Shown: positions 1 to 53,793 of the stretch, one piece after another
Layout of the letters: each line of letters opens with the position of its first letter
Position numbering within the stretch: position 1 is the first letter of the stretch
NCBI RefSeq assembly: GCF_947500325.1
Contig: NZ_CANMRQ010000024.1
Coordinates: 1-53,793 of the forward strand
Origin: an uncultured Lacinutrix sp.
Lineage (GTDB): Bacteria; Bacteroidota; Bacteroidia; Flavobacteriales; Flavobacteriaceae
DNA: 53,793 nt
Direction of reading: 5' to 3'
The notes under the pieces: generated by a model
The model's input: the letters and a program-made list of their open reading frames with translations, nothing else
What the model was told of the DNA's origin: nothing
The model's database searches: none
Translations under genes and position numbers: made by a program

Positions 1-1
1 T

Positions 2-79
2 GCAATGTCTTTAGAGGTTAATCCATATAGAGGAACTTTAGAAGAAGACTTAGCACATTATAACAAAACATTTAGGTAG
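2..79 (+). pseudogene. 3' fragment of a gene, possibly a ParE-type toxin cut by mobile DNA
   Basis: An open frame enters from the left edge and ends at TAG 77-79, giving 25 residues that include NPYRGTLEEDL. The pattern 'NPYRGT-EEDL' resembles the middle of RelE/ParE-family toxins, which normally continue for about 40 more residues after a YR-type motif. Here the frame stops right where the string GGTAGTGTCCCAAACGGGTGC begins, whose core recurs next to the transposase at 241. My inference is that an insertion truncated the gene. The family guess rests on a short fragment and is weak; the open frame itself is certain. Confidence 0.35.
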
Positions 80-84
80 TGTCC

Positions 85-253
85 CAAACGGGTGCTTTTT
101 AAAACTGAGTGAAATTAAATACTGATTATCAGTATTTTAAATAAATGACAAGCCTCTTAATTGAGGCTTGTTTATGTTCATTGAAATAGTTAAAGTTTCT
201 TAGAAGTCGTCAAATAGGGATTCTTTATCTCTACGTGGGTCAAACGGGTGCTT
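85..253 (+). repeat. Two direct copies of CAAACGGGTGCTT
   Basis: The 13-mer CAAACGGGTGCTT occurs at 85-97 and again, identically, at 241-253, just 17 bases before the transposase start. The copies probably mark left ends of related IS1-type elements (one solo or nested end plus the end of the resident copy). No inverted match was found to the right of the transposase. Confidence 0.6.
148..171 (+). terminator. Stem-loop, likely terminator
   Basis: ACAAGCCTC (148-156), loop TTAATT, GAGGCTTGT (163-171): a perfect 9-bp stem followed by TTATG. It is preceded by the small palindrome ACTGATTATCAGT at 121-133. It lies between the truncated gene and the transposase and could end transcription from either side. 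Confidence 0.5.
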
Positions 254-269
254 GCTTATATTTACAGTC

Positions 270-926
270 ATGAATTGTAAAAAATGTAACTCATCAAACT
301 GTATAAAACGAGGAAAACGAAGAGGAAAACAAAGGTATTATTGTAAAACATGTTCTTTTAATTTTCAAGATTCGTACTCATATCTTGCTTATAGAAATAC
401 AACAAATGTTTTGATAACAAAACTTTTAAAAGAATGCTGTGGCGTTTTAAGTATTTCTAGAATTATAGGGATATCAAAAAATACAGTCTTAACCAGAATG
501 CTCAAAATAAGTAAGGCCATTAAAACACCATATTTCCAAAAGCTTGGATGTAATTTTGAAGTTGACGAGATGTTTGTAAAAATTGGAAATAAGGATGTTA
601 AGAATTATCTGACTTATGCAATCGAACAAAAGACTAAAAGTATTATTGGTTTTGTTTTAGGCAGTAGAAATACAGAAAACTTGAAGTTGGTAATAGATAA
701 AGTACTTTTGCTCCATCCAAGAAAAATTTATACTGATAGATTAAATATTTATCCTAGTTTAATACCTAAAGAAATTCACAAACGCTTTCAATATTGCACA
801 AATAGAATTGAAAGAATGAATTTAAATTTAAGAACTCATATTAAACGATTAAGTAGAAAAACCATTTGCTTTTCAAGAAACAAAATCTATCTTGAAGCAC
901 ATTTAAGAATCTACTTTTGGGGATAA
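270..926 (+). CDS. IS1-family transposase, single-ORF form
   Basis: Transposase of the IS1 type that cuts and joins element ends. The N-terminus has a zinc finger of two CxxC pairs (MNCKKCN near residue 1 and YYCKTC near 25), as in InsA. The C-terminal half is an InsB-like DDE domain: VDEMF near residue 100, YTDRLNIY near 155, then RIERMNLNLRTHIKRLSRKT, which is the IS1 signature. It is about 218 residues long, the length of a fused InsA-InsB protein, so it appears intact without the frameshift used by classical IS1. I chose ATG 270 because the protein then begins directly with the zinc finger; a TTG at 252 would add only six residues. Confidence 0.85.
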   Translation: MNCKKCNSSNCIKRGKRRGKQRYYCKTCSFNFQDSYSYLAYRNTTNVLITKLLKECCGVLSISRIIGISKNTVLTRMLKISKAIKTPYFQKLGCNFEVDEMFVKIGNKDVKNYLTYAIEQKTKSIIGFVLGSRNTENLKLVIDKVLLLHPRKIYTDRLNIYPSLIPKEIHKRFQYCTNRIERMNLNLRTHIKRLSRKTICFSRNKIYLEAHLRIYFWG

Positions 927-1085
927 GAAACTAAAAATAATATGTATTTAGATTATGAGTAAGGCTTTCATAAATTAAAATAACTTATTTATGTTCGTTG
1001 AGATAATAAAGCAGTAAGTTGTTTTTTATAATATTAACAAAGGTTCCCTAAAAACACATTATAGTTTGCAAATTGTTAACCCGCT

Positions 1086-1451
1086 TTATCTGTTTTTACA
1101 TATAGCATTAATTTTAAACACATTATCTAGCTCTAACTGTACTAATGTACCTTTTACTAAATCTTGAATACTTTTAAGTTCTATATAACTTACTGCAAAA
1201 CTTATTTGCGGATTTGGAGCTTCTTGCAATAACGACTTACACGATTCATTTTCTTTACAATCTTTACATAAAGATGGCTTAGAAAATACTTTTTCTATAT
1301 TTTTTGAAAAAACTAATAACTCATTAAAAGATAAAAACAATCCTGTATTTCTAAATACTAATTGAATCTTTTTATAATCTTCTATAGCACATCTTTTCCA
1401 TTGAAAAGCAATTCCAAAATCATTATAATAAATAGTATTTATATCGTCCAT
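1086..1451 (-). CDS. Small conserved protein with a Cys cluster, last gene of the haem operon
   Basis: 121 residues, cytoplasmic by appearance (no signal peptide or membrane segment). It contains CKDCKENESC around residues 78-87, a CxxC plus a third cysteine that could hold metal. The segment KIQLVFRNTGLFLSFNELLVF and the C-terminal half align loosely by eye with the upstream 115-residue protein, so the two are probably old paralogues. It starts 3 bases after that gene. I do not recognise a named function; the operon suggests a role tied to iron or haem handling. Confidence 0.7.
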   Translation of the reverse strand: MDDINTIYYNDFGIAFQWKRCAIEDYKKIQLVFRNTGLFLSFNELLVFSKNIEKVFSKPSLCKDCKENESCKSLLQEAPNPQISFAVSYIELKSIQDLVKGTLVQLELDNVFKINAICKNR

Positions 1452-1454
1452 AAT

Positions 1455-1802
1455 TTAATTTATTATTAATTTGTAATCAATATCTTGAAAATCTAAAAAC
1501 TCATCTTTTTTATTAGAACTAACAAGTGTTTTTAATTCATTTATTTCTTGTCTATTAAAGACTAAATACAAATTTTTTTGAAGTGATGGTATTGGTATCT
1601 TTCTTTGAATTTTAGGGCAAGCATATTTATGTTCCCAATACTCTAATTCAATATTAAATAAATAGCTTTTAAAGCTATTAAACTCTTTATTATTAAATTC
1701 AAAATAAAGGTTGTTATAAGTTAATTGATACATATTACATTGTTTACACATTGTAAGCTCTCCACTTTTTACTTTAGTAATTAGTTTTATATTATCGCAC
1801 AT
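1455..1802 (-). CDS. Small conserved protein (recalled DUF6686-like), haem operon
   Basis: 115 residues, no signal peptide. The motif MCKQCNMYQLTYNNLYFEF near residues 18-36 joins a CxxC pair to a short beta-rich stretch, which recalls the small Bacteroidota family I remember as DUF6686; this name is from memory. It begins 10 bases after the PepSY reductase and runs into the 121-residue relative, so it is co-transcribed with the haem genes. Function unknown; the CxxC and the location suggest iron, haem or redox work. Confidence 0.7.
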   Translation of the reverse strand: MCDNIKLITKVKSGELTMCKQCNMYQLTYNNLYFEFNNKEFNSFKSYLFNIELEYWEHKYACPKIQRKIPIPSLQKNLYLVFNRQEINELKTLVSSNKKDEFLDFQDIDYKLIIN

Positions 1803-1812
1803 AAATTATTTA

Positions 1813-4011
1813 TTAGTAACAGTCCATTTTAATTTGTTCGTTATTTTCGAATGTGCTTAACGGCTCGTTTAACTTTGATTTTGTAATATTCTCTATAATA
1901 TCTAGAACTACATTTTGCATGGCTATGGAACCACAAATCATTATTACACCTTTATTTACAAGTACATTTATTATTAAATCTGTGTATTCTAACAATAGAT
2001 CTTGAACGTATATTTTCTCTTCTTTTTCTTGAGAATATGCAATATGAAAGCTTGACAATGTTTTTTTATTAAATGCTTCGTCTATTAATGCAGAATACAT
2101 TTCTAACGACTCTCTTGTTCTTCCGCCCCAAAACAAATGTGTTTTTACTTTTTTAGGGTTTTCATTTATCATTCCTAAAAAAGGAGCAATGCCAGTACCA
2201 TTAGCAATCATTAATACTTGACTTGAATATTTTGGAAAATGAAAATCATGATTTCTTTTTATTGCTGCTTTAACCATGTCTTTATTTTTTAATTGATTAA
2301 AATAATTTGAGCATATACCAAACTCATGTTTTTTTATGCTTAATAAAATATCTTTATCTATTTTACCTATAGAATATAGACGTTCTACTGCTTCGTTTTT
2401 TGGGTATATAGATAGTAAATCTCCTGATTCGAATGTTGTTTTTTCATTGGGTTTAAGCCTAATTAAAAACGAATGATCTTTATTAATCTTTGTTTTACTA
2501 ACTACTGTAAAAGGTTTTTCTTTTTTATGTTTTGTTTTTAACTCAAGTGCTTTAATGTTTATATTTAATCCTGTACTTTCACTCCATTGACGAGACCAAT
2601 TTTTAAAAGCATTAAACGACTGATTGTTTATCTTGTATAGTGCCATATTAGGAATGAATTTAGGGTGCAATTGTAACATTGCATCTACCACTATAGCATA
2701 CTTACAAAAATCTGGATACATTAAAGATCCAAAACCAACAACTGAGTATGTAATTGGTTTATCTTGATGTATCTCTTGAAATAATTTTTCGAATTTTTTT
2801 GCATTAACTGGTGCTTCTCCTTCACCATAAGTAGACGTAAAAACAATAAAATTTGTTGCGTTTTTATAAGTAGTATATTTATTTAAATCTGATATAAATA
2901 CAGCTTTTCCTTCTGCTATTAATGCATTATAAAATAGCGATGCGAAACTAAAAGTGCTACCAGTTTCTGAGCCAACAAGGATAATATATTGCGCTTTATC
3001 TTTACTAAATTTATTTTTTAATACTATGTTTTTCTCTTTTCGTTTTATAGTCATTGAAAATCCAGAATACATAAAAAATATTATCGAAAAACAGACCAAT
3101 AACAAAACAATTGCCCATATTATGGTACCTTGCCCGGTATGTAAAAATAAACTCCAAGCAGAAATTAAAGAAATTAAAGGATAGTCTTGTCTACTTATTA
3201 CTGCTCCAGTATATTGATTAACCAATAGTTCTTGAGTCTTAAGTTTTACAGTAAAATAGTCCTCTATATCTTTAGAAAAAGGAAATTCTACCTTCTTTAT
3301 AGTTTCTAAATTAATCGTTTTAAATGTTTGAAAATCTTTTGCAGCTAATTTTGAAATTGAAGGTTCTTGTTCTTCAATTTTATGAGATATTTCATTTTTT
3401 GGTAATAATGAAAATTTTTCTAGAGATAAAAAGACGCCTGTTAACGTAATTATTATAATAGGTATAATTGCATACCTCCCAATTATTATATGCCAATACT
3501 GTTTAAAATTTTCTTTAACAATGCTTGAAAAAAAATGTTTTATTCCACCTTGTCTTTTTACTATTAATAAAATACCTGTAACAACTATTAAGAATAATAA
3601 AAAGGATACAAAACCTATAATAAAACGTCCTGTTGACTTTAAAAATAATGATCTATGTAGATTAGTCGCAAATTTAAAAATGGGCGCTTTTTTAATTAAA
3701 CCACCAATCTTTTTTCCATTAAATGGATTAACATAAAAGGTTTCATTATTACCTTCATTTGTAAGAACATCTGTTATTACAAAATTATTCTCATCTATTT
3801 CAATTGTAATTATTTCTTTATGCTCTTTTCCTAAATTTTCAATAACCTTAGCAAGCGATAGTGTATTTGCATCTTTTACAGCATAAGGTTTTAGCTGATT
3901 TGAGATAGGCTCAAATGCTAAAATAATACCCGATAAAGCAGCTATTAATATAAAAATAGAAGAAGATACAGCTAACACTAAATGACTGTATCTCCAAATT
4001 GAAATGGTCAT
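1813..4011 (-). CDS. PepSY membrane protein fused to flavodoxin/FAD/NADPH reductase
   Basis: A 732-residue inner-membrane electron-transfer protein. Membrane segments lie near residues 11-33, 128-151, 176-198 and 297-317 (PepSY-TM type, with LHRSLFL at 118-124). The cytoplasmic half resembles the flavoprotein of sulfite reductase: an FMN-binding flavodoxin domain (SETGST 348-353, TYGEGE 394-399), an FAD domain (RLYS 544-547) and an NAD(P)H domain (GTGIAPFLG 605-613, CGSIAM 693-698). Proteins of this build usually sit with TonB receptors and are thought to pass electrons from NADPH across the membrane to ferric iron or haem. Fourth gene of the leftward operon. All cofactor motifs are present. 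Confidence 0.9.
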   Translation of the reverse strand: MTISIWRYSHLVLAVSSSIFILIAALSGIILAFEPISNQLKPYAVKDANTLSLAKVIENLGKEHKEIITIEIDENNFVITDVLTNEGNNETFYVNPFNGKKIGGLIKKAPIFKFATNLHRSLFLKSTGRFIIGFVSFLLFLIVVTGILLIVKRQGGIKHFFSSIVKENFKQYWHIIIGRYAIIPIIIITLTGVFLSLEKFSLLPKNEISHKIEEQEPSISKLAAKDFQTFKTINLETIKKVEFPFSKDIEDYFTVKLKTQELLVNQYTGAVISRQDYPLISLISAWSLFLHTGQGTIIWAIVLLLVCFSIIFFMYSGFSMTIKRKEKNIVLKNKFSKDKAQYIILVGSETGSTFSFASLFYNALIAEGKAVFISDLNKYTTYKNATNFIVFTSTYGEGEAPVNAKKFEKLFQEIHQDKPITYSVVGFGSLMYPDFCKYAIVVDAMLQLHPKFIPNMALYKINNQSFNAFKNWSRQWSESTGLNINIKALELKTKHKKEKPFTVVSKTKINKDHSFLIRLKPNEKTTFESGDLLSIYPKNEAVERLYSIGKIDKDILLSIKKHEFGICSNYFNQLKNKDMVKAAIKRNHDFHFPKYSSQVLMIANGTGIAPFLGMINENPKKVKTHLFWGGRTRESLEMYSALIDEAFNKKTLSSFHIAYSQEKEEKIYVQDLLLEYTDLIINVLVNKGVIMICGSIAMQNVVLDIIENITKSKLNEPLSTFENNEQIKMDCY

Positions 4012-4025
4012 ATTAAACTTAATTG

Positions 4026-4523
4026 TTATTGCTGCGGCATCATACGTACATAACGTATAAACCCTATACCTTCAGTTTTTGTCTTTACAGATGTTGATGT
4101 CAATTCAAATTCAACATCATTTTTATAATAGTCTTGATCTTCTACTGCTGTTTCAAACCTTATTTTATAACCTGTATCTATTTTATCGTTTTCTATTTCA
4201 ATAATACTTATTAAACGTTCGCCACCACTAATAGTTGCTCCAGTGATAGCATCTATGTTTGTTCGTTTTTTACCTTGAAATTTCCACCATTCGGTAATAT
4301 CAAAATACCACTCATCATCATCTCCTTGCACATATAGCGTCTCTTCATAGTCTCCTTCTGGATTAATTAATGATATCGCTATGTAGGCACCTTCGCCTGT
4401 ATAATTTATCATTTGAATCATACATTTATAAGTGATTTTTTTAGGTTGATTTTTAAAACTTAACAACATAAAAATCATCAACATAAAAAATGTTGCTATT
4501 CTAAAAGGTTGTGTCCTTTTCAT
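4026..4523 (-). CDS. DUF2271 periplasmic protein
   Basis: 165 residues with an N-terminal hydrophobic export or anchor segment (about residues 10-24). The body matches the DUF2271 pattern: an acidic DDDEWYFDITEWWKF stretch near residues 86-100, followed by IDAITGATISGGE near 109-121. DUF2271 proteins are small periplasmic proteins often found next to PepSY reductases, and a flavin- or substrate-related partner role is plausible but unproven. It lies 14 bases before the reductase and 6 after the ankyrin gene, within one operon. Confidence 0.8.
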   Translation of the reverse strand: MKRTQPFRIATFFMLMIFMLLSFKNQPKKITYKCMIQMINYTGEGAYIAISLINPEGDYEETLYVQGDDDEWYFDITEWWKFQGKKRTNIDAITGATISGGERLISIIEIENDKIDTGYKIRFETAVEDQDYYKNDVEFELTSTSVKTKTEGIGFIRYVRMMPQQ

Positions 4524-4529
4524 TTCTTT

Positions 4530-6029
4530 TTATTTTAAAAAGTTAATATCTATATTTTGTTGTTTAAGTAATTCGTTCTCTTTTGCTAAATCGTAAACAG
4601 TTTCATTAAAATTTGTTTTTGCTGTTTTATCTGCTCCAATAGAAATTAAATATTTAATAATAACATCATCTTTGGCTTTCATGACGGCCTTATGTAAAGG
4701 TGATATCTTATCATCATTTTTTATGTTCACATCTATTCCCATTTCATGAACACGTTTTAATAATTCTAGATTATTCTTATCTAATGCTACATGATATAAG
4801 GTATTTCCTTTAGTTTGAATCGCTTTTGGATTTAAACCTTTGCTTTTTAACAACTCTAATTTCTTATTAAATTCTTCAATTTTATCGCTGTTAAAATGCT
4901 TTAAAATGTAATACATAAGGGTATTGCCTTCTTTATCTTTTACAGTAATATCTGCTCCTTTTTTTATTAAAAATTTAGCAACAGCAATAGTATTTCTAGA
5001 GATGGCATTTGTTAATGCAGATTTGCCTTCTTTATTTTTTGTATTTATATCTTCTATATGCTTTTCAAGGTGCTTAACAATCTCAATATCATTATTATAT
5101 GCTGCATTTAAAAAAGCTGTATTACCATCTTCATTGGTTTGATTTACGTTAACTCCTTTAGAAATAAAATAATCGAAAACATTAATATCTTTACTTTTAT
5201 ATGCTAAAGCATGCAATGGCGTAACTCCATTATTTGTTGTTACGTTAGGATTAATACCCAAAGATTCTAAATATTTAAAAGTCTCTATAGCGTTTACATT
5301 TCTTCGAGTGCCTTGACTAGCAAAAATCATAGCATTTCCGCCGTCTTTATTTGGTGAGTTAAATAATACTTTCATATGTATTAAACGTTTCATGATTTCT
5401 ATATTTCCATTTTTTGCGGTATAATTAAAAATACCATTGCCTTTATTATCTACACTATTAATATCTAATCCCTGGGTAAGAAAATAATCCAGTAGTTTAA
5501 TATCCTTAATAAAAGGTGCCACTAATAAAAGCGCATTAGCACCATCATGATTTTTTTCTTCTTTAATATTAGATCCATTTGCTATACAGAAATCATATAT
5601 TTTAGTGTTAGATTGCCCTGTAACAGCGGCGAAATTTAACATAGAATAACCATGGCTATCTACAACATCTGTTTTAGCACCTTTTCTTACTAAATAGTCC
5701 ATTATTTCTAGGTTACCTCTATACGCTGCCCAAAAAATATATGTACGCCCATCATGTGTTAGTTTATTAACGTCGTTACCTTTTTTGTTTAATAAAAATT
5801 TTATCGTTTCGTTATCTACTTTTTCTATTAATGCCAATGAAGTAGCATCGAATGCAGATGCATTTAATTCTGAAGGATTATTACCTTCCTTAATTTTCAA
5901 TTTTATGTCTTGAACACTAGGATTCGTTTTCCAATATGCTCTATCTAAAAAAATGTTTGGTTCTTGTGCATACACAGTTATTGAAATAAAAGCACATAGC
6001 AACCCTATTATTTGCCTTGAAATAGTCAT
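4530..6029 (-). CDS. Exported ankyrin-repeat protein
   Basis: 499 residues with a signal peptide ending at about residue 21 (VYAQ). The rest is almost wholly ankyrin repeats, roughly a dozen, recognisable from units such as DGRTYIFWAAYRGNLEIMDY, GVTPLHALAYKS and ISPLHKAVMKA. Ankyrin repeats bind other proteins; with export this implies a periplasmic scaffold. Starting 4 bases after the DUF6607-like gene, it probably supports the haem uptake or reduction proteins encoded with it. The specific partner cannot be read from the sequence. Confidence 0.85.
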   Translation of the reverse strand: MTISRQIIGLLCAFISITVYAQEPNIFLDRAYWKTNPSVQDIKLKIKEGNNPSELNASAFDATSLALIEKVDNETIKFLLNKKGNDVNKLTHDGRTYIFWAAYRGNLEIMDYLVRKGAKTDVVDSHGYSMLNFAAVTGQSNTKIYDFCIANGSNIKEEKNHDGANALLLVAPFIKDIKLLDYFLTQGLDINSVDNKGNGIFNYTAKNGNIEIMKRLIHMKVLFNSPNKDGGNAMIFASQGTRRNVNAIETFKYLESLGINPNVTTNNGVTPLHALAYKSKDINVFDYFISKGVNVNQTNEDGNTAFLNAAYNNDIEIVKHLEKHIEDINTKNKEGKSALTNAISRNTIAVAKFLIKKGADITVKDKEGNTLMYYILKHFNSDKIEEFNKKLELLKSKGLNPKAIQTKGNTLYHVALDKNNLELLKRVHEMGIDVNIKNDDKISPLHKAVMKAKDDVIIKYLISIGADKTAKTNFNETVYDLAKENELLKQQNIDINFLK

Positions 6030-6033
6030 TGTT

Positions 6034-6936
6034 TTATTTTTTTACAAAAGATTCAATCGTATTATTTATCTCTTCAGCGTTAACCATTTCATCAGAAAAT
6101 AAATACTTATATAACAACTTATTATCTACTTTAGATTCTAATGCTAAATCTAAATTTCTATTATAAATAGCTTCCCATTTGTTACGTACCAATTGCCATT
6201 TACTATTATGCTCTTCCCACCAATCTATAGCAGCTTGACATCTACTATCTTCAACTTTCTTATAAGTATTATAACCTTTTTCTTTAGCTATAACTATGTC
6301 CTTTTTCCCCGCTTCTCGAATTACTTTATCATTGTTTTGATCGTGAATCCAACCATCTTTAGTAATCTCATGCCTGTTACCTCTAACGGTAATATTATAA
6401 TCGCTTCTCTTAGTGTATTCTCGTCTTGGTAAAGGAGCATCGGTAGTATTTTCCCAGTAACTTTTACCATCTACATGTACCCAAGTACCAGAACCTTCGT
6501 AACGCGGGCTATCGTCTACCTGATACACTTTCTGTGTCCATTGTCCTTTTACCTCTTTTTTAGATTTACTTTCATAATTCCAAGTATTATCACCATTGTA
6601 CATATAGAAATCTGTATTTTGATATAACCAGTCTTGCCTCCAATGTTTCACTATGTATGGTTTTGATGGTTTTCCTACTTGTAATAAATGTTGAATCGAC
6701 ACTTTATTTTTACCATCTTCTACTAATTGTGCCCATTCTAATCCTTTATCTGTTTTTGCCTTAGATGGTTTGTATAACGAGTCTTTTGTATAACTAAAAG
6801 TTTCAACAAAATTGAAAGTAACTTCATAGCAGCCACACATTTTTTTTATGGCATTAGCATCACGTTTTTTTTTGTTTTGGGCATTTACAGAATAGACTAT
6901 TAAAAAAGTAAATAAAGAATAAAATATAGTTTTCAT
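6034..6936 (-). CDS. Exported DUF6607-like protein, first gene of haem operon
   Basis: 300 residues with a signal peptide ending near residue 19 (SVNAQ). The start of the mature protein has MCGCYEVTFNFVETF, and the body is rich in Trp and Tyr with a repeated W-x-x-x pattern (KHWRQDWLYQNTDFY, SKWQLVRNKWEAIYN). I recall this as the DUF6607 family, found with TonB receptors in Bacteroidota; the name is from memory. It has a TAnnTTTG promoter box at 6975-6968 and shares its control region with the divergent receptor. Likely role in haem or iron acquisition at the cell envelope. Confidence 0.75.
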   Translation of the reverse strand: MKTIFYSLFTFLIVYSVNAQNKKKRDANAIKKMCGCYEVTFNFVETFSYTKDSLYKPSKAKTDKGLEWAQLVEDGKNKVSIQHLLQVGKPSKPYIVKHWRQDWLYQNTDFYMYNGDNTWNYESKSKKEVKGQWTQKVYQVDDSPRYEGSGTWVHVDGKSYWENTTDAPLPRREYTKRSDYNITVRGNRHEITKDGWIHDQNNDKVIREAGKKDIVIAKEKGYNTYKKVEDSRCQAAIDWWEEHNSKWQLVRNKWEAIYNRNLDLALESKVDNKLLYKYLFSDEMVNAEEINNTIESFVKK

Positions 6937-6967
6937 TGTGTGATTGTTTTTGATTTTAAGTTCGACA

Positions 6968-6975
6968 CAAAATTA
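6968..6975 (-). promoter_or_regulatory. -7 box of the leftward haem operon
   Basis: Read on the minus strand this is TAATTTTG, a perfect fit to the Bacteroidota -7 consensus TAnnTTTG. It is about 32 bases upstream of the start codon at 6936. A -33 element is not clear. Confidence 0.5.
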
Positions 6976-6996
6976 GTTATTTTTATTTAATCTAAA

Positions 6997-7040
6997 TAAG
7001 AATAATTTATATATTTGCGCTTTATTAAGAATCATTCTAA
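6997..7040. promoter_or_regulatory. Two Fur-like 7-1-7 operators between divergent promoters
   Basis: TAAGAAT-C-ATTCTAA at 7026-7040 is a 7-1-7 palindrome with six of seven pairs, like the Fur-box unit TGATAAT-n-ATTATCA. A second site, TAAGAAT-A-ATTTATA (five of seven pairs), lies at 6997-7011, 29 bases away on the same helical phase within error. They overlap and follow the rightward -7 box and stand upstream of the leftward one, so one metal-loaded repressor could shut both operons. The Fur-family gene at 9897 is the natural candidate. Confidence 0.5.
7010..7017 (+). promoter_or_regulatory. -7 box of the TonB receptor gene
   Basis: TATATTTG fits the Bacteroidota -7 consensus TAnnTTTG and lies 32 bases before the receptor start codon. 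The Fur-like palindrome at 7026-7040 covers the expected transcription start. Confidence 0.5.
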
Positions 7041-7048
7041 ACAATAAT

Positions 7049-9130
7049 ATGCATAAATCACTGATAATCAGTATTTTATTTTTTATACCTTTTTTAAAAA
7101 TAGAAGCGCAAGACGTTTATAAAGAGGTTCTTGAGCCAACAAATTTAGAAGAAGTGGTTTTAACTGCTACTAGAACTATGAGGCAATTATCCTCTTTACC
7201 ATTGCCTGTAACTTTAGTTTCTAAAAAGCAAATTTTAGAGTCTGGAACAATAAGATTAAATGAGATTTTAAATGAACAAACTGGAATTATTACAATCGCA
7301 GATGAGAGTGGTTTTGAAGGAATACAAATACAAGGCATAGCTTCAGATTATATTTTAATTCTTATTGATGGTGTGCCATTAGTTGGAAGAAGTGCAGGGA
7401 ATTTTGATTTAAGTAGACTTACTACTGGAAACATAAAACAAATAGAAATTGTTAAAGGACCTTCTAGCAGTTTGTACGGAAGTGAAGCCCTTGGAGGTGT
7501 TATTAATATAATTACAGAAAAGCCAAAAACTGAAGATTTAAAAGGGAATGTCTCTTACCGAATAGGTAGTTTTACACAACAAGACATTAACCTTGAGCTA
7601 AAACAACGCCTAAATAAATTTAGATATAACGTTTTTGCTAACCGCTTTTCGAGTGCAGGTTATGATTTAGATTCTAATACCGATGGGCAAACCGTAAATC
7701 CATTTGAAAACTATACACTTAACGGAAGGCTGTATTACGACTTTAATGATAAATTATCTCTAGTTACTTCAACTCGATATTATAACCAATTACAAGACGC
7801 AGGATTTATATTTAATAACGAACAATTTGAAGGTGATAGTAAAGAAAATGAATTAAATGTTCATGGTAGATTAGATCAGAAATGGAATAAAAAGCTATCA
7901 ACTAGTTACGAGTTGTATTATACCAATTATAAAGCTAATGAATTACTTAAAAATGCCAATTCTGGAATAATTTTAAGTGATAGTGATTTTAATCAAAAAT
8001 TATTAAGGCCAGAGATAAGAAGTAATTATACGTTTAAAAATTCAGGAACTATTACTGTTGGAATTGGATTACAATACGATGCTTTAGATCGTACGTTTTT
8101 TGATAAGCAAGTCGATTTTAATTCGCAATATATTTATGTACAATATGATGTAAACCCTACTGAAAAACTAAATATAATTGCTGGTGGACGTTTTGATAAT
8201 CATTCAGAATATAGTAATCAATTCAGTCCAAAATTAGCGGTACGTTATAAGATTACAGAGCATTTAGCAACAAAAGCATCAATTGGTTATGGTTTTAAAG
8301 CTCCAGATTTTAGACAACTGTATTTCGATTTCACAAACTCTGCTGTTGGCTATACTGTTTTAGGTTATAATGTTGCTATTGAAAAATTAGCAGAGCTTCA
8401 AGCACAAGGTCAAATTATTGATGTATTAATACCTGAAAATGAATTAAGAGAACCATTACAGGCAGAAAGTTCTATTGGTTATAACATAGGTTTTACTTAC
8501 AAAAAAGATAAATGGAAAACTGAGTTAAATGTATTTAGAAACGATTTTAAAAACTTAATAGACACTAGAATAATTGCTCGTAAAACCAATGGCCAAAATG
8601 TATTTAGCTATAGAAACTTTGATAAAATATATACTACAGGTTTAGAGATTAATGTTAATTATAAAGCATCAAAAAAACTAAACTTAAGTAGTGGTTACCA
8701 ATTACTATATGCTTTCGATAAAGCTAAAAAAAGACTAATTGATGACGGTAACGTATTTGCAAGAGATCCAGAAACAAACGAGACAGTAGTAGTAACAAAA
8801 TCTCAATATTTTGGGCTTGTTAATCGCTCTAGGCATAATGCCAATTTTAAAGTTTTCTACGATATAGAAAAAATTAAAGCAAACATAAATCTAAGGCTTT
8901 TATATAGAAGTAAATATGCACAATTTGATACTAATGGCAATGGTTTAATAGACATCTATGACACAAGTTTTATTGATGGTTATGCAACTGCAAATGTATC
9001 GGTATCAAAAACATTATATAACAGCTTTAACCTAATAGTTGGCGCAAATAATGTATTGAATTATAAAGACGAAAACATTCCCACATTACCAGGAATTCAA
9101 GGGTACATAAAACTCAATTATCAATTTTAA
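7049..9130 (+). CDS. TonB-dependent outer-membrane receptor, probably for haem (HmuR-like)
   Basis: 693 residues. Signal peptide to about residue 21; TonB-box-like EEVVLTATR at 34-42; plug domain roughly 48-160 with LIDGVPLVGR and VKGPSSSLYGSEALGG; then a beta-barrel ending in aromatic Phe. GFKAPDFRQLY resembles the FRAP-type motif conserved in haem receptors. It imports a ligand through the outer membrane with energy from TonB. The HmuY-like gene 19 bases downstream, the Fur-like operators in front and the divergent reductase operon all favour haem as ligand. The ligand is inferred, not shown by a diagnostic residue. Confidence 0.88.
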   Translation: MHKSLIISILFFIPFLKIEAQDVYKEVLEPTNLEEVVLTATRTMRQLSSLPLPVTLVSKKQILESGTIRLNEILNEQTGIITIADESGFEGIQIQGIASDYILILIDGVPLVGRSAGNFDLSRLTTGNIKQIEIVKGPSSSLYGSEALGGVINIITEKPKTEDLKGNVSYRIGSFTQQDINLELKQRLNKFRYNVFANRFSSAGYDLDSNTDGQTVNPFENYTLNGRLYYDFNDKLSLVTSTRYYNQLQDAGFIFNNEQFEGDSKENELNVHGRLDQKWNKKLSTSYELYYTNYKANELLKNANSGIILSDSDFNQKLLRPEIRSNYTFKNSGTITVGIGLQYDALDRTFFDKQVDFNSQYIYVQYDVNPTEKLNIIAGGRFDNHSEYSNQFSPKLAVRYKITEHLATKASIGYGFKAPDFRQLYFDFTNSAVGYTVLGYNVAIEKLAELQAQGQIIDVLIPENELREPLQAESSIGYNIGFTYKKDKWKTELNVFRNDFKNLIDTRIIARKTNGQNVFSYRNFDKIYTTGLEINVNYKASKKLNLSSGYQLLYAFDKAKKRLIDDGNVFARDPETNETVVVTKSQYFGLVNRSRHNANFKVFYDIEKIKANINLRLLYRSKYAQFDTNGNGLIDIYDTSFIDGYATANVSVSKTLYNSFNLIVGANNVLNYKDENIPTLPGIQGYIKLNYQF

Positions 9131-9149
9131 TATTTAAACACAATCAACA

Positions 9150-9764
9150 ATGAAAAAAGGAATCTTTTTATTAACAGTACTAAGTATCGTATTTACATCT
9201 TGTAATAATGACGATGATACACCACCTGCGTCTAATCCAGACCCATTACAATCTGAACAAATTATAAATTTTTACGCACCTCAAACTGGAGGACAAGGAC
9301 AACCAGTTGGTGGAGCGTTTACTAAATTTGACTTTACAACTGGTACACAAACTACAAGTGATACCGATTGGGATATTGCATTTAGGGGAACTACAATTGC
9401 CATTAATGGAGGAGAAGCTACAGGTACGTTAGATGAGCCTATTCGAAATGGAGAAGCTGCTGCAACAATAGTATCTGGTACTTTTGCAAGTGTTACTAGT
9501 GCAGATGGATTAACATTTGCACAAGATGGAGATACTGCTTTTGCAATACCAACAGGTAGTGATAATGGATGGTATAACTACAATTTTATGACAAATATTG
9601 TATCGCCTATACCTGGAAAAGTATTGGTAGTAAAAACAAGAAATGGTAAGTATGCAAAAATAGAAATACTTAGCTATTACCAAAATCAAGACACAGCTCA
9701 AGATGGTCGTTATTATACGTTCAATTATGCATATAATCCAAATGCTGGAGACTCTTCTTTTTAA
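9150..9764 (+). CDS. hmuY: HmuY-like haem-binding lipoprotein
   Basis: 204 residues with a lipoprotein signal (MKKGIFLLTVLSIVFTSC, lipid-bearing Cys18) followed by an Asp-rich tether. The body carries family marks: KFDFTTG near residue 58, DTDWDIAFRGTTIAINGG near 75 and a C-terminal YYTFNYAYNP. HmuY proteins sit on the cell surface, take haem from host or environmental haemoproteins and hand it to the HmuR receptor. Here the receptor is directly upstream with a 19-base gap, and a terminator follows at 9795. The pair thus forms a two-gene transcript. Confidence 0.82.
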   Translation: MKKGIFLLTVLSIVFTSCNNDDDTPPASNPDPLQSEQIINFYAPQTGGQGQPVGGAFTKFDFTTGTQTTSDTDWDIAFRGTTIAINGGEATGTLDEPIRNGEAAATIVSGTFASVTSADGLTFAQDGDTAFAIPTGSDNGWYNYNFMTNIVSPIPGKVLVVKTRNGKYAKIEILSYYQNQDTAQDGRYYTFNYAYNPNAGDSSF

Positions 9765-9794
9765 TCAATTTTTGATTTAAGTTAGTCTAACTAA

Positions 9795-9826
9795 AAAAGG
9801 TTCTTCTAATTTTAGAAGAGCCTTTT
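9795..9826 (+). terminator. Rho-independent terminator after hmuY
   Basis: AAAAGGTTCTTCTA, loop ATTT, TAGAAGAGCCTTTT: a 14-bp stem with one G-T pair and a T run. A separate palindrome, AGTTAGTCTAACT (9780-9792), comes just before it. Confidence 0.8.
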
Positions 9827-9896
9827 ACCTTTATTTAAAACACCTCGCAGAAAATATTACACTTACAAAATTTACTAATTTTATTAAACAATAATT

Positions 9897-10346
9897 ATGG
9901 CTTGTATCAGTAGTTTTAAAATTATTAAAGAGAAATTTACTTCTTTCTTAGAAGAGAATGGCCATAGAAAAACACCAGAACGGTATGCCATATTAAAAGA
10001 AATATATAGTACGAACGAGCATTTAGATATAGAAACGCTTTTCGTAAAAATGATAAATAAAAATTATAGAGTTAGTAGAGCTACTCTTTATAATACTATG
10101 GAAATTTTAATAGAATCTCGATTAGTTCGTAAGCATCAATTTGGTGATAAAGTAGCTCATTATGAAAAATCCTTTTTCTATGGAAAACACGATCATATTA
10201 TTTTGACAGATACTGGAGATATACTAGAGTTTTCCGATCCAAGAATTCAAGAAATAAAGAAAACCATTGAAGACGTTTTTAATATGAAAATTGACGAACA
10301 CTCATTGTATTTCTATGCTACTAGAAATAAGAAAACTGAAGATTAA
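9897..10346 (+). CDS. Fur-family metal-dependent repressor
   Basis: 149 residues. Winged-helix DNA-binding part at about 10-82, with the recognition helix in [13 protein letters not shown] (59-71); dimerisation and metal part 83-149 with HDH at 98-100, EFSD near 111 and H135. The two CxxC pairs that hold structural zinc in many Fur, Zur and PerR proteins are absent (only Cys3), so subtype cannot be assigned from them. It follows the haem receptor pair but after a terminator, so it is probably a separate gene. It is the obvious candidate to read the operators at 6997-7040. Confidence 0.85.
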
Positions 10347-10471
10347 AAAGATAAACTAGTAAATAATTCACCCTTTACTTATAATACGTGGAGACAAATA
10401 TTGTAATACTTTACTATTACTATAATTAAAGACATTCACACTTATATATTATTCACTTTTATATTTTTAGC

Positions 10472-10501
10472 TTGCACTTATACATTTCCCCCATACATTT
10501 A
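10472..10501 (+). promoter_or_regulatory. Possible promoter of the RiPP-like gene
   Basis: TTG at 10472-10474 and TACATTTA at 10494-10501 are 19 bases apart, the spacing of Bacteroidota -33/-7 promoters (the -7 box has A for the final G). The start codon is 72 bases further on, leaving a long T-rich leader. Confidence 0.35.
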
Positions 10502-10572
10502 TGTATTTTACGTTGGTGTGGTTTTTCTTTTTTTATATAATTGATAATTATTAATTTAAAATACATGAGATT

Positions 10573-10752
10573 ATGAAAAAAGACAATAGAATTTTAAATA
10601 GCTTAAAATTAAACACTTTAACGTCTATTGAAAAAAATAATATTCGAGGTGGTTTTGCAGATACTGGTGGCGAAGACAGCGCAGAGTTAGACAACTGTAG
10701 ATGTGAAGACGAAGACGAAAATGGTTGCAGTTGTGGAGGCAATGATAGATAA
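10573..10752 (+). CDS. Double-glycine leader peptide, orphan RiPP-type precursor with Cys-rich core
   Basis: A 59-residue gene. Residues 1-27 (MKKDNRILNSLKLNTLTSIE..., ending IRGG) fit the leader type seen in Bacteroidota natural-product precursors, 'MKK-n-LnsLkLnk-tis-l...GG', cut after Gly-Gly by a peptidase-containing transporter. The 32-residue core is very acidic (11 Asp/Glu, 2 Arg) and holds four cysteines as CRC (42-44) and CSC (52-54), seven residues apart. No radical-SAM, lanthionine, ATP-grasp or peptidase-transporter gene lies in the window, so the partner enzymes must be elsewhere or absent. A promoter-like pair precedes it and a strong terminator follows at 10822. The product could be a modified peptide or a small metal-binding peptide; function is unknown. 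Confidence 0.75.
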   Translation: MKKDNRILNSLKLNTLTSIEKNNIRGGFADTGGEDSAELDNCRCEDEDENGCSCGGNDR

Positions 10753-10821
10753 CATTAATTATAACTCTGATACACGAATTTCTATATTAAATTACAATAT
10801 AAAGACAAGCTGTTTTTGAAC

Positions 10822-10851
10822 AAAAAAAGCCACTCTTTTGAGTGGCTTTTT
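10822..10851. terminator. Bidirectional terminator between convergent genes
   Basis: AAAAAGCCACTC, loop TTTT, GAGTGGCTTTTT: a 12-bp stem with A and T runs on the two sides, so it can end transcripts from both the peptide gene and the carbonic anhydrase. Confidence 0.85.
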
Positions 10852-10873
10852 AGTTTCTATAATTTATATGTTT

Positions 10874-11503
10874 TTATAACATACCTACTTTTCCTGTCTG
10901 TAAGCTATAAACACCTCCAACAATTTTAATCTCACCGTTAGCTTCCATCTCTTTCAAGATTGGGCTTTTCTCACGAATACGATCCATTGTTAATTTTACA
11001 TTATATTCTACAGTCTTTGCTACATAATCTTTATTAGCAGATGTTAATTCGCCATCAAACTCATCTGATGCCTTTTTAACTGCTGGTAAGATATTATCTA
11101 ACATCGCTGTAATATTTCCTAGTTCTACTCCATCACAAGCTGCTTTTACTGCTCCACAAGCTTCATGACCTAAAACTAAAACCACTTTACTTCCTGCTAC
11201 TTTACAAGAGTACTCTAAGCTTCCTAAAATGTCTGTGTTTTCAAAATTTCCTGCAACACGAGATACAAATACATCTCCAATAGCTTGGTCTAATACTGTT
11301 TCTACTGGTACACGAGAATCTATACAAGATAGTACTACTGCTTTTGGAAATTGCCCACCTGTGGTTTGTGACACTAAAGCAGCATTATCTACTGCTTGAG
11401 AGTTTCCATTTACAAATCTTTCGTTTCCTTCTAATAAATCTTGTAATACACTATCTGCTGTTAATGTATCTTGAACTTGTTTTGTTATTGCTATATTTTT
11501 CAT
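10874..11503 (-). CDS. Beta-class carbonic anhydrase
   Basis: Interconverts CO2 and bicarbonate in the cytoplasm. The 209-residue protein has all zinc-site residues: Cys60, Asp62 and Arg64 in SCIDSRVP, and His113 and Cys116 in GHEACGAV. No signal peptide is present. The gene follows a SulP transporter by 18 bases, a pairing well known for bicarbonate uptake, and ends before the shared terminator. It probably keeps bicarbonate supplied to carboxylases or balances CO2 after SulP-driven import. Confidence 0.93.
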   Translation of the reverse strand: MKNIAITKQVQDTLTADSVLQDLLEGNERFVNGNSQAVDNAALVSQTTGGQFPKAVVLSCIDSRVPVETVLDQAIGDVFVSRVAGNFENTDILGSLEYSCKVAGSKVVLVLGHEACGAVKAACDGVELGNITAMLDNILPAVKKASDEFDGELTSANKDYVAKTVEYNVKLTMDRIREKSPILKEMEANGEIKIVGGVYSLQTGKVGML

Positions 11504-11521
11504 TGTAATATATATTTTGTT

Positions 11522-13390
11522 TTAATAAATATCTTCTACATTATTATTAATCCACTGTAGACAGGATTTAAAATCTTTAAAAATAAAATCTTTAGATACT
11601 AAGCCTGGTATAATATCTATACGCTCCATCATATATCTAGGTTGCTTAAGAAGATCTACAAAAAGTATTTTCACATTTTTCTTTTTTAAATCTAATAATA
11701 CATCTTCCATAACGTATAAACCCGATTGGTCTAGGTACTGCATACGCCCTAATCGTATAACCACAGCTTTGGCTGTGTTGGGGATTTGTTTAGACAACGC
11801 TTGAAAATCGCTTGTCGACCCAAAAAATAAAGGCCCTTTAATGTGTTTTATAAACACCTCCTCTTTTAGTTTTGATGGAAAATCACTCTCATCTTCCCAA
11901 TAGTCTTCTTTAAAAGCTTTAATATTTGAACTTTCAGCCGTAAGGTCACCTATTTTTTTCATAAACATTAAAGAAGAAATTATAAGCCCTATTCCTACAG
12001 CATATACTAAATCCCATAGTGATGATAACACTAAAACAATAAGCATAATCATAACTTCAGAGCTTAATTTAACTGGTCCTAATGTTATATCTTTTGGTAA
12101 ATGCGGAATGGCTTTTAACCCTTTATAATCCATAACACCAATACCAACAGTTATTAATATCCCTGCTAAAACTGCTGTCGGTATTTGAGACGCTAAGTTT
12201 GGTAATCCGGGAATCATTAAAATACTAAATAATAGTAATCCAGCAATAACTCCTGACAATTTAGTTTTACCTCCAGAATTTATATTTACTACCGTTCTTA
12301 TAGTCGCACCAGCTCCAGGAATACCTCCAAAAATTGCTGCTATACTATTACCAATACCTTGCCCAACTAATTCTTTATTAGGTTTGTGTTTGGTTTTAGT
12401 CATATTATCTGCCACAATACTCGTTAATAACGAATCTATAGCACCTAATAAAGCCAAAGCTACTGCTGTAAAGATATACGGTTTTATAGTCCCAAATTTA
12501 AATTCTGTTATAATACCCAGATTTGGTATTGGTAGACCTTCAGGGATTTTTGGTATTGGTCTGTAATCTAGGTTAGCAATAATGGCAATACCAGACATAA
12601 TAACTAAAGCTACTAGTGTACTAGGTATTTTTGTTGTAATCCGTTTAAAACCATAAATAACAAAAATGGTACTAAGTGCCAATATAAGCTCTAACCAATT
12701 GATGTTCTTGATGGCACGTGGTAATACTTTTAAAGCTCCCAAAACACCTGAAGCATTTTTTGCAGCTAGTGTTTGCGACTCCTTTAAAATATCAGCTTCA
12801 GTAATCTTTTCTGCTCTAATAATAGTCTCTTTAAAATCCTCTAACACAAGTATGCCTTCTTCAGCTTCTTCTATTAAGATATTTTCTAAGATAACTTCCT
12901 CTGCTTGAGGTTTAAATTTATCTACATAGCTCATATCTTCCTTTGGGTAGTAGCCAAGCGACGGTAAGAACTGGGTTATTAAAATAATAACACCAATAGC
13001 GGTCATAAAGCCAGAGACTACAGGATAGGGAATATATTTAATATACTGCCCAACACCTATAGCACCCAAAACTATTTGTATGAGCCCTGCTAATAAAAAA
13101 ACCGTTAGTATGGCTGGAAGTGCTTTAGTAACATCGCCATCATTAGCTGCAATTATGCCCGCTATAATAACCATACTAACTGCTGTCATAGGTGCAGTTG
13201 GTCCAGAAATTTGAGTATTTGTACCTCCAAAAATCGCAGCGAAGAAACTAATAAAAATAGCACCATATAAACCTGCGCTTGGACCTAACCCAGAAGAAAC
13301 GCCAAAAGCTAATGCTAATGGTAATGCTACGATTCCTGCGGTGATGCCTCCAAAGGCATCTCCTTTAATGTTTGAAAACAATTTCTTCAT
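11522..13390 (-). CDS. SulP-family anion transporter with STAS domain, probable bicarbonate carrier
   Basis: 622 residues. The N-terminal membrane part has SulP signatures (GGITAGIVALPLALAFG near 14-30, SGPTAPMT at 62-69, GGIPGAGATIRT in the second half), and a STAS domain fills the last ~110 residues. Substrates of the family include sulfate and bicarbonate; the carbonic anhydrase directly downstream argues for bicarbonate. Unusual: an acidic stretch of about 65 residues (148-213, rich in Glu) is inserted between membrane helices, absent from the second SulP protein at 14179. Confidence 0.9.
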   Translation of the reverse strand: MKKLFSNIKGDAFGGITAGIVALPLALAFGVSSGLGPSAGLYGAIFISFFAAIFGGTNTQISGPTAPMTAVSMVIIAGIIAANDGDVTKALPAILTVFLLAGLIQIVLGAIGVGQYIKYIPYPVVSGFMTAIGVIILITQFLPSLGYYPKEDMSYVDKFKPQAEEVILENILIEEAEEGILVLEDFKETIIRAEKITEADILKESQTLAAKNASGVLGALKVLPRAIKNINWLELILALSTIFVIYGFKRITTKIPSTLVALVIMSGIAIIANLDYRPIPKIPEGLPIPNLGIITEFKFGTIKPYIFTAVALALLGAIDSLLTSIVADNMTKTKHKPNKELVGQGIGNSIAAIFGGIPGAGATIRTVVNINSGGKTKLSGVIAGLLLFSILMIPGLPNLASQIPTAVLAGILITVGIGVMDYKGLKAIPHLPKDITLGPVKLSSEVMIMLIVLVLSSLWDLVYAVGIGLIISSLMFMKKIGDLTAESSNIKAFKEDYWEDESDFPSKLKEEVFIKHIKGPLFFGSTSDFQALSKQIPNTAKAVVIRLGRMQYLDQSGLYVMEDVLLDLKKKNVKILFVDLLKQPRYMMERIDIIPGLVSKDFIFKDFKSCLQWINNNVEDIY

Positions 13391-13494
13391 AATCTGCTTT
13401 TTGGTTTAACGTCCTTACTAATTTAACTATTTCTTGAATATTATAAAGGCAATACTGGCTTAAAAATCAAGTATTAACGATTAATTCTATAAAA

Positions 13495-14169
13495 TTAGAA
13501 ATTAACAAAAGCTATTACATTAATTTGATCTCTTCCCGAGTTTTCAAAAAACTGGTTCATATAACCTAGTTCAACTCTTAAGGCTTTTGAAAATTTATAC
13601 CCTAATCCTCCATATAAACGATTTCTATCAAAAACAGATGATTCTGTATTTAAAAATATCTCATTGTATGCTGAAAGATACAATGGATTTTTACCATCTT
13701 CTTTGTATTGAAGTGGAATATTTAAACCAAGAAAATATCTTAATCTCATTTTAAAATCGTCTTCAACAAAACGTTGCTCGAAACGGTAACGATGGCTTAA
13801 ACCTATCTTACCTATTTTTTGTTTTGTTGTGAACTGTTGAAAAATACGATGTTCATTAACAGATACTTTCTCGTTAGAATCACCTACATAATTTTCAGAC
13901 AAAATATAACCATATCCAAATAATATATTATTATTGTTTTCGGTTAAATTATATCCTATTCCGGTTCTTAATAATAATTGTTCTAAGTCACCAATAGCAT
14001 CATAATTACGGTATTGCACCTCATTATGTATATTCCATTTATTATTAAGTTTTTTACTCCCAATATAAATAAGCCAATTCCCAAGATTACTATCTTGAGC
14101 CATTATCGCTTTTGGCATTAAAAACACTGTAAATAATATAGAGAATGTTAGGTATTTAAAAATTTTCAT
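13495..14169 (-). CDS. DUF2490 outer-membrane beta-barrel protein
   Basis: 224 residues with a signal peptide to about residue 25 (IMAQD). Alternating hydrophobic and polar strands such as WNIHNEVQYRNYD, LLLRTGIGYNL and RVELGYMNQF, ending in aromatic Phe, mark an outer-membrane barrel of the DUF2490 type. It sits 9 bases after one SulP gene and 104 before the other, so it may serve as an outer-membrane channel for the same anion, though this role is inferred from position only. Confidence 0.8.
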   Translation of the reverse strand: MKIFKYLTFSILFTVFLMPKAIMAQDSNLGNWLIYIGSKKLNNKWNIHNEVQYRNYDAIGDLEQLLLRTGIGYNLTENNNNILFGYGYILSENYVGDSNEKVSVNEHRIFQQFTTKQKIGKIGLSHRYRFEQRFVEDDFKMRLRYFLGLNIPLQYKEDGKNPLYLSAYNEIFLNTESSVFDRNRLYGGLGYKFSKALRVELGYMNQFFENSGRDQINVIAFVNF

Positions 14170-14178
14170 CTTAATTAT

Positions 14179-15738
14179 TTATACAGCTTTTGGTCTTAAT
14201 TTGAAAAACTCAATAAAACTTTCAGGGTTTTCAACTATGCCGCGTTCTGATATTAACTTTATGTCTATGTTTCGTTCTTTAGCTTTGAAAGCAAAATCTT
14301 CTAATATTTCAATAATATCATTATCAAGATATCTTGTATTTCTAACGTCTAATTCTAAGTATGAATTTTCAGGAAGTTTATCTAATTCTTTCAATATAGA
14401 ACCTTTATTAAAAAAAGTTACTTCTTCTGCAAGTGTCATTTTCATTTTCTGTTCTCCATTACTTTGATCTTCTTTATGCAAAAAGTGAGAATTTTGGAAA
14501 CTTTTAATTAAAATAACTACTATACCTACTGCCAATCCTAATCCAATTCCCCATAAAAGATCTATAAATACAATACCTAACACGGTAACAGTAAAAGGGA
14601 TAAATTGTTTCCAACCTAAATTGTACATTTTTTTAAATAAAGCTGGTTTGGCTAATTTATAACCAACAAGTAGTAATATAGCTGCTAAAACAGATAACGG
14701 AATCATGTTTAGTAATCTAGGTATTATAATTACTGAAGTTAATAAGAAAAAACCATGAATAATTGCCGACATTTTACTAACCCCACCAGATTGTATATTT
14801 GCCGAACTTCTTACTATTACTTGAGTAATTGGTATTCCTCCAATTAAACCTGAAAGAATGTTTCCCGTTCCTTGAGCAAATAACTCACGATTAGTTGGTG
14901 TTACATTTTTTGCTGGATCTAATTTATCTGTAGCTTCTACACAAAGTAAAGTTTCTAAACTTGCTACTAATGCAATAGTAAAAGCAATAATCCAAATTTG
15001 TGGATTAGTAATTGCATCAAAGTTAGGAAAGCTAAATTGTCCAAAAAATGAGGCTGCATCTTCAGGAACTGGTACATTTACTAAGTTTTTATTTTCAATT
15101 AATAAAGCTGGTGTATCTTTAAAAATCATATAAAAAACAATCCCTACTATTACGGCAACTAATGGTCCTTGTATTAGACTAAATATTTTATGCTTTTTTG
15201 TAAGCACTTTTTCCCATAATAATAATATTGCTAAACCAATAATAGATATAATAATATTTGGTTTACTAATATTTAAAAGTGAATTATAAATTGGCGTAAA
15301 AGTCCCTTCTCCTTTTGAAGGAATATATCCTACAAAATATGGTATTTGTTTTAAAATAATAATAATACCAATACCTGTTAGCATTCCTTTAATTACTGAA
15401 GATGGGAAATAGTAACCAATAATCCCTAATTTAAATACACCAAAAAGTATTTGAATTATTCCTGCAATAACTACTGCAACTAAAAAGTTTTTATAGCCTA
15501 ATGTAGCAATTGCTGCAAACACAATAGCAGCTAAACCTGCTGCTGGACCACTTACTCCTATTTTAGAGCCACTAAGACCTCCTACTACAATACCTCCTAT
15601 AATTCCTGCTATTAATCCAGAAAATAATGGCGCTCCACTCGCCAATGCAATACCTAAACATAATGGTAATGCAACAAAAAACACAACTATACTAGCTGGT
15701 AAGTCACTTTTTAAAGTTTTAAACATATATAAATTCAT
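14179..15738 (-). CDS. Second SulP-family anion transporter
   Basis: 519 residues. SulP membrane part with LPASIVVFFVALPLCLGIAL (13-32) and GVSGPAAGLAA near 62-72, FAQGTGNILSGLIGGIPITQ in the middle, and a short STAS-like C-terminus containing LELDVRNTRYLDNDIIEIL. It is first of the transporter, barrel, transporter, anhydrase run. The start at 15738 gives MNLYMFKTL; the internal ATG at 15726 (MFKTL) is an equally good start. Bicarbonate is the favoured substrate from context, sulfate the alternative. Confidence 0.88.
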   Translation of the reverse strand: MNLYMFKTLKSDLPASIVVFFVALPLCLGIALASGAPLFSGLIAGIIGGIVVGGLSGSKIGVSGPAAGLAAIVFAAIATLGYKNFLVAVVIAGIIQILFGVFKLGIIGYYFPSSVIKGMLTGIGIIIILKQIPYFVGYIPSKGEGTFTPIYNSLLNISKPNIIISIIGLAILLLWEKVLTKKHKIFSLIQGPLVAVIVGIVFYMIFKDTPALLIENKNLVNVPVPEDAASFFGQFSFPNFDAITNPQIWIIAFTIALVASLETLLCVEATDKLDPAKNVTPTNRELFAQGTGNILSGLIGGIPITQVIVRSSANIQSGGVSKMSAIIHGFFLLTSVIIIPRLLNMIPLSVLAAILLLVGYKLAKPALFKKMYNLGWKQFIPFTVTVLGIVFIDLLWGIGLGLAVGIVVILIKSFQNSHFLHKEDQSNGEQKMKMTLAEEVTFFNKGSILKELDKLPENSYLELDVRNTRYLDNDIIEILEDFAFKAKERNIDIKLISERGIVENPESFIEFFKLRPKAV

Positions 15739-15743
15739 TTATA

Positions 15744-15797
15744 CTATTGAAAAGATCAATAGTTATTTTTTAATAATTTTGTTTGGACTTTCGTCCA
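15744..15797 (-). other. Two hairpins in the leader of the SulP gene
   Basis: In the 76-base gap before the SulP gene, read leftward, there is TGGAC-GAAA-GTCCA (15797-15784), a 5-bp stem with a GNRA tetraloop, then CTATTGA-TCTTT-TCAATAG (15762-15744), a 7-bp stem. Neither is followed by a T run, so they are leader or mRNA-stability structures rather than terminators. Confidence 0.4.
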
Positions 15798-15814
15798 GTA
15801 TTCCTATAAAATTA

Positions 15815-16114
15815 TTAAATGAATTCTGGTGGTGGAGATATTAAATTAAGATGTGGTTTAGTATACTTCTTATAAGCATATTGAAGATTGTCTTCTTTTT
15901 CTGAAGCGATAAAAAACTCTGAATCACAAAGGTCTTCAGTTACAAAAAACTCTAATCTTTTATTCTTGTCTTGACCTTTTTCTTCCTCTTCTTCTGAAAG
16001 ATCTAATATTAAAGAAACGTCAAGTGTATCATCAGCCAACAACAATACAGATGGCGCAACTATTGTAGCCATAAACAGTACTGTAAAGAAAATTGAAAGA
16101 TTTCGTTTTAACAT
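15815..16114 (-). CDS. Small exported or membrane-anchored protein upstream of SulP genes
   Basis: 99 residues: hydrophobic segment 7-27, a Glu-rich stretch (SEEEEEKGQDKNK) near 40-52, and a tail ending in SPPPEFI. I do not recognise a domain. It has a clear TAnnTTTG box at 16141-16134 and precedes the SulP gene by 76 bases in the same direction, so it may be the first gene of the bicarbonate operon. The Pro-rich C-terminus looks deliberate and may be an interaction tag. Confidence 0.65.
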   Translation of the reverse strand: MLKRNLSIFFTVLFMATIVAPSVLLLADDTLDVSLILDLSEEEEEKGQDKNKRLEFFVTEDLCDSEFFIASEKEDNLQYAYKKYTKPHLNLISPPPEFI

Positions 16115-16133
16115 ACTTTAAAATAATAAAGTA

Positions 16134-16141
16134 CAAATATA
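16134..16141 (-). promoter_or_regulatory. -7 box before the 99-residue gene
   Basis: Minus-strand TATATTTG, a perfect TAnnTTTG, 20 bases before the start codon at 16114. It probably drives the small protein and the SulP, DUF2490 and carbonic anhydrase genes beyond it. No clear -33 element. Confidence 0.5.
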
Positions 16142-16174
16142 TACTATGGAAAGCATTAAATTGTTAAAGAAACT

Positions 16175-16930
16175 CTAAAAAGTGTTCAACGGTTTAATAT
16201 CCTCACTTGTTATCCAACCTGTTTTACCATCACTTAATTTAATTTTCCTCCAATTGTTGACAGTATCTAGTATTTGGACTTTAGTACCTTCATGAAGAAC
16301 AAAAGCTTCATCGCTTCTTAAATTTGGTTCACTCTTTACTTGAGACTCTTGAGCAAATACAATAGCTGGATTATTTTTTTGCGTTAAATTATAATTATAA
16401 AAAGTGAAACCTAAAGCCACTAATGCTAAAATAACAGACAGTGAACTACTAACAAAAAACAATCTTTTTTTACGTGTAGCTACCGCAAAATAATATGTTA
16501 TATACAATACTACAAATAGTATTACCAAAAGTATAGATAGCTTTGCCCAGCTATCAAAAGACATAGTCTTAGCAAAGTTTTTTACAAATTTTGACAAACC
16601 TACTTCTGGTAAATTATCTATAGCATCAACAGTCATATTATTGGCAAATGCAAGATTATTTTTTATATCTCTATCATTAGGTTTTAATGCTAATGCTTTT
16701 TCATAGTAATACACACTAGGTGCCACATGATTTAATTTATAATGTGCATTGGCAAGGTTAAAATACAATTCGGCAGAATGCTTATCGGTTTTTAAAATAG
16801 CTTCATACCTGTCTAATGCTTCGGCATATTTGCCTTCATTATATAAGGCATTACCCTGTTCAAAATATTTAGTATTTTGAGCTGTAAGGCTTCCAAAAAA
16901 GAATAGAAATATGTAAAGTAAGTTTTTCAT
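16175..16930 (-). CDS. batE: BatE: TPR and SH3 membrane protein
   Basis: 251 residues: signal peptide to about 17, TPR units about 18-95 (YFEQGNALYNEGKYAEALDR, AELYFNLANAHYKL), two membrane segments near 128-150 and 158-176, and a bacterial SH3 domain at the end (VKSEPNLRSDEAFVLHEGTK ... GKTGWITSEDI). This is the usual build of BatE, last gene of the Bacteroidota aerotolerance operon. Bat proteins form an envelope complex linked to stress tolerance; the biochemical role is not settled. Confidence 0.85.
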   Translation of the reverse strand: MKNLLYIFLFFFGSLTAQNTKYFEQGNALYNEGKYAEALDRYEAILKTDKHSAELYFNLANAHYKLNHVAPSVYYYEKALALKPNDRDIKNNLAFANNMTVDAIDNLPEVGLSKFVKNFAKTMSFDSWAKLSILLVILFVVLYITYYFAVATRKKRLFFVSSSLSVILALVALGFTFYNYNLTQKNNPAIVFAQESQVKSEPNLRSDEAFVLHEGTKVQILDTVNNWRKIKLSDGKTGWITSEDIKPLNTF

Positions 16931-16940
16931 TTATAAAAAG

Positions 16941-16965
16941 CACTTCGACTAGCTTAGTGTGACAT
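16941..16965. repeat. Intergenic repeat of the CACTTCGACnAGCTnAGTGTGAC type
   Basis: A 25-base element between batE and batD. From memory, closely similar strings are scattered between genes in many Flavobacteriaceae genomes. Related TTCGAG-type elements are at 40744-40813 and 45847-45892 in this window. Confidence 0.5.
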
Positions 16966-16981
16966 CTTTGTTAAGTATAAA

Positions 16982-18754
16982 TTATCTAATTTGCTTATCT
17001 ATTAGGTTAATTGTTTTTGCTGCTTTATCGTAATCTTGTTGCATTGTTACTGTTGTTATTGGAGTATATCTTGCCAATTCACAATTTTCTAAAAGACTAT
17101 CAAATTCAGAAATTACAGTTGTATCAACTTCTCTTTGAGATAATAATATCTGTATTCTATCTTTACTTAATTCACTAGTTTCAATGTTTAACTTAGCCTT
17201 TAAATAATTATGTAGTGCTTTTTCTAAAGCAACATAAAACGCTTCTTTTTGCCCTAATGCTTTTTTTGCTTCACCTAAATATTTTTTAGATAACCTATCT
17301 GCTTTTCTTAATCTATTTCCAATAATATCACCAGCTCGTTCTTCTCTCTTCCTTCTAAAAACAATAGCCAAAGGAATAGCTAATAAAGGAGATAGAAGAC
17401 CTGCCCAAAATGCAGTAGATTTAAAAAATGGCGTCTTGTTTTTTGAAACTAAATTTGCATTAGTTTTAATAAATGCGAATTGGTCGTTATTTAAAACCAC
17501 TCTTTGTTTATCTGATCCTTCAGTCGATAAATTATTGTCTGAAGCACCATAAACTGGACCTTCAAGAACATTAATTATTGTTTCGTTTGAGGAAAGACGT
17601 TTATAAGTTTCTGTTTTTAAATCAAAATATGAAAAAGAAATTGTTGGTATTGGATATTTACCTTTATACTGTGGAACAATAGTATAACTATCTGAAATAC
17701 TACCTTGCATTCCACTTAAATTAGTACGTACTTTTTCGTTGTGTTCTGGTTCGTATACTTCTAAAGAACTTGGTAAATTTAGTTTTGGTAATTCAAACAG
17801 TTTTAAATTGCCTTTACCAGAAATTTCTAATTTAGCTTGTAATGGCTCTGTTGCATTTAGAGCGGTTTTCGAAGTACTTAGATGCATTTCAAAATCTCCT
17901 ACAGCTCCAGTAAAATCGTCTGGTTTATTTTCTTCTGGTAATGGTTTAACATTAATTGTACGCCTACCAGCAGACACATTAACATTAACTTTACTCATCA
18001 TTCTTTGCCCAAAAATATCACGTCTTCTTGTAGGGATTTCGGCAGTAACATCTAAGCTTAATGGTTCTATTTCTAATTTTCCCGTTTTTTGCGGATATAA
18101 AACAGTTCTTCTTAATACAACAAATTGGTAATCTTCTCCTTTGTATTGCCCTCTTTCAATTTTAAGGCCTTTAGGATTCATATTTTGACTCCAAAAATCA
18201 TCGAACTCAGGATCTTTAGTTTCTCGCCAATTACTAACACCTGTATTTGGTGATACATATAATTTATATATTACAGTAATGGCTTCATTTAAATATGGAT
18301 TGCTTTTTGAAACCTCAGCTACTAAATGAATATTTTCACTAGCAATAGAACTAGCATTATTACCATTTTTAGGCTTATCTATAGCTTTAGTAACCTTAAT
18401 TACTATCGGAGATGTTTTATAGGTTTCACCATCAATTTCTATAGTAGCAGAATCAATCATAAAATCACCTTTACGTTGTGGTGATAAAAAATAACTGTAC
18501 GTTTTCTCAAACGAACGCACTCCATTTCTCCATGAATTACTAACCGATTGATTTGGCCCTCCAACAACATTAAAACCGTTAAATTTAGGTGGCTTAAAAT
18601 TGTCGCCATCTTTATTCATAGAAAAATCAACACGCAATCGCTCATTTAATCCCAATTTCTTTTTACTAACTTTTGCCTGAAATTGTATTTGAGCAGAAGC
18701 AATACTTGTTGAAAGTATTATTAATAAAATTGATATGTGTTTTTTAAATTTCAT
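16982..18754 (-). CDS. batD: BatD family protein
   Basis: 590 residues. Signal peptide to about residue 21 (ASAQ), then a long periplasmic part of beta-sandwich repeats with family features (VSKKKLGLNERLRVDFSM, LRRTVLYPQKTGKLEIEP, SGKGNLKLFELPKL), a membrane segment near 448-466 and a cytoplasmic tail. Matches BatD in length and order. It follows batC by 51 bases. It probably contributes the periplasmic side of the Bat complex. Confidence 0.9.
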   Translation of the reverse strand: MKFKKHISILLIILSTSIASAQIQFQAKVSKKKLGLNERLRVDFSMNKDGDNFKPPKFNGFNVVGGPNQSVSNSWRNGVRSFEKTYSYFLSPQRKGDFMIDSATIEIDGETYKTSPIVIKVTKAIDKPKNGNNASSIASENIHLVAEVSKSNPYLNEAITVIYKLYVSPNTGVSNWRETKDPEFDDFWSQNMNPKGLKIERGQYKGEDYQFVVLRRTVLYPQKTGKLEIEPLSLDVTAEIPTRRRDIFGQRMMSKVNVNVSAGRRTINVKPLPEENKPDDFTGAVGDFEMHLSTSKTALNATEPLQAKLEISGKGNLKLFELPKLNLPSSLEVYEPEHNEKVRTNLSGMQGSISDSYTIVPQYKGKYPIPTISFSYFDLKTETYKRLSSNETIINVLEGPVYGASDNNLSTEGSDKQRVVLNNDQFAFIKTNANLVSKNKTPFFKSTAFWAGLLSPLLAIPLAIVFRRKREERAGDIIGNRLRKADRLSKKYLGEAKKALGQKEAFYVALEKALHNYLKAKLNIETSELSKDRIQILLSQREVDTTVISEFDSLLENCELARYTPITTVTMQQDYDKAAKTINLIDKQIR

Positions 18755-18805
18755 TTCTTTATTACATAGACTCTATATCAAATAATAGAATAACAACACT
18801 TTTTT

Positions 18806-19651
18806 TTACCAGTCTTTTTCTGTTTGTATTTTTACGCCTTTTGCTTTTTCAGCATTAATTTTTTCTTGCACTTTTTGTTCTTGATTATTCATAGCTTCTA
18901 GCAAATTTTTAATTTGCTGTGGCGATAATTGTCCAGGTTGTTGTTGAGGCTTTTGTTTTTCTTTCTTCTCTTTATCGCCTTTTCCATCTTTCTCTTTTTC
19001 ATCTTCAGGCTTACCTTTATCTTCTTTATCCTCTCCTTCTTTTTTATCGTCGTCTCCTTTTTCTTTATTGTCTTCTTTATTTTCTCCTTCGTCTTCTTTC
19101 TCTTTATCGTCCTTATCATTTTGGTCTTCATTTTCCTTTTTATCCTTCTCTTCATCTTTTTTATCGTCTTCTTCTTGAGGAGGTTCTTGATTTTTGGCAC
19201 ATTCTTTAGCTAAACCAAGATTATAACGAGTCTCATCATCTGTAGGGTCATTTCTTAATGCATTTTTAAAAGCTTCTATAGCTTCTTTACACTTTTTATT
19301 TTGCATTAAAATGTTACCAATATTATGAAATGCTTTGTGTTTTTCTACTTTATCAGTTGTATTTTTAGCTGCTTGTTGATTACGATATAATGCCTCATCA
19401 TAATTCCCTTTTTTATAATAAGAATGACCTAAATTATAGGCTCCAGCTGTATGTGTTGGTTGCGTAGATAATGCTTTTCTATATTCCATTTCTGCTAAAA
19501 TAAAATCATCACTACTTGCTAGGTCATTAGCATCATAGACCAAGTCATTAGCATTTTGCGTGATTTTAGCTAATTCCTTTTCTTTCTCTTTCTCTTGAGC
19601 GAAAGAAAAGGTTACTATTAAAATGAATATGTAGGTTATTATTTGTTTCAT
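18806..19651 (-). CDS. batC: BatC: TPR protein with long charged tail
   Basis: 281 residues. Signal peptide to residue 18 (SFAQ), TPR units about 35-150 (AGAYNLGHSYYKKGNYDEAL, HNIGNILMQNKKCKEAIEAF), then about 80 residues of almost only Lys, Glu, Asp and Gln (155-238), and a short C-terminal motif LSPQQIKNLLEAMNNQEQKV. The charged tail makes the gene extremely purine-biased, which creates long false reading frames on the other strand and frames. Fits BatC by position and structure. Confidence 0.87.
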   Translation of the reverse strand: MKQIITYIFILIVTFSFAQEKEKEKELAKITQNANDLVYDANDLASSDDFILAEMEYRKALSTQPTHTAGAYNLGHSYYKKGNYDEALYRNQQAAKNTTDKVEKHKAFHNIGNILMQNKKCKEAIEAFKNALRNDPTDDETRYNLGLAKECAKNQEPPQEEDDKKDEEKDKKENEDQNDKDDKEKEDEGENKEDNKEKGDDDKKEGEDKEDKGKPEDEKEKDGKGDKEKKEKQKPQQQPGQLSPQQIKNLLEAMNNQEQKVQEKINAEKAKGVKIQTEKDW

Positions 19652-19708
19652 AACTGTTTTTCAACCACTAAATATATAAAAGCATTGCATTGGTTGTTGT
19701 TAAGGATT

Positions 19709-20746
19709 TTATAAATTCTCGTTAAATAGATTTAGTTTTTTTAACCAAGCTGTTTTTCTTTCTAGTAAAAATATATCAATAAAAAGAAGTAAAACTGCTA
19801 GACCTAAAAACCATTGAAACTGATCTTGAAAATCTGCAAATTGTTTAGCTTCAAACTCTGTTTTATCCATTTTATTTAATATATCCCTAATCTCATCTAC
19901 TACTTTATCTGTTGTTCTGCCATTTATATAGGCACCATTAGCTTCTTTAGCAATATCAATAAGTGTGTCTTCATTTAACTTGGTAATTACTGTTTCTCCT
20001 TGTCTATCTTTTTTGTAATTTAGAATAACACCGTTTCTTTTAATAGGTATTGGTCCGCCTTTAACATCTCCAACCCCAATTGTAAAAATTCTTATTCCTT
20101 CTTTACTTGCTTCTTCAGCAACGCTTGCAGCTGCTTCACTATGATCTTCTCCATCTGAAATAATAACTAAAACACGATTTGTTTGTTGATCATCGTCGTA
20201 ATACGTTTTTGCTAACTCTATTGCTTCGTTAATTGCTGTACCTTGAGAAGACAACATATCTGTATTCATATTCTGCAAAAACATTTTTGCAGAAGCATAA
20301 TCTGTAGTAATTGGTAATTGAGGAAAAGCTTTCCCTGCATAAGCAATAATACCTACACGATCACTAGCCAAATTATTAATAATTTGAGTTACTAATTGCT
20401 TTGATTTTTCTAATCTATTTGGCGCTATATCTTCTGCCAACATACTTTTTGAAACATCAATAGCAAATACAATATCTACACCTTCTCGTTTTATCGTTTC
20501 TAATTTAGATCCAATTTTTGGGTTTACTAAAGCGATTACTAAACTAGCAAATGCTAAACACAATACTATTATTTTAAGTACCGATTTAAAGACCGATTTA
20601 TTAGGGCTTAAACGTTTTAAAATAGCTTGATTAGCAAATTTATTTTGTGCGCTACGTTTCCATAACTGAAGCATTAAAAACAGTACTAAAATCACTGGAA
20701 TGACTAGTAATGCCCAAAACCATATTTTTTCTTCTAATTGAAACAT
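19709..20746 (-). CDS. batB: BatB: von Willebrand A-domain membrane protein
   Basis: 345 residues with membrane segments near 8-28, 54-74 and 312-330 around a VWA domain. The metal-binding MIDAS motif is intact (DVSKS at 97-101) with the downstream IISDGEDH. VWA domains bind protein partners through a metal ion. A paralogue of the batA product, two bases downstream of an inserted flavin reductase gene. Typical BatB in size and layout. Confidence 0.9.
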   Translation of the reverse strand: MFQLEEKIWFWALLVIPVILVLFLMLQLWKRSAQNKFANQAILKRLSPNKSVFKSVLKIIVLCLAFASLVIALVNPKIGSKLETIKREGVDIVFAIDVSKSMLAEDIAPNRLEKSKQLVTQIINNLASDRVGIIAYAGKAFPQLPITTDYASAKMFLQNMNTDMLSSQGTAINEAIELAKTYYDDDQQTNRVLVIISDGEDHSEAAASVAEEASKEGIRIFTIGVGDVKGGPIPIKRNGVILNYKKDRQGETVITKLNEDTLIDIAKEANGAYINGRTTDKVVDEIRDILNKMDKTEFEAKQFADFQDQFQWFLGLAVLLLFIDIFLLERKTAWLKKLNLFNENL

Positions 20747-20748
20747 AT

Positions 20749-21261
20749 TTATTTTAATAGTTTAGAGTTAACAAACTCTTCTATATTATTATTCACCTCT
20801 ATAGAAACACTTCCATTATCGATCCATGTATGTAAATGCCCTTTATAATTCATCCCTAAGTAGTCTGCACTATTTTCAAAAGGCATCTCAAACCCTTCAT
20901 AAAACCTACTATCATTACTACTACTTACACTTGCCATATCCATTCCTCGTAATTGCCTTCCATAATCTTTTTCTAATTTTAAAAAATCTGAAATACGATC
21001 AAAAAACACCTTCATTATGCCGCTCATTGCATACCAATAAATAGGTGTTACAAATACGATAACTTTATAATTCGTTACAATGTTTTTAAACAAACTAGCA
21101 AAATCATCTGCTTTGTTTTTAAACTCATAGTCAAAATGACCAATGTTTTTCGTTTTTAAATCAACGACATCAAAACCCGTTTTAGTTTTTAATATTGATA
21201 CAATTTTACTTGTATCTCCATTGCTTCTTGAACTTCCTTGTATGATGATTCCTTTTTTCAA
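20749..21261 (-). CDS. Flavodoxin-like NAD(P)H-dependent FMN reductase within the bat operon
   Basis: 170 residues, cytoplasmic. The phosphate-binding GSSRSNGDTSKI (9-20) and VTPIYWYAMSGIMKVFFDR (near 75-93) are signatures of the NADPH-dependent FMN reductase / flavodoxin_2 fold. It lies between batA and batB with two-base gaps on both sides, so it is surely co-transcribed. A flavin reductase is not a standard bat component; it may add a redox function to the stress operon, or merely travel with it. Confidence 0.85.
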   Translation of the reverse strand: MKKGIIIQGSSRSNGDTSKIVSILKTKTGFDVVDLKTKNIGHFDYEFKNKADDFASLFKNIVTNYKVIVFVTPIYWYAMSGIMKVFFDRISDFLKLEKDYGRQLRGMDMASVSSSNDSRFYEGFEMPFENSADYLGMNYKGHLHTWIDNGSVSIEVNNNIEEFVNSKLLK

Positions 21262-21263
21262 TT

Positions 21264-22268
21264 TTAAACAAAGCTTCTAAAAACAGTGATTCTTAATAAT
21301 AATTCAAACAGTAATAATATTCCTGCTATCCATACAAACCATCGAAATTTTTCTTCGTAATTATAAAATTTAAATTCTTCGATTTCTGTTTTTTCAAGTT
21401 TATTTATCTCATCATAAATTTCAGCCAACTTCTTATTATTTGTTGCTCTAAAATATTTTCCACCTGTTACTTGGGCAATTTCTTTTAAAAGTGCTTCATC
21501 TATTTCTACTTGCACTCTTTGGTATTGAATTTGTCCATTTTGTTTTATAGCATAAGGCGATAGTGCCATACCATTAGTACCTAAACCAATTGTGTATGTT
21601 TTTATACCAAACTCAACGGCTAGTTCACTGGCAATTTTTGGATTTATAGATCCAGAATTATTTACGCCATCGGTTAATAAAATAATAACCTTACTTTTTG
21701 CTTTACTATCTTTTAAACGGTTTACAGCTGTTGCTAAACCCATTCCTATGGCAGTTCCTCCTTCAATAATATTATTATAACGTATCTCTTTTAAAGATCT
21801 TAAAACAATACTTTTATCACTTGTTATTGGCGTTTTAGTATAGCTTTCTCCTGCATATTCTACTAAGCCTATACGATCGTTTGGCCTACCTTTTATAAAC
21901 TCACTGGCAACACTCTTTAATGCCTCTAATCGATTAGGTTTTAAATCTTTTGCTAACATACTTGCAGAAACATCAATTGCCATCACAATATCAATTCCTC
22001 GTGTTGTTTTTGTTTTAGTAGACACATCTACTGTTCTTGGTCTAGCTAATGCAGTAATTAAAAAAGCTAAAGCCAATAATCTAAAAACAAACAATAAATG
22101 TTTTAATTTAGGCAACCAAGAATTGGTGACTTTAAAGCCTTTTAAACTTGATATTTTAAGTTCTGCTGTTTGTTTTTTATTCTTAAAAAAATACCATAGC
22201 ATAGCTAATGGAAGTAATAATAACAACCAGAAAAAGTGTTTGTTTAAAAACTCTATACCTTCAAACAT
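21264..22268 (-). CDS. batA: BatA: von Willebrand A-domain membrane protein
   Basis: 334 residues with membrane segments at 11-28, 57-75 and 309-330 and a VWA domain between. MIDAS motif DVSAS (99-103) is intact; ILLTDGVNNSG follows. Its start codon shares one base with the stop codon of the upstream gene, so translation is probably coupled. With batB it forms the usual pair of VWA proteins of the Bat complex. Confidence 0.9.
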   Translation of the reverse strand: MFEGIEFLNKHFFWLLLLLPLAMLWYFFKNKKQTAELKISSLKGFKVTNSWLPKLKHLLFVFRLLALAFLITALARPRTVDVSTKTKTTRGIDIVMAIDVSASMLAKDLKPNRLEALKSVASEFIKGRPNDRIGLVEYAGESYTKTPITSDKSIVLRSLKEIRYNNIIEGGTAIGMGLATAVNRLKDSKAKSKVIILLTDGVNNSGSINPKIASELAVEFGIKTYTIGLGTNGMALSPYAIKQNGQIQYQRVQVEIDEALLKEIAQVTGGKYFRATNNKKLAEIYDEINKLEKTEIEEFKFYNYEEKFRWFVWIAGILLLFELLLRITVFRSFV

Positions 22269-23950
22269 TATTTAGCTTTTGGTTTTAATTCAATTGAATC
22301 TAAGATACGTTTTACTAAATCTTCTAAGTAAACATCGTTATCTTCTGATGTAATAATTATTTGTTGTAAAATATTTTCGACAGTAAACAATAATACGTTA
22401 AACTTTCCTGCTCTTAAACTTTCGCTTCCTGCAGTTGGCAAACTTAAAGTCCCATAAAGTCTTAAACCTTCGGCACCATTAGGTGTTGTAAACTTATCAT
22501 TTAAAATAACAATATCTTTAACGCCTTTAGATTCTAAACTTCTTACAATTGCTTCCCCTATTTCTGCTAAATCTATCTCTGGAGCATCTGCTTGTTCTTG
22601 AGTCTGGGCTTCTCGCACTTGTTTTTGAAGCATAACAGTACTTAGGGTTACGCTTAAAATATCATCTATACCTCCGTAATTAAATCCTGATGCTTTTACC
22701 TTAGTATTTTGAGTTGTCGAATCTGGACGTACTACTCGTTTTAACACTTCAGGAGTACTAATTGTTACTGGAGGAAAACCATACTCACTGGTTACCCATT
22801 TACGTTCAAGCAACTGCTTACTTTCTTTACCAGTAATAGTATCCTTAACATAGTTAAAACCATATTTGTATGCAAAGCCTGCAAAAGTTGCGATTAATAA
22901 TAAGCCCACTATTCCAGCGGTTAAAATAATTTTTTTACGTTTCTTTTTACGTTCTTGCTCTTCTTTATATTGTAGATCTAGTAATTTTTCTTCTTCGGTT
23001 GGCTCTGGCAATGCTTCTTTAACATGATCTATTTCTAGCGCTATAGTATTTCTATCTATTTCTGCTAAAGCTATATCTGGCGTACCTTTAGCAAATTTTA
23101 CTAAATCGGCACGTTTTAAAATGGTTTCTATATTACGAATATCTTCCTTACTTAATTCGATTTGATTACCGTCTTTAAGTAGATTTAAACGAGATACTAA
23201 TTGATCGGTTGTACTTTCTAAAGCACGATCATAAACCTTTTCATCTAAATACTTTCTAATAATAAACGTTAAGTCTGAATAATAATCTTTTAGATTTTCA
23301 TTTTGCAAATAACCACTTTCATCTAACTTTTGAAGTGCTAATTTAGCACGATCGTAAGGCGGAAGTAATGCAATTTCTTCTTCTTCTGTTAATGGTTTTT
23401 GTCTCCAAATAAACCACCATAACAAGAAAGCAACTAAAGCTATAGCTAATAAAGTGATTAGTAAATATTTCCACCAATTACCTACACTTTTATTTACCTC
23501 AATTATAGGTTTAATATCATACAACCCTTGCTTAGTCGTATCTACTACAATTTCTCTAACTTCTACTTTAAGAGAATCTGTGTATAACTCTTTAGCATCA
23601 ATTAGAATCTTTTGTTTAGGAATAGAATAGACTCCAGAATCAAACTTTGTTAATCCGTATTTTTTTACAAGATTGTATTTAGCATCTTTTCGTGTAGTAT
23701 CAATAGTATAAGATTCAATCATTTCTAAAGCACCAAAAGTTTGCCCTTCAGGAAAAATGACTAAAGCCGAAGTATCTGCTTCTACTTCTACTTTATAAGT
23801 TATTTGTTCTCCAATTTTTATAGAATCTACATCTATTGAAGATTTAACTTGGCTAAATGAAAACAAAGACAAAAGAGCAAAGAAAACAAACAGAATAGTA
23901 ACTTTACTCTGTTTAATTTCAAAATTCATGATTCGTAATTCGTTATTCAT
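22268..23950 (-). CDS. Bat-operon membrane protein, DUF4381/BatD-like
   Basis: 560 residues: signal segment ending near 33 (FSFSQ), a periplasmic beta domain about 35-150, membrane segment about 153-174, a cytoplasmic helical part (YYSDLTFIIRKYLDEKVYD, typical of DUF4381-type proteins), a second membrane segment near 342-360 and a C-terminal domain. The annotated start at 23950 yields MNNELRIMNFEI, encoded by an intergenic repeat; ATG 23929 (MNFEIKQS) may be the true start. It links the DUF58 gene to batA and likely stabilises the envelope complex. Confidence 0.75.
   Translation of the reverse strand: MNNELRIMNFEIKQSKVTILFVFFALLSLFSFSQVKSSIDVDSIKIGEQITYKVEVEADTSALVIFPEGQTFGALEMIESYTIDTTRKDAKYNLVKKYGLTKFDSGVYSIPKQKILIDAKELYTDSLKVEVREIVVDTTKQGLYDIKPIIEVNKSVGNWWKYLLITLLAIALVAFLLWWFIWRQKPLTEEEEIALLPPYDRAKLALQKLDESGYLQNENLKDYYSDLTFIIRKYLDEKVYDRALESTTDQLVSRLNLLKDGNQIELSKEDIRNIETILKRADLVKFAKGTPDIALAEIDRNTIALEIDHVKEALPEPTEEEKLLDLQYKEEQERKKKRKKIILTAGIVGLLLIATFAGFAYKYGFNYVKDTITGKESKQLLERKWVTSEYGFPPVTISTPEVLKRVVRPDSTTQNTKVKASGFNYGGIDDILSVTLSTVMLQKQVREAQTQEQADAPEIDLAEIGEAIVRSLESKGVKDIVILNDKFTTPNGAEGLRLYGTLSLPTAGSESLRAGKFNVLLFTVENILQQIIITSEDNDVYLEDLVKRILDSIELKPKAK
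23924..23950. repeat. ATTCGTAAT-type repeat overlapping a start region
   Basis: ATTCATGATTCGTAATTCGTTATTCAT is a run of short variants of AATTCGTAA. From memory, similar strings are common between genes in flavobacteria. Here it supplies the first seven codons of the 560-residue protein, making that start doubtful. Confidence 0.5.
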
Positions 23951-23957
23951 ATCTCTA

Positions 23958-24824
23958 TTATCCTCTTCTTTTAAAATATCCTAAAAGCTTTTTTACATAG
24001 CTTTCATCTACACGACAATCTATAGTTCCGGCTCCTGCTTTAGCAAAGCTATCTTTATAATAAGCCACTTTTTCATGATAAAACTTACTATAGTTTTGTC
24101 TTACTTTTTTAGACGATGTATTTACTAACATAAGTTCTCCAGATTCTTCATCTTGCATTTGTACCATTCCTAAATTAGGAATCGCCTCTTCACTTTTATC
24201 ATAGACGCGAATACCAGTAACATCGTGTTTTCCGGCAGCAATTTTTAGCGTTTGACTATAATTATCAGCAATAAAATCACTCAATACAAAAACAATAGCT
24301 TTTTTCTTCATAACATTACGCATGAATTTTAAAGCTTCAGCAACATTTGTACCTCTACTTTTTGGTTCAAACTCTATTAATTCACGAATGATTCTTAATA
24401 CATGAGAACGGCCTTTTTTTGGAGGAATAAACAATTCTACCTCATCTGTAAACAAAATCAGTCCAATCTTATCATTATTTTGAGTTGCAGAAAAAGCTAA
24501 CGTTGCAGAAATCTCGGTAACAATTTCATTTTTGAATTGTTGATCTGTACCAAATAATTCAGACCCCGAAATATCAACCATCAACATCATTATTAATTCT
24601 CGTTCTTCTTCAAAAACTTTAATATGTGGTTGATTTGTTCTAGCGGTTACGTTCCAATCTATATTTCTAACATCATCACCAAATTGATACTGGCGAACCT
24701 CAGAAAAAGTCATACCACGGCCTTTGAAAGTCGAATGGTATTCACCTCCAAAAATATGATCAGACAATCGTCTTGTCTTAATCTCGATTTTACGTACTTT
24801 TTTTAGTAATTCTTTAGTATCCAT
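23958..24824 (-). CDS. DUF58 domain protein of the bat operon
   Basis: 288 residues, cytoplasmic. The DUF58 signature GDDVRNIDWNVTAR is at 49-62, and a degenerate VWA-like fold follows with DISGS at 84-88. DUF58 proteins are regular partners of MoxR ATPases and probably act as substrate or adaptor for assembly of the VWA proteins BatA and BatB. The gene is 91 bases after moxR and 7 before the next. Confidence 0.92.
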   Translation of the reverse strand: MDTKELLKKVRKIEIKTRRLSDHIFGGEYHSTFKGRGMTFSEVRQYQFGDDVRNIDWNVTARTNQPHIKVFEEERELIMMLMVDISGSELFGTDQQFKNEIVTEISATLAFSATQNNDKIGLILFTDEVELFIPPKKGRSHVLRIIRELIEFEPKSRGTNVAEALKFMRNVMKKKAIVFVLSDFIADNYSQTLKIAAGKHDVTGIRVYDKSEEAIPNLGMVQMQDEESGELMLVNTSSKKVRQNYSKFYHEKVAYYKDSFAKAGAGTIDCRVDESYVKKLLGYFKRRG

Positions 24825-24830
24825 TTTTTA

Positions 24831-24851
24831 GGTATGCAGTGTGCAGTCTTC
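24831..24851. repeat. TATGCAGTGTGCAGT intergenic repeat
   Basis: GCAGT-GT-GCAGT in the gap between moxR and the DUF58 gene resembles the 'cagtatgcagt' strings dispersed in flavobacterial genomes. One of three different repeat types found in gaps of this operon. Confidence 0.4.
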
Positions 24852-24915
24852 ATATTAACAATTATAACCAATCGGCCTTCAAGCAAGTCTACTGAAAACT
24901 AATTATTGTTAACGT

Positions 24916-25917
24916 CTATGGTACTTCAATTTCGTTTACAATCTTATTAATAATATCTTCACTAGTAACATTTTCAGCTTCAGCTTCGTATGTAATACCT
25001 ATTCTATGACGTAATACATCATGAACCACAGCGCGAACATCTTCTGGAATAACGTAACCACGACGCTTAATAAATGCATAACATTTAGCAGCAGTTGCAA
25101 GATTAATACTTCCACGAGGTGACGCTCCAAAAGAAATTAATGGTTTTAAATCTCCTAATTTATATTTTTCTGGATAACGTGTTGCAAAAATAATATCAAG
25201 TATATATTTTTCAATTTTCTCATCCATGTAAACTTCACGAACAACTTCTTGAGCCTTTATTATTTGAGCCACAGTAACAACAGGATTAACCTTATCCCAT
25301 GAGCCTTTTAAATTAGCTCTCATAATTAATTGCTCCTCATCTTGTTTAGGGTAATCTATTACTGTTTTTAACATAAAACGATCCACTTGCGCTTCTGGTA
25401 AAGGATATGTTCCTTCTTGCTCAACTGGGTTTTGCGTTGCCATTACTAAAAATGGTTTGTCTAGTATAAATGTTTCATCACCAATAGTCACTTGCTTTTC
25501 TTGCATTGCTTCAAGTAAAGCAGATTGCACTTTTGCTGGTGCACGGTTTATTTCATCTGCTAACACAAAGTTGGCGAAAATTGGTCCTTTTTTAATAGAG
25601 AAATCATTCTCTTTCATATTAAAAATTAATGTCCCAACGACATCTGCAGGTAGTAAATCTGGAGTAAATTGAATACGACTAAAACTACCATCTACTGCTT
25701 TAGACAACGTATTTATAGCTAGTGTTTTTGCCAAACCAGGAACACCTTCAAGTAAAATATGTCCACGACCTAAAAGACCTATTAGTAAACGTTCTATCAT
25801 ATGTTTTTGACCAACGATTACTTTATTCATTTCGTATGTCAATAAATCAACAAAAGCACTTTCCTTTTCAATTTTTTCATTAATTGATTTAATATCAATT
25901 GTGCTAGTTTCTTCCAT
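24916..25917 (-). CDS. moxR: MoxR-family AAA ATPase
   Basis: 333 residues with a full AAA core: Walker A GVPGLAKT (58-65), Walker B LADEI (119-123), sensor ATQNP (160-164) and the MoxR-type GTYPLPEAQVDRF (169-181). MoxR ATPases are chaperones that help assemble metal- or VWA-containing complexes. It is the first gene of the nine-gene bat operon and shares a control region with the divergent aldo/keto reductase. Confidence 0.93.
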   Translation of the reverse strand: MEETSTIDIKSINEKIEKESAFVDLLTYEMNKVIVGQKHMIERLLIGLLGRGHILLEGVPGLAKTLAINTLSKAVDGSFSRIQFTPDLLPADVVGTLIFNMKENDFSIKKGPIFANFVLADEINRAPAKVQSALLEAMQEKQVTIGDETFILDKPFLVMATQNPVEQEGTYPLPEAQVDRFMLKTVIDYPKQDEEQLIMRANLKGSWDKVNPVVTVAQIIKAQEVVREVYMDEKIEKYILDIIFATRYPEKYKLGDLKPLISFGASPRGSINLATAAKCYAFIKRRGYVIPEDVRAVVHDVLRHRIGITYEAEAENVTSEDIINKIVNEIEVP

Positions 25918-26123
25918 CTTTAATTAATTTTTTAGGAGCCGAATATAATATCGGAAATTAAGATTTGCAAATTGTTACTTTTTTTTATGCTATCGTGTTA
26001 ATAATTGGTTAAAAATTACAGTATTAAAAGCCCTACATCACAAATTGTTTGGTATTTTTAAAGTTTAAAATTTATTCAATAAAAAAGATTTCCGTTTTCG
26101 CGGGAAGGAAACACAAATTTTCA

Positions 26124-26999
26124 ATGAGTAAAAGAAAGTATTCCAAAATTATTGCTGGCACAATGACCTGGGGCATTTGGGGAAATAAACTCTCTAAAAC
26201 CGAAATGATAAAACGTATGCATCATTGCATAGATAATAATATAACGACTTTTGATCATGCCGATATTTATGGTGACTACTCAACAGAAAATGATTTTGGC
26301 AAGGCGCTTGTTGAAAGTAAAATAGATAGAAGTAGTATCGAATTAATTTCTAAATGTGGTATTCAATATCTTGGCGAAGCACGTGCTTACAATAAAGTAA
26401 AACATTATGATTATAGTAAAGAATACATTATTTCTTCTGCCGAAACCTCGTTAAAAAACTTAAAAACAGATTACTTAGACTTATTTCTACTACATAGACC
26501 AAGCCCTTTAATGGAAGGAGAAATTATTGCTGATGCCTTTGAAACCTTACAAAAAGAAGGAAAAGTAAAACGTTTTGGAGTGTCTAACTTCACTCCTTCT
26601 CAAATGGAATTAGTTTCGAAGCATGCTAACATTTCTGCAAATCAAATTGAATTTTCTTTAACACAACATTCTGCTATGCATGATGGCACTTTAGATTATA
26701 TGACAGTTAATAATATTAACGCCATGTCTTGGTCTCCTTTAGGAAGTGTATTTAGAGAAGACAATGAACAAACACGAAGAATACATAAACAATTAGGTGA
26801 ATTAATAGATAAATATAAAGCTACAGAAGATCAATTATTACTAGCTTGGATTTTAAAACACCCAGCAAATATTCACCCAGTAATTGGTACTACAAATCCA
26901 GATAGAATAAAAAATGCGGCCAAAGCTGTGGATATTGAATTAGATTTAGAAGATTGGTTTTTAATATTAGTAGCCTGTCAAGGCCATAAAGTACCTTAA
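26124..26999 (+). CDS. Aldo/keto reductase
   Basis: NADPH-dependent reductase of carbonyl compounds, about 291 residues, TIM-barrel. The catalytic tetrad is visible: Asp44 and Tyr49 in FDHADIYG, Lys77 in SKCG, His124 in LLHRPSP; the C-terminal nucleotide site is PVIGTTNPDRI. ATG 26124 (MSKRKYSK) is chosen because the family begins just before the first strand; the ATG at 26049 adds 25 residues unlike the family. Substrate unknown. Ten bases before the SDR gene. Confidence 0.9.
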   Translation: MSKRKYSKIIAGTMTWGIWGNKLSKTEMIKRMHHCIDNNITTFDHADIYGDYSTENDFGKALVESKIDRSSIELISKCGIQYLGEARAYNKVKHYDYSKEYIISSAETSLKNLKTDYLDLFLLHRPSPLMEGEIIADAFETLQKEGKVKRFGVSNFTPSQMELVSKHANISANQIEFSLTQHSAMHDGTLDYMTVNNINAMSWSPLGSVFREDNEQTRRIHKQLGELIDKYKATEDQLLLAWILKHPANIHPVIGTTNPDRIKNAAKAVDIELDLEDWFLILVACQGHKVP

Positions 27000-27009
27000 A
27001 AAGAACAGA

Positions 27010-27768
27010 ATGAACAACAAAAAAGTAGCTCTAATTACAGGAGCAACAAGTGGAATAGGTAGAGCTACAGCTCACGAATTTGCGAAACATGGTATAAAAT
27101 TAATTATTTGTGGCAGACGCCAAGAGCGTTTAGATACAGTACAAGAAGCATTACAAAAACTCACAGAAGTTCATACTTTAAACTTTGATGTTCGCGATAA
27201 AGATGCTGTTTTTAAAGCCATTAATTCTTTACCTAAAGATTTTAAGCAAATAGATATTTTAATTAATAATGCTGGAAATGCTCATGGTTTAGACCCTATA
27301 CATGAAGGCAATATTGACGATTGGGATGCTATGATGGATATTAACGTTAAAGGGTTGTTATATGTTAGTAAAGCAGTAATCCCACAAATGACAGAAAGAA
27401 CATCTGGACATATTATAAATATTGGTTCTTCAGCAGGAAAAGAAGTATACCCAAAAGGCAATGTGTATTGCGCTAGTAAGCATGCTGTTCTTGCTGTCAC
27501 TGAAGGCATGCGTATTGACCTTAATCCATTTGGAATAAAAGTCGCTGCTATAAATCCGGGTTTAGTAGAAACAGAGTTTTCACAAGTGCGTTTTAAAGGA
27601 GAAACCCTAGCCGATAATGTTTACAAAGGATACAAAGCGCTACAACCCCAAGATGTTGCAGATGTTATTTATTTTGCTATTTCAAGGCCAGCACATGTTA
27701 ATATTGCAGATGTTTTAATGTTTTGTACTGCACAAGCTAGTTCTACAATTGTGAAAAAACAAATATGA
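27010..27768 (+). CDS. Short-chain dehydrogenase/reductase (YdfG-like)
   Basis: 252 residues, Rossmann fold. NAD(P) motif GATSGIG (11-17), NNAG (86-89), catalytic Ser140 or 141 with Tyr153 and Lys157 (YCASK). Closest in feel to the YdfG group that oxidises 3-hydroxy acids such as L-allo-threonine or serine, but the substrate cannot be fixed. Its stop codon overlaps the next start (ATGA at 27765). Confidence 0.92.
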   Translation: MNNKKVALITGATSGIGRATAHEFAKHGIKLIICGRRQERLDTVQEALQKLTEVHTLNFDVRDKDAVFKAINSLPKDFKQIDILINNAGNAHGLDPIHEGNIDDWDAMMDINVKGLLYVSKAVIPQMTERTSGHIINIGSSAGKEVYPKGNVYCASKHAVLAVTEGMRIDLNPFGIKVAAINPGLVETEFSQVRFKGETLADNVYKGYKALQPQDVADVIYFAISRPAHVNIADVLMFCTAQASSTIVKKQI

Positions 27769-28391
27769 TCGACTGGTTAAAAAAGGAGTGGAATAATTTA
27801 GCTTTAACTTATTGTAACGATAACTTAGCTGAAGCACTTTGGAATGAAATAAAAACCAACTACACATCTAAAACCAAACACTATCATAATCTAACGCACA
27901 TTTATAATATGCTATTGCAAGCTGGAGATTTTAAAGCTGAAATTAACAATTTGGATGCTTTTAAGTTTGCTATTTGGTACCATGATATTATTTATAAATC
28001 TTCAAAAAAAGATAATGAAGAAAAAAGCGCTCTTTTTGCTAAAAAACGGTTAAAATCATTCAATTTCACTGAAAAACGAATAGAAATCGTTGAGAAATTA
28101 ATTATTTCAACAAAAAAGCACCAGTTAATTTTAGAAGAAAATAATGATAACGCCTATCTTTTAGATTTAGATTTATCCATTCTTGGAACCGAATGGAAAA
28201 CCTACGAAAAATACATTCAGAACATTAGAAAGGAATATAAAATCTACCCAAATATTCTATATAATCCTGGTAGAAAAAAAGTGTTATTACATTTTTTAGA
28301 AAGAGAGACTTTATATTTCACTGAAACCTTTAGAGATAAATATGAAATTCAGGCGAGAGACAATTTAAAACGAGAAATAGAATTGTTATGA
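27765..28391 (+). CDS. HD-superfamily metal-dependent hydrolase (COG4339 type)
   Basis: 208 residues. HxxxH-type ligand region YHNLTH (40-45) and the HD pair WYHDIIYK (71-78, His73-Asp74), then LDLDLSILG near 152-160, match the predicted phosphohydrolase family COG4339. It overlaps its neighbours by four bases at both ends, so it is translated with the SDR and the glycosidase. Substrate unknown. Confidence 0.82.
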   Translation: MIDWLKKEWNNLALTYCNDNLAEALWNEIKTNYTSKTKHYHNLTHIYNMLLQAGDFKAEINNLDAFKFAIWYHDIIYKSSKKDNEEKSALFAKKRLKSFNFTEKRIEIVEKLIISTKKHQLILEENNDNAYLLDLDLSILGTEWKTYEKYIQNIRKEYKIYPNILYNPGRKKVLLHFLERETLYFTETFRDKYEIQARDNLKREIELL

Positions 28392-29149
28392 TTAAAAAAA
28401 CAGTCTTCATATTAGTTCTGATTCTATTGTCTTGTAAAACAGATAAGAAAGCCAAAACAACACCTGTTTTAGTCAATAACTTAAAAACAGATTTTAACGA
28501 TTCTATAATTTTAAGTTATACTCTAAATCCAAAAAATAAAAACTTAAAATTCTATTGGAAAAATAAAGAGGATTCCATTATAAAAACCTTTAAAAATCTT
28601 AAAATAGAATTAGAAAAAAAAGAACAGAAGTTAATCTTTGCTGTGAATGGAGGTATGTTTAAAAAAGATTTTTCTCCTCAAGGTTTATATATTGAAAATG
28701 GAAACATTATAACAACACTAGATACCATACAAAAAGGTTATGGCAATTTTTATTTACAGCCAAATGGCATTTTTTCTTTATCTAAAAAGGGTATTCCATC
28801 TATTTCTACTACTAGCAATTTTATAATAGACAATACTATTAATTATGCAACTCAATCTGGACCAATGTTAGTTATTAATAACAAATTGCATCCAAAATTT
28901 AATAAAGGCTCTTTAAACTTAAACATAAGAAATGGTGTGGGTATACTTCCAAATGGAGACTTACTATTTGCGATGTCGAAAAAGAAAATAAATTTTTATG
29001 ACTTTGCTTCTTATTTTAAAAATAAAGGATGCAAAAATGCATTATATTTAGATGGGTTTGTATCAAAAACCTACTTACCATCAAAAAATTGGAAACAATT
29101 AGAAGGTAATTTTGGAGTTATAATTGCTGAAACGACATCAATAAAATGA
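28388..29149 (+). CDS. Phosphodiester glycosidase (DUF2233/NAGPA) lipoprotein
   Basis: 253 residues. Lipoprotein signal with Cys16 (ILLSC). The family core is present: FAVNGGMFKKDFSPQGLYI near 79-97, TQSGPMLVINN near 157-167, RNGVGILPNGDLLFAMS near 182-198 and ALYLDGFVSKTYLP near 220-233. Relatives remove GlcNAc from phosphodiesters or act on cell-wall sugar phosphates. Here it would work in the periplasm or outer membrane. Overlaps both neighbours by ATGA. Confidence 0.87.
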   Translation: MIKKTVFILVLILLSCKTDKKAKTTPVLVNNLKTDFNDSIILSYTLNPKNKNLKFYWKNKEDSIIKTFKNLKIELEKKEQKLIFAVNGGMFKKDFSPQGLYIENGNIITTLDTIQKGYGNFYLQPNGIFSLSKKGIPSISTTSNFIIDNTINYATQSGPMLVINNKLHPKFNKGSLNLNIRNGVGILPNGDLLFAMSKKKINFYDFASYFKNKGCKNALYLDGFVSKTYLPSKNWKQLEGNFGVIIAETTSIK

Positions 29150-30279
29150 TTAATAAACGCCTACTTATTAAAAACTTACTTGCACATAACGACGAGAACA
29201 GTTTTTATGACAAAAAGCGAAAAATTGATATTGGCCAAAAAGAAGGTAAGGCAAAGTTTTTAAAACACATTTGTGCGCTTTCTAATAGCAATCCTAAAAA
29301 CAATTCTTTTATTGTTATTGGTGTTGAAGATGAAGACAATAAGATTATTGGTGTCGATTTTTTTGACGATTCTAAAATTCAAAACCTAATTAATGCTTAC
29401 CTCACCAATCCTCCAATTGTGCAATATGAAAACATTCCTTTTCCACATTTACCAGATGATAAAGTTGTAGGTCTAGTTACTATTCGTGCAAACGAAGGCC
29501 TAACCTCACTTCGTAAAAATATATGGAAATACTATGGTGGAGCAGTCTTTTTTAGAGACGGCAGTATGAGTATGCCTAAAGTATTTAAAAGCGACATAAA
29601 AGACGTTAATTCTAAAATTGTTGAAGCTATAGAAAGTCATTCGCATAACAATATTGAATATACACTTGATGGTGTTTTCGATTTCATGAACAAACGAAAA
29701 GACTACAATCCACAATATAAAGTTTTTAAAGAATACTTTGTTGTTTGTTGGGCTGGGCATAAAAAAGAAGTAAAAAACGAAACTTTTTTATCTCGCGTAG
29801 ATATAGAACTCATTAATGAACAGGTACGTTTATTTTACTCAGCCATGGATGAAGTCTCTATTTCTTTTGATAATAATACTTTTAAAATTATAGAGTATGT
29901 TTCTTTAGGGCTTCAAAACAGTTATAAATATTACCCATTAGAAGAAACATTAATTAAGTTTAATGACAATGCTAATTATACTATTGATACTACTTTAATA
30001 TTTCAACCTCCAGAATTCGATAAAAAGGTTTTACATCATATTTACAATGCAAATAATGCTTTATTAGAAAAACTTAAAAAAGGCAACGCATTAAACCAAT
30101 ATGAAAATAAAGATCTTCAAAATTTACCAGCTACTTACCTTATTTGTTATTTAAATGGATTTCATGAAGCAATAGATAAACTAAATGAATCCAAATCTTT
30201 TCTAAAATCCTATAACAGAGAGATCTATATTCACTACAAAGAATCTATTAGAATTTTAAGAAAAATGAAATACAGCTAA
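29146..30279 (+). CDS. AlbA_2 (Schlafen-type) domain protein
   Basis: 377 residues. The N-terminal ~110 residues are an AlbA_2 domain: KAKFLKHICALSNSNP, SFIVIGVEDEDNKIIGVDFF, then VGLVTIR. This domain is found in proteins usually annotated as ATP-binding or transcriptional regulators. The remaining 260 residues (Lys/Glu/Tyr-rich, helical near the end) are not recognised. Last of four genes joined by four-base overlaps; no function can be stated with confidence. Confidence 0.75.
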   Translation: MINKRLLIKNLLAHNDENSFYDKKRKIDIGQKEGKAKFLKHICALSNSNPKNNSFIVIGVEDEDNKIIGVDFFDDSKIQNLINAYLTNPPIVQYENIPFPHLPDDKVVGLVTIRANEGLTSLRKNIWKYYGGAVFFRDGSMSMPKVFKSDIKDVNSKIVEAIESHSHNNIEYTLDGVFDFMNKRKDYNPQYKVFKEYFVVCWAGHKKEVKNETFLSRVDIELINEQVRLFYSAMDEVSISFDNNTFKIIEYVSLGLQNSYKYYPLEETLIKFNDNANYTIDTTLIFQPPEFDKKVLHHIYNANNALLEKLKKGNALNQYENKDLQNLPATYLICYLNGFHEAIDKLNESKSFLKSYNREIYIHYKESIRILRKMKYS

Positions 30280-30286
30280 AAAAACT

Positions 30287-30340
30287 TACCAATTATACAT
30301 ATAAACCTACCAATTATACATTTTAAATCTATACCAATCT
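30287..30340 (+). repeat. Direct repeats TACCAATTATACAT with 21-base spacing
   Basis: TACCAATTATACAT is at 30287-30300 and 30308-30321, exactly two helical turns apart, with a partial third copy TACCAATCT at 30332-30340. Paired sites at this spacing are typical of dimeric response-regulator operators (LytTR-type). A promoter-like box TATATTTA begins 11 bases after the last copy. Confidence 0.55.
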
Positions 30341-30350
30341 ATTTAAAATA

Positions 30351-30463
30351 TATATTTACCGTGCTATTAATCAACTCTTTAAATCTTAGCTCTCCCGATA
30401 AAATTTTGGCATTGACCTAAGATTTATATACAAAAAAACCGTTTCAGTAATGAAACGGTTTTT
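30351..30463 (+). ncRNA. Candidate small RNA (promoter box, long stem, terminator)
   Basis: No reading frame of note lies here. TATATTTA at 30351-30358 resembles the -7 box. Downstream, TAAATCTTAG (30380-30389) pairs perfectly with CTAAGATTTA (30417-30426) around a 27-base loop, and a strong rho-independent terminator ends at 30463. The expected transcript is about 100 bases. The alternative is a plain gap between convergent genes with a shared terminator; the second stem and the spaced repeats make a regulated RNA worth testing. Confidence 0.35.
30434..30463. terminator. Bidirectional terminator
   Basis: AAAAACCGTTTCA, loop GTAA, TGAAACGGTTTTT: 13 perfect base pairs with A and T runs, between convergent transcription units. 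Confidence 0.85.
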
Positions 30464-30486
30464 GTTATTAATAAATATGGGGATTA

Positions 30487-31068
30487 TTATCTACCGCCAT
30501 CTAATTTATCTTGCCAATCTTTAAGTTCTTGCCATTTACCTTCTGCTGCTAATCTAGCTTGTTCTGGCCACGTTCCTGGTTTATGAATTTCAAAACGTTT
30601 ACCACCACTATTTAACACTTCTTGACATTTATCTACAGAACAATCTGCTAATCCAGACCAAGTAGTTACATCATGATTGTGAAATAACTCTTTAATTTTT
30701 GGACCTATACCTTCAACAACTGTTAAATCATCTTGCTTTATTTTTTTACCAAATGCTGCTTTAGCTCCAGCTGCATCAAAGGCGACTGTAGCCGCACTTC
30801 CAGATGCTGCACCAGCAGCAAAACTAGAGACTGCACTTCCAGAAGAATTACCGCCATTAAATGTTGATTTTTTACTCGCTTTACACGCTTCTAAATCGGC
30901 TTCTAATTTTGAAATTCTATTTTTATAAACATCTACATCTATGTCATCAGATGAGTCGTTTCCACCTCCTAATAATCGTCCTAAAAGATAACCTAATATT
31001 GCACTTATAAGTCCTACTAATATTGGGATTAACCAGCAAGGCATTCCACTTATTGCTAATAAATTCAT
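30487..31068 (-). CDS. Membrane-anchored helix-hairpin-helix protein (COG3743-like)
   Basis: 193 residues: one membrane segment near 12-32 with LGRLLGG after it, a short coiled coil (YKNRISKLEADLEACKA, 48-64), an Ala/Ser/Gly linker, and a C-terminal helix-hairpin-helix domain (LTVVEGIGPKIKELFHNHDV near 115-134, WPEQARLAAEGKWQELKDW near 169-187). Such H3TH domains bind DNA or act as protein modules; many flavobacteria carry this gene beside an OmpA-like gene, as here with a 21-base gap. Confidence 0.82.
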   Translation of the reverse strand: MNLLAISGMPCWLIPILVGLISAILGYLLGRLLGGGNDSSDDIDVDVYKNRISKLEADLEACKASKKSTFNGGNSSGSAVSSFAAGAASGSAATVAFDAAGAKAAFGKKIKQDDLTVVEGIGPKIKELFHNHDVTTWSGLADCSVDKCQEVLNSGGKRFEIHKPGTWPEQARLAAEGKWQELKDWQDKLDGGR

Positions 31069-31089
31069 AATTTTTTATTTTAATTTTTG

Positions 31090-32022
31090 TTAGTTAATTG
31101 TTACGACTACTCTTCTGTTTTTTGCTTTACCTTCATCCGTATTATTATCAGCAATAGGCTTATCTGGTCCTTTAGAAGAGGTGCTTATTTTATTTGCAGA
31201 GATCCCGTTTTGCACTAAATACGTTTTAACAAATTCGGCTCTGTTTTTACCTAGTTTTATGTTAGCATCTCTATTACCTGTATTATCAGTATGTCCTATA
31301 ACACTTATAGAGGTATCTACTTTATCTACATAACGTACCATTTTTGCTACCTTTTCACGCTGATTAGCTGTAAGACTTATTGATGCCGCTCCACTATCAA
31401 AATAGAGCACTAAAGGATCTGCTTTTATCTCTTCCCCTAACTGCTTTAACGCATCCGCTGCGCTAGTATCATCTGGATCTATTGTTCCTATTTTATAAGT
31501 TGCTGGACCATAATAAATATAATTCTCATCCGGAACCAAATCATCATTTAATTTACCAAATGTATTAATGTCTTTAGAAGACATCCCATGTGAAACAAAA
31601 TAATTTTTAACTGAGTTTGCCCTTGCTAATCCTAGATTAGGGAAAACTGTATTATTTTTTTCGCCGCTGGTATAATGTCCAGTTATATCAACTGTTTTTC
31701 CTGGATTATCTTTTAAATAAGTTGATAATCTTTCGATTTTGTTTGTTAAATCACTTGAAACTGGTTCAAGAATGGAAAAATCTGACGCTTTAAAGTTAAA
31801 GTTGTCATTAGAATTAAACCTGATACTACTTTTCGTATCTATAATAGAAAAGGCATTTTTGGTTGCTGCTTTTACTTCGGGTTTTGCTGCCTCTATCGCT
31901 GCGGCTTCTATTGCTGCTTGTTTAGCCTCTAAGCAGGGCTTACAGCATAAAAACCAATACAATAGCGTACCAATAATAATGGTTAGCAAAATACCCAATA
32001 AATAACCGGTTTTTTTACTCAT
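31090..32022 (-). CDS. OmpA-family protein with two OmpA-like domains
   Basis: 310 residues: N-terminal membrane segment 7-25, Ala-rich link, then two OmpA-like units. The second is standard (VIGHTDNTGNRDANIKLGKN near 240-259, AKNRRVVVTIN at the end) and should bind peptidoglycan. The first (DITGHYTSGEKNNTVFPNLG near 107) keeps the fold pattern but has lost much of the Asp/Arg ligand-binding motif. The membrane anchor suggests inner-membrane attachment. Upstream of the H3TH gene in the same direction. Confidence 0.85.
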   Translation of the reverse strand: MSKKTGYLLGILLTIIIGTLLYWFLCCKPCLEAKQAAIEAAAIEAAKPEVKAATKNAFSIIDTKSSIRFNSNDNFNFKASDFSILEPVSSDLTNKIERLSTYLKDNPGKTVDITGHYTSGEKNNTVFPNLGLARANSVKNYFVSHGMSSKDINTFGKLNDDLVPDENYIYYGPATYKIGTIDPDDTSAADALKQLGEEIKADPLVLYFDSGAASISLTANQREKVAKMVRYVDKVDTSISVIGHTDNTGNRDANIKLGKNRAEFVKTYLVQNGISANKISTSSKGPDKPIADNNTDEGKAKNRRVVVTIN

Positions 32023-32163
32023 TGTAATGTTGATTTATATGTTAGTGACTATCAAGTTATTAAATTTTTGACAAAGTTTTAACACTTTAAGAAATAAAAA
32101 CTATTTTCCAAACGTTAAAATTCGACAAACACAACAAAATCGGCGATTAAACTCAAATTAAAC

Positions 32164-32197
32164 AAAAAAAGCCACATCTTTCGATGTGGCTTTTTTT
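32164..32197. terminator. Bidirectional terminator
   Basis: AAAAAAAGCCACATC, loop TTTC, GATGTGGCTTTTTTT: 15-bp stem and long T run. It ends the ALDH transcript (read leftward) and could stop rightward transcription. Confidence 0.88.
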
Positions 32198-32216
32198 ATA
32201 CTAAATTATTTTATGT

Positions 32217-33770
32217 CTATAAATCAAATTTAATTCCTTGAGCTAAAGGCAATTCATCTGAATAATTTACAGTATTTGTTTGTCTTCTCATATATACTTT
32301 CCATGCATCAGATCCAGACTCACGTCCTCCACCAGTTTCTTTTTCTCCTCCAAAAGCACCACCAATCTCTGCACCAGATGTTCCAATATTTACATTAGCA
32401 ATACCACAATCAGATCCAGCAAAAGACAAGAATTTTTCAGCTTCCTTCATTTCGTTAGTCATAATTGCAGAAGATAAACCTTGTGCTACACCATTTTGCA
32501 TATCGATTGCATTTTCAACATCTCCTGAATATTTCATTAAATATAAAATAGGAGCAAAAGTTTCAGATTGTACAATCTCAAAACTATTTTCAGCTTCAAT
32601 AATCGCTGGTTTTACATAACATCCAGATTCGTATCCTTCACCTTCTAATACACCACCTTCAACTAATACATTCCCACCTTCGGCTTTTGCTTTCTCAATA
32701 GCTGCTAAATATGTGTTTACAGCATCTTTATCAATTAATGGTCCAATATGATTTTTTTCATCTAAAGGATTACCTATTGTTAATTGCCCATAAGCACCAA
32801 CAATTGCATCTCTTACTTTATCATATACAGAATCGTGTATAATTAAACGACGTGTAGATGTACAACGTTGACCACATGTACCAACAGCACCAAATACAGC
32901 ACCAGGAACTACTACTTTTAAATCTGCAGTAGGCGTAATAATAATAGCGTTGTTTCCTCCTAATTCTAATAACGATTTACCAAAACGCTCAGCAACCGTT
33001 GCTCCAACAATACGTCCCATTCTTGTAGAACCTGTTGCAGACACTAATGGAATTCTGTGATCTGTAGTTAGCATTTCGCCCACTTTATAATCTCCATTAA
33101 TAATACAAGAAATACCTTCTGGTAAGTTATTTTCTTTTAATACCTCAGCAATAATATTTTGACAAGCAACTGCACAAATAGGTGCTTTTTCAGAAGCTTT
33201 CCATACACAAGTATCACCGCAAACCCATGCTAAAGCAGTATTCCAAGCCCAAACAGCAACAGGAAAGTTAAATGCTGAAATAATACCAACAACACCAATT
33301 GAGTGCCATTGTTCTCTCATAACATGTCCTGGACGTTCAGATGGAATTGTTTGTCCATTTAACTGTCTTGATAAACCTACAGCAAAATCACAAATATCTA
33401 TCATTTCTTGAACCTCACCGTAACCTTCTTGTAAAGACTTACCCATTTCGTAAGACACTAATTTACCTAAAGGTTCTTTTAGTTCTCTTAGTTTATTTCC
33501 AAATTGACGTACAATTTCTCCTCTTTGTGGTGCTGGCATCGCTCTAAAAGTTTTGAAAGCTGCAGTAGCAGAATCCATTACCTTATCGTAATCTTCTCTT
33601 GTAGTAGTAGATACTTTACCAATTAAAGAACCATCTGTAGGTGAATATGAAGCGATTAATTCTCCACTTCCAAAATTGTTAGAACCTGTTGATGTTCCAT
33701 CATTTATATCTTTAACACCTAATTGCTCAAGTGCTTCTTTTATTCCGAAATCAGCTAAAACTGCTCCCAT
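32217..33770 (-). CDS. ALDH7-type aldehyde dehydrogenase (aminoadipate-semialdehyde type)
   Basis: 517 residues, cytoplasmic, NAD-dependent oxidation of an aldehyde. Catalytic Cys303 (CGQRCTSTRR), general base Glu269 (LELGGNN) and Asn168 (SAFNFP) are in place. The N-terminal INDGTSTGSNNFGSG and the HVMREQWHSIGVVGIISAFN stretch are marks of the antiquitin/ALDH7 group, which oxidises 2-aminoadipate-6-semialdehyde in lysine breakdown. Stands alone with its own terminator. Confidence 0.9.
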   Translation of the reverse strand: MGAVLADFGIKEALEQLGVKDINDGTSTGSNNFGSGELIASYSPTDGSLIGKVSTTTREDYDKVMDSATAAFKTFRAMPAPQRGEIVRQFGNKLRELKEPLGKLVSYEMGKSLQEGYGEVQEMIDICDFAVGLSRQLNGQTIPSERPGHVMREQWHSIGVVGIISAFNFPVAVWAWNTALAWVCGDTCVWKASEKAPICAVACQNIIAEVLKENNLPEGISCIINGDYKVGEMLTTDHRIPLVSATGSTRMGRIVGATVAERFGKSLLELGGNNAIIITPTADLKVVVPGAVFGAVGTCGQRCTSTRRLIIHDSVYDKVRDAIVGAYGQLTIGNPLDEKNHIGPLIDKDAVNTYLAAIEKAKAEGGNVLVEGGVLEGEGYESGCYVKPAIIEAENSFEIVQSETFAPILYLMKYSGDVENAIDMQNGVAQGLSSAIMTNEMKEAEKFLSFAGSDCGIANVNIGTSGAEIGGAFGGEKETGGGRESGSDAWKVYMRRQTNTVNYSDELPLAQGIKFDL

Positions 33771-33891
33771 AATTGTTCTGTTTTTACGAATTATTAAATT
33801 TTGATGCGAATATACTAATAAATGTGCGTTTTTTGAGACTTAACTTTCTTAAAAATAGTAACTTTAATGCAACTGAAAATAATTCTAAAAA

Positions 33892-34971
33892 ATGAAAAAA
33901 CTACTCTCTCTTTTTATCATCATTTTAATAGCATTTAGTTGTGGTGAATTAGTCCCGAATCCAGACGATAACGCAGAAAATATTACAAGAGAACATCCTA
34001 AACAAAAAAAGGTTAATGATTTTGCCATAGTTATTCATGGTGGTGCAGGTACTATCTTAAAAAAGAATATGACAGATGAGAAAGAAGCCGAGTACAAAGC
34101 TAAATTAGAAGAGGCGATAACAGTAGGCTATACTATCCTTAAAAATGGCGGAACTAGTCTTGATGCAGTTGAAAAAACTATTAATGTTTTAGAAGACTCA
34201 CCTTTGTTTAACGCTGGAAAAGGTGCTGTATTTACAAATGCCGAAACTAACGAATTAGACGCTTCAATTATGGATGGTAGTAATTTAAATGCTGGTGCTT
34301 CCGCTGGAACAAAAACGGTAAAGAATCCAATTAATTTAGCTAGAAAAATAATGGAAAATTCACCTCATGTTATGATGGCTGGAAATGGAGCTGAAACATT
34401 TGCTATAGAACAAGGTTTAGAAATTGTTTCACCAGAATATTTTTCTACCGAAAAAAGAATGCAATCACTTAAACGTGTAAAAGCCAAAGAAATGCAAAAA
34501 GAAAAAGAAATCGATTCTGAATCGGCGTTTTACGATGCAGATATAAAAGACAGTAAGTTTGGCACTGTTGGCTGTGTTGCTTTAGACAAAAACGGCAACT
34601 TAGTTGCTGGGACTTCAACTGGAGGCATGACCAATAAACGCTATGGAAGAGTTGGAGATGTACCAATTATTGGAGCTGGAAATTATGCAAATAATGCAAC
34701 TTGTGCAGTTTCTGGAACTGGTTGGGGAGAATACTTTATTCGCGCAACAGTAGCACATGATATTTCTGCTTTAATAGAATATAAAGGCCTATCGCTAGAA
34801 GCAGCTGCCAATGAAGTAATCCAGAAAAAAGTACCCAATTTAGGTGGTAATGGAGGTATTATAGCAATAGATAAATACGGGAATATAGAAATGAATTTCA
34901 ATACTGCTGGAATGTATCGCGCTAGTATGAATGACAAAGGCGAATTAGTTATTGGAATCTACTCTAAATAA
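33892..34971 (+). CDS. Isoaspartyl peptidase/L-asparaginase lipoprotein (Ntn hydrolase)
   Basis: 359 residues. Lipoprotein signal with Cys17 (IAFSC), so it acts outside the cytoplasm. The threonine hydrolase features are present: VIHGGAGT at the front of the domain, the self-cleavage point before Thr225 (KFGTVGCVAL), and AGTSTGGMTNKRYGRVGDVP and VSGTGWGEYFIRA. The precursor should split into alpha and beta chains at that threonine. It removes isoaspartyl residues from peptides or hydrolyses asparagine. Divergent from the ALDH gene. Confidence 0.92.
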   Translation: MKKLLSLFIIILIAFSCGELVPNPDDNAENITREHPKQKKVNDFAIVIHGGAGTILKKNMTDEKEAEYKAKLEEAITVGYTILKNGGTSLDAVEKTINVLEDSPLFNAGKGAVFTNAETNELDASIMDGSNLNAGASAGTKTVKNPINLARKIMENSPHVMMAGNGAETFAIEQGLEIVSPEYFSTEKRMQSLKRVKAKEMQKEKEIDSESAFYDADIKDSKFGTVGCVALDKNGNLVAGTSTGGMTNKRYGRVGDVPIIGAGNYANNATCAVSGTGWGEYFIRATVAHDISALIEYKGLSLEAAANEVIQKKVPNLGGNGGIIAIDKYGNIEMNFNTAGMYRASMNDKGELVIGIYSK

Positions 34972-35096
34972 ATTTTAACAAAAACATAACAACCAACTAA
35001 AGACTAAACATAAACATTCTAGCGTAATTATATTAACAAGAATATTCCTTCCGATTTTTCTTTTACTATAATTCACGTTTTAAACCAATAAATCCT

Positions 35097-38000
35097 ATGC
35101 AATTAAAATCAATTTTTGCCTTGATACTCTGTATCTTTTTGGCTCAGTCTTGTAAGAAAAAAGAAACTGAAACAGACAACCTGTTTAAGTTTAGAGACTA
35201 TATTAGTTATACTACCTCTGGTCGTGTATCTACTGCAAGCAGCATTCAAATAAGTTTAGCAAAAGAGGTTGAAGGCTGGGAAATTGATAATGAAATCTCA
35301 GATAATATTGTATCTATATCTCCTAATGTTTCAGGGACTTTAAAAGTCGCTAATAAACATGCTTTAGTTTTTACCCCAAACGAGCCATTAGATTCGGATA
35401 CTGAATATTCTGTTACAGTAAAATTGAATAAAATATATCCAGATTTGCCTTCAGAATTTTCAAATTACACATTTCAGTTTAAAACTATTACTCCTAATTT
35501 TAATATAGTTACTAACGACTTACAATCTTATAGTAAAGAATGGCAATATGTATTAGGTACTGTTAAATCTGCAGATAACATTTCTTTAGACAAAGCGAAA
35601 CAATTAGTGGCAGCCTCTCAAGCTGGTAAAAAACTTAATATTATATGGAATGAAAACACACAACCTTCAAAAATATTCGAATTTAAAATCGATAGTATTA
35701 ATAGAAAGGTTGAAGATTCAGAAATTTTAGTAAAATGGAATGGTAAAGCAATTAATGCTGAAAATGCAGGTGAAAATACTGTATCAATTCCGGGTAAAAA
35801 CAACTTTACCATAACTAGAATAGATGTGGTTCAATATCCAGAGCAATATCTTTTAATTAATTTTTCAGACCCAATAAAAAAGCAACAAAATTTTGACGGA
35901 TTAGTAACCATTCAGAATACTAAAAACCCAAAATATATTGTAGATGGTAATATTTTAAAAGCCTATCCGGATACTAAAATAGATGGTAACGTTCAGGTAG
36001 ATGTTTTTCAAGGCATTAAAAACACAGATGGTTATAAACTAAAAAAACCATTTTCTGAAACTATTTCTTTTGAAGCTCTCAAACCTCAAGTACGTTTAGT
36101 TAATAGTGGTACTATTCTACCAAATTCTCAAGAGCTTAAATTTAATTTTGAAGCTGTTAATTTAAAAGCTGTAAATGTAAAAGTGATTAAAATTTACGAA
36201 GACAATGTCCTTCAGTTTTTACAAGATAATGAGCTAAGCGGTGGCAATGAAAATAGTATTCGTCAAGTTGGGCGTCGTATTGCAAAACAAACAATCACAT
36301 TAGTTGCCGATGGTATAGAAAATACAGGAAAATGGAAAACCTATAGTGTAGACTTATCTAAATTCTTCACTGCAGATCCAGGTGCTATTTATAGAGTAGA
36401 ATTAAGCTTTAAAAAGAGTTATTCTTTATACGATTGTACTGTAAATAGAAGTATTACAAACTCCGAAGATAATGACGAGTACTATGAAGATGAGTATTAC
36501 GAAGAAGATTACTATTACGATGATTATAATGACAGTACTACTGAAAATGAAGATTTACGTGAAGAAGAATACTGGGACAATGTAACCTATAGATACAGAG
36601 ATTACAACTATAATTGGAGGGAACGCAAAAACCCTTGTCATGATGCGTATTACAATCAAAACAAGGAAGTGTCTCAAAATTTATTAGCTTCTAACATAGG
36701 TGTTATAGCAAAAAAAGGAGCGAATAATTCTTATTATTTTGCAGTAACAAATATTATAAACACCAATGTAGAATCTGCTGCAAAAATCACATTGTACAAC
36801 TATCAGCAACAGGAAATTACTAGTCAAAATACAGATAGCGAAGGTTTAGCAACTATAAAAACCAATAGAAGAGCTGCATTTGCTATCGTTAGCAAAGGCA
36901 ATAATAAAACCTATATAAAATTAAAAGATGGTAATGCTTTATCTCTTAGTAAGTTTGATGTCTCAGGAAATAAATTACAACGCGGTTTAAAAGGTTATAT
37001 ATATGGAGAACGTGGTGTTTGGAGACCAGGAGACTCATTACATCTTAGTTTTATTTTAGACGATAATGGTAATAAACTACCTGAAGGACATCCAGTAAAA
37101 ATGGAAGTTACAGATCCTAATGGGAAATTAGCTTACAAAAAAATTACTAGTGATCATGTTAATGGATTTTACACCTTTACTGTACCTACATCTACAGAAA
37201 ATAAAACAGGTAATTGGAATGCTAAAGTAAGTGTTGGTGGCGCTACCTTTTATAAAGGCCTAAAAGTAGAAACTGTAAAACCTAACCGATTAAAAATTAA
37301 GGTAGATTTTAAAAATGAAATTCTTTCTGGAGCTGCGCCATTAAATGGTACGCTAAATGTTAATTGGCTACACGGCGCCCCAGCTAAAAGTGTAAAAACA
37401 GAGATTAAAGCGAAATTTAGAAATGCGTCTCAGCCATTTAAAAACTATAAACAATATGTATTTAGAGATCCTTCTCGCTCTTTTTCTGGAGATGAAATCA
37501 CGGTTTTTGAAGGCAATGTAAATGAGGATGGTTTTACAGAAATAAATAATAAATTAAGTGTTGGCCAAAATGCACCAGGCATGCTTAACGTACAATTTTT
37601 AGTACGTGCTTTCGAAAATGGCGGCGATTTTTCAATGGACGCATTTACTAAACCATACGCACCATACAAGTCTTTTGTTGGCTTACGTTCACCTAAAGGA
37701 AGAGCATACGGTTCGTTTTATACAGATGAAAATCAAAGTTTTGATTTGGTTGTTGTAGACGATCAAGGGAAACCTATACAACGTAATGGTTTAGAAGTAA
37801 AGGTATATAAAGTTGAATGGCGCTGGTGGTGGAATTCTTCTTATGATGATTTATCAAAATACACCTCAAGCTCATATCATAAACCGTTTATAAATACTAA
37901 GGTCAATACAAACTCTAAAGGTAAAGCGAGTTTCAATATTAAAGTACCTGAAGCAGAAGGCGGACGTTATTTAATTCGTGTTTACGATCCTAAAAGTGGG

Positions 38001-40679
38001 CATGCCACTGGTCGTACAGCCTATTTCTATAAAAACTGGTGGAAAAAGCAACCTAGCGGAGATAAAGAAGCTGCTAAAATGTTAGTATTCTCAGCAGATA
38101 AAGAAAATTATAATGTTGGAGAAACAGCTAAAATCACATTCCCATCGGGAACAGAAGGTCGCGCACTTATTTCTATAGAAAATGGCACAGAAGTTATAGA
38201 GCATAAATGGTTAAAAACGAAAGCTGGAGAAACTATTGTAGATATTCCTATCACAAAAGCCATGGCGCCTAATGTGTTTGTTAATATATCTCTATTACAA
38301 CCACATGCTACAACAGCTAACGATTTACCATTACGTTTATACGGTGTGATTCCGTTATTGGTTGAAGACCCAAACACTAAATTAGAACCAGAAATAAGAA
38401 TGCCAAGTGTATTGCGTCCTGAACAGGAATTTACAGTTATTGTTTCAGAAAAAAATAAAAAAGCAATGACCTACACTATTGCCATGGTAGAAGAAGGTTT
38501 ATTAGACTTAACACGTTTTAAAACTCCAAATGCTTGGTCTGCTTTTTATGCTCGTGAAGCTTTAGGTGTTAAAACTTGGGACATTTTTGATGATGTTGTT
38601 GGTGCCTATAGCGGCAGTATAGATCAAATTTTTGCTATTGGTGGAGATGGAAGCGCTGCTGGAGGGAAAAACAAAAAAGCCAATAGGTTTAAACCTGTAG
38701 TAAAAGTTTTAGGACCTTTTAAAATGGATGCTGGCGGAAGACAATCGCACACTATTAAAATGCCAAATTATATTGGTGCAGTAAGAACAATGGTTGTAGC
38801 CGGAAATACAAAAACCGAAGCGTATGGTAGTACAGATAAATCTGTAGAAGTAAAAAAACCATTGATGGTTTTAGCTACGCTACCAAGAAAATTAAGCCCT
38901 GGTGAAAAAGTAACCTTACCTGTTACAGTTTTCGCCATGGAACCTAAGGTAAAAAATGTAAAACTACAATTAAAACTTAGTAATGGCATTTCTGTAGTTG
39001 GAGACCAATCTAAAAGCTTATCATTCGCAAAGCCAGATGAACAAATGGCTTATTTTGAACTAGATGTTAGTAAAGCTAATGGTATTAATACTGTAGAAGT
39101 TATTGCTACTGGACATGGTGAAAAATCAACATACAAAGTGGAGTTAGATGTCGTGAATCCAAATCCTATAACATCCAAAAGTATTGATAATACTTTGGAG
39201 AAATCTTCAACAGCAACTATTAACTTCGACACGTTTGGTGTTTATGGTTCTAATACTGCAACTGTTGAGTTGTCAACAATGCCACCAATGGATTTTTCAA
39301 GACGATTACAATATTTAGTACAATATCCACATGGTTGTGTAGAGCAAACAACATCTAGTGTTTTTCCTCAATTATACTTAAACGATATTTTCGATTTACC
39401 ATTTAAAAAGAAACAGGAAATACAATCTAATATTGAAAACGGAATTAAACGCTTAGGAAACTTCCAAAGACCAAATGGCGGAATGTCTTATTGGATGGGA
39501 GAAAACACAGCTAATGATTGGGGCACAAGTTATGCCGGGCATTTTTTAATCGCTGCCGAAAAACAAGGGTTTGTTTTACCACTAACTTTTAAAAGCAATT
39601 GGATTAAATACCAAAAAGAAGCAGCAAGAAACTGGAGACCAAGTTATAAGAACTATAATAGTGATTTAGCACAAGCCTATAGATTATATACACTTGCATT
39701 AGCTGGAAGCCCAGATTTAGGAGCTATGAACAGGCTAAAAGAATTTAGTGAAATATCTAACGAAGCTAAATGGCGTTTAGCTGCAGCTTATGCTTTAGCA
39801 GGACAAAAAGAAGCTAGTAATGCTATTTCTAAAACAGCGAATATTAATTTTAAACCTCAAAAGTATAATTATTATACCTATGGTTCTATAGATAGAAATC
39901 GTGCCATGGCTTTAGAAACTATGGTGTTAACAAAAGATAGTAGAATGCATGAGTTGGCAAAAACGCTAGCTAAAGACTTGTCTAGCAATCGCTGGATGAG
40001 TACACAAACTACAGCTTATAGTTTATTATCTATGGCAAAAATGGTTGAAGCTAATGGTGGTAAATCGCTTAAGTTAAATTATACTATTAATGGTAAAACA
40101 GAAACGATAGATACCAAAAGTGCTATAGCACAAAGAACACTTAATATTAAAGATGGCAGCAACCAATTACAACTTAAAAACAACCAAGACAATGTGGTTT
40201 ACATTCGGGTACTAAGCTCTGGAAAATTACCATTAGGTAATGAGTTAACAGAACAAAGAGGCTTAAGTACAAGTGTTGTTTACAAAGACTTAAAAGGAAA
40301 CACTATAGACATTAGCAGCTTACAACAAGGGCAAGATTTTGTAGCCACAGTTACTGTCTCTAACCTTAAAAACGAACAGGTAAATGATGTGGCATTAACT
40401 CAAATCTTCCCTTCTGGGTGGGAAATTGTAAATACCCGTTTTACAGCCTATGGCAGTAATACAACTAGTCAAGCACGATTTACAGATATTCGTGATGATC
40501 GCGTTAACTTTTATTTCGATTTACCTAGAAAAGGAAAATATAGTACCAAAACATTTAATGTCATGTTAAATGCATCGTATTTAGGCACTTATTATTTACC
40601 AGGAGTACAAGCAGAAGCCATGTACGACAATGAGTTTTTAGTAAGAACCAAAGGACAATGGGTAACTGTAGAAAAATAA
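35097..40679 (+). CDS. Bacterial alpha-2-macroglobulin with thioester
   Basis: 1860 residues. Lipoprotein signal with Cys19 (AQSC). The MG domains are followed by the bait and thioester regions; the CxEQ thioester motif is intact (HGCVEQ, Cys1414-Gln1417), with the terpenoid-like alpha-barrel after it (KRLGNFQRPNGGMSYWMG). These periplasmic proteins trap proteases and are paired with penicillin-binding protein 1C, encoded at 45928. Odd: residues about 455-520 are a Tyr/Asp/Glu-rich insert (EYYEDEYYEEDYYYDDYND) of low complexity, between MG domains. Confidence 0.93.
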   Translation: MQLKSIFALILCIFLAQSCKKKETETDNLFKFRDYISYTTSGRVSTASSIQISLAKEVEGWEIDNEISDNIVSISPNVSGTLKVANKHALVFTPNEPLDSDTEYSVTVKLNKIYPDLPSEFSNYTFQFKTITPNFNIVTNDLQSYSKEWQYVLGTVKSADNISLDKAKQLVAASQAGKKLNIIWNENTQPSKIFEFKIDSINRKVEDSEILVKWNGKAINAENAGENTVSIPGKNNFTITRIDVVQYPEQYLLINFSDPIKKQQNFDGLVTIQNTKNPKYIVDGNILKAYPDTKIDGNVQVDVFQGIKNTDGYKLKKPFSETISFEALKPQVRLVNSGTILPNSQELKFNFEAVNLKAVNVKVIKIYEDNVLQFLQDNELSGGNENSIRQVGRRIAKQTITLVADGIENTGKWKTYSVDLSKFFTADPGAIYRVELSFKKSYSLYDCTVNRSITNSEDNDEYYEDEYYEEDYYYDDYNDSTTENEDLREEEYWDNVTYRYRDYNYNWRERKNPCHDAYYNQNKEVSQNLLASNIGVIAKKGANNSYYFAVTNIINTNVESAAKITLYNYQQQEITSQNTDSEGLATIKTNRRAAFAIVSKGNNKTYIKLKDGNALSLSKFDVSGNKLQRGLKGYIYGERGVWRPGDSLHLSFILDDNGNKLPEGHPVKMEVTDPNGKLAYKKITSDHVNGFYTFTVPTSTENKTGNWNAKVSVGGATFYKGLKVETVKPNRLKIKVDFKNEILSGAAPLNGTLNVNWLHGAPAKSVKTEIKAKFRNASQPFKNYKQYVFRDPSRSFSGDEITVFEGNVNEDGFTEINNKLSVGQNAPGMLNVQFLVRAFENGGDFSMDAFTKPYAPYKSFVGLRSPKGRAYGSFYTDENQSFDLVVVDDQGKPIQRNGLEVKVYKVEWRWWWNSSYDDLSKYTSSSYHKPFINTKVNTNSKGKASFNIKVPEAEGGRYLIRVYDPKSGHATGRTAYFYKNWWKKQPSGDKEAAKMLVFSADKENYNVGETAKITFPSGTEGRALISIENGTEVIEHKWLKTKAGETIVDIPITKAMAPNVFVNISLLQPHATTANDLPLRLYGVIPLLVEDPNTKLEPEIRMPSVLRPEQEFTVIVSEKNKKAMTYTIAMVEEGLLDLTRFKTPNAWSAFYAREALGVKTWDIFDDVVGAYSGSIDQIFAIGGDGSAAGGKNKKANRFKPVVKVLGPFKMDAGGRQSHTIKMPNYIGAVRTMVVAGNTKTEAYGSTDKSVEVKKPLMVLATLPRKLSPGEKVTLPVTVFAMEPKVKNVKLQLKLSNGISVVGDQSKSLSFAKPDEQMAYFELDVSKANGINTVEVIATGHGEKSTYKVELDVVNPNPITSKSIDNTLEKSSTATINFDTFGVYGSNTATVELSTMPPMDFSRRLQYLVQYPHGCVEQTTSSVFPQLYLNDIFDLPFKKKQEIQSNIENGIKRLGNFQRPNGGMSYWMGENTANDWGTSYAGHFLIAAEKQGFVLPLTFKSNWIKYQKEAARNWRPSYKNYNSDLAQAYRLYTLALAGSPDLGAMNRLKEFSEISNEAKWRLAAAYALAGQKEASNAISKTANINFKPQKYNYYTYGSIDRNRAMALETMVLTKDSRMHELAKTLAKDLSSNRWMSTQTTAYSLLSMAKMVEANGGKSLKLNYTINGKTETIDTKSAIAQRTLNIKDGSNQLQLKNNQDNVVYIRVLSSGKLPLGNELTEQRGLSTSVVYKDLKGNTIDISSLQQGQDFVATVTVSNLKNEQVNDVALTQIFPSGWEIVNTRFTAYGSNTTSQARFTDIRDDRVNFYFDLPRKGKYSTKTFNVMLNASYLGTYYLPGVQAEAMYDNEFLVRTKGQWVTVEK

Positions 40680-40681
40680 CC

Positions 40682-40706
40682 GAATCCCTGTGAAAACAGG
40701 GATCTC
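40682..40706. repeat. Palindromic repeat, copy at left border of the module
   Basis: GAATCCCTGTGAAAACAGGG..., with an 8-bp stem ATCCCTGT/ACAGGGAT (40684-40703) and GAAA loop. Twenty of 25 bases match the element at 45742-45766. Directly follows the alpha-2-macroglobulin stop codon. Confidence 0.65.
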
Positions 40707-40711
40707 ACACA

Positions 40712-40731
40712 AGAATAATGAAAATTATTCT
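40712..40731. repeat. Small hairpin with GAAA loop
   Basis: AGAATAAT-GAAA-ATTATTCT: perfect 8-bp stem and a GAAA loop like the preceding hairpin. No T tract of note; mRNA 3' end structure is possible. Confidence 0.55.
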
Positions 40732-40743
40732 GCCTTTTGACAA

Positions 40744-40813
40744 AATGTTGTCAATTCGAGTGAATTTTATGGTTTTTTATCAAAAATCACTCGAACTGAC
40801 GAAAAACAACATT
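40744..40813. repeat. Long inverted repeat of the GTCAnTTCGAGTGA type
   Basis: AATGTTGTCAATTCGAGTGA is mirrored by TCACTCGAACTGACG (13 of 15 pairs) and ACAACATT (806-813), around an AT loop. Strings of the GTCAGTTCGAGTG type are, from memory, widespread between flavobacterial genes. Relatives in this window lie at 45847-45892 and 16941-16965. Confidence 0.6.
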
Positions 40814-41011
40814 GATAACATCAAAATGTAGAATGAGTTAATTAAAACAAAAACCAACCAAAAATGTTTAATGCCAGTTATTAATTTAAACTGCTGTAAA
40901 AAAAGAGGCCGTTTTATTACAGAAGCTTAATAACAATAAAAGGTAAAACCGTATTTATTAATTCGTACCATATATTATTTAAATATATAGTATCATAAAA
41001 ACATAGAAATT

Positions 41012-41872
41012 ATGAAAACGACAAAACATTTTATTACAGCAATTTTATTATTATTAGTAGCTTTTAGTTACGGACAAGATTACGCATATGTCACTGCAGA
41101 TAGTGGTTTAACCATTAGAGAACAACCAGATGTTAATGCTTCAAAAATTGGTAAACTTTTGTATAACGAAGGTGTAGAAGTTTTAGAAAATACTAACATT
41201 AAACTAGTGGTTATAGACGAAGGTAAAAAAGTATCAGGAGAATGGACTAAGGTGAAACTAAATGAATACAACAACAACATTGGTTATGTATTTAACGGGT
41301 ATTTATCGTCTAAAAAAGAAGCAAAAATTATTAATATAAAGTTTCCAGAGGTAGATATTCTTATTAAAAATCTAGCAATTTACGATGACGATAATTTATT
41401 AAGCTTTGTAGAAAAAGACACATTAGCTTTAGGTGTACATAAAGAATACACACCAGGCGTAAAAAGAATTACTTTAAAAAATAACAAATACAAAAGTGTG
41501 AAAATTTTACAGCGTTTTGAAAACAGCGTGTCTATTATAGATGAACATAAGCGTTGTGATTTAACCGAATGGCAACACTACTATTCGGACTGGAAACCAA
41601 TTAAAAAAATAAACAGTTCAAGGTTTGAAACGCTAAGGTATACAGAAGACGAATGGCAACAATTTATTCCTGTAGCAATAGAAGAATTAAAAACTGCTGC
41701 TTTAGAGCATTGCAATAAAGATTTAGCAACAACTATTAATGGTATAAAAGACATAAATGAGCATCCTGCAAAAGTGGTAACAAGCCGTGTGTTTTTAAAA
41801 TTTATTTTAACAGATTTTGAAGACAATAGTACCGAAAAAACAATGGTGTTCACCATACCTATTAGTAAATAA
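41012..41872 (+). CDS. Exported protein with bacterial SH3 domain
   Basis: 286 residues. Signal peptide to about residue 22 (SYGQ), SH3b domain roughly 23-105 (YAYVTADSGLTIREQPDVNA, NNNIGYVFNGYLSS), then about 180 residues that I do not recognise, predicted mixed alpha/beta. SH3b domains often bind cell-wall peptides. It begins the 5-kb module set between the alpha-2-macroglobulin and pbpC genes. Confidence 0.75.
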   Translation: MKTTKHFITAILLLLVAFSYGQDYAYVTADSGLTIREQPDVNASKIGKLLYNEGVEVLENTNIKLVVIDEGKKVSGEWTKVKLNEYNNNIGYVFNGYLSSKKEAKIINIKFPEVDILIKNLAIYDDDNLLSFVEKDTLALGVHKEYTPGVKRITLKNNKYKSVKILQRFENSVSIIDEHKRCDLTEWQHYYSDWKPIKKINSSRFETLRYTEDEWQQFIPVAIEELKTAALEHCNKDLATTINGIKDINEHPAKVVTSRVFLKFILTDFEDNSTEKTMVFTIPISK

Positions 41873-41873
41873 A

Positions 41874-41936
41874 ATTATAAAATAATAAGCCGTTATCTTC
41901 ATTTCTGTAATAATAAATGAAGGTAACGGTTATAAA
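41874..41936 (+). pseudogene. Decayed 5' fragment of a monooxygenase gene
   Basis: This intergenic stretch aligns without gaps, in frame, to codons 5-25 of the monooxygenase gene (45457-45519): 46 of 63 bases match by hand count. It reads I-I-K-*-*-A-V-I-F-I-S-V against F-I-P-Y-Y-A-V-I-F-T-S-I, the two TAC codons having become TAA, and ends with NGY in both. It looks like a relic copy. The same bases form a stem (41888-41931), which could be an alternative reason for part of the similarity. Confidence 0.45.
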
Positions 41937-41980
41937 AAAAACTATATTTAGACTCTCTTCTTTTTATTTAAATCTACTTA

Positions 41981-43714
41981 ATGACCTTTAAACCCCAATT
42001 TCGCAATAGCTTACTTAATTTTTGTAGCATTTTAATAGTGGTTCTCTTTAATTTAAAAGGATATTCGCAAGCACAAAAAACGTATGCTATACCAGATTCT
42101 TTAAAAGATAAGACTTACAAAGAACTATATAAGCAAAATAATATATCAGCAGAAAAAGGAGATTCTATAAGACGACTTTTTTATGCTAAAATGTATTTAC
42201 ATAAAGCAAAAAATGAAAATGATACTATAAGAATAGCTCATGGATTCTCTCAACATGTGCAATTAAGTAATCATAAAACAAGTATAATATATGCGGATAG
42301 TATTATTACACTTACTAATAGTTTAAATAATTATTATTACCCAGGTTACGGTTATATGGTTAAAGGAATAAGCTATTATAATTTATCTTACTATAATAAA
42401 GCTTTAGAAAATTATTTAATTGCCCAAGACTACGCAATAAATAATAATAATGGAGAGCATCTTTCTTATATAACTGAAGGCATAGGAGACATCAAGTTAT
42501 TTTGGGGAAACTATAATGAAGCTTTATTACATTTTAAATCCCAATTAAATTATTTAATCAAAAATGATAACACATATACAAATCGACAAAATTACAATAC
42601 TCTAATACATAAATTAGCAAATTGTCATATTCAACTCAAACAATTAGATTCTGCTTTATTTTATACTAAAAAAGGATATGAAAATAGTACACTAAATAAA
42701 AATGATTTATGGAAATATTCGTTTGCTAAGCAGGCAGGATATATCGCTTATTATAATAATAATTTTAAAAATGCTTTAGACAGCATTAATAAAGGAAAAG
42801 TATCTGATGAAAGAGCTAATGAATTTATTAATACAGCTTATTACAAAGGCAAAATTTATAATAAACTAAAAGACAGCACTAAAGCTCTTTATTACTTTAA
42901 AAAAGCAGATTCTATATATAGTGCACATCCAGAAGAAATAATTCCAGAAGTAAGAGACGTACAAGAATATTTTGTAAAGTATTATGCCAAACAAAAAGAG
43001 GTTGATAGTCAATTAGTTTACGTAGAGCGTTTATTACATGTGGATAGTATTGTAGATTCATATAAAAAAGAGCTCAACGAAACCATTATTAAAGAATACG
43101 ATAGACCAAAGTTATTAGCAGAAAAGCAAAACATTATTAATAGCCTAGAACGTAAAAAAACAAGATTGAGACTATACATTATTAGTTTAATTACTGGCTT
43201 GTTTGTACTCTTAGGTTTTACTATACGATTTTATTACAAAAAAAACCTTTACAAAAAACGTTTTAGAAATTTTATTAGTACTAATAGTGAAATTGAGAAA
43301 AAAGAAGATCTAATAATTACACCTAAAAACCCATTACAAGGGGTTTCTCAAGATGTTATTGAAGCTATATTAAAACAATTAGAAGTATTTGAAAACGAAA
43401 ACAACTATCTAGATAATAGTATTACACTTGGTAATCTAGCCAAAGCATTAAATACTAATTCTAGCTACTTATCCAAGATTATAAACCATTACAAACAAAA
43501 AAACTTTAACGCCTATCTTACAGACTTAAGAATAGATTATTGCATCGCGACATTAAAAACCAATAAAACCATAAGAAGTTATACCATAAAAGCCATTGCA
43601 GAACAAGTTGGTTTTAAAAATAGCGAATCGTTCTCTAAAGCATTTTATAAAAAAACAGGCATTTACCCATCGTTTTTTATTAAGCAAATTGATAAACAAG
43701 ATAAAAGCGAATAA
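41981..43714 (+). CDS. Membrane AraC-family regulator with exported TPR domain (copy 1)
   Basis: 577 residues: N-terminal signal segment ending near 29 (GYSQ), TPR-type helices about 60-330, membrane segment about 395-415, and a cytoplasmic AraC helix-turn-helix pair about 480-566 (ITLGNLAKALNTNSSYLSKI, IKAIAEQVGFKNSESFSKAF). There is no histidine kinase part, so it would sense with the TPR domain and act directly on DNA. Followed one base later by a paralogue. Target genes unknown; the module itself and the flanking envelope genes are candidates. Confidence 0.87.
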   Translation: MTFKPQFRNSLLNFCSILIVVLFNLKGYSQAQKTYAIPDSLKDKTYKELYKQNNISAEKGDSIRRLFYAKMYLHKAKNENDTIRIAHGFSQHVQLSNHKTSIIYADSIITLTNSLNNYYYPGYGYMVKGISYYNLSYYNKALENYLIAQDYAINNNNGEHLSYITEGIGDIKLFWGNYNEALLHFKSQLNYLIKNDNTYTNRQNYNTLIHKLANCHIQLKQLDSALFYTKKGYENSTLNKNDLWKYSFAKQAGYIAYYNNNFKNALDSINKGKVSDERANEFINTAYYKGKIYNKLKDSTKALYYFKKADSIYSAHPEEIIPEVRDVQEYFVKYYAKQKEVDSQLVYVERLLHVDSIVDSYKKELNETIIKEYDRPKLLAEKQNIINSLERKKTRLRLYIISLITGLFVLLGFTIRFYYKKNLYKKRFRNFISTNSEIEKKEDLIITPKNPLQGVSQDVIEAILKQLEVFENENNYLDNSITLGNLAKALNTNSSYLSKIINHYKQKNFNAYLTDLRIDYCIATLKTNKTIRSYTIKAIAEQVGFKNSESFSKAFYKKTGIYPSFFIKQIDKQDKSE

Positions 43715-43715
43715 C

Positions 43716-45434
43716 ATGAAACTAACTACAACATTTTTTCTGTTTTCTATTGTGTTTTTGTTGACCACAAAGTGCTTTTCTCAATCGCAAAAAAAGTATT
43801 TTATTCCAGATTCTTTAAAGAGTAAGACTTATAAAGAGCTTTATAAACAGTATAATATCTATGGAGAAAAAGGAGATTCTATAAAACAGTTTTTTTTTAC
43901 TAAAATATATTTACATAAAGCTAAAAATGAAAATGACACTATACGGATAGCTAATGGTTATTCCCAATTCATTGGAACTACTGATAATGAATTATTACAA
44001 ATAGCTTATGCTGACAGCATTATTTCACATACTAAATATTTTAAAAACAATCATATTTATCCAGGTTATGGATATATGGTTAAAGGGATAACTTATTATA
44101 TCTTATTTGACTATAAAAAATCTATAGAGAACTACCTAATAAGTAAAGATTATGCAATAAAAAATAACAATACACAACACTTGTTTTATATAAATGATGG
44201 TATTGGAGAAATTAAAATGTTTTGGGGAAACTATAACGATGCTATACTACACTTTAAATCTCAATTAAATTACCTAATTAAAAATGATAATGTTTATTTC
44301 AATCGATATAACTATTTACTGACATTATCAAAATTGTCAGATTGCCATATTCAACTGAAGCAACTAGATTCTGCTTTATTCTATAATAGAAAAGGATTCA
44401 AAGAGAGTATTAAAAGAAAAGATAATTATTGGCCTTCAAAATTCACAAAACAAAGTGGCTATATCTTATATTTTAAAAATAATTTTATAGCGGCATTAGA
44501 TAGTATTAAAAAAGGTGAAAAATCTGACGTAATGGCTATCCATAAATTAAATACAAATTATTATAAGGGTGAAATTTATAATAAACTAAACCATAATGCC
44601 AACGCTCTTTATTTCTTTAAAAAAGCAGATTCTATTTATAATGCACATCCAGAACAAATACTTCCTGAAGCAAGAGCTATACAAGAGTATTTTGTTAAAT
44701 ATTATGCTAAACAAAAGGATGTTAATAATCAATTAAAATATGTAAATCGCTTATTACATGTAGATAGCATTCTAGATGCTAATAGAAAAGAACTCAACGA
44801 AACCATTATTAAAGAATACGATAGACCAAGATTATTAGCAGAAAAGCAGAGCATCATTAATGACCTAGAACGTAAAACAACAAAATCGAGATTATATCTT
44901 ATTAGTTTAATTGCTGGCTTATTATCGCTCTTAGCTTTTACTATACGATTTTATTACAAGAAAAACCTTTACAAAAAACGTTTTAGTAATCTTATTAGTA
45001 CTAATAGTGAAATTGAGGAAAAAGAAGACCTAATAATTACACCTAAAAACCCATTAAAAGGGGTTTCTCAAGATGTTATTGAAGCTATATTAAAACAATT
45101 AGAAGTATTTGAAAACAAAAACAGCTATCTAGACAATACTATTACACTTAGCAACTTAGCTAAAACATTAAATACAAATTCTAGCTACTTATCTAAGGTT
45201 ATAAACCATTATATGCAAAAAAACTTTAACGCCTATCTTACAGACTTAAGAATAGACTATTGCATCGCGACATTAAAAACTAATAAAACGATAAGAAGTT
45301 ATACCATAAAAGCCATTGCAGAACAGGTTGGTTTTAAAAATAGCGAATCGTTCTCTAAAGCATTTTATAAAAAAACAGGCATTTACCCATCGTTTTTTAT
45401 TAAGCAAATTGATAAACAGGATAAAAGCGCATAA
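43716..45434 (+). CDS. Membrane AraC-family regulator with exported TPR domain (copy 2)
   Basis: 572 residues, same layout as copy 1: signal segment to residue 23 (CFSQ), TPR helices, membrane segment, AraC domain. ATG 43716 is chosen because it gives a proper signal peptide one base after the upstream stop; a longer frame from 43596 is only overlap with copy 1. The DNA-binding ends of the two copies are almost identical (positions 43500-43714 and 45220-45434 differ at about six bases), whereas the TPR parts have diverged. Confidence 0.87.
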   Translation: MKLTTTFFLFSIVFLLTTKCFSQSQKKYFIPDSLKSKTYKELYKQYNIYGEKGDSIKQFFFTKIYLHKAKNENDTIRIANGYSQFIGTTDNELLQIAYADSIISHTKYFKNNHIYPGYGYMVKGITYYILFDYKKSIENYLISKDYAIKNNNTQHLFYINDGIGEIKMFWGNYNDAILHFKSQLNYLIKNDNVYFNRYNYLLTLSKLSDCHIQLKQLDSALFYNRKGFKESIKRKDNYWPSKFTKQSGYILYFKNNFIAALDSIKKGEKSDVMAIHKLNTNYYKGEIYNKLNHNANALYFFKKADSIYNAHPEQILPEARAIQEYFVKYYAKQKDVNNQLKYVNRLLHVDSILDANRKELNETIIKEYDRPRLLAEKQSIINDLERKTTKSRLYLISLIAGLLSLLAFTIRFYYKKNLYKKRFSNLISTNSEIEEKEDLIITPKNPLKGVSQDVIEAILKQLEVFENKNSYLDNTITLSNLAKTLNTNSSYLSKVINHYMQKNFNAYLTDLRIDYCIATLKTNKTIRSYTIKAIAEQVGFKNSESFSKAFYKKTGIYPSFFIKQIDKQDKSA

Positions 45435-45444
45435 ATTATTAATC

Positions 45445-45789
45445 ATGAAAGAAAACTTTATACCATACTACGCTGTTATCTTCACTTCTATAAGAACAGA
45501 AGGAGACAACGGCTATAACCAAATGGCAGAATTAATGGAAACCTTGGCAAAACAACAAGACGGTTTTTTAGGTATTGATTCTGCAAGGAGTGATATTGGC
45601 ATTACTGTGAGTTATTGGAAAACGCTTGAAGACATTAAAAATTGGAAACAACAAACAGATCATGTATTGGCACAACAAAAAGGAATAAAAGACTGGTACA
45701 AATGGTACAATGTAAAAATATGTAAAGTAGAACGTGAATACGAATTCCTGCGAACGCAGGAATCTCCTAATAAAAAGAAACGAAACTAA
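45445..45789 (+). CDS. Antibiotic biosynthesis monooxygenase-type protein (ABM)
   Basis: 114 residues, a ferredoxin-like ABM domain: YYAVIFTSIRTEGDNGYNQM, MAELMETLAKQQDGFLGIDS and GITVSYWKTLEDIKNWKQ. Relatives oxidise quinone-like compounds or degrade haem (IsdG type); the catalytic residues for haem cannot be confirmed. ATG 45445 lies 10 bases after copy 2 of the regulator. The last 15 residues (100-114, from EFLRTQES) are read through an intergenic palindromic repeat and have no family counterpart. Confidence 0.85.
   Translation: MKENFIPYYAVIFTSIRTEGDNGYNQMAELMETLAKQQDGFLGIDSARSDIGITVSYWKTLEDIKNWKQQTDHVLAQQKGIKDWYKWYNVKICKVEREYEFLRTQESPNKKKRN
45742..45766. repeat. Palindromic repeat, copy at right border of the module
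   Basis: GAATTCCTGCGAACGCAGGA...: stem ATTCCTGC/GCAGGAAT around GAAC, a dispersed flavobacterial type. Twenty of 25 bases match 40682-40706. It overlaps the end of the monooxygenase gene and codes for part of its tail. Confidence 0.7.
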
Positions 45790-45796
45790 CCAAAAA

Positions 45797-45824
45797 TGGA
45801 TTCCGCATCAAGTACAGAATGACA
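45797..45824. repeat. GGATTCCGCATCAAGTnCnGAATGACA repeat
   Basis: A 28-base string of a type I recall from many flavobacterial intergenic regions, usually as GGATTCCGCATCAAGTGCGG. One copy is present here. Confidence 0.45.
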
Positions 45825-45846
45825 AGATTAATTTAAAAACATAACA

Positions 45847-45892
45847 TCACTTCGAGTAATTTGTGAAGCATGAACAAATTGTATCGAGAAGC
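45847..45892. repeat. TTCGAG-type inverted repeat
   Basis: TCACTTCGAGTAATTTGT is mirrored by ACAAATTGTATCGAGAAG with gaps. Related to the element at 40744-40813. Confidence 0.5.
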
Positions 45893-45903
45893 AATTAAAA
45901 AAA

Positions 45904-45926
45904 GATTCCTGCATACGTAGGATGTG
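45904..45926. repeat. Third copy of the ATTCCTGC palindrome, before pbpC
   Basis: GATTCCTGCATACGTAGGATGTG: stem TCCTGC/GTAGGA with one G-T pair around ATAC. It ends two bases before ATG 45928, which supports that codon, and not ATG 45922 inside the repeat, as the pbpC start. Confidence 0.5.
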
Positions 45927-45927
45927 T

Positions 45928-48279
45928 ATGAAAAAAATAATAGACTACATAAAACAACGTAAAATAAAATCTGTAATAATAGCAGTGCTTTTAGTTGCCT
46001 ATTATTTTTGTTTACCAAGACAATTATTTAAAGATCCTACCGCAACTGTAATTACAAGTGCTACCAACGATTTATTAGGTGCGCAAATTGCAAAAGATGG
46101 CCAATGGCGATTTCCAAAAAACGATAGTGTACCAGAAAAATTTAAAACTTGTATCATCAATTTTGAAGACGAATATTTTTACAAGCATCCAGGTTTTAAT
46201 CCTATTTCCATTTTTAAAGCACTTAAACAAAATATAAATTCTGGCGAAGTAAAACGTGGCGGAAGTACTATTACGCAACAAGTAATTCGCTTATCTAGAA
46301 AAGGCCAATCCCGAACCTATTTAGAAAAAATAAAAGAGATTATTCTTGCTACAAGATTAGAGTTTAGGGCAAGTAAAGACGATATTTTATCGTACTATTC
46401 TAGTTATGCGCCATTTGGAGGTAACGTTGTTGGAATAGATGCTGCTTCATGGCGTTATTTTAATAGAAATGCGCATGATTTATCTTGGGCAGAAAGTGCA
46501 ACATTAGCAGTATTACCAAATGCGCCTAGTTTAATATATCCTGGTAAAAACCAAAAAAGACTACTTGATAAGCGTAATCGATTACTTAAAAAACTACTTG
46601 AAAATAACATAATAGACTCACTAACATATAGTTTATCTATTGCCGAAAGTTTACCGCAAAAGCCGTATCCGTTACCTCAAATAGCGCCACACTTATTACA
46701 AAATATAGCTAAAACAAACTATGGCGAACGTGTTAAAACAACCATCGATAACAAATTACAAAACCAAGCAAATACTATAGTTTACAACCATTACAATTTG
46801 CTAAAACAAAATGAAATTTATAATATTTCTGTTTTAGTTTTAGATGTTAAAACTAGAGAAGTTTTAACCTATATTGGTAATTCGCCTACAGATAAAAAAC
46901 ATCAAAAAGATGTAGACATTATTAATAAACCAAGAAGTACAGGAAGTATTTTAAAACCATTTCTTTATGCTGCAATGTTAGATACTGGTGATTTATTACC
47001 TGATGCTTTAGTACCAGATGTCCCTAGCCAGTTTGGAAACTACTCACCAGAAAATTACAACAAAGAGTTTGATGGTGCTGTTCCTGCAAGCAGAGCTTTA
47101 TCTCGCTCTTTAAATGTACCAGCAGTTAGAATGCTTCAGCAATTTGGGCTAGATCGTTTTCATCACTATTTAAAAGACTTAAAATTAAAAGATGTTAAAT
47201 ACAATGCTAACCATTATGGTCTTTCTTTAATTCTTGGTGGCGCAGAAAGTAATTTATGGGATTTATGTAAAAGCTATGCCAACTTATCTTCAACATTAAA
47301 TCATTTTAATGAAACCTCAAGTGAGTACTATACCAATGAATTTTCCGAACCTACTTTTTTGGCAGATAAAACTATTGACTTTGGTAAGAAATCTTCAGAA
47401 AAAACACTCTTTGATGCCGCTTCAATTTACCTAACCTACGAAAGCCTAAAAGACGTTAACCGACCAGAAGGTGATGACAATTGGGAATTTTATGATGATT
47501 CTAAACAAATAGCATGGAAAACCGGTACTAGTTATGGTTTTCGAGATGCCTGGGCCATTGGCACAACAAAAGATTACGTTGTGGGTGTTTGGGTTGGTAA
47601 TGCAGATGGTGAAGGACGACCGGGATTAGTTGGTGTACAAACTGCTGCTCCAATATTGTTTGATGTTTTCGATTTATTACCAAATAGCGATTGGTTTTCT
47701 ATACCATTTGATGAAATGCAAGAAATAAACATTTGTGCAAAAAGTGGTTATAGAGCTAATGAGAACTGTAAAGAGGTGCAGCAAAAACGTATTCAAATTA
47801 GTGGTTTAAAAACAAAGACTTGTCCATACCATAAACGTATTCATTTAGATCAATCAGGACAATATCAAGTTAATAGTTCTTGTGAAGATTTAACTCAAGT
47901 ATCTCATACCTCTTGGTTTGTCTTACCTCCTTTAATGGCATATTATTATAAAAGCAAGAATCCATTCTATAAACCACTACCGCAATATAGAGAAGATTGT
48001 ATTGGAAACAGTCCTACTAATATGCAGTTTATTTACCCTAAAGATGAAGCTGTTATCTTTCTTCCAAAAGATTTTGATGGACAAACAAACGAACTAATAT
48101 TAAAGGTAGCACATTCTAAACCTGAAACTCAATTATATTGGTATATTGATAAAACTTTTATAGGTACAACCACAAATATTCATGACATAGCTATAATTCC
48201 TTCAGAAGGAAAACACCTAATAACTGTTATAGATAAATATGGTAATGAAATTAGGAAAAATATTACAATTAGTAATTGA
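45928..48279 (+). CDS. pbpC: Penicillin-binding protein 1C
   Basis: About 783 residues, a bifunctional peptidoglycan synthase. Membrane anchor near 12-30; glycosyltransferase 51 domain with the catalytic FEDEYFYKHPGF (Glu near 80) and GGSTITQQ; transpeptidase domain with SILK (Ser near 340), SRSLN and KTGT (near 531); C-terminal BiPBP domain. The usual partner is alpha-2-macroglobulin, here 5 kb upstream in the same direction. ATG 45928 is preferred; 45922 lies inside a repeat. Confidence 0.93.
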   Translation: MKKIIDYIKQRKIKSVIIAVLLVAYYFCLPRQLFKDPTATVITSATNDLLGAQIAKDGQWRFPKNDSVPEKFKTCIINFEDEYFYKHPGFNPISIFKALKQNINSGEVKRGGSTITQQVIRLSRKGQSRTYLEKIKEIILATRLEFRASKDDILSYYSSYAPFGGNVVGIDAASWRYFNRNAHDLSWAESATLAVLPNAPSLIYPGKNQKRLLDKRNRLLKKLLENNIIDSLTYSLSIAESLPQKPYPLPQIAPHLLQNIAKTNYGERVKTTIDNKLQNQANTIVYNHYNLLKQNEIYNISVLVLDVKTREVLTYIGNSPTDKKHQKDVDIINKPRSTGSILKPFLYAAMLDTGDLLPDALVPDVPSQFGNYSPENYNKEFDGAVPASRALSRSLNVPAVRMLQQFGLDRFHHYLKDLKLKDVKYNANHYGLSLILGGAESNLWDLCKSYANLSSTLNHFNETSSEYYTNEFSEPTFLADKTIDFGKKSSEKTLFDAASIYLTYESLKDVNRPEGDDNWEFYDDSKQIAWKTGTSYGFRDAWAIGTTKDYVVGVWVGNADGEGRPGLVGVQTAAPILFDVFDLLPNSDWFSIPFDEMQEINICAKSGYRANENCKEVQQKRIQISGLKTKTCPYHKRIHLDQSGQYQVNSSCEDLTQVSHTSWFVLPPLMAYYYKSKNPFYKPLPQYREDCIGNSPTNMQFIYPKDEAVIFLPKDFDGQTNELILKVAHSKPETQLYWYIDKTFIGTTTNIHDIAIIPSEGKHLITVIDKYGNEIRKNITISN

Positions 48280-48498
48280 TTTTTAAAAAATCTAATTATC
48301 AAATTCCTAGTATATTAGTAGGGTTTTTAACGATTTAACAACAAAACTAACAGTTGTTCGTATTTAACATAAAATTATACTCTTTTTATCGAATATAATC
48401 GCACTTACATCTATTATAATACACATATTATATATCGGATAACATTTTTTTTTAGTTTAGGGAATTACTTTTAATAACTTTCTAATTATAACCACAAA
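48280..48498. other. 219-base gap before the giant secreted gene
   Basis: AT-rich with no gene. A weak stem AACAAC/GTTGTT (48337-48342, 48353-48358) is present, and no clear TAnnTTTG box was found. It should hold the promoter of the gene at 48499. Confidence 0.5.
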
Positions 48499-51400
48499 AT
48501 GAAAAAGATTATATTATTGTTATTTTTATGTTTAGGTATAAGCTTTGGCTTAAGTGCTCAAACGTATTTAACAGAGAATTTTGACGCAAGTATCCCAGCG
48601 ACATGGACAATAGATGATGCCGGAGGAGCAACAGGAGATTCATGGATTTCCGGACAACAAGGCGGAGCAAACAATTTAGATGGCTCTAACGTAGCCATAG
48701 TAGATAGTGATGCTAACGGAAATGGCGTTCTTCTATTAGAAACATTAACATCTCCTGCTTTTGATACTACGGGAGCAACTTCAATCTTCTTAGACTTTGA
48801 TCAATTTTATAATAATGGCGGTGGTGATTCTGCTGTGGTAGAAGTATGGGATGGAGCTGCATGGAATGCTGTTTTAACACAAACAGCAGATGTAGGAGGT
48901 TTTGGTGCGCCAGACCAACAACATATTAACATAACTGCATATTCTAATGCAGCTATGCAAGTACGTTTTGTATATAATGATGCAGATATATGGGCATGGT
49001 ATTGGTTAATAGACAATGTACAAGTATACAATGCTACTTGTGCAAACCCAGATAATTTAACTTTTGTAAGTGCTACAGATACTACAGTTAACCTGTCATG
49101 GACGGCTGGTGGAACAGAAACAGATTGGGAAGTAGCTATACAACCGCAAGGTACTGGTGCTCCAACTGGAGCAGGAACCGCTACCTCTACTAATCCATAT
49201 ACTGGTATGGGATTAACACCTGCTACAGATTACGAAGCATATGTAAGAGCAGATTGCGGAGGTGATTTTAGTATTTGGATTGGACCTATAAACTTTACTA
49301 CAGAATGTGTAACATTCACAGCACCATATACTGAAGATTTTGAAAATGCAGGAGCTATTCCAGTATGCTGGTCTATGTCTGGTGGTGAAGACTGGTTATT
49401 TAATAATGCTGGACCTAACCATGTTGGAAATAATGGAACTTTAACTGGATCTACTACTTCAGGAAATTTTTATGCTGTGGTAGATGCATCGGGTACAGAT
49501 GCACCAGCTGTTCTTACGTCTCCATTAGTAGATATTTCTGGATTAACAACTCCTTCACTTACATTTTATGAAATTAGTGATAATGAAGGCAATGCAAATT
49601 CTACTTTAGATGTAGAGGTTTGGGATGGAGCTGCGTGGAATAATGTTGGAACATACGATACTAACACTAGTGGGTGGGAACTTAAAACTATTGATTTAAG
49701 TGCACTTACTATAACTGGAGATGTTCAGGCCCGTTTTACTTTTTCTGAAATTATTACACCAGGTGATTTTTATGATGATATTGCTATAGATGATGTTACT
49801 TTTGATGAATTACCATCTTGTTCAAATCCATCTGCCTTAACTTTTGTTAGTGCAACAGCAACAACTGCAGATTTATCGTGGACTGCTGGAGGCTCTGAAA
49901 CAGCTTGGGAAATAGTTGTACAACCAGCAGGAACTGGTGCGCCAACAGGAGCAGGAACAGCGATAACAAATAATCCATATACAGCAACAGGCTTAACTCC
50001 TGTAACAGATTATGAAGCCTATGTAAGAGCAAATTGCGGTACAGAGTTTAGTATTTGGTTAGGCCCTGTTAATTTTACCACAGAATGTGCTCCATATACA
50101 CCAGATTACATTGAAAACTTTACTACAATTCCAGCTGCATGTTGGGATGAAGCAGATAGTGGAGATGCTACAACTGGCCCTGGTGATATAGGTGCTGGTT
50201 CTTGGAATCAAGATGGTTTTTTAAATAATGGTTTTGACGGTGCTTATAGTATAAACCTATGGTTAGCAGCTAAAAGCGATTGGCTATTATCTCCTCAATT
50301 TGATTTAACGGGAGGTCCTTTTCAAGCTGAATTTGATTTAGGTGTTATGCAATTTGGTAGTTCTACTAATCCTGGCACATTAGGATCTGATGATATAGTA
50401 CAGTTTTTAATTTCTACAGATAATGGTGCAACATGGACTATATTAGAAACTTGGGATAGTACTTCTGTTTTCCCAGCTACAGGAATTCATCCTGTATATG
50501 ATTTAACAGCTTATGCAGGTCAAATTGTACAATTTGGTATTTTAGGATCTGAAGGTACTGTTGATGATGCAGCAGATAATGAAGCCTTTATTGATAATTT
50601 TAGAGTAAGAGGAATTCCTACTTGTGCTGAGCCAACAGATTTAGCATCTACTAATATAACTTTAACATCTACAGAAGTAAGTTGGACAGAGAATGGTACA
50701 TCTACAGTTTGGAATATTGAATATGGCCCAACTGGATTTGCTCAAGGTACAGGTACAACTGTTGCCGGAGTAACAAATCCATATATAATAACAGGATTAA
50801 CAGATAATACTAGTTATGATTTTTACGTTCAAGCAGAATGTGATCCAACAAATTTAAGTTCATTTTTTGGACCACACACTTTCCTAACTGGATATTGTGA
50901 ATCTGTACCTACTAGTAATGATGGTGACGGCGTTACAAACGTTACGATAAACACTATAGCCTTTCCTAGTTTAGGAGATGTAACTTACGAAGATCAAACG
51001 TCTCCTGTTATAAATGTATTTCAAGGTGTTCAAGCCAATGTATTAATAGATTTTGCTACTGGCTTTACATATGACACAAATATATGGATAGATTTTAATG
51101 ACGATTTAGTATTCGATGCTACGGAACTTGTTTTCCAAGGGGAATCTACAAATGCTAACCCAACAACATTAGATGCTTCTTTTGTTGTACCAATAACAGC
51201 TCCATTAGGACAACATAGAATGCGTATTGGAACTGCAGATAGCGGTCAAGCAACTCCAAACCCATGTTATGGAGGTGCATTTGGTGTAACATTAGATTTT
51301 ACAGTAGATATTCAACAATTAACTTGTGATTTACCTGCTGCAAACTACACATTAGTTAATGATTGTGATAATAGTCAAATATTTATAGATGTAGAAGTTA

Positions 51401-53793
51401 CAGATTTAGGAACTGCTACTTCTCTTGAAATTTCTAATTCATTTAATGGTGATACTATTCAAGTAACCGCATTAGGGACTACACAAATAGGACCTTTCCC
51501 AATTGGTCAAAATGTAACAGCAATAGTTACTAATGAACAAAATACGAATTGTGTAATTAGTAGTCCTGTATTTAACTTACCTGCATGTCCTCCAGTAAAT
51601 GATGAGTGTTCAGCAGCAACACAACTTACAGCATCTGCAGATGAAACATGTAATAATACTAGTGCGACATTATTTGGAGCTACTGGTTCTACACAAACTA
51701 ATGATTGTGCTGGAACGGCAAATGATGATGTTTGGTTTGAGTTTACTGCAGTTTCAGAAACACATATGGTAATCTTATCTAATGTTACAGGCGTTGTAGT
51801 TCAAGGTTTATATGAAGGGACAGACTGTAATAGTTTAACCAACTTATCTTGTGAAGCTGGAGATAATAATACGGTTTCAGGCTTAACAATTGGCAACACT
51901 TATTATGTTAGAGTATTTACAAATGGAAGTGATGATTTTCAAAATGTTACTTTTGATATCTGCATTATTACTGTACCACCTCCAATTACTACAAGTATTA
52001 CACAATACACTGTAACAGAACTAGTAGAAGACGTTCTTGTAAATTCACCATGTTCTTCAATTTCAAATGTTACATCATCTACTGGTATTGATTTTGGCTC
52101 AGATAATGGTATTGGTTATTTTGAAGCTAATGGTTCTAATTTCCCTTTCGAAAGCGGAATTGTAATGACAACTGGTAATGCTAATAATGCCTCTGGCCCT
52201 GAAAGTGGCACCTTAAGTGATGGTGGTTTTAACTGGCCTGGAGATGCAGATTTAGAAGCTGAAATAGGATTAGCAAATACAAATAATGCTTCTATTATAG
52301 AATTTGATTTTGTTCCTTTTCAACAAGATATGTCTTTTGAGTTTATTTTCGCTGCTGAAGAATATGGTACATTCCAATGTGGCTTCTCTGATGCTTTTGC
52401 ATTCTTACTAACAGATACAGTAACAAATATAACTACTAATATTGCTCTTGTTCCAGGAACTAATATTCCAGTTTCTGTATTCTCAATTAGAGACATGGCA
52501 AACTTACCTGGTGGTCCTTGCGGCTCTTCATTTCCTGAATTTTTTGATTTCTATTCTGATGTTGATGATTTCCCTATTGGAATTGGTGAAAACCCTTTAT
52601 TAAGTCCTATTGATTTTAGAGGTCGCACTGTGCCATTAACAGCAATGGCAACAGTAGTTCCAAATAGAACATACCATATTAAATTAGTGGTTGCAGATGA
52701 TCAAGATACTGCTTTTGATTCAGCTGTATTCTTAAAAGCTGGAAGTTTTGAAATTGGTGAAGCAGATTTAGGAGAAGATATTTTATTATCTGGCGGAAAC
52801 GCAAATTGTGAAGGAGACGAAGTTATTTTAGATATAGGAGTACCGGTTGGTCCTAATGCAACTATAACATGGTACACCCTAAATAATGGTATTCAAGAAC
52901 CTATTCTAGATGAAAATGGAATTCCTGAAAGCGGAACCACTTTAGCTGTAACACAAACAAATAATTATATAGTTGAAATTGTTCTTAATGCTAATGCTTC
53001 TTGTTTCGTTATTGATGATGTTCTAGTGGAGTTTTTCCCTAATCCTGTTATACCAAATACGCTTCCAGATGTACTTGGATGTGATGTAGATAATACAGGT
53101 GTCGCTTTCTTTGACTTAACTGAAAATGATGCACTTATAATAGGAACTCAGACAGACTTAGTTATATCTTACTATTTAACGCAACAAGACGCTATGGATG
53201 GTATGAATCCTATAGCTAATCCAACGGCATACCAAACAGCTCCAATAACTATATATTATAGCGCTGAAAATGGAACTACAGGTTGCGCCAAAGTTGGTAC
53301 CTTTAACTTATCACTAGCTCCTAAACCGATTTTAGTACAAGCCGATGATATTTTAGGTTGTGATGATGACGAAGATGGAATTGCCAATTATGATTTAACA
53401 TTAAATGAAAGTACTATTGTTAATAATCAAACTGGTTTTATCTTTTCTTATTATAATAATTTAACAGATGCTGAAACAAGTATGAATGCTATAGCGAATC
53501 CATCAGATTTTGATGGTGGCGTTCAAACAGTATTTGTTAGAGTTGAAGATGCAGTAAATGGTTGTTTTGAAACAACAACATTCGAATTAACATTCGGCAT
53601 TGCACCAATGACATCTTTCGATCCAAATATTATCTACGAAGTCTGTCCAAATGCTACAGTTCCAATTATAGTAACAGCAACAGCAGATAACTATATGGAA
53701 TCTAATGTTACTATTACATGGTATAATGAAGGTGTTTTAGTGCCAGGACAAACAGATTTAAGTATCGATAATGTATTAACAGCAGGTACTTAT
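48499..53793 (+). CDS. Giant secreted multidomain protein, 3' end outside the window
   Basis: Open from ATG 48499 to the window edge, exactly 1765 codons without a stop. Signal peptide to about residue 21 (GLSAQ). Then jelly-roll-type units (TENFDASIPATW; TEDFENAGAIPVCW), three fibronectin III domains (181-270, 441-530, 709-800), a GEVED-like domain (NIWIDFNDDLVFDATE near 862), a pre-peptidase-like part (NDDVWFEFTA near 1075) and a choice-of-anchor L domain (about 1165-1420, with EFIFAAEEYGTFQCGFSDAF), followed by Ig-like repeats. This build is typical of type IX-secreted surface proteins of gliding flavobacteria; the sorting domain would lie beyond the edge. Probably an adhesin. Confidence 0.9.
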   Translation, partial: MKKIILLLFLCLGISFGLSAQTYLTENFDASIPATWTIDDAGGATGDSWISGQQGGANNLDGSNVAIVDSDANGNGVLLLETLTSPAFDTTGATSIFLDFDQFYNNGGGDSAVVEVWDGAAWNAVLTQTADVGGFGAPDQQHINITAYSNAAMQVRFVYNDADIWAWYWLIDNVQVYNATCANPDNLTFVSATDTTVNLSWTAGGTETDWEVAIQPQGTGAPTGAGTATSTNPYTGMGLTPATDYEAYVRADCGGDFSIWIGPINFTTECVTFTAPYTEDFENAGAIPVCWSMSGGEDWLFNNAGPNHVGNNGTLTGSTTSGNFYAVVDASGTDAPAVLTSPLVDISGLTTPSLTFYEISDNEGNANSTLDVEVWDGAAWNNVGTYDTNTSGWELKTIDLSALTITGDVQARFTFSEIITPGDFYDDIAIDDVTFDELPSCSNPSALTFVSATATTADLSWTAGGSETAWEIVVQPAGTGAPTGAGTAITNNPYTATGLTPVTDYEAYVRANCGTEFSIWLGPVNFTTECAPYTPDYIENFTTIPAACWDEADSGDATTGPGDIGAGSWNQDGFLNNGFDGAYSINLWLAAKSDWLLSPQFDLTGGPFQAEFDLGVMQFGSSTNPGTLGSDDIVQFLISTDNGATWTILETWDSTSVFPATGIHPVYDLTAYAGQIVQFGILGSEGTVDDAADNEAFIDNFRVRGIPTCAEPTDLASTNITLTSTEVSWTENGTSTVWNIEYGPTGFAQGTGTTVAGVTNPYIITGLTDNTSYDFYVQAECDPTNLSSFFGPHTFLTGYCESVPTSNDGDGVTNVTINTIAFPSLGDVTYEDQTSPVINVFQGVQANVLIDFATGFTYDTNIWIDFNDDLVFDATELVFQGESTNANPTTLDASFVVPITAPLGQHRMRIGTADSGQATPNPCYGGAFGVTLDFTVDIQQLTCDLPAANYTLVNDCDNSQIFIDVEVTDLGTATSLEISNSFNGDTIQVTALGTTQIGPFPIGQNVTAIVTNEQNTNCVISSPVFNLPACPPVNDECSAATQLTASADETCNNTSATLFGATGSTQTNDCAGTANDDVWFEFTAVSETHMVILSNVTGVVVQGLYEGTDCNSLTNLSCEAGDNNTVSGLTIGNTYYVRVFTNGSDDFQNVTFDICIITVPPPITTSITQYTVTELVEDVLVNSPCSSISNVTSSTGIDFGSDNGIGYFEANGSNFPFESGIVMTTGNANNASGPESGTLSDGGFNWPGDADLEAEIGLANTNNASIIEFDFVPFQQDMSFEFIFAAEEYGTFQCGFSDAFAFLLTDTVTNITTNIALVPGTNIPVSVFSIRDMANLPGGPCGSSFPEFFDFYSDVDDFPIGIGENPLLSPIDFRGRTVPLTAMATVVPNRTYHIKLVVADDQDTAFDSAVFLKAGSFEIGEADLGEDILLSGGNANCEGDEVILDIGVPVGPNATITWYTLNNGIQEPILDENGIPESGTTLAVTQTNNYIVEIVLNANASCFVIDDVLVEFFPNPVIPNTLPDVLGCDVDNTGVAFFDLTENDALIIGTQTDLVISYYLTQQDAMDGMNPIANPTAYQTAPITIYYSAENGTTGCAKVGTFNLSLAPKPILVQADDILGCDDDEDGIANYDLTLNESTIVNNQTGFIFSYYNNLTDAETSMNAIANPSDFDGGVQTVFVRVEDAVNGCFETTTFELTFGIAPMTSFDPNIIYEVCPNATVPIIVTATADNYMESNVTITWYNEGVLVPGQTDLSIDNVLTAGTY
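49039..49308 (+). repeat. Fibronectin III repeat unit 1 in the giant protein
   Basis: 90 codons from CANPDNLTF to FTTEC. Same length as unit 2 and very similar (WTAGG, TGAPTGAGTA, TDYEAYVRA). Marks an internal duplication. Confidence 0.8.
49819..50088 (+). repeat. Fibronectin III repeat unit 2 in the giant protein
   Basis: 90 codons from CSNPSALTF to FTTEC, near-copy of unit 1 at 49039. A third, more distant unit is at 50623-50898 (CAEPTDLAS onward). Confidence 0.8.

Follow-up and report, generated by a model that had tools for sequence, protein, structure and literature searches.

Peptidase-containing ABC transporters act on precursors whose leaders follow the consensus L-12, E-8, L-7 and GG, with position -4 likely conferring specificity (PMC6959990, PMC6363468). 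Such leaders end in GG, GA or GS, with hydrophobic residues at -4 and -12 and usually a Glu at -8. For LahT, a change of Leu-7 to Lys strongly impaired cleavage (PMC6363468). A number of class I lanthipeptide precursors of Bacteroidota, many of them ending in GG, carry the leader motif LxLxKx5L, as described by Walker et al., whose search extended no further than seven genes from LanC in each direction (PMC7268733). Prochlorosins are also GG precursors, and many of them are encoded far from their shared enzyme (PMC7268733, PMC6363468).

Here we describe a GG peptide encoded in a window of 53,793 nucleotides, the whole of the stretch analyzed, from an uncultured Lacinutrix sp. (contig NZ_CANMRQ010000024.1). 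It resembles the Bacteroidota class I lanthipeptide precursors (NF038153, LxLxKx5L), which are present in the same genome and genus, in the length of its leader, the GG, I-4, L-12 and a Leu-rich KLN segment. However, its leader is without their KxxxxxL element, and its core is poor in Ser/Thr and more acidic than all 126 cores compared. With the class II bacteriocin-type GG peptides of its own genome (contigs C5 and C11) it shares L-12, E-8, I-4, GG, several cysteines and the lack of a LanB motif. These peptides differ in having leaders of the type ILN(L/I)GKxLNKxExKxINGG, less acidic cores of 34 to 55 residues and a location near genes for VKOR-thioredoxin proteins. Like many prochlorosins, the peptide is encoded at a distance from the machinery it would share; prochlorosins differ in their Nif11 leaders and their LanM (class II) enzyme, and for the window peptide no modification is claimed. 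Methanobactin-type and other Cys-rich MNIO peptides have a similarly short Cys-rich core and a possible link to metal, but they have another leader, and no protein matching PF05114, the MNIO enzyme, was found in the genome of the window.

Results

The initial annotation described a 59-residue gene with a 27-residue GG leader and a 32-residue core in which CRC and CSC stand seven residues apart among 11 acidic residues, and we confirm each of these points. The locus contains the following features.

9897-10346, + strand: Fur-family regulator (Pfam FUR), upstream neighbor, no terminator found before the peptide
10513-10543, + strand: candidate promoter of the Bacteroidota type, TTG ... TATAATTG, differing at one position from the -33/-7 consensus
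10551-10742, - strand: longer antisense ORF of 63 aa with a TTG start, judged false
10573-10752, + strand: peptide precursor, from the ATG at 10573 to the end of the stop codon at 10752, leader/core = MKKDNRILNSLKLNTLTSIEKNNIRGG / FADTGGEDSAELDNCRCEDEDENGCSCGGNDR
10573-10653, + strand: 27-residue GG leader, putative export and cleavage signal, with L-15, L-12, E-8, I-4, G-2 and G-1 and a Lys at -7
10654-10749, + strand: 32-residue core, CxC-x7-CxC, 11 Asp/Glu, net charge -9, 3 Ser/Thr
10750-10752, + strand: stop codon of the peptide
10824-10851, + strand: terminator-like hairpin 3' of the peptide ORF, from a hairpin search
10874-11503, - strand: carbonic anhydrase, convergent downstream neighbor, outside the peptide system

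The frame of the peptide ORF is intact, and its codon use and G+C look coding-like. The G+C content of the ORF is 0.35, compared with 0.22 on its upstream and 0.24 on its downstream side. The synonymous-codon score is +5.6, where gene pieces of equal length have a median of 7.0; because 6.45% of 4000 false-frame pieces equal or beat this value, the codon test is weak by itself. The slightly longer frame on the complementary strand, already taken to be false at the outset, scores -5.3 and looks noncoding. The promoter candidate, of the -33/-7 type, is a lead only. Two terminator-like hairpins were found in 9700-11600, with 0.5 expected, and none of these lies in the interval between the Fur-family gene and the peptide ORF. 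The hairpin at 10824-10851 is symmetric and may be used equally by the convergent carbonic anhydrase gene. An Rfam scan of the window at the gathering score gave no match.

The leader has L-12, E-8, I-4 and GG of the transporter consensus, and hence a hydrophobic residue at both -4 and -12, together with a Lys at -7. We scored it with an ungapped 18-column matrix anchored at the GG and derived from 12 GG leaders encoded at other places in the genome (C1, C2, C3, C5, C11 and C23). These represent 12 of its 15 candidate GG precursors, two that end in GKG/GKGA and one that is short and doubtful being omitted, and the window peptide was excluded from the training. The peptide reached 21.9 bits, a score not attained by any of 12,095 random ORFs (30 to 160 aa, from 40 random sequences of window length; top score 19.6), so the resemblance is more than chance. 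In a ranking of 698 real ORFs, taken from the window and seven loci, it came 13th, directly behind the 12 training leaders, and none of the other window ORFs among the best 30 listed scored above 1.5. The training leaders themselves had leave-one-out scores of 1.7 to 42.5, 5 of the 12 being lower than the score of the window peptide. By type, its leader scored 24.6 with the L1a-type leaders versus 5.1 with the bacteriocin-type, which comprise four near-identical members only. Within its own genome, the peptide has a match to the C1 peptide that covers the leader only (E of 0.09).

The Lys at -7 is the main blemish of the leader. We compared 146 GG leaders of the genus, made up of 143 of 148 HMM hits (five without a GG, GA or AG end were dropped) and three bacteriocin-type peptides added by hand. 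A hydrophobic residue is present at -4 in 145, at -12 in 144, at -15 in 140 and at -7 in 121 of these, and only two have Lys or Arg at -7. A hydrophobic -7 is usual, not universal. The four clear leaders adjoining the genome's own transporters carry T, I, Q and L at this position, so these partners do not require it to be hydrophobic. With an HMM built iteratively from leaders of the genus, the window peptide scored -2.0 bits, which counts against a close kinship with the leaders of the precursor arrays of the genus, at least as judged by a profile that MKTQ-type array leaders dominate. A Pfam and NCBIfam scan of the peptide listed nothing at an E-value of ≤10, with HMMER filters dropping most matches above about 0.1. 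We consider the GG leader convincing and, as first proposed, of the kind that peptidase-containing ABC transporters would process.

Of the 32 residues of the core, 4 are Cys, 11 Asp/Glu, 2 Arg and 3 Ser/Thr. Compared with 126 distinct cores of GG precursors from the genus, its charge of -9 is the lowest (the next is -6), no other core has two CxC motifs (a single one is present in 2 of them), and its Ser/Thr content is 0.09 versus a mean of 0.25. Precursor cores vary so widely in the genus that a unique core would be expected; it is by its acidity that this one stands out.

The peptide is apparently species-specific. Searches with the whole peptide found it in its own genome only, in 1 of 13 genomes of the genus and 1 of 397 of the family. 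No relative was present among 200 candidate stretches from genome_contigs (84,980 species, from which the own and very near genomes may be absent), among 44 candidate stretches from viral contigs or in plasmids. The phage search yielded no orthologue and a single match at an E-value of about 1, and the PDB search a lysozyme at 1.4 as its one match, with no relative that has a known metal site. A pattern search of genome_contigs, restricted to the exact CxC spacing and to four acidic residues following the first CxC, returned 18 stretches. All of their frames were read, over up to 70 residues before the motif and 60 from the motif on, and no short GG-leader peptide was found; 9 of the 18 come from a single protein that recurs in Pseudobutyrivibrio contigs, and another belongs to a 292-residue frame of Meridianimaribacter flavus. 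In the literature that we searched we found no work on such a peptide, which does not mean that none has been published. The initial annotation would have counted a lack of homologues with conserved GG leaders against itself. This lack is partial: similar leaders occur in the own genome, and an orthologue was not found in any of the collections above.

On the upstream side, the Fur-family gene is followed by genes for an HmuY-family protein and a TonB receptor; the initial annotation had noted haem genes and a Fur-family gene here. The connection to iron that had been drawn from them is not supported. It is one of proximity only, because Fur-box-like sites occur about as often as chance predicts and the loci of relatives that were read showed no GG peptide. 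A candidate Fur box upstream of the peptide (10542-10556, 3 mismatches) was rejected as one of 15 matches in the window, with 14.25 expected. The closest Fur-family orthologue in a genus-mate (G002, 86% identity) has no GG peptide seen adjoining it. There are 15 Fur-family loci, one being that of the window; L094 was read over its whole length, and a screen of 13 with a single GG motif gave no match. The genus has 14 carbonic anhydrase loci, seven of which (the own locus and six others) were read as lists of nonoverlapping ORFs, in which small overlapping ORFs could be hidden; no GG peptide was seen adjoining the gene in the six relatives. In the three closest of these loci, the side of the gene that corresponds to the peptide has a CvpA-like frame. 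The own genome has two similar Fur-family genes (window 9897-10346 and G000:C35:9012-9434, 68% identity), and only 2 of the 13 genomes of the genus have two Fur-family matches.

In agreement with the initial annotation, no processing gene was seen adjoining the peptide. The genome has only two strong C39 transporters, G000:C2:502421 and G000:C5:98225, neither of them in the window, and two weak C39 matches that lie within VKOR-thioredoxin proteins. It also contains 14 other GG precursors at seven places, and those at C1, C2:257k, C3, C11 and C23 are likewise located away from both transporters. Hence, action at a distance would be normal in this genome. The cysteine-rich GG peptides at C5 and C11 are encoded near VKOR-thioredoxin proteins. 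Two such proteins (L014:8613-10214 and L016:7890-9497) have a weak N-terminal C39-like match and are close to cysteine-rich GG peptides; they are possible disulfide makers for exported peptides.

Both LanB and LanC are encoded in the genome, away from the window. The only Lant_dehydr_N protein is in the C2 locus, which also contains a C-terminal dehydratase half, LanC, HlyD, the C39 transporter and GG precursors, and a second LanC stands beside two precursors at C23. The window leader lacks LxLxKx5L in every form from the strict to the loosest. Of 143 leaders of the genus, 19 have the strict form and 141 the loosest; for the 11 leaders of the own genome the numbers are 5 and 9. The NF038153 profile did not list the peptide at an E-value of ≤10, a range in which HMMER filters drop most matches above about 0.1, and the 9 hits that the genome gives at ≤1 do not include it. 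Given a leader without the LxLxKx5L element, thioether modification appears unlikely, and the combination of this leader with a Ser/Thr-poor core makes a lanthipeptide unlikely. The idea of a five-residue deletion of the LanB site was dropped, as ungapped and gapped alignments score alike (11 of 20). The genome has one SPASM radical-SAM protein, whose 3.2-kb locus has no GG-type precursor among the listed ORFs of at least 60 aa. The window peptide is not among the 5 hits of the TIGR04149 profile, for GG peptides modified by radical-SAM enzymes, at an E-value of ≤10. The single graspetide ligase model tried, TIGR04184, gave one weak match (21.4 bits, with a cutoff of 475).

Discussion

Two peptidase-containing exporters, one lanthipeptide dehydratase and 14 scattered GG precursors make a distant system for the window peptide plausible. 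Of the distant maturation system suggested in the initial annotation, it is the export that keeps its footing, through the two C39 transporters; modification of the core has been weakened, since the sole dehydratase found pairs with LxLxKx5L leaders, MNIO enzymes were not found in the genome and the SPASM locus has no GG precursor among its listed ORFs of at least 60 aa. We consider the product to be most likely an apparently species-specific, exported, acidic peptide that is disulfide-bonded or metal-binding. Its leader, which is similar to those of the genome's other GG precursors, would be recognized by one of the two distant transporters, and this transporter would cut after the GG and export the core. 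The 32-residue core is probably not turned into a lanthipeptide and would be released as a small, strongly acidic peptide, in which the four cysteines may form disulfides or bind a metal ion. Disulfide formation could perhaps be aided by those VKOR-thioredoxin proteins whose genes lie close to other GG peptides rich in cysteine. The window peptide would then be one of several scattered GG peptides that share export machinery. Taken as a whole, from distant C39 export of a core that is not a lanthipeptide to its disulfides or metal and the shared machinery, this is the explanation we lean towards.

A function can be added to the metal-binding branch of this explanation: the exported peptide might buffer or scavenge Zn, Cu or Fe. 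Two CxC pairs would offer four thiolates, to which the acidic core would add hard ligands, and it is in these two respects, charge and paired CxC motifs, that the core is extreme among the 126 compared; the HmuY, TonB receptor and Fur-family genes are nearby as well. However, Fur-box-like sites no more frequent than expected, the lysozyme as the sole PDB match and a neighborhood that is not conserved in the relatives read all speak against such a role, and we regard it as possible but doubtful.

Could the peptide nevertheless be a class I lanthipeptide precursor? The distant LanB and LanC would then join dehydrated Ser/Thr to Cys before export. At C2, one LanB and a LanC are encoded together with a C39 transporter and GG precursors, the leader is nearer to the L1a-type than to the four near-identical bacteriocin-type leaders, and a core with 4 Cys and 3 Ser/Thr could supply the residues. 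Yet the leader fails even the loosest form of a motif that nearly all genus leaders satisfy, NF038153 does not hit it, and its Ser/Thr content is well below the mean of the genus cores. We therefore rate this route as unlikely.

A bolder reading would make the peptide an extracellular metal chelator of Bacteroidota, an unmodified, acidic CxC-x7-CxC peptide that is ribosomally made and processed by a transporter. Its export would follow the lanthipeptide/bacteriocin route, by means of a leader in which the features for export are present and the enzyme-docking motif is absent. We put this forward as a speculation with little probability; if the core were a metal chelator, this would be an unexpected use of that export route. 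Finally, a decayed or chance ORF that merely resembles a GG peptide would fit the lack of orthologues in the other genus and family genomes and the Lys at -7, but it is improbable in view of the random ORFs, none of which scores as well, the coding-like codon use and G+C and the intact frame.

The case illustrates that a stand-alone GG-leader gene of fewer than 60 codons is recognizable with a matrix made from the exported peptides of its own genome. It also suggests that the peptides exported by such genomes outnumber those reported by cluster-based mining.

Elsewhere in the genus, GG precursors of the class I lanthipeptide type form dense arrays in genus-mates G004, G006, G009, G011 and G012 (L079-L086), with up to 48 NF038153 matches at an E-value of ≤1 in one genome, weak ones included. 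The cores in these arrays are highly varied, some occur as near-identical copies in tandem, and in G012 a LanB adjoins the array. GG precursors were recurrently seen near large proteins that end in an AraC-type HTH (L079, L081, L086, L087, L015 and L016) or near TPR-CHAT proteins (L003, L014 and L088); TPRs are listed in the AraC-type HTH proteins of L087 and L015. The window encodes two similar-looking tandem proteins of 577 and 612 aa at 41981-45434, near which no GG peptide was found. The 577-aa protein, the only one of the pair scanned, has TPRs and an AraC-type HTH like the proteins near GG arrays. An IS1-type transposase is encoded at 252-926, near the left end of the contig.
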